Below, in pieces: positions 1 to 36,111 of a stretch of DNA of 36,111 bases. The notes under the pieces are model-generated. The model did not search any database. It worked only from the letters and a program-made list of their open reading frames with translations, and had not been told where the DNA came from. The DNA comes from Methanobrevibacter sp. (GTDB taxonomy: Archaea; Methanobacteriota; Methanobacteria; Methanobacteriales; Methanobacteriaceae). The translations under genes were made by a program, and so were the position numbers. The stretch covers positions 1 to 36,111 of the forward strand of contig NZ_JAUNXI010000017.1 of NCBI RefSeq assembly GCF_030539875.1. Reading direction: 5' to 3'. How positions within the stretch are numbered: position 1 is the first letter of the stretch; every line of letters begins with the position of its first letter.

Positions 1-1
1 T

Positions 2-38
2 GTTTGAAACGAATGTTATTCTAAGTAATATTCAAAAC
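2..38 (+). repeat. 37-bp cassette repeat, copy L1
   Basis: First copy of a 37-bp repeat that begins GTTTGAAACGAATG and ends TAATATTCAAAAC. It is identical to the reverse complement of the copies at 3492, 4481 and 5044. The inner arms GAATGTTA and TAATATTC form an 8-bp stem with one G.U wobble around a 7-nt loop, and the outer GTTT and AAAC ends can also pair. Its orientation matches the plus-strand genes that follow, whereas the right-hand copies match minus-strand genes. Confidence 0.95.
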
Positions 39-144
39 TAAACCTGAAATTGAATTTTTAACAAAAAAAGACACATATGTTAAAATTATGGAATTTGATG
101 AGAAAAAACATCATGCTAAATTAAGAGTTGTAAACAAATATTAA
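25..144 (+). pseudogene. 3' tail of a toxin-like gene (fragment)
   Basis: An open frame without a start codon runs out of the repeat and encodes 39 residues. It contains EIEFLTKKDTYVKIMEFDE and then HHAKLRVVNKY before TAA. The EFDExxHHAxxxVV segment is clearly related to the tail that precedes the gene at 3547-4395 (EFDERNHHAVVQVV). The pattern E-x-E-F-L followed by an alternating hydrophobic strand resembles the last beta-strands of ADP-ribosyltransferase toxins, but that is a tentative inference. A TAA at 22-24 inside the repeat closes the frame, so only the extreme 3' end of the gene is present. It ends 4 nt before the immunity-like gene. Confidence 0.5.
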
Positions 145-148
145 TGTG

Positions 149-520
149 ATGATTATGGTAGCTCATAGGCCGTTTGCTCTTGATAAACTTAAAGATTATA
201 TCGATGAACTTGTTGAATTGATGGTGTATACATTCCCCACCAACTTAGAGGGTTTGCTGCACCAGGTGTGCCACAGAATGTTGTAGACAAAATTTGTCAA
301 AACCAAATGGAATATATATGGCATTATAAACATGATGGATATTGGCAAAAAGGTGAAACTAAGTTTGAAATGAATCAACATTTTATAAGAGAATTTATTG
401 AAGTTCACCCAGAATTAGAATGTTTAGTTCCGAAATCTGGTTATACTGTTGAAGAAGCTCAAAATAGTATGAAAAAAATATCCTGAGCACATTCCGTATG
501 ATTATACTCCTCTGGAGTGA
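149..520 (+). pseudogene. immunity-like HPEL-family gene, frameshifted
   Basis: The reading begins MIMVAHRPFALDKLKDYIDE, shifts frame near 215-222 into DGVYIPHQLRGFAAPG, continues through IEVHPELECLVPKSG, and shifts again in an A7 run near 474-480 to finish YPEHIPYDYTPLE with stop TGA at 518-520. The shape (a Leu/Ile-Pro motif, then W/H/Y/GE residues, then FIEVHPEL) matches the first domain of the protein at 3547-4395. I read it as one damaged gene of that family rather than the short open frame 268-486. Function is unknown; position after a toxin-like tail suggests an immunity protein. Two frameshifts make it probably inactive unless they are sequencing errors. Confidence 0.6.
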
Positions 521-527
521 TTAAAAA

Positions 528-674
528 ATGAGTGAAACTCAAACAGTACAGGAATTATTAGATTCATTTAATCTCAAGTTAGATTTGCCTTCAGAGTGTT
601 TGTCTTTGGAAATTGAATGGGATTTTGATTCTTACAAGATTATTAAAAGGACTTTAAGTTTTATTAAGTTTTAA
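528..674 (+). CDS. small acidic protein, truncated at the repeat
   Basis: A 48-residue open frame starts with ATG after a very good ribosome binding site (GGAGTGAT, about 6 nt upstream). The product starts MSETQTVQELLDSF and contains LEIEWDFDSYKII. Its stop TAA (672-674) lies inside the degenerate repeat copy at 668-704, so the last residues may be repeat-encoded and the original gene may have been longer. It belongs to no family I recognise. It may be a second immunity-like gene of the same cassette, shortened by the recombination that placed the repeat here. Confidence 0.45.
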   Translation: MSETQTVQELLDSFNLKLDLPSECLSLEIEWDFDSYKIIKRTLSFIKF

Positions 675-704
675 ACAAATGTAATTTTAAGTAATATTCG
701 GAAC
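668..704 (+). repeat. 37-bp cassette repeat, degenerate copy L2
   Basis: It aligns with the consensus over all 37 positions without gaps and has 6 mismatches (31/37 identical). It starts GTTTTAAACAAATG and ends TAATATTCGGAAC. Orientation is the same as at 2-38. Its divergence suggests an old or inactive copy at the end of the left array. Confidence 0.8.
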
Positions 705-746
705 ATATACCAAACTAGGGAATTTTTCCATCTTTGTAAAATTTTA

Positions 747-772
747 GACCAGCGCATTATATTGCGCCGGCC
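747..772 (-). terminator. GC-rich hairpin downstream of hsp20
   Basis: GACCAGCGCA and TGCGCCGGCC flank a 6-nt loop. On the minus-strand RNA all ten pairs form if two G.U wobbles are allowed, whereas on the plus strand the same positions are A.C mismatches. It stands out in AT-rich DNA. It lies about 115 nt beyond the hsp20 stop codon and could end that transcript, but only a short T-rich run follows. Confidence 0.4.
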
Positions 773-889
773 TGTTTTAATATTGTTAGTTTTTAGCATG
801 GCAAATATTTCCAAACCTAAATCTGCTTGAACAACTCCCGTAATGAAAAATAACGGAACGTCAGACATAAGTTCATGATGTTCCATGCA

Positions 890-1438
890 CTATTCCACAT
901 TTACCTTATGTTTTGGTATAATTAATTTTGGAATAGTTATAACAACAATTCCATTACTGAATTTTGCTGTAATATTTTCAATATCAATACTATTTCCAAA
1001 TCTTACAGTTTTAACACATTTTCCGGATTTGATAGCAGAAACAATAATTTCCGCATCTTCTTCAAAATCCTCAATGAATGGTTTGAAGGTAGTTTCAATA
1101 GTAAGGTCATTGTCCCCTGCTTCAATTAAAACATCTTCTTTACTAACCCCAGGCACTGCCGCTTTGATGTGGTAGGTGTTTTCTGTTTCTACCAAATCAA
1201 TGTCAATAGTTTGCACGGTGGATTTTTTGTAATCTGCGTATTTTTGATCTGCAGTTTTTTGCATATTTTTAAGGCTTTCTCTGAATTCATCAATATTTCT
1301 GTATAGGTCATTAATTACATTATCTGCAATGGTTTTCCCTTTTTCTTTTTTTTCATCAAATCTTTCTTTCGCTTCGTCAAATTTTGCTTTTTCTTCTTTT
1401 TCAGTAAATTCCGCATCAATAGTTTCAGATTTATCCAT
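890..1438 (-). CDS. Hsp20/alpha-crystallin small heat shock protein
   Basis: ATP-independent holdase chaperone of the cytoplasm. The C-terminal half is the alpha-crystallin domain: it starts near IDIDLVETENTYHIKAAVPG, has the strand around DNDLTIET, and ends with SNGIVVITIPK, the usual GxLxIxxPK-like closing motif. The N-terminal 80 residues are highly charged (repeated KEEKAKFDEAKERFDEKKEKG) and probably a coiled coil. I chose ATG at 1438 because AGGAG lies 10 nt upstream; the in-frame GTG at 1447 is only 1 nt from it. Length of 182 residues is normal. It is a single gene between the left cassettes and a long AT-rich leader. Confidence 0.9.
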   Translation of the reverse strand: MDKSETIDAEFTEKEEKAKFDEAKERFDEKKEKGKTIADNVINDLYRNIDEFRESLKNMQKTADQKYADYKKSTVQTIDIDLVETENTYHIKAAVPGVSKEDVLIEAGDNDLTIETTFKPFIEDFEEDAEIIVSAIKSGKCVKTVRFGNSIDIENITAKFSNGIVVITIPKLIIPKHKVNVE

Positions 1439-1447
1439 ACTTTTCAC

Positions 1448-2120
1448 GCTCCTTTTGATGAATTTTCTTTAAGTGTGTATTAGTTACTTTTTGTTAGTAT
1501 ATAAACTTTTCGATTAAATTTACTAAAGGTTATTAAAAAGTAATACTTTTAATCTTTGTTTTTTCATATTGGTGATGCTTTATTTTTTTGAATTCGTAAA
1601 TTATTTTATTAATATTCTAAATACTGGATGTTAAATCTTTAAAAGTGATGTATATTTATTTAAATTGGTTGGTTTAAGTTTGATAATAAGTTATGTTTGT
1701 TTGTTTTTTTCAACTTAAAATCGCTTTAAAAGAGGCCAATTATAAAATTTTCTGGATATTAATATTTGATAAGTGCTTAATTCTTTGAGTATAAACTTTA
1801 GGCAACTAGGTGTTTACTAATTGCATTGTTTTGAATATTTCAAAAGAAAAGATTAACTTCAAACCAAAATCTCTGAATTTGGCTGTAGTATTGATGGTTA
1901 TTTTCATCTATTTTGAGGACATGAACTTTTTAACCAAAAATGCCTTACGTTTCCTCACACCGCAAGTAAATTTCATTAAATTTTTTCAAACTCTCATTTA
2001 TAGTTACTAAATATCTATAGGTTTAAATTAGATTTGATACTAATTTTTATTAGTATTTTTGCATAAAGTCGCACTTTGAAAATATTAATTATTAATGAAG
2101 ATGATAATTTATAATACAAT
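1448..2120. other. AT-rich non-coding region with duplicated segments
   Basis: I see no credible gene. Bases of about 1485-1710 are repeated at about 3281-3490, where both copies contain the core TTAGTATATAAA and TTTACTAAAGGTTATTAAAA. Bases of about 1797-1830 and 2045-2120 are repeated at about 6800-6925 (for example CTCGCACTTTGAAAATATT in the second copy, GTCGCACTTTGAAAATATT in the first). The region must hold the hsp20 promoter and the promoter of the toxin-antitoxin operon at 2139. Confidence 0.7.
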
Positions 2121-2138
2121 TAATAGGGAGGAATTATT

Positions 2139-2333
2139 TTGACTGAAGGAAATGAATTAGATTCAACTTGCGGTATTTCTGATGAAGAGCTTACTGAAAG
2201 ATTCAAAGCATCCATTAAAATAGATCAGGATATATGTAAAATTAAAGGACTTCCTATTGCTGGTTATGATGATGAAAATAAATGTGCTTATTTAGAGTAT
2301 CCTGATGGAATGAGAGTTTATGTCAAAGACTGA
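2139..2333 (+). CDS. putative antitoxin of zeta-type toxin
   Basis: A 64-residue acidic protein whose gene overlaps the start of the zeta-like toxin gene by 14 nt, the classical arrangement for an antitoxin. Start codon is TTG, supported by GGGAGG 7 nt upstream. The C-terminal half KGLPIAGYDDENKCAYLEYP followed by DGMRVYV is compact and probably binds the toxin; the first 30 residues look helical. No helix-turn-helix is visible, so it does not resemble epsilon or PezA antitoxins in sequence. Antitoxin role is inferred from position and size. Confidence 0.6.
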   Translation: MTEGNELDSTCGISDEELTERFKASIKIDQDICKIKGLPIAGYDDENKCAYLEYPDGMRVYVKD

Positions 2334-2897
2334 AAGGCTTCCTGAAATCATTGTTTTTGCAGTCCAAACGGCAGTGGAAAAACTACCATGACCCGTATGG
2401 CAAAAACTGTTGGTGTTTATATTAATGCGGATGACATTAAAAAATCAAGTTTGTGCAGTGATTTGGAAGCTGCTCAAAAAGCCGAAGAGCTTAGGGAGAG
2501 CATGCTTGAAAAAGGTGAAGATTTCACATTTGAAACAGTACTCTCTACTGATAGGAATCTCAAATTACTAAAAAAAGCCAAAGAAAAAGGTTTTTTCATC
2601 AGATGCATTTATGTTTTAACATATGATTATAAAATAAATATGGCAAGAGTAAGAATGAGAGAATCTATGGGTGGGCATGCCGTTCCTGAAGATAAAATCA
2701 AATCCCGATATTATAAGGCACTTAAACTTATTCCGGAATTAGTTGAAATTTGTGACATTGTCCATATTTATGATAATACTATGGTTCCATTTAGAATTTT
2801 CAAAAAAAGGAAAGATATTTGCTTTCATTGGGAAAATAAATATTGGAGTTATTCTGATGTTGAAAAACTCACTGGAATTACGCAGTACAGTAATTAA
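2320..2897 (+). pseudogene. zeta-toxin-like kinase, frameshift in Walker A
   Basis: The gene starts at ATG 2320 (MSKTERLPEIIVFA). One base is missing near 2362: inserting a G restores G-PNGSGKTT, the Walker A motif of zeta-toxin/COG4185 kinases, and the frame then runs to 2897. Downstream the family order is visible: INADDIKKSS (substrate and base region), FETVLSTDRNLKLLKKAKEKGF, and a conserved VRMRESMGGHAVPEDKIKSRY stretch before LKLIPELVEICDIVHIYDN. Zeta toxins phosphorylate UDP-amino sugars or related small molecules; substrate here is unknown. As written, translation from 2320 stops in the P-loop and the product from ATG 2388 lacks the Walker A, so toxin activity should be lost. Confidence 0.75.
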
Positions 2898-3491
2898 TAT
2901 GGGAAATAAGTTAGTACCTTATGGTAAGTGCATGATTTTTTGAATATAATTCCAAATTAGATTTGACTAGTTGATGATTAACATATTTTTTGGTTGATGA
3001 TTAATTTTTCAAAATTCTTTAAATTACTTATTTTATGATTTAAATGAGTTTAATTAAAAATAAAAAATTTATGATGGTTGATGATTAAGGTTGATGATTA
3101 CAAATTTATGAAAGAATTTATTTTGATTTGATTTGAGAATTTGGTAAGTATAGAATTATTCTTGTGATTAGCATTTGTAAATAAAATTTTAAAAATATAT
3201 TAAATGGGAATGTGAAATTTTTGCGGTCTAAATCCTGAAAAGAGAGTAACTATGCGTTTTTTATATGGCCTACCTTTTGTTAGTATATAAATTTTTCGAT
3301 TAAATTTACTAAAGGTTATTAAAAATACTTTTAATCTTTGATTTTTCATATTTGTGATACTTTATTTTTTTGAATTCCAAAATTATTTTATCATTGTTGT
3401 AGATGGTGGAGGCCTGATTGTTAAACTTGGATTATATTTATTTTAATTTGTTGGTTGAAGTTGTGTAATGAATTATGTTTGTCATGTTTTT
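2898..3491. repeat. non-coding duplicated segments with GGTTGATGATTA motifs
   Basis: No gene is visible. About 2940-3260 is repeated at about 6470-6790 and about 3281-3490 is repeated at about 1485-1710. Within the first segment GGTTGATGATTA or a close variant occurs four times (near 2970, 2990, 3075 and 3090), and the copy at 6470-6790 preserves the same spacing. The second segment leads directly into the first repeat of the right array. Confidence 0.7.
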
Positions 3492-3528
3492 GTTTTGAAT
3501 ATTACTTAGAATAACATTCGTTTCAAAC
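3492..3528 (-). repeat. 37-bp cassette repeat, copy R1
   Basis: It reads GTTTTGAATATTAC on the plus strand and ends ATTCGTTTCAAAC, which is the exact reverse complement of copy L1. It lies 18 nt past the stop codon of the gene at 3547-4395 and marks the left end of the right-hand array. Confidence 0.95.
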
Positions 3529-3546
3529 ACAAAAACAAAGAGAAAA

Positions 3547-4395
3547 TTAAACAAGATACGCTAAATAACATGATAATAACGTTGCTCCATATTCATCATA
3601 AATTTCATCAATTTTTTTGAAATTAGGTAATCTAATACTAGAATCATTTTTATGAATCCATTTATCTGAGTTAACTTCCTTAGTTTTAAAATCATTATCC
3701 TTTTCAGAAGGTACTTTTTCAAAATCCAATAAATCAATGAATTCAATATAATCATTATTGTTTTTCATTTGTTGATACATATTAAAAGATTCTTTAGCTA
3801 TAATCCCCTCAAATTCAGGATGACAATCTAACCATTCAATAACCACACTATTAAATGCTTTAATCCTATCTTCATAGTAGATGCATTTTTCTTTTATTAA
3901 ATCTTCAATTTTTTTATAAATTTTGAACTCCTCTCCAAGATATGATTCACGGTCATCTTGAGCAGTCCATCCATCTTCAGGAAAATCTAAAGATTCATAG
4001 TTACTAATATCAAAAGGCAAATAATCTTCAAGCAAAATCCAATTTTCTAAATTATTTTTAATGAAATTTTCATCAAATTTAAACAGATTTTCAGGAACAT
4101 AATTGACAAGTTTTCCTAAATTATCAGTTATTTTGAGTAAACCCACTAATTCAGGATGAACATCAATTAACTCCCCCACCAATCTTAAAACATAATCATA
4201 ATCGGATTCACCAGGAATTTCATAAGCACTATGCCTACCCCACAATGCCCATTTTTCACATTGGTTATTCCATAATGTACTATGAACTCCCTGATTAAGG
4301 ATGCTTCCAATGATGGGCAACACTAATACGTCAGAAATAGCAATTATATCTTTTGAATGTTTTTTTATAAATTGTTCATCAAATTCATAGTTCAT
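3547..4395 (-). CDS. two-domain HPEL-family immunity-like protein
   Basis: A 282-residue acidic protein with no signal peptide or membrane segment. It seems to contain the cassette-family domain twice: residues of about 5-95 end GELIDVHPELVGLL, and residues of about 110-220 start FDENFIKNNLENWILLEDYL, have a YLGEE motif and end VVIEWLDCHPEFEGII. A third shorter stretch follows. The start ATG at 4395 is preceded by GGAGATGA, whereas the longer open frame to 4461 has no binding site and overlaps the toxin-like tail. Function is unknown; placement between a toxin-like tail and the repeat suggests an immunity role. The single-domain relatives are at 149-520 and 5097-5381. Confidence 0.75.
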   Translation of the reverse strand: MNYEFDEQFIKKHSKDIIAISDVLVLPIIGSILNQGVHSTLWNNQCEKWALWGRHSAYEIPGESDYDYVLRLVGELIDVHPELVGLLKITDNLGKLVNYVPENLFKFDENFIKNNLENWILLEDYLPFDISNYESLDFPEDGWTAQDDRESYLGEEFKIYKKIEDLIKEKCIYYEDRIKAFNSVVIEWLDCHPEFEGIIAKESFNMYQQMKNNNDYIEFIDLLDFEKVPSEKDNDFKTKEVNSDKWIHKNDSSIRLPNFKKIDEIYDEYGATLLSCYLAYLV

Positions 4396-4399
4396 TTGT

Positions 4400-4516
4400 T
4401 CATCTCCGTTTTGGACATTTTTTGACAACTTGCACCACTGCATGATGATTGCGTTCATCAAATTCTTTAATAATTGTATGGTTTTGAATATTACTTAGAA
4501 TAACATTCGTTTCAAA
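4400..4516 (-). pseudogene. 3' tail of a toxin-like gene running out of repeat R2
   Basis: An open frame passes through the whole repeat at 4481-4517 (reading FETNVILSNIQN) and continues into HTIIKEFDERNHHAVVQVV before stopping at TGA 4400-4402, 4 nt ahead of the downstream ATG. The EFDExxHHAxxxVV part is homologous to the tail at 25-144, but this copy joins the repeat closer to the C-terminus. Only the end of the parent gene is present and no start codon is evident. Confidence 0.5.
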
Positions 4517-4517
4517 C
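4481..4517 (-). repeat. 37-bp cassette repeat, copy R2
   Basis: Identical to copies R1 and R3. It lies 9 nt past the stop codon of the gene at 4527-4871 and immediately before the toxin-like tail of the next cassette. Confidence 0.95.
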
Positions 4518-4526
4518 GAAAAAAAA

Positions 4527-4871
4527 TTATAAATTATATTTAGATAAGTAATCTAATTTATTTTCATCATTGCATTCTATGTTATTATCACAAATCCATT
4601 CTAGGACTTCATCTAATAACCCCTCAGAATATTTAGAAATAAATAATTTAACATTATCTAAATCAACATCATTACTCCAATCACAAGTGTTAAAAATATC
4701 TTCAGCATCCCATTTTAAAACTAGAAAATCTCCTAAAATGATTAATGCTTGAAATGCAGTGATATTAATATAATCCTTTGTTTCAGGAATATAAAAAAAT
4801 TTTCCCTTTAAATCATACCAATAATGATTATTATTTAATTTAATTATTTTTTTAAATTTATCGAAAATCAT
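4527..4871 (-). CDS. small acidic immunity-like protein, distinct family
   Basis: A 114-residue acidic protein beginning MIFDKFKKIIKLNNNHYW and containing GKFFYIPETKDYINITAFQA and WDAEDIFNTCDWSNDV. It lacks the HPEL motif and appears unrelated to the other cassette genes. No signal peptide or membrane helix. It follows, after 19 nt, the tail of a nuclease- or toxin-like gene (4891-5019), so it is probably the matching immunity protein. A GGAAGGGG stretch about 9 nt upstream could serve as the ribosome binding site. Function is inferred only from the context. Confidence 0.65.
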   Translation of the reverse strand: MIFDKFKKIIKLNNNHYWYDLKGKFFYIPETKDYINITAFQALIILGDFLVLKWDAEDIFNTCDWSNDVDLDNVKLFISKYSEGLLDEVLEWICDNNIECNDENKLDYLSKYNL

Positions 4872-4890
4872 ATTATCTACCCCTTCCCAA

Positions 4891-5019
4891 TTATATTTTT
4901 AGTTTTAATCGTTTTCTTTCACGAGAAATTAACAATAGTTCTTTTTCCCAGTCATTAGATGTATGGTTTCCAAGATGTCCTGTTCCAATCCATTTACTAT
5001 TAAATGAAACTTGATTTTT
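4891..5019 (-). pseudogene. 3' tail of a toxin-like gene (GTGHLGNHTSNDW)
   Basis: An open frame of 42 residues without a start codon contains KWIGTGHLGNHTSNDWEKEL and ends RERKRLKLKI before TAA at 4891-4893. The conserved His, Gly, Asn and Trp residues and the basic end suggest the terminal part of a secreted nuclease-type toxin, though I cannot name the family. The frame is the same as the open frame of the repeat at 5044-5080, but two in-frame stops (TGA and TAA) separate them. Confidence 0.45.
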
Positions 5020-5043
5020 TTAGATATTTTCTCACACGTTTTT

Positions 5044-5080
5044 GTTTTGAATATTACTTAGAATAACATTCGTTTCAAAC
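5044..5080 (-). repeat. 37-bp cassette repeat, copy R3
   Basis: Identical to R1 and R2. It lies 16 nt past the stop codon of the gene at 5097-5381. Confidence 0.95.
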
Positions 5081-5096
5081 AGCATTTGATGAGTAA

Positions 5097-5381
5097 TTAT
5101 TTTTTGATGAAAATAGGTTTGAAATAAGGGTATTTTCTAAGGAAAGTTTCAATCTCCCAATTAATATAATCATAATAATCCTCACCATAATTTGCTCTTT
5201 GATGTTTCATGAGTCTATCCCACCATAAATCTTTATTTTTAACTTTAGATCCTATTTTAATAGCGATTTCAATAGGTAATGAACTTTTAATTTCAAATGG
5301 AATCCAATCTTCTAAAGATATTAAATCATCATAAAATTCTTCTAATTTTTGAGAATCAATTTCATATTTTTGTTCACCCAT
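5097..5381 (-). CDS. single-domain immunity-like protein of the cassette family
   Basis: A 94-residue protein. It has the shared features of the family: SLEDWIPFEI near residue 27 (compare LEDYLPFDI in the 3547 protein), WW and RANYGEDYYDY in the middle, and IETFLRKYPYFKPIF at the end in place of HPEL. Start ATG at 5381 has an almost perfect binding site GAGGTGAT that overlaps the stop codon of the upstream toxin-like tail. The next cassette (5503-5788) is a tandem duplicate of this one. No membrane segment. Function unknown, presumed immunity. Confidence 0.75.
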   Translation of the reverse strand: MGEQKYEIDSQKLEEFYDDLISLEDWIPFEIKSSLPIEIAIKIGSKVKNKDLWWDRLMKHQRANYGEDYYDYINWEIETFLRKYPYFKPIFIKK

Positions 5382-5391
5382 TTAAATCACC

Positions 5392-5451
5392 TCAAGTTAA
5401 TAATATTATGACTGCTTCCTTAGTTCTATAATTTTTATACAATGTTTTATG
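5392..5451 (-). pseudogene. short 3' tail of toxin-like gene
   Basis: The tail encodes HKTLYKNYRTKEAVIILLT and stops at TGA 5392-5394. It matches the tail of the neighbouring cassette (YKTLYKNYKTKEAVIILLT). A TATA-like TTGTATAAAA inside it could be a promoter for the downstream gene. In another frame the repeat and tail also read FEMNVILSNIQN and on to a stop at 5406, but the comparison between cassettes supports the frame given here. Confidence 0.45.
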
Positions 5452-5487
5452 TTTTGAATATTACTTAGAATAACATTCATTTCAAAC
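5451..5487 (-). repeat. 37-bp cassette repeat, copy R4
   Basis: One mismatch to consensus (plus-strand ATTCATTTC for ATTCGTTTC). It lies 15 nt past the stop codon of the gene at 5503-5788. Confidence 0.95.
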
Positions 5488-5502
5488 GCATTTGATGAGT
5501 AA

Positions 5503-5788
5503 TTATTTCTTGATGAAAATAGATTTGAAATAAGGGTATTTTCTAAGGAAAGTTTCAATCTCCCAATTAATATAATCATAATAATTCTCACCATGATTAG
5601 CTCTTTGATGCTCCACAATCCTATTTTGCCACAACCTTTTATTTTTTAACTTCTGAACCTATAGCAAGAGCAACTTCTGATGGCAAATACATTAGAATCA
5701 TATGAGGAATCCAATCTTCTAAACTTTTGAACTCCTCATAAAAATCTTTTAGTTTATCAACATTGATTTCATATTCTCTTTTACCCAT
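5503..5788 (-). pseudogene. duplicate of the 5097 immunity-like gene, frameshifted
   Basis: The gene begins ATG at 5788 after a strong AGGAGG. The product starts MGKREYEINVDKLKDFYEE and continues SLEDWIPHMILMYLPSE. An A6 run (plus-strand T6 at 5642-5647) has one base more than the reading frame allows; removing it restores KNKRLWQNRIVEHQRA and the end IETFLRKYPYFKSIFIKK. The product would be 94 residues, collinear with the 5097-5381 gene and closely similar to it. It is a recent tandem cassette duplication; the frameshift is either decay, a sequencing error or slippage. Confidence 0.75.
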
Positions 5789-5799
5789 CAAAAACCTCC

Positions 5800-5892
5800 T
5801 TAAGTTAATAATATAATTACTGCTTCTTTTGTTTTATAATTTTTATATAATGTCTTATATCTAGTACCTAATGGCAGTGTTTTGAATATTAC
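5800..5892 (-). pseudogene. 3' tail of toxin-like gene running out of repeat R5
   Basis: An open frame starting inside the repeat (VIFKT) continues LPLGTRYKTLYKNYKTKEAV and ends IILLT before TAA at 5800-5802. LPLGTRYK is the kind of strand that ends many ADP-ribosyltransferase toxins, a tentative similarity. The same repeat-derived VIFKT opens the tail at 25-144. TTATATAAAA at about 5846-5855 (minus strand) resembles a TATA box and may serve the downstream gene. Confidence 0.45.
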
Positions 5893-5915
5893 TTAAAATA
5901 ACATTCGTTTCAAAC
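5879..5915 (-). repeat. 37-bp cassette repeat, copy R5
   Basis: One mismatch to consensus (plus-strand CTTAAAATA for CTTAGAATA). It lies 15 nt past the stop codon at 5931 and is the last copy of the right array. Confidence 0.95.
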
Positions 5916-5930
5916 AAAAAGGATAATTTA

Positions 5931-6190
5931 CTATTCAACTAAAAAAGAATATTCTGGATTATCCTTAAGCCACTCTTCAAGTTCAATTACAATTTTTTCA
6001 TCACCAATATCCTCACTTTTAGTTTCATAAGTTTTACGTAAAATTTCAGGAAAAGAATCTAATTCCCTAATATTGTCTAACCAGGTGGAGTGTCTGAAAA
6101 CCGGTGCGGTTCTTATCAATTTAGCAAATACCCTTTATACTATTCAACTCCTGGCTCTCCGTTAAAAATTAAATCAGCACGAATTTTCAT
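5931..6190 (-). pseudogene. decayed immunity-like gene of the last cassette
   Basis: The probable start is ATG 6190 (MKIRADLIFNGEPGVE) behind GGAAGAG; it runs into a stop, and the frame changes to RTAPVFRHSTWLDNIRELDS and then EELEEWLKDNPEYSFLVE-type sequence to the stop at 5931. The end (an acidic helix, then NPEYSFL) resembles the HPEL end of the family. At least one frameshift and in-frame stops near 6120-6145 mean that no complete protein is made. It follows a toxin-like tail by 14 nt. Confidence 0.5.
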
Positions 6191-6204
6191 AATACTCTTC
6201 CTTT

Positions 6205-6336
6205 TTAATCTACTAATAAAATTTTTGCAATATTGTTTTTAACATCTTTTAATATAACTATCTGATTTCGGGGTAATAAATATTCATGTTCTTCAGAATA
6301 TTCTGTAATCGCACCTTTAACGCCTTTAACATTCAT
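6205..6336 (-). pseudogene. 3' tail of an ADP-ribosyltransferase-like toxin
   Basis: Forty-three residues from ATG 6336 (MNVKGVKGAITEYSEEHEYL, then LPRNQIVILKDVKNN and IAKILLVD) stop at 6205-6207. The segment S-x-E-x-E-Y-L-L-P-R-N followed by a hydrophobic strand is characteristic of the C-terminal part of ADP-ribosyltransferase toxins, where an ESE/ExE-like motif precedes the last strands. Upstream, KYGKKDKKGL can be read in another frame, so the parent gene is truncated and shifted. It lies directly upstream of the immunity-like remnant. Activity is not expected because the NAD-binding N-terminal half is missing. Confidence 0.5.
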
Positions 6337-6925
6337 ACAAGTCCCTTTTTATCCTTTTTACCGTATTTAGAATATTGTATATGGTAAGATTCAGTTTAAG
6401 CATGATGAACAAATATGTTTTTCTATTTAAAACTCCTGTTCATGTAGATTTTCACAATGTTTTGCATATATAATTCAAAATTAGATATTAGCTATTTGAT
6501 GGTTAAGATAGTTTTTGGTTGATGATTAATTTTTTAAAATTCTTTAAATTGCTTATTTTGTGATTAAAACAATTTTGATTAATAATAAAAAATGCATGTT
6601 GGTTGATGATTGAGGTTGATGATTACAATTTTATGAAAAAATTTATATTAATTTGCTTTGAGAATTCAGTCAACTATTCAAAAATTTGACCAGTCACCGC
6701 TTGTAAGTAAATTTTTAAAAACATATTAAATGTGAAAGTGAAATTTTTGTGATTTAAATTCTGAAAAGGAGTAACTATTTGTTTTTTTATATAATCTACT
6801 TTGGGCAACTATGTTTTTACTAATTTTCCTGTTGAATATGTTATTTTTGGATGTTTTTTGCACAAACTCGCACTTTGAAAATATTTATTATTAACGAAGA
6901 GGATAATTTATAATACGATTAAGAA
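6337..6925. repeat. non-coding copy of the 2940-3260 and 1797-2120 segments
   Basis: No gene is visible. About 6470-6790 repeats 2940-3260 (shared GGTTGATGATTAATTTTT and AATTCTTTAAATT) and about 6800-6925 repeats the region upstream of the toxin-antitoxin operon (shared GATAATTTATAATACGATTA in this copy). The order of segments shows that a unit carrying the zeta operon and its flanks was duplicated and then deleted in part. Confidence 0.7.
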
Positions 6926-7402
6926 TAACGCCGATGATCTCAAAAAATCAAATTCTTGCAGTGACTTGGAAGCAGCCATAAAAACTAAGAACTTAGAGAA
7001 GCCATGGCTGAAAAACCTGAAGATTTCACATTTGAAACCCTGCTTTCCACAGATAGAAATCTCAAATTACTAAAAAAAAAGCTAAAGAAAAAGGATACTT
7101 CTTAAGATGCATATATGTTCTCACATCAACTCCTGAAATTAACAAAACTCGCATCGAGATTAGAGAATCAATGGGAGAGCATACTGTCCAGGAAGATGCG
7201 ATTAAATCAGGATATAATAAAGCACTTAAATTGATTCCAGAATTAGTTGGGCTCTTCGATATTGTCCACATATATGAGAATACCAATGTGCCATTTAGAA
7301 TTTTAAAAAAAAAGGAAAGATATTTACTTCCAACGGGAAAATAAATATTGGAGTTATTCAGATATTGAAAAACTCACCGAAATTACGGAATACAGTAATT
7401 AA
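6926..7402 (+). pseudogene. second zeta-toxin-like gene, 5'-deleted and frameshifted
   Basis: The sequence resumes at the codons for NADDLKKSNSCSDLEAA, matching NADDIKKSSLCSDLEAA of the copy at 2320-2897. The antitoxin gene, start and Walker A region are deleted. The rest is collinear (FETLLSTDRNLKLLKK, RIEIRESMGEHTVQEDAIKS, ALKLIPELVGLFDIVHIYEN, KYWSYSDIEKLTEITEYSN) but needs frameshifts near 6985, 7070 and 7315, the last two in A-rich runs. Stop TAA at 7400-7402. It is a dead paralogue. Confidence 0.85.
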
Positions 7403-7749
7403 TAATGGGTTGTAAGCCAGCACTTAAAATGGTTAATATATACTCTTAGATTTAAGTTCATGGCATTCAACATATTAATTTGTATTAGCTCTGAGAATTG
7501 TAGTAAGCATATAAAATTTTATGTATGCAATTTTTGTAAGTATATAAATTTTTGATCATATTTGCAGAAAGTTAGAAATACATTATCATTTTTAATTCTT
7601 GTATTGCTAAGCATATGAGTTTAAAAATCCGAATCTTTTACTTTGTATAACATTCCATTAAAACCCATAACACAATCGCATGAAGTTATGTTTTTATCCT
7701 AATGATTTAAAAATAGCTCCAAAAAAATCACCACGTTTTACTATTCATA
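7403..7749. other. intergenic stretch, nothing recognised
   Basis: AT-rich sequence after the zeta pseudogene. It contains TTTGTAAGTATATAAATTTTTGATCATAT near 7535, a weak echo of the TTAGTATATAAA segment at 1490 and 3280. I see no gene. Confidence 0.5.
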
Positions 7750-8056
7750 AAGAATGTATTATGACTTTCATCAGTTTATTTTCAGTTTTAGGAACATATT
7801 GCCATCAGCAATCCTATCCAATCCTGATTATTTCACCGACCGACAACAGTCTGAATCTTCCAATACTTCGCCACATTCAGAAAATATTCTCCCACCATCC
7901 ATAATAGCTCTTTTTGGAGATATTTTTTCCGTTATGGCAGAATTCACATTTACAAACATTCCCCCTAATCAAATAGCGTTCCACAGTTCACATATGCAAA
8001 ACTCACATTCCCAATCGGTTCATCTCAAAAGGACATTCCAACTAGGCATTATATGA
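7750..8056 (-). pseudogene. possible decayed zinc-ribbon gene
   Basis: Minus-strand reading in mixed frames gives ECPFEMNRL, then YVNCGTLFD, then CKCEFCHNG, and in another frame ISPKRAIMDGGRIFSECGE. The paired Cys-x-x-Cys/CG motifs resemble zinc-ribbon proteins such as those at 12855-14609. Multiple frameshifts and stops are required, so at best it is a remnant. The plus-strand open frames here have no binding site and unlikely composition. Confidence 0.25.
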
Positions 8057-8080
8057 AGCGATTATGTATTTTTTTAAAAA

Positions 8081-9091
8081 TTAATATCTGACTTTTCCGA
8101 TGTGTCTTGTTGCACCGGGATCTTCGCCGTTGAAGTGGGCCAGATAATATACGAACCATTCAAGTGGAATCACCAGTACAAATGGAGAGAGCAATTTATC
8201 CACATCAGCATAATCATTTAAATCATAGACTATTGACTTTAACTCTAACTTTTTAGAAAATTCAATAGCCTTATCTGTGATTTCATCAGATTCAAAGTCA
8301 GACTTTAAAAATATAATCGGAACATCCTTTTCGGCACGTTCAATAAGACCATGTCTGAATTCCGCTGAATAAAGAGGGCAAGCGTGTTTAATAGCCCCTT
8401 CCATAAGCATGGTCATTGCTAATTTATATGAAAGTCCGAAATTAGGTCCGCTTCCAAGACAATAGAAAATATCCTCATCTTTAAATTCCTCGGCCAATGC
8501 CTTATTTTCTTCTTCAGCAGAATTTAACAGGTGTTCCAATATGTTCGGAAGTTCATGCAAATCCGCCAATAGCCTGTTTTTGTTTTCATAATCACTGGCT
8601 GCAAACAATATCTGATAAAGACAGGCAAGCTGAGTAATATAAGTTTTAGTACCGAGAATTGCTGTTTCGGTTTCGCCTTGAGTGACAATTGAAATTCCGG
8701 CTTCCAGAGTCATGGAACTTTCAGGTTCGTTTGAAATTGATACTGTGCTGATTCCAAATTCGTTGGCTCTTCTAAGGGATGCCAAAGTGTCGGCTGTTTC
8801 ACCTGACTGGGATGTGAATATGGCAATAGAATTTTCATTTTTGACCAGTTTTTTATTGTAATAAAACTCATAACCGGTAAATACTTCAATATCGATATTA
8901 GTGCTAGACATGCGAATTGCATCACATACACTATAACATGTTGAAATTGAACTGCCACAACCGATTAAATAAACTTTTTTAACATCAGAAACCAGCTTGG
9001 AAATTTCTTTCAATTTAGGCAACTCTGATTTAAAAGTTCTCCTAAGAGAAACCGGTTGTTCCATCATTTCATCATACATTTTATATTTCAT
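8081..9091 (-). CDS. double-SIS-domain sugar isomerase / deglycase
   Basis: A 336-residue protein of the GlmS-isomerase/AgaS/FrlB type without a glutaminase domain. SIS domain 1 (about residues 30-150) carries the phosphosugar loop [15 protein letters not shown] and the second loop [21 protein letters not shown] domain 2 (about 195-310) carries [18 protein letters not shown] and then [20 protein letters not shown], whose Glu-Phe-Arg-His-Gly is the isomerase hallmark. It should act on a sugar 6-phosphate or its amine adduct in the cytoplasm; the exact substrate is not clear. Divergent from the DUF447 gene at 9190 across a 98-bp AT-rich promoter region. Confidence 0.85.
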
Positions 9092-9189
9092 AGCTTAAGC
9101 ACCTTTAATAATAAATAATATTAATAATATATTGTTAATAAACCTATAAAAACTTTTGTTAAAAAAAAATAAAATCTTTAAATGATAAT

Positions 9190-9816
9190 ATGGAAATAGA
9201 TTTATCTTCAATCGGAATGGAAAAAGGAAGACAATACGAAACAGTCATTACAACTAAAAATTGTGAAAATATTAAAAATGCGGCACCTATTGGTGTGATT
9301 TGTGCAGGCAGGGATAAAATTTTAAACCGTATTTTTAAAGGAAGCAAAACACTTGAAAATATTATCTCACAAAAAGAGTTTATTGTCAACATCACCCACA
9401 GTCCGGAGATATTTACAGCCTCAACTCTTGGAAATCTGCCTCAAAGCCAGTTCAGCAGCGACAGCGCTTTAATATGTGCAGATGCCTACTTTAAATGTGA
9501 AGTCATCACTTTAACTGAAGCTGTAAAACAAAGCGATCCGGTTAAAAAGAAAGGGGAAGCAATAGTTATTAAGTCCAAAGTGACAGAACTGGTTATTAAT
9601 AAACCAACATCTGCAATGAACAGAGGTTTTGGCTATGTTATTGAGTCTTTATCCAACCTAACACGTTTTGGCATGGTTGGAGACGATGAAAAGGAAGAAT
9701 ATATTAAAAGGTTTAGAGAAGCAAATCGCATTGTGGTGAAAGTTGGATATAAAGAAGACATTGAAGCTATGAGGAAGATAAAAAAGGAGTTGATGAAAAA
9801 AGGCTGGAAACCCTAA
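9190..9816 (+). CDS. DUF447 family flavoprotein
   Basis: A 208-residue archaeal protein of the DUF447 family, whose known members bind FMN in a split-barrel fold like flavin reductases. The pattern [20 protein letters not shown] followed by [11 protein letters not shown] and the second half FNVxxHSP-like [19 protein letters not shown] is typical. The end is basic and helical ([13 protein letters not shown]). Substrate and reaction partners are unknown. It overlaps the stop of adenine deaminase by 4 nt on the opposite strand. A TATA-like CCTATAAAAAC lies about 40 nt upstream of the start; the binding site is weak. Confidence 0.8.
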
Positions 9817-11528
9817 TTTCCGACAACATCAATAAATTCAAAAGCATCACCATCAAACAGTCCCAAATCAGACAATTTAAGAAAAGGGATTACAAGCAAT
9901 GCCATAAATGCCATTGTCATAAATGGAGAGTCAAGCATGCAGCCCAATTCCCCGGACATGTTATGTAAAACATCCAACTTTCGGGCAACTTCAAATGCAT
10001 CCTCATTGCTCATCAGTCCTGCAATCGGAAGAGGCAGCGATTCGTCAAGCTCCGGGCCAACAATCGAAAATCCCCCTTTATTTTCAATGATTTTATTAAC
10101 TGCTCTTGCCATCATATCTGCACTGCAGCCAACGACGATAATATTATGGGAATCATGTGCAACAGATGAGGCGATTGCTCCTTTTTTAAGGCCAAAACCT
10201 TTAATGAATGCATTAGCCACATGATTTTTTCCATATCTCTCAACAACTGCTATTTTCAAAATGTCTCCAGAAGTATCCGGCTGAATTATACCCTCCTTAA
10301 CTTCTAAAGTTGCAGAAACTTTATTAGTCAATAATTCACCATTAAAACACTCAATCACGTTAACTTCACATTCATCACCGTCAAAGCGAATTTCAAAGTC
10401 CTGAGCTGTTTTTTCTGTTGCGTCAATTGAGTTTTCAGCTTCGATTTCAGGAACATCGAATAAAACATTTTCGCCGTCAAATACACATTCGCCACCAACA
10501 TATGTTTTTAAAACATTGAAATCGACGAGATTGTCAATAATGATGAAGTCGGCTTTAGCACCTGTTGTAACTGAACCGGCATCCAAACCGTAATGGGCTG
10601 CCGGATTGATGGTTACCATTTCAATAGCTTTAATGATATCCACTCCCAATTCAGCAGCTTTTTTAACTGATTTATTCAGGTGCCCTTTAATTAAATCATT
10701 AGGGTGTTTATCATCACTTACAATAAAATCAAATATTGGAGAGTGGATTCTTCGTTCCAACACTTCCCTCGGCATTATGCCGAAGCTGTCCTGATTTTTC
10801 AAGTGTTCGATGCGCTGTGAAAAATCAAAAAGCCCTTCCATATTTTTAGCAGATGAACCGTCACGAACCATAATCTTCATGCCTTTCTGCTTCTTTTCAA
10901 TAGCTTCATCGAAATTGCTGCATTCGTGATCTGTAACTATATATTGTTCAAGATATTTATCCAATTCTTTACCGGAAAGCAGCGGAGCATGGCCGTCAAT
11001 AGGTTTTTTGTATTGTCTGGCCAATTCCAATTTCTTAATGACTTCCTCATCACCGTTAATAACTCCAGGAAAATTCATCATTTCTCCCAAAGCCACAATT
11101 TCATCCTTTTGAAGCAAATACTCAATGTCATCAGAATCCAAAACAGCCCCTGATGTTTCAAATGAAGTTGCCGGAACACAGGAAGGTGCAGTAAAATAAA
11201 AATTAAATGGAACCTGACTTGCGTTTTCAATCATGAACTCGATACCGTCAAGCCCGCAGACATTAGCTATTTCATGAGGATCGCATACAACCGAAGTGGT
11301 GCCGTGCCTTACAGCAATTTTTGCAAATTGGCCTGGAGTAAGCATTGTGCTTTCAATATGGATATGTGAATCAATGAACCCCGGAAGCAACAAACCTTCG
11401 ACATCAAGTTCATCATCCCCGCTAACTTGAATAGGCATGATTTCTTTAAAGACACCATCTGCAATTGCAATTCTGGCCGGAAAAACAGAGTCAGTCAATA
11501 CATCCAGAACATAGCTAGTGAATTTCAT
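9813..11528 (-). CDS. ade: adenine deaminase
   Basis: Amidohydrolase that converts adenine to hypoxanthine and ammonia for purine salvage. The metal-binding HIHIESTM lies at residues 55-62, followed by [20 protein letters not shown]; further family signatures are [36 protein letters not shown] and, near the C-terminus, [18 protein letters not shown]. Length of 571 is normal for the AdeC type with its extra C-terminal domain. It lies 2 nt downstream of the gene at 11531-12766 on the same strand and is probably co-transcribed with it. Confidence 0.95.
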
Positions 11529-11530
11529 TT

Positions 11531-12766
11531 CTATTCCTCATGTAACGCATTGTAGAGAAGTGGTAAAAATGTTCCAATATCAGTAACTATTCCAACAACC
11601 TGCGCACTTCCCCTGTCAGATAATTTGGTAACGGTGGACGGATTAATATCTACGCAAATACTTTTAACTCTTGAAGGAAGAAGGTTACCTGTTGCAATGG
11701 AATGAAGCATGGTTGCAATCATTATCACCATATCAACTTCCTGAGCATAATGTCTCATCAGCTTTTGTGATTCTGCAGTATCAGTTATGACATCAGGAAG
11801 CGGTCCGTCATCACGTATAGAACCTGCAAGAACATATGGAACATCATTTTTAATACATTCATACATGATACCGCCGGTTAAAGTTCCGTCTTCAACTGCA
11901 TTTTTAATAGAGCCTGAATGATTAATCCGGTTAATGGCCCTCATGTGATGTGTGTGGCCGTGAGCTACAATCTTACCTGTTTCCACTTCAATACCTAAAG
12001 AAGTTCCGAAGAGATTTGATTCAATGTCATGGGTTGCAAGCGCATTTCCCGCCATGATAACATCTATGTATCCTTCCTTGATAAGTGATGCCAGATATTT
12101 GCCTGACCCGGTATGCACAATGGCCGGCCCTGCCACAATACCTATTTTACCTCCGTTTGCCTTGATTTCTTTCATTTCTCCGGCAATACCATAAATCAGA
12201 TTCATTAAAGGTTTTTCAGAGGACACTTCACTGTTCATAAATTCAAATACCTGCTGTTCGTCCCTTGATCTGTGAGGAGGTGTTACCTTAACCCCATCAA
12301 GACCGACAACAATTTTGTCTCCGGCTTTAACATTGGCTATCGGTTTTACAAAAGCCCTTTTTTCATCCTCATCAACAACTACCAGACAGTCCATTTCGAT
12401 TTCTTCAACAGGAATCCAGTCCCCATCATAGAAAATGTGAGTAGTATGATTAGATGATGAATAAAAACCTTCAGGAGCAACTTTATCTTTAACAGATGCA
12501 ACAAGATTAACTTCCTTAATTTCATCAATTGATGCACCGAGCACAGACAATTCATCTAAGATAGACTCTAACAGTTCGGGAGAATCTGCTGAAACTTCGA
12601 TTTTTGCATGACTTACATCTGATTTTTTACGTCCAACATCAATTTCCAAAATATCAAATTCCCCGCCTTTGTCCATAATTATGCCCATTGTCTTAGTTAA
12701 AGTCAATGAATCAATAATGTGGCCTGAAAGCTCAATAGTTCTTTTATTCATAACAATATGCTCCAT
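11531..12766 (-). CDS. archaeal-type ornithine cyclodeaminase (TIGR00300/LOR-SDH family)
   Basis: A 411-residue protein of the archaeal family that carries the conserved LOR/SDH domain (TIGR00300); characterised methanogen members are NAD-dependent ornithine cyclodeaminases that form proline from ornithine. The N-terminal 100 residues are the small ferredoxin-like part ([20 protein letters not shown]). The second half has the nucleotide-binding fold: [40 protein letters not shown] and [19 protein letters not shown]. Spacing to ade is 2 nt, suggesting an operon. Function is assigned by family resemblance only. Confidence 0.8.
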
Positions 12767-12854
12767 TTTTTAGTTAATAATATAAATTTGGTTTTGGTAA
12801 TATTTAATGGTATGGTTATGATTTAAAAAGATAAAAGAAATGAAAAATGGTTAA

Positions 12855-13670
12855 TTAGAGCATATTTTTGAATTTAGTGATAATGTCTTCGACATTGTCT
12901 TTTAGATAGATGTTTGAGACATAAGCTACAACAACACTTAAAATCAGCAGAATAATCAGATGGCTGCCAAAGTAGCCTTCATAAAAACCTGCAGCAAATG
13001 ATCCAAACATAAATCCGATTATCGGATTTTCTAAAATGCCTAAAATCAATCCGACAAAAAAACCGAATATACTCGCATTAACTTCATTATCAATAGGTGC
13101 TGCAAAAAATCCTACAGCCAAAATAATAGCCATTACAAATGAAAACCATGAAAAACCGATTAATAATCCAAATATGGATAAAACTATAGACACTATTAAA
13201 GCTATAACGGATGGTTTTATAATGTTTTCCAAATTAATTTTCTCCTCAAGGGAAGTATAATCTGATTCATGTTTAGTTTTCACACCAGCATTTACATTAG
13301 TTCCGCACTCTGGGCAAAACTCAACATCCTCTTCTACTTCATTTCCACAATTAAGACATGTTTTTATTTGAGCAGTTTTATTTGGAAAACTTACCTTTGA
13401 ACCGCATGTCGGACAAAACAAAACTTTGTCAAGCAATACGGATCCGCATTTTTCACATTTTAGATTTTTATCTTCTTTTTCAAGTTTATTGCCGCAAGAA
13501 GGACATAATTCATTATCAGAACCTATTTCAGCACCACAGCTGCCACATTTTATGACATTAATTTTATTTGAGGAATTTTGATTTTCAGATTCGATATATG
13601 CATTTCCACAATTCGGACAACTTTCAAAACCATCTGGAACATCAATTCCACAATTACCGCATTTAACCAT
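12855..13670 (-). CDS. four-zinc-ribbon membrane protein
   Basis: A 271-residue protein. Four successive Cys4 zinc ribbons occupy about residues 1-125 (starting MVKCGNCGIDVPDGFESCPN, VIKCGSCGAEIGS, NLKCEKCGSVLLD, KTCLNCGNEVEED), each with paired CxxC motifs. The rest holds four or five hydrophobic segments (SVIALIVSIVLSIFGLLIGF, FVMAIILAVGFFAAP, IFGFFVGLILGIL, HLIILLILSVVVAYV) with small glycine-rich loops. The ribbons should face the cytoplasm. Third gene of a likely operon with 13680-14609 and 14613-15167. Its job is unknown; zinc ribbons often mediate protein contacts. Confidence 0.75.
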   Translation of the reverse strand: MVKCGNCGIDVPDGFESCPNCGNAYIESENQNSSNKINVIKCGSCGAEIGSDNELCPSCGNKLEKEDKNLKCEKCGSVLLDKVLFCPTCGSKVSFPNKTAQIKTCLNCGNEVEEDVEFCPECGTNVNAGVKTKHESDYTSLEEKINLENIIKPSVIALIVSIVLSIFGLLIGFSWFSFVMAIILAVGFFAAPIDNEVNASIFGFFVGLILGILENPIIGFMFGSFAAGFYEGYFGSHLIILLILSVVVAYVSNIYLKDNVEDIITKFKNML

Positions 13671-13679
13671 GATGCTTCA

Positions 13680-14609
13680 CTATCCAAATAATAATCGTTC
13701 TTTTAATTTGTCAAATTCTCCTTGAGTAATTGAACCTGATTCAAGTAATTCCTGATATTCCTTTAATTGTTGAGCTTTACTAGGTTCTGCAGCTTGATTT
13801 TGAACAACAACTGTTTGTGGTTTGTCTTTTAAGGATTCATATAAATCCACTAAGTTTTGACCAAATTCAAAACTTGGAAGTCTAATTTCATAAGAAGTGT
13901 TGTCAACTAATTTGATTAACAATCTATCAAACATGTCTGCACTATCATTGTTTGCAATCATGTCTTTAAATCGTGTTGCTTTAAGAGATTGGATTTTATT
14001 TTGAATGTCACGCTTGATATCATGAGGAGATGTCCAAGCCCTTTTAGTGATGTCCTCATATCTGCTTTCATCACCAAGTCTTTTAGTGACCCTCATTGAT
14101 ACTATTTTATCAAAATAAAAATTATTAATTCCTGCATTGACCTTTTCCCAGTCCCTGTTATCAATTTCCATAAAAACAAATTTATTTTCCTTAATTAGAA
14201 AAAAACCATCAATCATTGTTTCATTGCCAACATATAAATCGGGATTAAAACCTCCAACATATTTATTAATGGTTTTATGCTTACTAGTGGTCTTTTCTAA
14301 CATGTTGAAACGTTTTACACTAGTTAAGAAGTAATCTTCGCCTTTGATTCCAAACTCTTCAGCAAGTTTATCATATCTTGCAAGAACTTCATCACGCCTA
14401 GCATTCCATTCCTGTTGTTTGAAAGATACGGCAGCTCCATTTTCCAATTTATGACCGCATTCACGGCAAAACGTTGTGTTTTTATCATTCTTTGTTCCGC
14501 ATTTTGGACAAACATCAGAAGTGCCTTCAAATTTTTCAACTTTTTCTCCGCAATTAAAACAAAAATCAGACCCGACAACTTCTGCTCCGCAATTTTGACA
14601 TTTAACCAT
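13680..14609 (-). CDS. zinc-ribbon protein with C-terminal SHOCT domain
   Basis: A 309-residue soluble protein. Two zinc ribbons are at the N-terminus (MVKCQNCGAEVVGSDFCFNC and SDVCPKCGTKNDKNTTFCRE), a middle region of about residues 140-265 has strand-rich PH-like composition (KFVFMEIDNRDWEKVNAGIN, IVSMRVTKRLGDES), and the end is a SHOCT domain (QLKEYQELLESGSITQGEFD with KLKERLLFG). Proteins of this plan often regulate or recruit membrane proteins. It is 9 nt upstream of the membrane zinc-ribbon gene and 3 nt downstream of 14613-15167, so the three are most likely one operon. Specific role unknown. Confidence 0.75.
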   Translation of the reverse strand: MVKCQNCGAEVVGSDFCFNCGEKVEKFEGTSDVCPKCGTKNDKNTTFCRECGHKLENGAAVSFKQQEWNARRDEVLARYDKLAEEFGIKGEDYFLTSVKRFNMLEKTTSKHKTINKYVGGFNPDLYVGNETMIDGFFLIKENKFVFMEIDNRDWEKVNAGINNFYFDKIVSMRVTKRLGDESRYEDITKRAWTSPHDIKRDIQNKIQSLKATRFKDMIANNDSADMFDRLLIKLVDNTSYEIRLPSFEFGQNLVDLYESLKDKPQTVVVQNQAAEPSKAQQLKEYQELLESGSITQGEFDKLKERLLFG

Positions 14610-14612
14610 AAT

Positions 14613-15167
14613 CTAACCCCAATTATTATCTTCTAAAGTCTTTTTAAGTTTATTTCCCCAAGATTTTTCTTCCATATCTTTAACAGTTGAATCCAAATTA
14701 CTTGAAACATCGGAAACAGAACTATTTAAAGCATTGATTTTATTATCCATAATATCCAATTCCAATTTCATGAATCCCTTTTCAATATCTTTATATGTTT
14801 GAGAATTGTCCTCATTAATCATTTCCATTCCATTTCCATCATTCAACATGTCCATCAATCTTAAAAATACATGCTCCTGGTGTTGTTTTTCATATTCTTT
14901 TATATCTGCAACACTGTAAATTTTGTCTAACAACATTTTTAAGACATTAATAAAGTCTTCCCTGTCTGAGTGGTCATTAACATTATTTGGAAGAATATCC
15001 GTTTTAAGTAAAAACACCGAATCAATTTTTTCATCAGTTTTTAAAACTAAAGAGTATCCTTTCTGTTCAATATAAACTAAAGCAATAGATTTATTATCAT
15101 AAATCTCAACTTCTACTTTAGCAAATTCTTTTGGAATAGATAGAAAATCTAAATTACGAACTAGCAT
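14613..15167 (-). CDS. uncharacterised protein, first gene of zinc-ribbon operon
   Basis: A 184-residue acidic protein. I place the start at ATG 15167 (MLVRNLDFLSIPKEF), which has AGGTGAT 4-5 nt upstream; the open frame to 15230 lacks such support. The first 110 residues are mixed strand and helix (VEVEIYDNKSIALVYIEQKG), the last 70 are probably a coiled coil (MKLELDIMDNKINALNSSVS) ending in a conserved-looking WGNKLKKTLEDNNWG. No membrane segment. It is the promoter-proximal gene of the operon and may be the regulator or binding partner of the two zinc-ribbon proteins. No family recognised. Confidence 0.65.
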   Translation of the reverse strand: MLVRNLDFLSIPKEFAKVEVEIYDNKSIALVYIEQKGYSLVLKTDEKIDSVFLLKTDILPNNVNDHSDREDFINVLKMLLDKIYSVADIKEYEKQHQEHVFLRLMDMLNDGNGMEMINEDNSQTYKDIEKGFMKLELDIMDNKINALNSSVSDVSSNLDSTVKDMEEKSWGNKLKKTLEDNNWG

Positions 15168-15332
15168 TTTATCACCTATAATATAAACTACTTTCCTCAA
15201 CGATTGCTTCTTATGGTTAGAGATATTCAATTTTCAATTATTATTTTCTAGAATGAAATAAATTTTATTGAAATATCATAACCTCAATAGTTTGTATTGA
15301 TTATTTTATTAAACACAGAATATAAACATTGC

Positions 15333-15364
15333 TATTAGCATGCTAATATCATATAGATATCTAT
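15333..15364. promoter_or_regulatory. two adjacent palindromes upstream of wHTH gene
   Basis: TATTAGCATGCTAATA (15333-15348) is a perfect 16-bp palindrome and ATAGATATCTAT (15353-15364) is a perfect 12-bp palindrome. Their centres are 18 bp apart, and they end 28 bp before the ATG at 15393. This is a natural place for operators bound by the dimeric winged-helix protein itself, and they also lie between it and the divergent zinc-ribbon operon. Confidence 0.55.
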
Positions 15365-15392
15365 TAAATAGCCAAAATTTAAATTCTGAAAT

Positions 15393-15671
15393 ATGAAACA
15401 AAAAGATGACATGAGCATCATCTCTTTACTGGTACGTTCTAAAAAAAGGATTAACGTTCTAAAATCTTTAGAAAAAGAAAATAAAATACCCTCAAAAATT
15501 AGTAAAGATATTGACGATAATAGCAATCATGTATCTAAATATTTAAAGACCTTAAAAGAAGCCGAACTGGTGGAATGTCTTAATGAAGAAGACAAACGAT
15601 ATAGGTTTTATGCCATTACAGATAAAGGCAAATATTATCTGAATAAAGTCGAACACAACTATAAAGACTAA
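15393..15671 (+). CDS. winged-helix transcriptional regulator
   Basis: A 92-residue ArsR/MarR-like winged-helix DNA-binding protein. It has the helix pattern ISLLVRSKKRINVLKSLEKE, the recognition region SKDIDDNSNHVSKYLKTLKE, a wing around ECLNEEDKRYRFYAITDKGK and a final YYLNKV helix, which probably dimerises. No ligand-binding domain or metal-binding cysteines are present. There is no clear ribosome binding site, so the mRNA may be nearly leaderless. The two palindromes just upstream suggest autoregulation. The divergent neighbour is the zinc-ribbon operon. Confidence 0.8.
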   Translation: MKQKDDMSIISLLVRSKKRINVLKSLEKENKIPSKISKDIDDNSNHVSKYLKTLKEAELVECLNEEDKRYRFYAITDKGKYYLNKVEHNYKD

Positions 15672-15690
15672 TTTTTAAAAAAAAAGAATA

Positions 15691-16557
15691 TTATTCTATT
15701 AAAGTTAGAAAATCATAAATCAGTTTAGCCCCAACAACCGCAGTGGAATCACCTAAGCTATTACTTGCAGTTTCAACAACATCAAAACCAACAATGTTCT
15801 TATGAGATAATGTCCTGATGATATCTTCCAGTTCTGAAACAAATAATCCGCAAGGAACAGGATTTCCAACATTCGGAGCGATTGACGGGTCAAGTACATC
15901 CATATCTATTGAAATATAAATAGGACCATCGATATTTGTCAGATAGTATTCGATTGCATCCATGTGCTTGCGAACGTCTTTATTTTTAAATGTTTGAATA
16001 TTGTAAGTTGATTTTACAAATTCGTCCTCCTCTTTGGAAGAAGACCTAATTCCAATCTGAACCAGATCAGCGCCCAATTCATGAACCCTTCTCATAACAG
16101 TTGCATGAGAATATTTCTCACCAATAAAATCAAATGCAAGGTCTCTGTGAGCATCCATGTGAACAACAGTTAATTTACCATATTTTTCATATAGTGCTTT
16201 AATAGCTCCGATTGATGAGGAATGTTCACCACCAATTATAATTGGCTTAATATCCAATTCAATTAATTCGTTAACAGTGTCTTCAATGATTTTGCAAGTT
16301 TTTTCACAGTTTCCAGGAATTACATTAACATCTCCAAAATCATAAAAGGTCGCGGTTAAATCCTTATTAAAAACAGCATTATATTTTTCAAAACCAAATG
16401 AAGCTTCCCTTACAACAATTGGTCCTAAACGTGCACCGGAGTGATAAGAAGTAGTGCTATCAAATGGAACTCCGATTATTCCAAATGAATTTTCTTTAAT
16501 ATTTTCATTTTCACAGGAAAATGCAAATTTCCATGGTTCGTATGTATTTAAAAGCAT
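15691..16557 (-). CDS. speB: agmatinase
   Basis: Ureohydrolase that splits agmatine into putrescine and urea. All manganese-binding motifs are present: GGEHSSSIGA (first His), VVHMDAHRDLAFDF, and SIDMDVLDPSIAPNVGNPVP. Length of 288 is normal. It lies 39 bp downstream of aIF5A on the same strand and close to arginine decarboxylase (17588), which makes agmatine. Together the genes link arginine to polyamine and to the hypusine modification of aIF5A. Confidence 0.95.
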   Translation of the reverse strand: MLLNTYEPWKFAFSCENENIKENSFGIIGVPFDSTTSYHSGARLGPIVVREASFGFEKYNAVFNKDLTATFYDFGDVNVIPGNCEKTCKIIEDTVNELIELDIKPIIIGGEHSSSIGAIKALYEKYGKLTVVHMDAHRDLAFDFIGEKYSHATVMRRVHELGADLVQIGIRSSSKEEDEFVKSTYNIQTFKNKDVRKHMDAIEYYLTNIDGPIYISIDMDVLDPSIAPNVGNPVPCGLFVSELEDIIRTLSHKNIVGFDVVETASNSLGDSTAVVGAKLIYDFLTLIE

Positions 16558-16596
16558 AATTAATCTTGAAAGGAAAAATAAATAAGAGAAAAGAAT

Positions 16597-16995
16597 CTAG
16601 TTAGATCCTCTAGTTCTCATTATTTTCATGTTTCCTAAAGCAACAATATATTCAACTTCAACGCCTTCAACAATAGAATCTTTTAATTCTTCAGGCATTG
16701 ACAAGTCGATAGTATCGTAATTTTCCATGTCCATTAATTGAACATTTGCTCCTTGAATGGAGATGACTTGTCCTAATCTTTTATCGATGATAGGAGTGTC
16801 TACTTTGTTATCTACAGGTTTAACTAAACTTCTTTTCTGGTTATCGAAGATACCAACTGCTTCAATTCTTGCTTTTGCAGCTCCGTGTTTACCAGGAGAT
16901 GAAGTAGTGTAACTAATAATCTTACAAGCCTCTCCGCCTAAAACAATGTACTTTCCAACTTTTAATGTTTTAATCTCTACAACTTTTGTTGACAT
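16597..16995 (-). CDS. eif5a: translation factor aIF5A
   Basis: Archaeal IF5A, 132 residues, which rescues ribosomes stalled on difficult peptide bonds and is modified to hypusine or deoxyhypusine. The modification loop SPGKHGAAK puts the target lysine at residue 36. The N-terminal SH3-like domain and C-terminal OB-fold ([20 protein letters not shown]) are complete. GGAGG lies 8-9 nt before ATG. A perfect palindrome just upstream of the binding site (17014-17029) may be regulatory. Likely operon with speB. Confidence 0.97.
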
Positions 16996-17013
16996 TTAAT
17001 TTTCCTCCATAAA

Positions 17014-17029
17014 TAAAAACCGGTTTTTA
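17014..17029. promoter_or_regulatory. 16-bp perfect palindrome in aIF5A leader
   Basis: TAAAAACCGGTTTTTA is palindromic over 16 bp. On the minus strand it follows a TATA-like TTATAAG and precedes the GGAGG of aIF5A, so it sits around the expected transcription start, where a repressor would act. Confidence 0.45.
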
Positions 17030-17150
17030 ATCTTATAATAAGGAATATTATTAGATTATTATAAATTTTCTTTTCCATTTTATATAAACTATTCGCTGAA
17101 ATAGAAAAAATTGAAGAAAAGTATGAATCAAAAATAAAATAAATAAAAAT

Positions 17151-17513
17151 TTAGATTAGGGTTGAATTGAATGAGTATAATACCAGAGAAAGGACCGCAA
17201 GGATTAAAACAACAATAACCCACACAATAATAAATATTTTCTTCCCGTCTCTCTTCCCCTTAATCAAATATTTCTCATCAGGTTTGTCGCTTGAATATTG
17301 TTTAGTGTTTTTATAAAACACATCATTTCTTAAGTAATTATAAAACATGCGAGTTATAAAATAGAATATTACAACAAATACCAAACCGAAATATGGAATA
17401 GAACCTCCATTAAAGAACACGGCAACAATTGAAGATGAAACCATCATCAATAGCATGAAAAAACATGCTGATAAAAATATGGACAATCTTTTATTCAAAA
17501 TCATTAGGTTCAC
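17151..17513 (-). CDS. small membrane protein
   Basis: A 120-residue protein with three predicted membrane helices: IFLSACFFMLLMMVSSSIVA, PYFGLVFVVIFYFITRMFY and IFIIVWVIVVLILAVLSLVL. A positively charged loop with KGKRDGKK lies between helices two and three, so that loop is probably cytoplasmic. AGGTGAA is present about 8 nt before the start. It is divergent from arginine decarboxylase. No family recognised. Confidence 0.65.
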   Translation of the reverse strand: MNLMILNKRLSIFLSACFFMLLMMVSSSIVAVFFNGGSIPYFGLVFVVIFYFITRMFYNYLRNDVFYKNTKQYSSDKPDEKYLIKGKRDGKKIFIIVWVIVVLILAVLSLVLYSFNSTLI

Positions 17514-17587
17514 CTAAATTTACATAGGCAGTCATCATTTAAATATTTATTTAATATAACATACATAATTTACAATTAAGTGATAAA

Positions 17588-18049
17588 ATGAAAATAGCTA
17601 TTGTATCTGGAAAGGATGAAGGGCCAACAGAATTAAATGCATTTGACAATGCTCTGACAGATGCCGGAATAGGTGATGTGAACTTGATAAAAGTATCCAG
17701 CATGCTTGCGGGAAATGCTGAAATCAAAAAGTTACCTAAACTCAAAGCAGGAGCAATGGTAAACTGTGTTCTAGCGGAAATGACTTCAGACAATCCGGGT
17801 GATGAAATAACTGCAGTAATTGCAGCTGCAATCGGAGAGGAATTGGGATGTGTTGTTGAAACAACAGGAGCAAATATAAACCCCAATAACTTAATTGACG
17901 AAGCAGAGACTATGGTTAAGTATATGATGGATAAACGCGGAGTTGAAATTAAAGATTTAATAGTCGAATCATCTACAGCAACAGTTGATGAGATAGCATC
18001 CGTCGTTGCATCAGTAGTTTATTTAAAAGACGAAATAATAGAGGGATAA
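17588..18049 (+). CDS. pdaD: pyruvoyl-dependent arginine decarboxylase
   Basis: Converts arginine to agmatine. The proenzyme cleaves itself at a Ser-Ser pair; KVSSML places it at Ser37-Ser38, with Ser38 becoming the pyruvoyl group. The core LKAGAMVNCVLAEMTSDNPG and the strand IAAAIGEELGCVVETTGAN are typical. Length of 153 residues is normal. It is the first gene of a tight plus-strand operon (2 nt to the NAD kinase fusion) and supplies agmatine for speB on the facing strand. Confidence 0.95.
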   Translation: MKIAIVSGKDEGPTELNAFDNALTDAGIGDVNLIKVSSMLAGNAEIKKLPKLKAGAMVNCVLAEMTSDNPGDEITAVIAAAIGEELGCVVETTGANINPNNLIDEAETMVKYMMDKRGVEIKDLIVESSTATVDEIASVVASVVYLKDEIIEG

Positions 18050-18051
18050 AA

Positions 18052-19896
18052 ATGGATGCAAAAGACAAACAAATTGCAACAGACCTGTCATATGAGATTA
18101 TAAGAGAAGTTGCAAGGGCGATAAGACCCTATGTCGGAAAGCCCGAATCCGGAGAAAAAGTAAAAATGGGTGCTGATGGAACCCCGACATCATTAATTGA
18201 CATAATAGCTGAAGACAAATTAATTAATATATTAAAAAACGCGCCAGTACTCTCATATATCATCAGCGAAGAAATTGGAGAATTGAAACTTGGCCGCGGA
18301 ACTAAAAGAAGCATCAGACTTAGTGATGAGCTTAAACGAGATGACTTAAAAGAAGATGAAATTCCAAAGTTCATATTTTTAATTGACCCGGTTGATGGAA
18401 CCAACAACGCAATTAAAGAGATTCCTGCTTATGGAATCTCAATAGCAGTTGCAAGTGTTCATCAGGGCCGTGTTTCAACTTTAAATGATGTTGAACTTGG
18501 TTTTATAAGCAATTTTGCCAACGGTAACTTTTTTGAAGCTGAAAAAGGAAAAGGATGTTGGTTAAACAACGAAGAAGTGCATCCAAGCGACATAATCAAC
18601 ATTAGCGATATGACCCTTGGAGGATTTACAAAAAGCGGCACTTCACAGGCATCAAAGCTGGTTGATAACGCACGCCGCATGAGAGTTTTAGGAAGCGTGG
18701 TGTTGGAGCTGTCTTATGTTGCAAGCGGAAGATATGATGCATTTTTGGACCTTAGAGGAAGCAGAATACTTGATATTGCAGCTTCAAAGCTGATTCTTGA
18801 AGAAGCCGGATGCATCATTACAAACAAGTACGGTCAAAAACTTAACAACAATTTAAGCATTTATGAAAAATCAGTTGTTGTGGCGGCCAACAACAAAATA
18901 CTCCACAAACAAATGATTGACATTCTAAATGACAATCAGACTGACATCATAGGAAAGGTCGGAATAATATCAAGAATTGACCAGAAAAGGCCGATACTTT
19001 ATGCTGCAAAAATTGCAGATTACCTGCTTACAAATGGACGGGAAGTCATTATTGAAGAAAGATTAGCTCATGAAATAACAGAATTGAAAGACAATCCCGA
19101 ACTGGACAATATCATTGAAAGAATCCTGGAAAATTATCCTGAAATGGCAGATGCCTTTGACGATTTAAACCTCAATATTGATTTTGAACAATTATCAGAA
19201 AAAATATTTGATTTCGACTGTGACATGGTGATAATCCTCGGAGGAGACGGAACACTTCTAAGAGCACAGTCAAAGCTGAATCCCGAAATTCCAATTTTTG
19301 GAATAAATATGGGAACTGTCGGATTCTTAACTGAAATTGAAACCACTCACACATTTGAAGCGCTGAATGCTATTTTAAAGGGTGATTACTATAAAGAAAA
19401 AAGATCAAGATTAGTTGTTTCACACGAAAACCACCAGTACCCTGTAATGAATGAAGTGGTTGTGATGACTGACAAACCTGCAAAAATGATGCACTTTGAA
19501 ATACAAGTGGACGGCGAAACAATAGAAGAAGTAAGGGCCGACGGACTAATCGTTTCAACACCAAGCGGTTCGACAGCCTATGCAATGTCTGCCGGAGGAC
19601 CTATCGTGGATCCGAAGGTTGCCGGATTTGTTATAATCCCTATCTGCCCATACAAACTTGGAGTAAGGCCTTTTGTAGTATCTGACAATAGTGAAATTAC
19701 TGTAAAATTACTTAAAAAAGGTAAAACTGCAGTATTTGTTATGGATGGTCAAATCAATGAAGAAGCTGCATACGAAGAAGAGATTAAATTCAAGAAATCA
19801 CCTAAATCCGCATACTTCATCCGCACTTCAACCAAATATTTCTATGAGAAAGTCAAAGACAAACTAAGAGAAGGCGGCATTCCCAGCACAAGGTGA
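18052..19896 (+). CDS. bifunctional inositol monophosphatase-like phosphatase / NAD kinase
   Basis: A 614-residue fusion known from methanogens. The first 280 residues are an IMPase/FBPase-type Li-sensitive phosphatase (IDPVDGTNNAIKEIPAYG at about 111, RGSRILDIAASKLILEEAG later); in the homologous fusion this half removes the 2'-phosphate of NADP. Residues of about 300-610 are NAD kinase, with GGDGTLLRAQSK near 396, NMGTVGFLTEIE near 420 and PSGSTAYAMSAGGPIVDP. The product can thus make and destroy NADP. It lies between pdaD (2 nt) and cfbE (5 nt). Confidence 0.95.
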   Translation: MDAKDKQIATDLSYEIIREVARAIRPYVGKPESGEKVKMGADGTPTSLIDIIAEDKLINILKNAPVLSYIISEEIGELKLGRGTKRSIRLSDELKRDDLKEDEIPKFIFLIDPVDGTNNAIKEIPAYGISIAVASVHQGRVSTLNDVELGFISNFANGNFFEAEKGKGCWLNNEEVHPSDIINISDMTLGGFTKSGTSQASKLVDNARRMRVLGSVVLELSYVASGRYDAFLDLRGSRILDIAASKLILEEAGCIITNKYGQKLNNNLSIYEKSVVVAANNKILHKQMIDILNDNQTDIIGKVGIISRIDQKRPILYAAKIADYLLTNGREVIIEERLAHEITELKDNPELDNIIERILENYPEMADAFDDLNLNIDFEQLSEKIFDFDCDMVIILGGDGTLLRAQSKLNPEIPIFGINMGTVGFLTEIETTHTFEALNAILKGDYYKEKRSRLVVSHENHQYPVMNEVVVMTDKPAKMMHFEIQVDGETIEEVRADGLIVSTPSGSTAYAMSAGGPIVDPKVAGFVIIPICPYKLGVRPFVVSDNSEITVKLLKKGKTAVFVMDGQINEEAAYEEEIKFKKSPKSAYFIRTSTKYFYEKVKDKLREGGIPSTR

Positions 19897-19901
19897 AATA
19901 A

Positions 19902-21320
19902 ATGAACAACCTGGTAATTGATTTAACTCACGGAGGGGTCAAAATTGCAATCAGCCTTGCTAAAAAAGGAAAAAATGTACTTGCATATGACCTTTACAAC
20001 ACACTAAACAGCATTGATGCTAAAATGCTTAGCATCTATAACGTTGAGTTAATAAAATTAAGCGACTTGGGGGAATTTAAAGGAGACATGAACGTAATTT
20101 ACCCAATCCACATGCCATTGAGCTTTTCAGATATTGTCTCAAACAACCGAAACTTAAACTATACCTTCCAAAGCCATCATGAAATTGTCCGTGAGCTTTT
20201 AAGGGGCTGGGGAGAGGATATCCCAAAAGTTGAGGTTACAGGAGTTAAAGGAAAAACATCAGCAGTCTTTATGCTTAAAGAAATTTTAATTGATGAAAAT
20301 CCTTTGATTTTATCAAGCCTTGGTGCAATGCTTTTTGAAGATAAAAGAAAAATCATGCTAAAGCGGGACATTTCAATTGCACCTGCAAACATTAAGCAAA
20401 CAATTGATTTGGCATATAAGGTTGCCAATCCAATTTGCAAGATTGCTGAGGGACTTGTTGAGAGTGAAAACCTGAGAAAATATAACTCAGCCATTTTTGA
20501 ATCATCACTTGGCGTAAGCGGCATTGGAGATGTAGGAGTCCTATTGAATATTGTTGAGGATTATCCGATTGCAAAAGGAAAATCCAGTGCAAGTGAAGCT
20601 AAAAAACAAGTATTCAGATGCGATACTGTAATATGTCAAAAAGAGGCTTATGATACATATTACAGTGATGTTGACCATGAAAAAGTAAATACTTTTTCCT
20701 TAAGTGATGAAACTTCAAATTTATACTTAAATGATGTCAGCTATTCATTAGATGAAACTGAAATGAACATCATATTTAAAAATGTCAGAACAGTGAAAAA
20801 TAATCAGATTTCAGGCGAAATTAGCCTGAATGTATTTGCGCCGGGAAAACATAATGTAGGCAATGTGCTGGGAGTTATTCTAACTGCATTAAGTTTGGAA
20901 ATTCCTGAAGATAAAATCATTAAAGGACTTGAAAATTACAAAGGAATTTCCGGAAGAACTAACAAAAAACAAATCAAAAACATCACCGTAATTGAAGAGA
21001 TAAACCCCGGAATAAATACCAAAGCGATTGAAGAATCAATTAATATGATTGCTAACTTAGATGAGTACATAATAGCTATCGGTGGAGATTATGGCATCAC
21101 CTGCGAAGAAATCGATGAAAAAAAGGTCAGCGAATTTTTAGACAGGCAAAATTGCGAAATTATATTAACCGGTGAAGTTGGCAGTTCCATTTTTCAAAAA
21201 ATGTCTAAAAAATGCGAATTGATTAAAGATTATAATGAGGTTTATGATGTTGCACTGAAAAATAATAAAAACCTTCTTTTTATTTACAGATCAGATTACA
21301 GAAAACTCAAACAGAGATAA
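19902..21320 (+). CDS. cfbE: coenzyme F430 synthase (Mur ligase family)
   Basis: A 472-residue protein with the Mur ligase P-loop GVKGKTSAVFMLKEIL near residue 113, the central NxxxDH-like region around VGVLLNIVEDYPIAKGK and a C-terminal ligase domain (NKKQIKNITVIEEINPG). The N-terminal NLVIDLTHGGVKIAISLA is a signature of the methanogen-specific CfbE group, which closes the ring of seco-F430 to give coenzyme F430 of methyl-CoM reductase. A true pseudomurein ligase is the alternative; the N-terminus and the nearby hemC favour CfbE. It is the last gene of the pdaD operon. Confidence 0.8.
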   Translation: MNNLVIDLTHGGVKIAISLAKKGKNVLAYDLYNTLNSIDAKMLSIYNVELIKLSDLGEFKGDMNVIYPIHMPLSFSDIVSNNRNLNYTFQSHHEIVRELLRGWGEDIPKVEVTGVKGKTSAVFMLKEILIDENPLILSSLGAMLFEDKRKIMLKRDISIAPANIKQTIDLAYKVANPICKIAEGLVESENLRKYNSAIFESSLGVSGIGDVGVLLNIVEDYPIAKGKSSASEAKKQVFRCDTVICQKEAYDTYYSDVDHEKVNTFSLSDETSNLYLNDVSYSLDETEMNIIFKNVRTVKNNQISGEISLNVFAPGKHNVGNVLGVILTALSLEIPEDKIIKGLENYKGISGRTNKKQIKNITVIEEINPGINTKAIEESINMIANLDEYIIAIGGDYGITCEEIDEKKVSEFLDRQNCEIILTGEVGSSIFQKMSKKCELIKDYNEVYDVALKNNKNLLFIYRSDYRKLKQR

Positions 21321-21419
21321 TCAAGTGAACTAATCTAATTTTAGAAAACATAAATTTTATAAAAATTATAAACATTTAATAATTATTAATTGCAAAATTA
21401 ATGATGTAGAATTTTTGTT

Positions 21420-21435
21420 ATAAGTTACAACTTAT
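21420..21435 (+). promoter_or_regulatory. inverted repeat and TATA box upstream of hemC
   Basis: ATAAGTT and AACTTAT flank AC and end in a TATA-like ACAACTTATATAATT, 33 bp before the hemC start. The string ACAACTTATATA recurs at 26921 beside another palindrome. Confidence 0.45.
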
Positions 21436-21467
21436 ATAATTAATTTCAATGAAATTGGAGATAATAA

Positions 21468-22337
21468 ATGATTGTTGGAACACGTGGAAGTCAATTGGCA
21501 TTAACTCAAACTAAACAAGTTTGCAGTTATTTAGAAAGAATAACCGGCGAAACTGTTGATTTGAAGATTATTAAAACTAAAGGAGATAAAATCACTACTT
21601 CACAGTTATACAATATTGATTCAAAAGGATTGTTCACTAAAGAACTCGATATTGCACTTCTAGAAGAAGAAATAGACTTTGCAGTACATAGTTTTAAGGA
21701 TTTGCCTACTGAACTAAATGAAGATTTGCAAATCACCGCTGTTCCAAAACGTGAATCTCCAAATGAAGTGCTAATTTCTTCAAAATCATGGGCAGAACTT
21801 GGACCTGGATCTAAGCTTGGAACAAGCAGCCTTAGAAGAGAGGCATTTTGCAATCATTACAATAAAGATTTCGAACTTAAACCTATTAGGGGAAATATCG
21901 AAACTAGAATTGATAAAGCACTTAATAGTGAATTGGATGCAACCATTATGGCCGAAGCAGGGCTTAAAAGATTGAATCTCACAAAATACATCAAAGAAGT
22001 ATTTCCAACTGATTATATCACCCCGCCGGCAGGCCAGGGTGCTCTTGCAATAATTACAAGAAAAGATTCAGATAAAAAAGAAACTATTAAAAAAATAAAT
22101 GATTACGTTTCCATACAGGAAGTTCTTGCCGAGAAAATGGTGCTGGAAGAACTTGGAGTTGGTTGTCAATGGCCAATCGGAGCCATTGCCCGTATGAAAA
22201 ATAAAGAGTTTGAACTTTATTCAATATTATTAACTAAACAAGGAGAAATCCTTAAAAAGCAAACCGAAAAAGGTTCTATTAAAAATGCGGTTGAACTTGG
22301 AAGGCGCATTGGAAAAGAATTCCAAGATTATGTTTAA
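21468..22337 (+). CDS. hemC: porphobilinogen deaminase (hydroxymethylbilane synthase)
   Basis: Condenses four porphobilinogen molecules to hydroxymethylbilane. Motifs: GTRGSQLALTQTKQV at the start, DFAVHSFKDLP, KLGTSSLRRE, IRGNIETRIDK and AGLKRL; the dipyrromethane-cofactor cysteine is Cys233 in GVGCQWPIGA. Length of 289 is typical of archaeal enzymes, shorter than many bacterial ones. GGAG precedes the ATG. First gene of an operon with the oxidoreductase (14 nt) and the PyrE-like gene; the neighbouring F430 synthase uses its pathway. Confidence 0.96.
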   Translation: MIVGTRGSQLALTQTKQVCSYLERITGETVDLKIIKTKGDKITTSQLYNIDSKGLFTKELDIALLEEEIDFAVHSFKDLPTELNEDLQITAVPKRESPNEVLISSKSWAELGPGSKLGTSSLRREAFCNHYNKDFELKPIRGNIETRIDKALNSELDATIMAEAGLKRLNLTKYIKEVFPTDYITPPAGQGALAIITRKDSDKKETIKKINDYVSIQEVLAEKMVLEELGVGCQWPIGAIARMKNKEFELYSILLTKQGEILKKQTEKGSIKNAVELGRRIGKEFQDYV

Positions 22338-22351
22338 ACGGAGGAGTTGAA

Positions 22352-23308
22352 TTGAAAGCTGTTAACGTAGGAGTTATTGGGGTAGGTGCAATGGGTGAAA
22401 ACCATGTTCGTGTCTACCACAAAATAGAAGAAGCAAATTTAGTTGCTGTAAGTGACGTAAGTGAAAAAGCACTTAAAAGAATTGAGAAAAAATATGGTGC
22501 TAAAGGTTATACCGACTACAATGAACTACTTGAAAATCCTGAAATTGAAGCAGTAAGCGTGTGTGTTCCAACTACATTCCATTATAATGTAGTAATGGAA
22601 GCAATAAAACATAAAAAACACGTTTTGGTTGAAAAACCTATTGCCTTTACATTAAAAGAAGCAGAAGAAATGATTGCTGCTGCTAAAGAATCAGGAGTAT
22701 TGCTTGCAACAGGACATGTTGAAAGATTTAACCCTGCAGTTCAAAAAGCTAAAGAACTTGTTGATGACGGAGTAATCGGAGATATCGTATCAGCATTTGC
22801 AAAAAGAGTAGGTCCCCTACCTCCAAGAATCAAAGATGTTGGAGTTTCAATCGATTTAGCTATTCACGATTTAGACATTATGAACTATTTATTCGAAGAG
22901 GATGTGACACAGGTCTACGGTACCATGAACAGCATTTTAGATGATTGCGATTTCGAAGACCATGCGGAGATTATGGTTAGTTTCGATAATGAATCAACAG
23001 GAATTGTTGAAGTGAACTGGTTAACTCCATACAAACGCAGAGAACTAGAACTTACAGGTACTGCCGGAATCATATCTGTAGATTATATTAAGCAAAGCAT
23101 AGAAGTTTATGGTAAATTTGCTCAGGACATCCAAATTAAACATGAGGAACCTTTAAAAGGAGAATTGACTTCATTCTTAAACGCTATTGTCAATAACACC
23201 GAACCTGAAATAACAGGTGAAGATGGACTTAAAGCTCTTAAAATGGTTATTGCAGCGAATAAATCCTCTAAAGAACATAAACCAATCAGTTTTGATGAAT
23301 TAGAATAG
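22352..23308 (+). CDS. Gfo/Idh/MocA family oxidoreductase
   Basis: A 318-residue NAD(P)-dependent dehydrogenase. N-terminal Rossmann fold with [19 protein letters not shown], the conserved [15 protein letters not shown] catalytic lysine region and [13 protein letters not shown]; the C-terminal half is the family beta-sheet with HDLDIMNYL. The sequence resembles archaeal UDP-N-acetylglucosamine 3-dehydrogenases, which feed modified sugars into surface glycans or lipid A-like pathways, but the substrate is not certain. The start is TTG after a strong GGAGG. Confidence 0.8.
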
Positions 23309-23316
23309 GTGATACT

Positions 23317-23925
23317 GTGAAAAAAAAATTAATTGCAAAAGCGCAGGAATTAAGGCAACACGGATTTACCACAGGTGAAATTGCCGATGAACTTAATGTA
23401 AGTATGGATACAGCCAGATGGCTGACTCTTCAAAAAGCGGAAGAAAAAACCGAAGCGCCGGTGGACTTTGCCATTAACTGGAAAAGCATCGGTGGAAATT
23501 CAACCCGTTTAAGTTATGTTTCAGGTGCTTTAAGTGATATGGCATTATCCCATGGTGAAGCAGATACAATCGTCGGTATTGCAGTTAGCGGAGTTCCATT
23601 TGCGACAGTAATGGCTGATTTTATTGAAGACATGACTGGAATTGATACTTCATTAGCTATTTTCCACCCGAACAAACACAGAAAAGAAAATGACAACCTT
23701 GAAGATGAAGGAGCAATCAGTACTAACTTTGGAACTGTTGAAGGTAAAAAAGTTGTTATTGTAGATGATGTCATAACCAGTGGAAAAACAGTAAGGGAAG
23801 TAATTCATACAGTAAAGGATTTGGGTGGAGAACCTACATGCGTTACTGTGCTAATTGATAAAGCGGGTCTTTCTGAAATTGAAGGAATACCTGTTGAATC
23901 TTTAATCAAAATTAGTAGATTATAA
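23317..23925 (+). CDS. HTH-orotate phosphoribosyltransferase-like regulator (GfcR-like)
   Basis: A 202-residue protein with an N-terminal helix-turn-helix ([20 protein letters not shown]) joined to a type I PRTase domain. The PRPP loop [18 protein letters not shown] is intact, as is [14 protein letters not shown]. Proteins of this plan include the archaeal regulator GfcR and are usually mis-annotated as PyrE; true orotate phosphoribosyltransferases lack the HTH. Start is GTG with AGGTGAT 5 nt upstream. Last gene of the hemC operon. Confidence 0.85.
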
Positions 23926-23957
23926 ATCTACTTTCATTCCTATTTTTTAAATACCCC

Positions 23958-25643
23958 TCAGAAGTCAATATTTAAATCATCCATCATTTTATGAATTTTT
24001 TTATTCAGTTTTTCAATATTATAATCAATTTCCTCTTTTTCATGAACTAACTGACTTAACTGAATAAATTCGCCTTCAAAAGTATCAACATATCTGGAAA
24101 CAGATAAATTGAAATCATTATCCTCAATTTCAGATATTGAAATCAGATTAGAGTATTTATCTATAACTTTACGATTTTTACAAACATCAAGGAGTTTTTT
24201 AAGACTTTCATCATCCAATATAAGATTTCTATTAATTACACCGCGAGTTAAATTAGGGGATTTTTTGGTTTTGAAATTTTTTGACAAGTCTATGAATAAA
24301 ATATCATCATTTCCACGATTTTTCCTGAAAATGCAAATGATTTCAGGCCTTGAAGACCTTCCATAAACCTCCGGAATGTTTATAATCGCATCAATGTAAT
24401 TATTTTCATAAGTCAGATATTTTCTAAGTGTTTCAAGTGAATTTTTAAATAAGAAACTTTGAGAGACAACAACAGCCATAATCCCGTTATTTTTTAAGGT
24501 ATTTATCAAATTAAGCAAAAACAGATATTCACTGTCAATTAATGATTCATATTCTCCTCTAAATTCAACAACCAAATCATTTCCAATATCTAACTTATCA
24601 ACCAGGTTTTCCAATGCAAAGTTTAATTCTGAATTCTCTAAAAATGAATTTTCATCAACACCTAACTTGTTGCTTAAGATATCTTCAATTTGTCTGCGTT
24701 TGCTTTTTTTAGAAAATTCAAGGTTCTGACTTTGGTTAATATATCTTGATCTCCATCCGCCAACAGGAGGCAATTTTGAGATAATCGCATCAAAGGAGAT
24801 TCCATCAACATCACTGTACTCCATGGCGTTTCCATATTCGACAAATATCTCATCCAAATCGCAAAAAGACATGAAAAATTTAACTAAACTGCAGCAGTAA
24901 GTCAGTTTATCACTACATTTTCCGAATAAAGTATAATATGCATTTTCATCCTTATTATTCAATTTTATCAATGAAGACCCGTCGTTTAAAAACGGATTGT
25001 AAACATTTCCTGAATGATTTGCCTGTGAAACAATTCCTGTTAACAGTTCATTAATAAAATCAGAATCATAATCGATTCTTAAGATTGATTTGCACAATAA
25101 ATCAAAAACCTCAACACAAGGCATTTTGGATTCATTAATGTCTAATTTTGAGATGGTATGAACCATATCTTTAATGAGCAAACTGTATTCGCTGTCAGAT
25201 TGAAGTTCAAACAGGTTACTTTCTCTTTTAACATTATCAAATATGAAATTAAAGTATTTTTCATAATTGGAATCAGAATCAAAATCCACATTATCAACAA
25301 ATAAGCTGTAAAATTCATTGATGAAAAAATCATCCTGAAGTTTGGTGCTGATTACCTCGTCAATAAATGCATTTGGGTTATTAATGAAAAATCCTAACAT
25401 TTGATGTGCATCACGTCTGACCGCATCGACATAATCTGGATTACCATATAACTCATCAAAAGTAATTTCTTTATCTTCAATTGTGCCTAAAAGATATTGC
25501 TTAAGTGAATCTGAAGAATATTTATATAAAAATGTGAAAATTAAAAGATAAGAAACTTCCTTTGAGTTTCCAGCCATTCTTAACCTATTTCTAAGACTTC
25601 TAAAAAGGGTGGAATTTGTTGAGCGTCCATGTCTTTGAAGCAT
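23958..25643 (-). CDS. HsdM-like protein with degenerate methyltransferase motifs
   Basis: A 561-residue protein with the layout of type I restriction-modification M subunits: an N-terminal helical domain, a Rossmann core and a C-terminal helical tail that would contact the S subunit. The later landmarks are intact (SEYLFLLNLINTLKNNGIMA, VVVSQSFLFKNSLETLRKYL, IINIPEVYGRSSRPEIICIF). Motif I (DPxCGSG) is replaced by NPFLNDGSS at about 216-224, and the catalytic NPPF/Y by SKLPP at about 290, so it should not methylate adenine. ATG at 25643 overlaps the S gene stop by one base (TAATG) after GGAGGG. No HsdR gene is visible. Confidence 0.75.
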   Translation of the reverse strand: MLQRHGRSTNSTLFRSLRNRLRMAGNSKEVSYLLIFTFLYKYSSDSLKQYLLGTIEDKEITFDELYGNPDYVDAVRRDAHQMLGFFINNPNAFIDEVISTKLQDDFFINEFYSLFVDNVDFDSDSNYEKYFNFIFDNVKRESNLFELQSDSEYSLLIKDMVHTISKLDINESKMPCVEVFDLLCKSILRIDYDSDFINELLTGIVSQANHSGNVYNPFLNDGSSLIKLNNKDENAYYTLFGKCSDKLTYCCSLVKFFMSFCDLDEIFVEYGNAMEYSDVDGISFDAIISKLPPVGGWRSRYINQSQNLEFSKKSKRRQIEDILSNKLGVDENSFLENSELNFALENLVDKLDIGNDLVVEFRGEYESLIDSEYLFLLNLINTLKNNGIMAVVVSQSFLFKNSLETLRKYLTYENNYIDAIINIPEVYGRSSRPEIICIFRKNRGNDDILFIDLSKNFKTKKSPNLTRGVINRNLILDDESLKKLLDVCKNRKVIDKYSNLISISEIEDNDFNLSVSRYVDTFEGEFIQLSQLVHEKEEIDYNIEKLNKKIHKMMDDLNIDF

Positions 25644-26203
25644 TATTCTCCCTCCCAAATTTTATTTAAGATTCCCTCTTTTAATTTTCTGTCATACTCA
25701 ACCACCTTCAGGTCCTGAGCTATTTTATCGTTGATTGTGTTTAAAAGTTCGCCGTATTTGATTTGAGTTTCCAAATCAGGAGCAGCCAATCCTATTTCTT
25801 TAATTTCTTTAATTGAAACATGGGAAATCCTTTCTATGCTCCCAAGTTCATGCAGTTGTTTTTTAACATGAGCATTGGTTAATAGATGTGCAATAAATAC
25901 AGGATCATAATCTTCATTAAGTCTTATAATGGCTATTCTGTCACTTATAATCAGTCCTGACTGTGCAACTTCCACCACATCAAACGGATGGGACATTTTC
26001 ATCAATACGTCCCCCGGCTTTGAGAAAAATCTTTCTTTAATATTCTCTTTTAGTTTGATTTCCTCAAAGTCAGATAATAGACCGTCACTTTTAATTGACC
26101 TTTGGACAACAACATTGCATTTAACACCATCGTCATCAAGATATCGCCTGTAGGAAATGCCAGAATAGATTTCTGCAATATCCTTCAATTTTACTTTTTG
26201 CAT
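25643..26203 (-). CDS. single-TRD type I specificity (HsdS-like) protein
   Basis: A 186-residue half-size specificity subunit with one target recognition domain and one conserved helix. MQKVKLKDIAEIYSGISYRR is the typical S-subunit opening, and the sequence ends in the dimerising helix LLNTINDKIAQDLKVVEYDR and KLKEGILNKIWEGE. Normal HsdS has two such units of about 400 residues, so this one must dimerise to read a palindromic target. It precedes and overlaps the HsdM-like gene. DNA binding is likely; methylation or cleavage are not supported by the neighbours. Confidence 0.8.
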   Translation of the reverse strand: MQKVKLKDIAEIYSGISYRRYLDDDGVKCNVVVQRSIKSDGLLSDFEEIKLKENIKERFFSKPGDVLMKMSHPFDVVEVAQSGLIISDRIAIIRLNEDYDPVFIAHLLTNAHVKKQLHELGSIERISHVSIKEIKEIGLAAPDLETQIKYGELLNTINDKIAQDLKVVEYDRKLKEGILNKIWEGE

Positions 26204-26270
26204 TTTTCGTCACTGATTATAAGTTTATTTTCATAAATATAAAAAAATATGGTAAACAGATGTTTTTTGA

Positions 26271-26338
26271 CCTTCATCATAATATGATGTGGAAGGAGGC
26301 AGCATAGGAATGCTTAATATTAATTGCCCCACATCATA
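26271..26338. promoter_or_regulatory. mutually exclusive hairpins in intergenic region
   Basis: CATCATA and TATGATG (26275-26289) form a small hairpin, and TATGATGTGG (26283-26292) also pairs perfectly over 10 bp with CCACATCATA (26329-26338). The two structures share the middle strand and cannot coexist. A further AGCAT/ATGCT hairpin lies in the larger loop. It resembles an attenuator, small RNA or remnant of a mobile repeat between hsdS and the 26448 gene. Confidence 0.4.
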
Positions 26339-26447
26339 GACTGATTTTAAGGAAAAGTTGGTTGAAATAAGCATTTTGCCCAATCTATACTATGAATTTA
26401 GCAAGATCCTGAATTCATTGCCTGCATGTTGTTTGTGGCATTTACAT

Positions 26448-26804
26448 CTATTGATATAATCCATTTATATCATCAAGCAAAGGCATTTCCTCATTAATGT
26501 TATTGGGATTTATTTTTTCAGCGGCCATCCCTCCAATAACACCTACACTTTGAATGTTTTCTTTTAAAACAGCTGTAGATGTAATCCCTACACCCTGAGA
26601 AGATAAAACAAACAAATCAAGGAAGGTTTCATCTTCTCCAACTATGAATGCAGGTTCAATGGCTTCGGATGATTTGGTCTGGACCTTAATTAAGATATGT
26701 TTTGTTTCATTATCTCCTTCAAGCCCGATTTCATGTCTGATGGTTTTGTCTAAATCTTTAACTTTTTCGCTCCAATTAATAGAATTAGTTTGGTAATCTG
26801 TCAT
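26448..26804 (-). CDS. uncharacterised small acidic protein
   Basis: A 118-residue protein. I take ATG at 26804 (MTDYQTNSINWSEKVKDL), preceded by GTGAT; the open frame extends to 26852 without a binding site. It has KTIRHEIGLEGDNETKHILI and a hydrophobic, glycine-rich middle IQSVGVIGGMAAEKINPNN, with a strand GEDETFLDLFVLSSQGVG. No membrane helix or signal is clear. No family recognised; neighbours give no hint. Confidence 0.55.
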   Translation of the reverse strand: MTDYQTNSINWSEKVKDLDKTIRHEIGLEGDNETKHILIKVQTKSSEAIEPAFIVGEDETFLDLFVLSSQGVGITSTAVLKENIQSVGVIGGMAAEKINPNNINEEMPLLDDINGLYQ

Positions 26805-26910
26805 ATTATCACATACTATTTTTTTAAGTCCACTTTTGTGGAAGGCATTCAACTGTCTTTTTTCAGAATATAATTACAAATTTAGTGTATTTTTACAGCA
26901 AATACTAATG

Positions 26911-26926
26911 AGTTGTAATTACAACT
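26911..26926. promoter_or_regulatory. 16-bp perfect palindrome with TATA boxes
   Basis: AGTTGTAATTACAACT is perfectly palindromic and runs into ACAACTTATATA on the plus strand; TTTATATATT can serve as a TATA box on the minus strand next to it. The nearest minus-strand gene starts at 26804. The rest of 26853-27150 is AT-rich and holds no gene that I can see. Confidence 0.45.
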
Positions 26927-27155
26927 TATATACAATAATATATAAACTTTATGATTATAAATGTATTTCTTACATAAATACAATCATATAGAAGTAATTA
27001 TTAATTATTAATTAACTGATATATAAAGTTTTTGTATTTTTTAAAAAAAGACAAAATTATTCAAAGGTGAGGCAGCACAAAAATTTTTCTAAAAATAGAT
27101 TAAAACAAAATTAACATGATGAAAACAAAGCACTCAAAATTAAAGGAAAAAAAGT

Positions 27156-27187
27156 TAAGAAAGCGGAATCGAAATCCCCGCTTCCTT
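27156..27187 (-). terminator. hairpin terminator after mtrA-like gene
   Basis: On the minus strand AAGCGGGGAT and ATTCCGCTT pair around a UUCG tetraloop and are followed by a CTTTTTTT run. It is placed just after the mtrA-like stop codon and is a convincing terminator. Confidence 0.6.
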
Positions 27188-27188
27188 T

Positions 27189-27731
27189 TTAATCATCGTC
27201 TTCAACAATAACCAGTCTTTCATTTTCTTCATCAACTTCCATAACAATAGGATCTTCTTCAAGGGCACCTGGATCCTTTTCTATGCATTCATTGATTTTG
27301 GATTGGATTGTTCCAATATCTTCAGTATCGATTAAATCAATAATTTCTAACTGTTGTTGGAATCTTTCAATACCTTCCAATGGAATATTTTCAACAAATG
27401 GAATAGCTCCTGTTGCTCCAATAATTTTCTTTTTATCAGGATCTGCACCGTTATCATGCAAAGCTTGTATACTCTGACCGGTAATATGGCCCTGTACTTC
27501 AGCACCGGATAAAATCAAGAACCTGATGTTTGGATTTGAAATTAAATTTGCAATAACTTTCTCAATACCTAAGTTTTCTGTTTTACACGGACCTGCAATA
27601 GCTGCTCCAGAAAGGTCAGCCTCAATGTGGGAAGCCAATGTTGTTACTGCAACAGGGCTTTCAGGGTCCCCGACTACGTAATCTCCACTGATTACTGGCC
27701 AGCCGTCTGCAGGTTCTTTTTTATCTACCAT
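27189..27731 (-). CDS. MtrA-like corrinoid protein lacking the membrane anchor
   Basis: A 180-residue paralogue of tetrahydromethanopterin S-methyltransferase subunit A, whose corrinoid carries the methyl group from H4MPT to coenzyme M. The N-terminal cytoplasmic domain is well conserved: [40 protein letters not shown] and [18 protein letters not shown], whose His82 corresponds to the cobalt-coordinating His84 of characterised MtrA. True MtrA has about 240 residues and a C-terminal helix; here the protein ends in an acidic [13 protein letters not shown] with no hydrophobic stretch, so it is soluble. No other mtr genes are nearby. AGGAGG and a TATATATAAAA box support expression. Confidence 0.85.
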
Positions 27732-27884
27732 GATAAATTCCTCCTAACTTTTAGTGATTAAAAATATATTTTATATATATTTAAATATTTTGCAACATAC
27801 TTTGGTAAAAAATAAACAAACACACTATAAAAACAGAAATATGTTAAATTTTAATTACGGCCGTACAGGCGATGGATGGTTATT

Positions 27885-28175
27885 TTAGAAGAATAAATCA
27901 GATGGGCGGCCGATATATTCAAAATCATCCTTGTGTTTTAAATATTTAACCCCTATAACTTTCTTATTCGGAAATACAGTTACAACACTCATACCGTCAT
28001 TTACATCAATGACAATAACCTTTGTGTTTTTTTCACCTTTAACCATAATTTTAACTATCTCATCATTTTCAACCAATTGGGCATCTTCAAATTCATTACT
28101 TACATCAGTTGAATACCAATGCTGAGGCAATCTGATTTTAATATTCAAATCATCCAATATGTCTTTAACATGCAT
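27885..28175 (-). CDS. uncharacterised small protein
   Basis: A 96-residue mixed-charge protein beginning MHVKDILDDLNIKIRLPQHW, with beta-rich IVKIMVKGEKNTKVIVIDVN and VVTVFPNKKVIGVKYLKHKD. GGGAGG lies 8 nt upstream of the ATG. No membrane helix or zinc motif. No family recognised; it is a single gene between two short AT-rich gaps. Confidence 0.6.
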   Translation of the reverse strand: MHVKDILDDLNIKIRLPQHWYSTDVSNEFEDAQLVENDEIVKIMVKGEKNTKVIVIDVNDGMSVVTVFPNKKVIGVKYLKHKDDFEYIGRPSDLFF

Positions 28176-28259
28176 TTTACAACCTCCCGGACAGTATAAT
28201 CATATCTAAATTTAATTCTATAAAAAAATATATTTAAATATTTTGTAACTTCTTAAGGG

Positions 28260-28655
28260 TTAAAAATAGTCAATATCTCCAAAAAAAGCTTCCCTGATTG
28301 AGCGCAGCATAATTTTAAAATCGTTGACGCTTTGAGATTGGGCCTCTTTAATCATTGGTTTGAATTTAGGGTGTTTTTCTAAAAAATCCAGTGCATAATC
28401 AATCTGAAAATCATCAGCTTCACTGAATTTTCCTTTTTTTAATAAATCAGAAGTAATGAGAATTTCTTTTTTATCAAGTATCTCGAAATCAGGATGAATT
28501 TTATAGATATTGAACCTTTTTAATTCAATATCCTCATCAAATTCCTCTAAAATATTCATTAATAAAATCGGAAGCCCGTCAGGAGTGCTTATAAAAGAAC
28601 ATATAAAGTCATCATCTATTGCTTCACTATTTACCATTAAATTTTTCTTATACAT
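28260..28655 (-). CDS. uncharacterised protein with HPKF motif
   Basis: A 131-residue acidic protein starting one base after the nitroreductase stop codon (TAATATG), so translation is probably coupled. It has LPILLMNILEEFDEDIELKR and ends with a helix and the motif FLEKHPKFKPMIKEAQ. That motif resembles FLRKYPYFKPIF and FIEVHPELECL of the cassette genes at 5097-5381 and 149-520. If the resemblance is real, this is a stand-alone member of that immunity-like family away from the array. No other function can be given. Confidence 0.55.
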   Translation of the reverse strand: MYKKNLMVNSEAIDDDFICSFISTPDGLPILLMNILEEFDEDIELKRFNIYKIHPDFEILDKKEILITSDLLKKGKFSEADDFQIDYALDFLEKHPKFKPMIKEAQSQSVNDFKIMLRSIREAFFGDIDYF

Positions 28656-28656
28656 A

Positions 28657-29175
28657 TTAGACTAAAAAGTGAACTTTATTTTTATCAACATCCTCCAAAC
28701 TGTGAGGTTCAGGAATGTTATCAGAATGTCCAATAGCAAGAATGCCGACAATTCTATAATGTGAATCAATTTTTAAGATTTCACGTACAAGTTCTTCTGA
28801 GTTCTCGCCATCCTTTGATCTTAGATGAACCTGAACCCAGCAACTTCCAAGGTTTAATTCTGTTGCCATTAAATGCATATAAGTAAGGGCAATAGATGAA
28901 TCTTCACACCATGTATCGGCAACCATGGTATCGGCAATAACTACAATAGCCTTGTCTGCATTTGCAATCAATCCTGCACCATGATCTTTGCATTTAGAAA
29001 GTTCATCTAAAGTTTCTCTTCTCTCAACAACCATAAAATTGCAAGGTTTTCTATCCATACTTGTTGGAGCAAGAAGAGCTGCCTGTAAAATTTCATCAAG
29101 TTCCTCTTTTGTAACAGGTTCATCTGTAAATGTTCTTGTACTTCTTCTTTTAAGCATGATATCTGTTAATGTCAT
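28657..29175 (-). CDS. nitroreductase family protein
   Basis: A 172-residue FMN-dependent oxidoreductase. The FMN-binding KRRSTRTFTDEPVTKEELDE at the start, APTSMDRKPCNFMVV and, near the end, LNLGSCWVQVHLRSKDGENS and VGILAIGHSD are family signatures. The substrate is unknown; methanogen members often reduce quinone-like or nitro compounds. It is the first gene of a pair with 28260-28655. The binding site is weak. Confidence 0.88.
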   Translation of the reverse strand: MTLTDIMLKRRSTRTFTDEPVTKEELDEILQAALLAPTSMDRKPCNFMVVERRETLDELSKCKDHGAGLIANADKAIVVIADTMVADTWCEDSSIALTYMHLMATELNLGSCWVQVHLRSKDGENSEELVREILKIDSHYRIVGILAIGHSDNIPEPHSLEDVDKNKVHFLV

Positions 29176-29417
29176 GTTTAAAAGTTAGTTTTTAGATGTA
29201 TAAAAAGATTAGCAACCAATTTGATATAATTCAAAACCCGGCTTCTGTTTTACATGAATATTTTTTCATCAAAAACAATTTTTTAGGATAACCTGCCAAT
29301 ATTCAGGATTAGGAAAATTTGGTCAGAAAATATCTCCACCAAAATATTGATGGACATTAATCATCTAAAACTTTAATAGAAATATCATACATATATTAAA
29401 ATATTAGGTGAATTTTA

Positions 29418-30605
29418 ATGGATTTAATAGTAGCGAAATTTGGTGGAACTTCAGTCGGAAATGGTGAACGGATTAAAAAAGCCGCCGAATCAATTGTAAA
29501 GGAATATTTGAAAGGAAATCAAATAGTTGTTGTAGTCTCAGCAGTTAACAAAACAACTGATGACTTAATCAGCCTTACAAATGACGCAATTGCATATAAC
29601 CTTACCGACAAACAGCATGCCGAAATTGTAGGCATGGGTGAGCGAATTAGTGTAAGATTATTTGCAGCTGCTCTTGAATCATTAGGAGTTAAATCCCAAT
29701 TCATCGACCCTTATTCTGAATTATGGCCAATTATTACTGATTCAAGTTACCTTGAAGCTAAAGTTGACTATGAAAAAACAAATGAGAAAGTGAATAATCT
29801 CAGAGATTTATTAAATCATGGCATCGTACCGGTTATCTGCGGATTTTTAGGAAAATGCAATGACCAAATTACCACATTAGGCCGTGGAGGCAGTGACATT
29901 ACTGCGTTTTTAATTGGAGAATGCTTAAACGCAAATGAAGTGGTCATTGTAACTGATGTAGACGGCATTTTATCAACTGACCCCCGAAAAATAAGTGAAG
30001 CAAAGCTATTGGAGAGCATTACAGTTGATGAGATGAAGACTCTCGCAACACATGGTGCTCAGGTACTGCATCCCCATGCACTTGATTTTAAAAATCCGAA
30101 TATCTCTGCTAAAATTATTAATTTTGAAAATGGAGACTTAAGCTCTGACGGAACATACATTACAGGACCTAAAGATTATAAATCAATTGATTTATTTGAA
30201 AATCCCGTTGCATCCATAACCATTGTTGGAAAAGATCTTTTAAAGAAAGTGGGAATTGTATCTACACTTACCAACATTCTTCTGGACAATGGAATTAATC
30301 TTTTTAAGATGAATCCCCACCACAATTCAATAACTGTTTTTATTGATAGTGCTGATGCAAACAAGGCGTATTCATTATACCATGACCACGTAATTAAAAA
30401 TAAGGATTTGAGTTCAATTTCACGCGGGAAAGATACTGCAATGTACAGTATAACCGATTCCGAGATTAACGAGCTTACCTTAGCCAATCTTTTAACCAAA
30501 AATAACATTGATGCCATTTTAATTAATTATACAAAAACCGAAATACTGTTATTTGTTGATTGGGAGCTTAAAGATAAAGTTTCTAAATTACTTGATATAG
30601 ATTAG
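29418..30605 (+). CDS. aspartate kinase
   Basis: First enzyme of lysine, threonine and methionine synthesis, phosphorylating aspartate. KFGGTSVGNGERIKKAAESI is at the start; VEGMGE-type GMGERISVRLFAAALES, PVICGFLGKCNDQITTLGRG with GSDITAF, and TDVDGILSTDPRKI complete the kinase domain. The C-terminal part holds ACT domains (SITIVGKDLLKKVGIVSTLT, INLFKMNPHHNSITVFI), where lysine or threonine feedback would act. Length of 395 fits the short single-function archaeal type. AGGTGAA is the binding site. Confidence 0.95.
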   Translation: MDLIVAKFGGTSVGNGERIKKAAESIVKEYLKGNQIVVVVSAVNKTTDDLISLTNDAIAYNLTDKQHAEIVGMGERISVRLFAAALESLGVKSQFIDPYSELWPIITDSSYLEAKVDYEKTNEKVNNLRDLLNHGIVPVICGFLGKCNDQITTLGRGGSDITAFLIGECLNANEVVIVTDVDGILSTDPRKISEAKLLESITVDEMKTLATHGAQVLHPHALDFKNPNISAKIINFENGDLSSDGTYITGPKDYKSIDLFENPVASITIVGKDLLKKVGIVSTLTNILLDNGINLFKMNPHHNSITVFIDSADANKAYSLYHDHVIKNKDLSSISRGKDTAMYSITDSEINELTLANLLTKNNIDAILINYTKTEILLFVDWELKDKVSKLLDID

Positions 30606-30924
30606 TTTTAGAAAAACAGCCATTTTTAGCAGATGAGTTTAGCATTATGATTTTATTTTATAATCAAGTAACATCAAACAGTTCAAGCATTAATTTAATT
30701 AATGGTTCCTTGAAATAAAAAGCAGAAATAGAAAATGCCCCTATGAAAAAATCAGATTTAATAAAAAAAATTCGAAGATTGATAAAAACAACTTCGAATT
30801 GGCCTTTTTCACGACTTGTTAATCAGCCAATTAATAATTATTAATTTTCTATAATATAAATTAACTGGTTATATTCTGAGAAGTAAATAAAACAAAAAAA
30901 ATGTTTTATATTCTTTAAAAAAAA
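30606..30924. terminator. intergenic region with 9-bp hairpin
   Basis: No gene is visible. AATTCGAAG (30769-30777) and CTTCGAATT (30792-30800) form perfect 9-bp arms around a 14-nt A-rich loop, followed by GGCCTTTTTC on the plus strand. It may end the aspartate kinase transcript or be a small RNA; distance from that gene is 165 bp. Confidence 0.35.
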
Positions 30925-31323
30925 CTATAATTTAAATCCTGTGCCTACAAACTGAGCAACATCACGGCCAACATCATCACAAATATTTACAATGATTACA
31001 GATGATGTCCTTCCGCTTTTACGGCAAGTCGCCTCGGCAATCAGTTTATCCCCTTTTGGAGCAGACAAATAATTAATGCTTACTTGTTGCGCCACTGTTA
31101 ACTGGTGAATCTGATTAGATAAAACTGCAAAAGCAAAGTCGGCCAGTGTGAAAATTACACCACCCATTACTCCCCCATAAGCATTTCTATGAACATCTGT
31201 TAAAGTTAAAGAACAAATAGCTTTCTCTTCAGTCAATTCGTCTAATGTGATTCCGGTGCCTACTGCAAATTCGTCTTTATAAAAAAATTCTCTTGCCTCT
31301 TCTAGTGAATTAAAATTTCCCAC
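30925..31323 (-). CDS. PaaI-type hotdog-fold thioesterase
   Basis: A 132-residue acyl-CoA thioesterase. The hotdog helix is RNAYGGVMGGVIFTLADFAF, in which the Gly-Gly-x-x-x-x-x-x-Asp (family GGxxxxxxD) is the catalytic signature, followed by VAQQVSINYLSAPKGDKLIA. Start is GTG at 31323 with AGGAGG 8 nt upstream; the longer open frame to 31641 runs back over the divergent GNAT gene and is not credible. The two genes share the 76-bp promoter gap. Confidence 0.85.
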   Translation of the reverse strand: MGNFNSLEEAREFFYKDEFAVGTGITLDELTEEKAICSLTLTDVHRNAYGGVMGGVIFTLADFAFAVLSNQIHQLTVAQQVSINYLSAPKGDKLIAEATCRKSGRTSSVIIVNICDDVGRDVAQFVGTGFKL

Positions 31324-31399
31324 ATTTAATACCTCCTTATAATAATTGGTAATAATATTAAATAAAATATTGCCCAAAATATTAGTAAGGAGAAAAATT

Positions 31400-31876
31400 A
31401 TGTCAGAATTAACATTTAAAGTAGCCCAAAGAGAAGATTCCGGATTAATTCTAGAATATATCAAAAAACTTGCCGAATATGAAAAAAGATCAGATGAAGT
31501 TATTGCCACTGAAAAATCTATTGAAAAATGGATATTTGATGAAAAACAGGCAGAAGTAATATTTGCACTTGAAGACAGTGAACCTGTCGGATTTGCACTG
31601 TTCTTCCTAAGCTTTTCAACATATATTGGAAATGTCAACATGCATTTAGAGGATTTGTTTGTAGACCCTGTGCATCGCGGAAAAGGTTATGGTAAAGCAT
31701 TGCTAAAAGAACTTGGAAAAATTGTGCTCGAGAGAAATTACGGCAGATTTGAATGGACATGTCTTTCATGGAACCAGCCAAGCATTGATTTTTACCTCTC
31801 CATTGGTGCAGAACAGAAAGATTGGAACGTTTTCCACTTTACCGGCGATGCATTAAAAGAATTTGTAAATGAATAA
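31400..31876 (+). CDS. GNAT family N-acetyltransferase
   Basis: A 158-residue acetyl-CoA-dependent acetyltransferase, similar to the SSAT-like diamine acetyltransferase group. DLFVDPVHRGKGYGKALLKE contains the R/Q-x-x-G-x-G/A CoA loop; SIGAEQKDWNVFHFTGD near the end is typical of that group. ATG at 31400 follows AAGGAG; the upstream extension to 31346 overlaps the promoter of the divergent thioesterase. With arginine decarboxylase and agmatinase in the same window a polyamine substrate is possible, but that is inference. Confidence 0.85.
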   Translation: MSELTFKVAQREDSGLILEYIKKLAEYEKRSDEVIATEKSIEKWIFDEKQAEVIFALEDSEPVGFALFFLSFSTYIGNVNMHLEDLFVDPVHRGKGYGKALLKELGKIVLERNYGRFEWTCLSWNQPSIDFYLSIGAEQKDWNVFHFTGDALKEFVNE

Positions 31877-31879
31877 TTA

Positions 31880-32097
31880 TTATTCATTTCTACTCATTTT
31901 TAGTAAATCTTCACGTTTAACCTGATAAATCAAACAGGCGTTTTTCAAAAAATTTTAAATAATTATAAATGGCGTTTACAGATAAAATCACCATATCCTG
32001 TTTTAACCTTTTATAGATTTTATTGGCTGAAAACGGCTGGCTGATATTATGCATTACAAATCTCATTCTCACTAACAAATCAATATTTTTAACATTA
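31880..32097 (-). pseudogene. 3' remnant of a DUF4143/COG1373 AAA ATPase
   Basis: The minus-strand reading NVKNIDLLVRMRFVMHNISQ, PFSANKIYKRLKQDMVILSV, NAIYNYLKFFEK and, after one frameshift, ACLIYQVKREDLLKMSRNE matches the winged-helix end of COG1373 ATPases with the DUF4143 domain. The frame begins exactly at the left inverted repeat of the IS at 32098, so the IS or the rearrangement around it removed the ATPase domain. The rest of the gene is not found on the other side of the element. Confidence 0.65.
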
Positions 32098-33359
32098 TTT
32101 CAACCTTGTAGAAACCATGTCAAAATTTGAGTGAATATCGTTATTTTCCTTATTTTTGTTAAATAATTGATTTTTATCCGTTGTTTTTAATTTTGATATG
32201 TTTTTATTGTTTTTATTTTACACTTGAATTTTTACTTTCGCAAAAAAATTTTTCGTAAATACTTGGATTTGTGTTTAAAGCAATTTTGTTGATTTAATTT
32301 CATTACACTTGAAATTTTACTTCCTATTCTTTGAAAAAACAAATAATAATTAATGAATAGTAGAATGAATAATAATTATTAATATATACCTCCAAATAAA
32401 ATATTCTCCATATTACTATTTGACTTCTAGACATTGAAACCTTTTGGATTTAAAATTAATGGGAAAAACAGAAATAAAAAAACCATTTAATAGGTCAAAA
32501 TCAAAATATGTTACTTGATTTTGTTGAATTAACATTTAACTATGCAAAATGGATATTTCCAAACTATTCCTGTGATTATATTAATCATATTTATAATCAA
32601 CCTCAGCTTTTCACTATTTTGGCAATAAAAACCTATATGAAAACCACATATCGTGAAATAATTGAAATTTTGGAGGCATCTGACAAAATAACCAAATTTT
32701 TAAAGCTTACAAAGCTTCCATACAATACGACAATCCAGAAATTCTTTGTAAGGATGTCTGACACAAAATTAAAAGATTTAAACAAATTAATCTTAAGTAT
32801 GCATACAATAAATTGTGAATTAGTGGCCATGGATGGAACTGGACACACAAGTGACTATGCAGACCATTATTACGCAAAAATACGGGGCAAATGCCAAAAA
32901 AGCTACATTAAAAACCATATTGCCATCGGCGTCGACACAAAAATGATTCTAAATTACGCAGAAATAGAGGTCCAAAATACGATACACAATTTGCAATAGC
33001 TTCAATAAGACAATTAAAACCATATAAACCACACTACATACCAGCAGACAAAGCATACGATACAGAACCAATAAGAAAATGCATTAATGAAGAAATAGAG
33101 GCATTCGACCAAATACCCTTAAAAACACGAGCAACACAGGACATTACAGACTAAACAGTGCAACAATCTTCTGGCACGACGTATATGTACGAAGAATGAA
33201 TGTAGAAAGTGTAATATCTGTAATAAAAAAAGATTCAATGGAGGAAACTACAGTAGAAACACAAAACTCCAAAATAAAGAAACAAAACTCAAAGACGTAT
33301 TATATAACATTTACAGAGCAATTCAAGTATTTTAATAGAGGGTTTCTACAAGGTTGAAA
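32098..33359 (+). mobile_element. insertion sequence with 19-bp terminal inverted repeats
   Basis: TTTCAACCTTGTAGAAACC at 32098-32116 and its exact reverse complement at 33341-33359 delimit a 1262-bp element carrying one transposase gene. No obvious target-site duplication is seen. About 340 bp of AT-rich non-coding sequence precede the transposase, including a short repeated ACACTTGAA motif (near 32220 and 32305). Confidence 0.85.
32459..33335 (+). pseudogene. DDE transposase (IS5/IS4-like), frameshifted
   Basis: It starts ATG 32459 (MGKTEIKKPFNRSKSKYVT), shifts frame into LDFVELTFNYAKWIFPNYSC, and continues with TTYREIIEILEASDKI. The DDE domain shows VAMDGTGHTSDYADHYYAKI (first Asp), then after a frameshift near 32965 RGPKYDTQFAIASIRQ and YIPADKAYDTEPIRKC (second Asp), then another shift near 33130 to GHYRLNSATIFW and NVESVISVIKKRFNGG (Glu), and one near 33228. 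At least four frameshifts show that the copy is inactive. Confidence 0.8.
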
Positions 33360-33810
33360 AAATAATAATAATTTTGGAAGTGCGATTTTGCACACAGACA
33401 CAATAACATGAAAAATTAAATTTATCAGAACCTATGAAAACCGAGAAAAACAATAAATCAAAATCAAATTAATCCATAAATAACATAAAAAAAGAATAGT
33501 ATAAAACTCTTAAAAAAGAAAATAAACCAATGAAATCTATACGAACTCTAACCTGAACCGACTACTATTTTAAGGATTTTTAATACTATAACAAATAAAA
33601 AGTAATACAAAATAATTTAGATTTAAGAAATTTTTCTTCAATAAATACCCAAAACAATTTCATGAATACTTCCACAAGTATTGCTTCCTAATGAAGTCTA
33701 CTTACCTTAGTTCTTCTCAATTATCAACGGATTATCTTTTTGAAATAATACTCAAATATTATATAAAGTAAAAAAAACAAATGATACAATAAAAAGAATG
33801 GAGAGGTTAA
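33360..33810. other. AT-rich non-coding region, promoter at right end
   Basis: No gene is visible between the IS and 33811. The right end has a good TATA box (ATTATATAAAG at 33757-33767) at the proper distance from the start of the next gene. Confidence 0.55.
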
Positions 33811-34752
33811 ATGGTAAAAACCAGTTTATCAACATATACTATTAAAGCATACCCCACCAATAGTGATAATAATCCTTTAAAATTAGATAATCTAAATGAA
33901 CATACACTATTCTATAATACAAGTCAATTTAATAAAATTCATGATATTTTAAGTATCCTTTTTGAAAAAAACAACCATATCACACATAATAATAAATATT
34001 TAAGCATACATCAACATAAACAAGATGGAGATAACATTTATTATGGAGAATTAAATTATGGACCCTACGGAACTGAACATGAAGTAGTTAATGCTGCCCA
34101 TAATGAATTAACTGAAATTAAAATCAGAAAAGAAGATAGCGTTATAACCCACTATTATTTTTATATGAGATTTTTTAATAAATCCAACTATGGATTATTA
34201 ATATTAGAAACAAAAAGTAATTTAGGAATAAAAGTAATTTTTGAAAAATGGATTAATAGTTTACTAGAAGAAATCAACTGCACTCACTTTAAAATAAAAA
34301 TCGAAACATTCTTACCGAAAGAAATAGTTGATAAATTTAGTACTGAAGGCCATATTAGAAAAATAAGATATTTATCCCATAAACTCCCTAAAGACAAAAT
34401 TATGTTAGTTAATGGATATGAACCTGAAGAAGGATATGTAGAATATATTGTAAATATTAAAAAAGGAAAAAGTAAACCTCACCCAGATTTCCTTAAAAAA
34501 ATATTTTCAAAAGAAGATGAAGTTCCTGAAGAACTTATGGCAAATATTAACTTCCCTGTGGAAGACATAAAACTTGAATTAGAACTTGAAGATGAAAAAA
34601 GAACATTTACAATAGGAAATATCTCAAAAGCAAAACCTATGAAAAACATATCCTATGTATTAGAATTAGGAGATGATGGGCATAGAACATTTGAATCTAT
34701 CCATAATATCGCTAAAAAATATGCAAAAGATATACTTGAATCTAATTTTTAA
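33811..34752 (+). CDS. uncharacterised protein of possible defence unit
   Basis: A 313-residue soluble, lysine- and glutamate-rich protein. N-terminal half is beta-rich (YTIKAYPTNSDNNPLKLDNL, SIHQHKQDGDNIYYGELNYG), and a stretch YGLLILETKSNLGIKVIFEK resembles the LxLxRxGxxGIKxxF pattern that I associate with uncharacterised phage-defence-neighbourhood proteins. The end YVLELGDDGHRTFESIHNIA is helical. A TATA box and GGAGAGG support its own promoter. It overlaps the stop of the convergent membrane protein by 11 bp. Its base composition (very few GC-rich codons) is more extreme than in the housekeeping genes, which fits acquired DNA. Confidence 0.6.
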   Translation: MVKTSLSTYTIKAYPTNSDNNPLKLDNLNEHTLFYNTSQFNKIHDILSILFEKNNHITHNNKYLSIHQHKQDGDNIYYGELNYGPYGTEHEVVNAAHNELTEIKIRKEDSVITHYYFYMRFFNKSNYGLLILETKSNLGIKVIFEKWINSLLEEINCTHFKIKIETFLPKEIVDKFSTEGHIRKIRYLSHKLPKDKIMLVNGYEPEEGYVEYIVNIKKGKSKPHPDFLKKIFSKEDEVPEELMANINFPVEDIKLELELEDEKRTFTIGNISKAKPMKNISYVLELGDDGHRTFESIHNIAKKYAKDILESNF

Positions 34753-35254
34753 TATAATATTTCAGCAATATATGTCCAAATTTTAAAACTCTAAATAATA
34801 ATAAAAAAAATACTATAAAAAAGTACACCATGATAAAATTAAAACTAAGTTTCAATATCCATACAAAATTAGGAATTAATAAAGAAATGTTTTGATGAAC
34901 TAATGAAGTAAATAACATTAAAATAACCAATAGCATGGTGATTAAAATTTCAAAAGAAATAGTATTATGATATTCTTCTAAAAAATCTGACAAATACCAT
35001 TGTTTACCTGCATATTCTATAGGAAGAACATTACTATCCTTCAAATTAAACGACATTAACATTAAATTTAATAAAAATCCTATAAATATAGATAATGCTA
35101 CAAATAATAAATTTATTAAACTCATATTAATCTTAATAACAAATGACAAAATTAAAGATGCAATTAATGGAATATAGACTAACATTAATTTATCGTTACT
35201 ATAAAATTTTTTAAAGTCATTAATTATTATGTCTGGAGAAAATTTCGAATCCAT
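34742..35254 (-). CDS. four-helix membrane protein
   Basis: A 170-residue protein with four predicted membrane helices: LMLVYIPLIASLILSFVIKI, SLINLLFVALSIFIGFLLNL, ILITMLLVILMLFTSLVH and FNFIMVYFFIVFFLLLFRVL. The short charged stretch between helices two and three (NLKDSNVLPIEYAGKQWYLS) is probably cytoplasmic. I chose ATG 35254 (MDSKFSPDIIIND) over GTG 35263; no clear binding site is present. Together with the convergent gene it may form an abortive-infection or toxin-type pair, with this protein as membrane effector. That is inferred from architecture. Confidence 0.65.
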   Translation of the reverse strand: MDSKFSPDIIINDFKKFYSNDKLMLVYIPLIASLILSFVIKINMSLINLLFVALSIFIGFLLNLMLMSFNLKDSNVLPIEYAGKQWYLSDFLEEYHNTISFEILITMLLVILMLFTSLVHQNISLLIPNFVWILKLSFNFIMVYFFIVFFLLLFRVLKFGHILLKYYIKN

Positions 35255-35363
35255 ACTTAACACAACATCAAATTTTAATAAAATATAAATAATTTTTTTA
35301 TAGGAAGAGCATTTAAATTACAAGTTATACTAAAATATATTTTACTTCAATTATTTATAATTT

Positions 35364-35635
35364 CTAAATATTAATTTCTTCTTCGATTATCATCTGCTCA
35401 ATTGTACTCCCATTTAATTGTATCAAGAGTCCATTAAGATGATAGTTGAACTGATTTATCAATTCTACTTCTTCATTCCAATTAGTATTTACATAGGTTC
35501 TTGCTTGATTCCATTTTTCATAGCTTACATCTAAGTTGCGAACTCACACCCATCAATTTTTTCAACATCTAAAATATTTTACTTGAATATCTTCTCGTAA
35601 CTGCTGAAGTTGCCCATAACAATTAATAAGTCATT
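35364..35635 (-). pseudogene. degraded coding region
   Basis: The minus strand reads QLQQLREDIQVK, then in another frame NILDVEKIDGCEF, then in a third NLDVSYEKWNQARTYVNTNW with NEEVELINQFNYHLNGLLIQ and ending EEEINI at TAG 35364-35366. The composition is that of a small acidic coiled-coil protein. Two frameshifts are needed. No family recognised. Confidence 0.45.
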
Positions 35636-35666
35636 AAGCTGATAACACCATGATTAGAATATATTT

Positions 35667-35780
35667 TTATTCCTCTTCTTTTTCCCCCTTTAAATCATTA
35701 TATATTTCCATGAGTGTTGCTTCTGCTCCATACATTTCAATTAATTCTATTACTTCAGTTAAGATAGGATTTTCTATCAT
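35667..35780 (-). CDS. small acidic ORF with good RBS
   Basis: A 37-residue protein MIENPILTEVIELIEMYGAE followed by ATLMEIYNDLKGEKEEE, preceded by TGAGGTGA about 6 nt upstream of ATG. It is amphipathic and helical. Too small to assign; it could be an antitoxin or a fragment of the neighbouring pseudogene. Confidence 0.45.
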   Translation of the reverse strand: MIENPILTEVIELIEMYGAEATLMEIYNDLKGEKEEE

Positions 35781-35841
35781 CAAATTCACCTCAATTTTTC
35801 ATTTTCTATCCTATTGCCATTCTCCTGAAATCAAAATATTC

Positions 35842-35904
35842 CTAATCTAAACTTATCCTATCACCATCGGTAAGTTTATCATAAGATTTTATTTTTGTAT
35901 CCAT
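35842..35904 (-). CDS. leader-like short ORF
   Basis: A 20-residue frame MDTKIKSYDKLTDGDRISLD begins just downstream of a clear promoter. After one frameshift it can be extended with EYFDFRRMAIG. It is likely the 5' end of a broken gene, first in a unit with 35667-35780 and 35364-35635. Confidence 0.35.
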   Translation of the reverse strand: MDTKIKSYDKLTDGDRISLD

Positions 35905-35906
35905 GT

Positions 35907-35970
35907 AATTACCTAGTTAATTAATTGATTAACTAAGTATTTAACTCTTTATATATAAATCTAGGTAATT
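35907..35970 (-). promoter_or_regulatory. promoter with nested inverted repeats
   Basis: AATTACCTAG (35907-35916) and CTAGGTAATT (35961-35970) are perfect 10-bp inverted repeats. Between them TAGTTAAT/ATTAACTA (35914-35935) is another inverted repeat, and ATTTATATATAAAG on the minus strand is a TATA box. The layout fits a repressor binding both sides of the start site. The remainder to 36111 shows only an inverted repeat CAAAAACTTGTG/CACTAGTTTTTG (36061-36097, one mismatch). Confidence 0.5.
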
Positions 35971-36111
35971 ATTGCTTTTTATTTGTAAAATTACAAGTTT
36001 AGAACGATTTTGTTTTCAACATGAAAACATTTCTTTAAAAAACCTAAAAATTGTCACTTTCAAAAACTTGTGTGATTTGAATTTTCACTAGTTTTTGAGT
36101 CACGAATTTTT

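Follow-up and report, generated by a model that had tools for sequence, protein, structure and literature searches.

A reversed balance of constraint in a type I-like S-M gene pair of Methanobrevibacter suggests a domesticated, non-methylating DNA-recognition complex

The window analyzed here, a 36,111-nucleotide stretch of Methanobrevibacter sp. DNA (contig NZ_JAUNXI010000017.1), carries on its minus strand a pair of genes related to the specificity (S) and modification (M) subunits of type I restriction-modification (RM) systems, preceded by a small gene, c115:

25643-26203, minus strand: S-like gene, half-size type I specificity subunit with one TRD (intact ORF, 186 aa)
Within the S-like protein, minus strand: TRD at residues ~1-142 and conserved helix at 144-185 (AlphaFold2, 33-member alignment)
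25641-25645, minus strand: TAATG stop/start overlap between S and M (ORF ends)
23958-25643, minus strand: M-like gene, HsdM scaffold without methyltransferase motifs (intact ORF, 561 aa from the ATG at 25643)
26448-26804, minus strand: c115, conserved small protein of 118 aa, co-directional upstream neighbor of S-M

A longer version of the M-like frame, with 566 aa and opening at a TTG at 25658, was chosen in the first-pass annotation of this DNA. The same annotation described a half-size S with a single TRD, an M-like subunit that keeps the HsdM scaffold without motif I and NPPF/Y, a TAATG overlap joining two intact frames and the absence of an R subunit, and its description of the locus holds. 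S consists of one TRD and one helix, as supported by profile matches and the AlphaFold2 model; motif X is gone from M in addition to the other two motifs; both frames are open in the window; and neither the window nor the conserved neighborhood of the pair contains an R gene, with a separate HsdR encoded elsewhere in the same genome, on contig C12. In 19 of the 19 genomes first examined, the junction is likewise tight, with S directly upstream of M and their ends overlapping or touching, and equivalent junctions are found in nearly all of 32 further loci.

The pair is surrounded in the window by gfcR, hemC, an oxidoreductase gene and an mtrA paralogue, in the order mtrA paralogue - c115 - (c143) - S - M, after which gfcR is convergent. 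The MtrA paralogue (27189-27731, minus strand), which is short (180 aa versus a 238-position model), is likely a stand-alone second mtrA; an ORF at 32508-32999 (plus strand) partly matches IS5-family transposases (NCBIfam E 3e-13) and is probably a transposase fragment. In 14 loci (e.g. L031 9528-9959), c115 and S are separated by c143 (~130-143 aa), which the window lacks. c115 adjoins S-M in every carrier examined and is also kept in two genomes without the pair, G009 and G024; it is genus-specific, has a mean identity of 79% that makes it more conserved than S, ends in a conserved C-terminus with LYQ, and has no Pfam, NCBIfam or PADLOC match. Between M and gfcR, 22 of 33 loci contain genes for what appear, by sequence, to be ARPP1 (DUF6569) and HIRAN proteins; in L033 (12225-13578), the ARPP1 (DUF6569)-like and HIRAN-like genes are adjacent to each other and convergent to M. 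These were rejected as partners of S-M, since ARPP1 is also found elsewhere in genomes without the pair. The other insertions at the locus are ordinary genes.

Upstream of c115, its leader (window 26805-26945, minus strand) contains an archaeal TATA-like box followed by up to three inverted repeats, which are present in most loci with a sequence that changes between them. Despite these visible repeats, a structured leader RNA was rejected: neither a consensus structure nor covariation was found in the alignment made, there is no Rfam match, and single-sequence z-scores range from -0.2 to -2.5. Inverted repeats also occur between c115 and S (window 26276-26345, L034 9953-9977, L040 9435-9459, L041 9924-9952); in some loci these mostly have a 7-nt spacer, as in ATGATGTGG-N7-CCACATCAT and ATTAGTTTTGG-N7-CCAAAACTAAT, and the window has the same TGATGTGG arms with 36 nt between them. 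No operator with a fixed gap could be seen around S-M, the repeat arms differing between clades, and an operator near S was rejected, as repeats with varying arms and, in the window, a 36-nt spacer are more hairpin-like.

AlphaFold2 models of the two proteins have the HsdM and HsdS folds of type I RM systems. The S-like model (pLDDT 92.5) is closest in the PDB to the half-S-like protein Esub1 (8vsr, E 6e-11, TM 0.77; also 8vsq), followed by BsaXI S, PacII S and the type I S subunit 1yf2; at the level of profiles, S reaches 21.4 bits with Methylase_S, just under the 22-bit cut-off, and is matched by PADLOC Specificity_I over its single TRD (3e-17), so that the two TRDs per chain of a type I HsdS are not present. 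The M-like model (pLDDT 82.5) best matches HsdM 3lkd (E 5e-19; TM 0.62 by query and 0.73 by target length), then PacII M and EcoR124 M. Pfam N6_Mtase matches M with its C-terminal half only (profile positions 161-307 of 311, E 8e-28), and the NCBIfam hsdM score of 62.8 bits is far under the cut-off of 242.75. Both S and M are acidic (pI 5.8 and 4.8, respectively), a property that on its own does not point to DNA binding.

Comparison with the canonical HsdM proteins of its genus shows that the M family has other residues throughout in place of EFYTP (motif X), DPTCGSG (motif I) and NPPF (motif IV). The altered positions map to the window as follows:

24975-25001, minus strand: former motif I (SAM loop), YNPFLNDGS for YDPTCGSGS, residues 215-223 (alignment)
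24918-24920, minus strand: Lys242, at the Gln position of motif II (GQELN) (alignment)
24768-24779, minus strand: former motif IV, S-K-L-P for the A-N-P-P of ANPPF, residues 289-292 (alignment)
24564-24758, minus strand: family-specific insertion, residues ~296-360 (alignment and AlphaFold2 model)

At the former motif I, the family pattern [YF][DN]PFxx[DN][GA] takes the place of DPxxGxG: the first Gly of the SAM loop is changed to K, N or R in 29/33 members, F218 is found in 32/33 and position 221 is always D or N (33/33). Position 242 is Lys in every aligned member (33/33), and the acidic residue of motif II is partly kept (E/D in 20/33). The former motif IV reads S-[KR]-[ILVF]-P, mostly S-[KR]-[IV]-P, which places K or R at the position of the catalytic Asn (290) in 31/33 members and keeps P292 in 32/33; NPP is found at this site in 0/33 rows, the sole NPP string being elsewhere, at residue 22 of L047. 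The insertion that follows (60-66 aa, mostly helical) is absent from canonical HsdM and includes two near-invariant residues, Q306 and E309, in the 33-member alignment.

This comparison covered 19 genomes and 33 alignment rows, which are overlapping sets, and no member with intact motifs was found among those aligned. A recent loss of the motifs, which the first-pass annotation had considered, is rejected on this ground; the substitutions are instead conserved among homologues, and the loss is, as judged from the aligned sequences, old and family-wide. Because the replacement residues are themselves conserved (K242, F218, D221, [KR]290), the pocket of M appears to have been rebuilt rather than simply eroded, and these new residues argue for a putative repurposing of M as opposed to drift.

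Of 152 genomes surveyed from the phylum, 40 carry M, always as a single copy, and all 40 belong to one genus; none of these M frames is interrupted by a stop codon. A first homologue survey of 61 genomes, ranging from the window's own genome through its genus and order to more distant ones, identified full-length M relatives in 19, all within the genus, and the same 19 have a close S relative. A scan of named genome contigs yielded 33 loci, 32 titled Methanobrevibacter and one belonging to an uncultured bacterium MAG; the S-M order is the same in 32 further named loci, and one more locus ends at a contig edge inside S. This recurrence of the pair is far beyond chance. Distances between S sequences correlate with those between M sequences (0.84), and both correlate with flanking-gene distances (S 0.66, M 0.81).

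In a tree built on gfcR, the oxidoreductase gene and hemC, with 27 carriers and eight non-carriers (three inside and five outside the carrier clade), 27/27 carriers form one clade, in which the non-carriers G009, G024 and G028 are nested, the five others lying outside. The simplest history of S-M would thus consist of one origin, vertical descent and at least three losses, and the losses in G009, G024 and G028 show that the pair is dispensable. At the empty site of G009, ~520 bp between c115 and gfcR hold no convincing remnants of S or M; at that of G024, c115 directly abuts ARPP1. A mobile, viral or defence-island origin was rejected, given the vertical locus, its housekeeping neighbors and the lack of S-M relatives in viral contigs by tblastn; as a phage relative of S, there is one weak partial match (32% over 63% of S).

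The three closest pairs have dN/dS values of 0.12, 0.10 and 0.06 for M and of 0.10, 0.09 and 0.08 for S, which indicates purifying selection on both genes. Averaged over all pairs in the family, S sequences are 67.4% identical and M sequences 47.1%, opposite to the canonical proteins of the genus, whose HsdM has a mean identity of 69.5% (n=7) and whose half-S share 22-34%, with one close pair at 77% (n=4); the relation of conserved M to variable S that is typical of type I systems is therefore reversed in the S-M pair. S is similarly constant in its TRD (68%) and helix (66%), and more conserved than the neighboring ARPP1. Within M, region 361-455 (65%) and the C-terminus (57%) are followed by the catalytic core (39%) and the N-terminal helices (38%), with values of 79%, 74%, 69% and 59% for the same regions of canonical HsdM. 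The first-pass annotation had placed the pair under selection from the absence of frameshifts only; intact ORFs throughout the family, low dN/dS values, the joint inheritance of the two genes, vertical descent and the lack of any intact-motif homologue among the aligned members now support that view, in spite of a dead methyltransferase. Its further proposal, that sequence recognition is used for something other than methylation, is also favored by the sequence data, since the TRD is unusually constant across species.

On balance, we lean towards reading the pair as a domesticated, non-methylating "Type 1 1/2"-like M/S complex that occupies a single constant DNA site, probably a palindrome, where it would act as a regulator or roadblock. 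No methyl transfer is expected of M, because it has lost both its SAM loop and the catalytic NPP[FYW]. By analogy with related enzymes we infer a 2M+2S assembly, DNA binding, a palindromic target and a regulatory role: two half-S and two M subunits would come together as in M.AhdI or EcoR124INT, with an M-S interface taken from homology, to bind a symmetric bipartite DNA sequence, and the M subunits would serve as a DNA-clamping and assembly scaffold. Devoid of SAM binding and catalysis, such a complex would bind and stay, acting as a regulator, roadblock or recruiter, and it would probably serve a fixed set of chromosomal targets instead of diversifying restriction, since the TRD is nearly constant across the carrier clade. 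Retention of the dead M together with S would follow if the pair resembles EcoKI, in which neither S nor M binds DNA alone (PMC3874165). A fuller picture, which we consider rather less likely, is that of a genus-specific archaeal regulator in which a pseudo-methyltransferase with a rebuilt, ligand-responsive pocket is combined with a half-S dimer of frozen specificity to control fixed chromosomal sites.

The conserved residues located exactly at the lost motifs (K242, F218, D/N221, S289, [KR]290 and P292), together with the Q306 and E309 of the family-specific insertion, could also mean that the former SAM/catalytic pocket binds another ligand or supports another chemistry, M being a new sensor or enzyme that is gated or localized by S-directed DNA binding. 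This is conceivable but doubtful, for the core evolves faster than region 361-455 and the C-terminal part, and no catalytic set of polar residues is recognizable in M.

Most RM enzymes act selfishly or in defence, and they normally diversify rapidly in specificity. A role in defence or quality control, in which S-M would mark or sense foreign DNA and recruit an effector (c115 or a protein encoded elsewhere), would agree with the RM ancestry of the pair, its patchy presence through loss and the constant company of c115 in the carriers examined. It is nonetheless improbable: with gfcR, hemC and the mtrA paralogue as neighbors, the locus is not a defence island; c115, besides being unmatched in PADLOC, persists without S-M in G009 and G024; and an arms race would be expected to diversify the TRD, not to hold it constant.

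The window's own genome also encodes, on contig C12 (L064 60-5665), an HsdR of 907 aa, a half-S of 184 aa and an HsdM of 514 aa with intact motifs, so that this gene order, half-S and then HsdM, is ordinary for the genus and could plausibly have given rise to the dead pair; the canonical locus of G009 (L065 5623-13966) has a half-S plus several HsdS genes, then a gene for a 331-aa recombinase-like protein. HsdR and intact HsdM accompany S-M in carriers G000, G002, G005 and G018, some of which also have a half-S; this would fit a role of S-M in modulating the resident type I system through mixed complexes, with S as a decoy or M as a dominant negative. We consider such a role quite unlikely, however, as no HsdR match was found in the nearly complete carriers G006, G007, G014 and G017 (93-96%) and no intact HsdM-type match in G006, G014 and G017, the only HsdM-type match of G007 being one diverged N6-MTase, and the dead S is only ~25-32% identical to the canonical half-S of the genus. 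The existence of carriers that lack both HsdR and intact HsdM also led us to reject, for the family, a dependence on either protein in trans.

That S-M still methylates DNA through a non-canonical active site, as the retained MTase fold of M and the acidic motif II residue of 20 members might allow, is very improbable in view of the Lys/Arg that replaces the catalytic Asn, the substituted first Gly of the SAM loop and the additional loss of motif X. Finally, a decaying type I remnant kept by chance, with which the three losses inside the carrier clade and the missing R gene would agree, is scarcely credible for a pair whose M is open in 40/40 carriers, whose dN/dS is ~0.06-0.12 in the closest pairs and whose S is more conserved than ARPP1.

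A dead enzymatic half and a frozen reading half, maintained across many gut-archaeal species, are what would be expected of an RM module turned into a core DNA-binding complex, and it is in this reversed constraint on reader versus writer that the main interest of the pair lies. An interpretation that earlier concerned one locus is hereby extended to a clade-wide family, in whose genomes N6_Mtase and Methylase_S annotations do not imply methylation. To our knowledge, few regulators have been characterized in methanogens of guts and rumens. Eukaryotes possess pseudo-methyltransferase scaffolds (METTL14-like), and a domesticated S-M complex, if real, would be their prokaryotic counterpart in gut and rumen methanogens.

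As for known systems, our literature search found no account of an HsdM that is inactive across a whole family and accompanied by a half-S. The PADLOC MADS models include weak matches of M to mad2 (2e-11) and of S to mad5 (7e-11), both outscored by generic type I M and S models; the mad1-mad8 gene set is not present, and no other defence gene was recognized near S-M, where the recognized flanks are housekeeping genes. Closer at hand, the canonical type I loci of the genus (G000:C12, G009:C2) share with the pair the order of half-S then HsdM and homologous subunits (M ~18-39% identical by region, S ~25-32%), but differ by their intact EFYTP, DPTCGSG and NPPF, linked HsdR and divergent half-S TRDs, that of G009 further having full-length HsdS genes and the recombinase-like gene. 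Esub1 (8vsq; 8vsr with Prx), which at 184-196 residues in the models is close to S in length, is the best structural match of the S-like protein, a likeness by fold alone at ~16% sequence identity.

EcoR124INT, a half-S type I enzyme whose unlinked TRDs assemble and recognize GAAN7TTC (PMC3320862), differs from S-M in being engineered and active. The natural systems to which the pair can best be compared are the Type 1 1/2 methyltransferases, such as M.AhdI, M.BsaBI and M.PshAI (Loenen et al. 2013, PMC3874165), of which M.AhdI assembles as 2M+2S (PMC3874165). Unlike these active gamma-class enzymes with motif I and NPP[YFW], S-M lacks both motifs in every member checked and has no linked restriction enzyme; like them, it has separate, adjacent genes for M and a single-TRD S, and would be expected to form a 2M+2S complex on a symmetric bipartite target.
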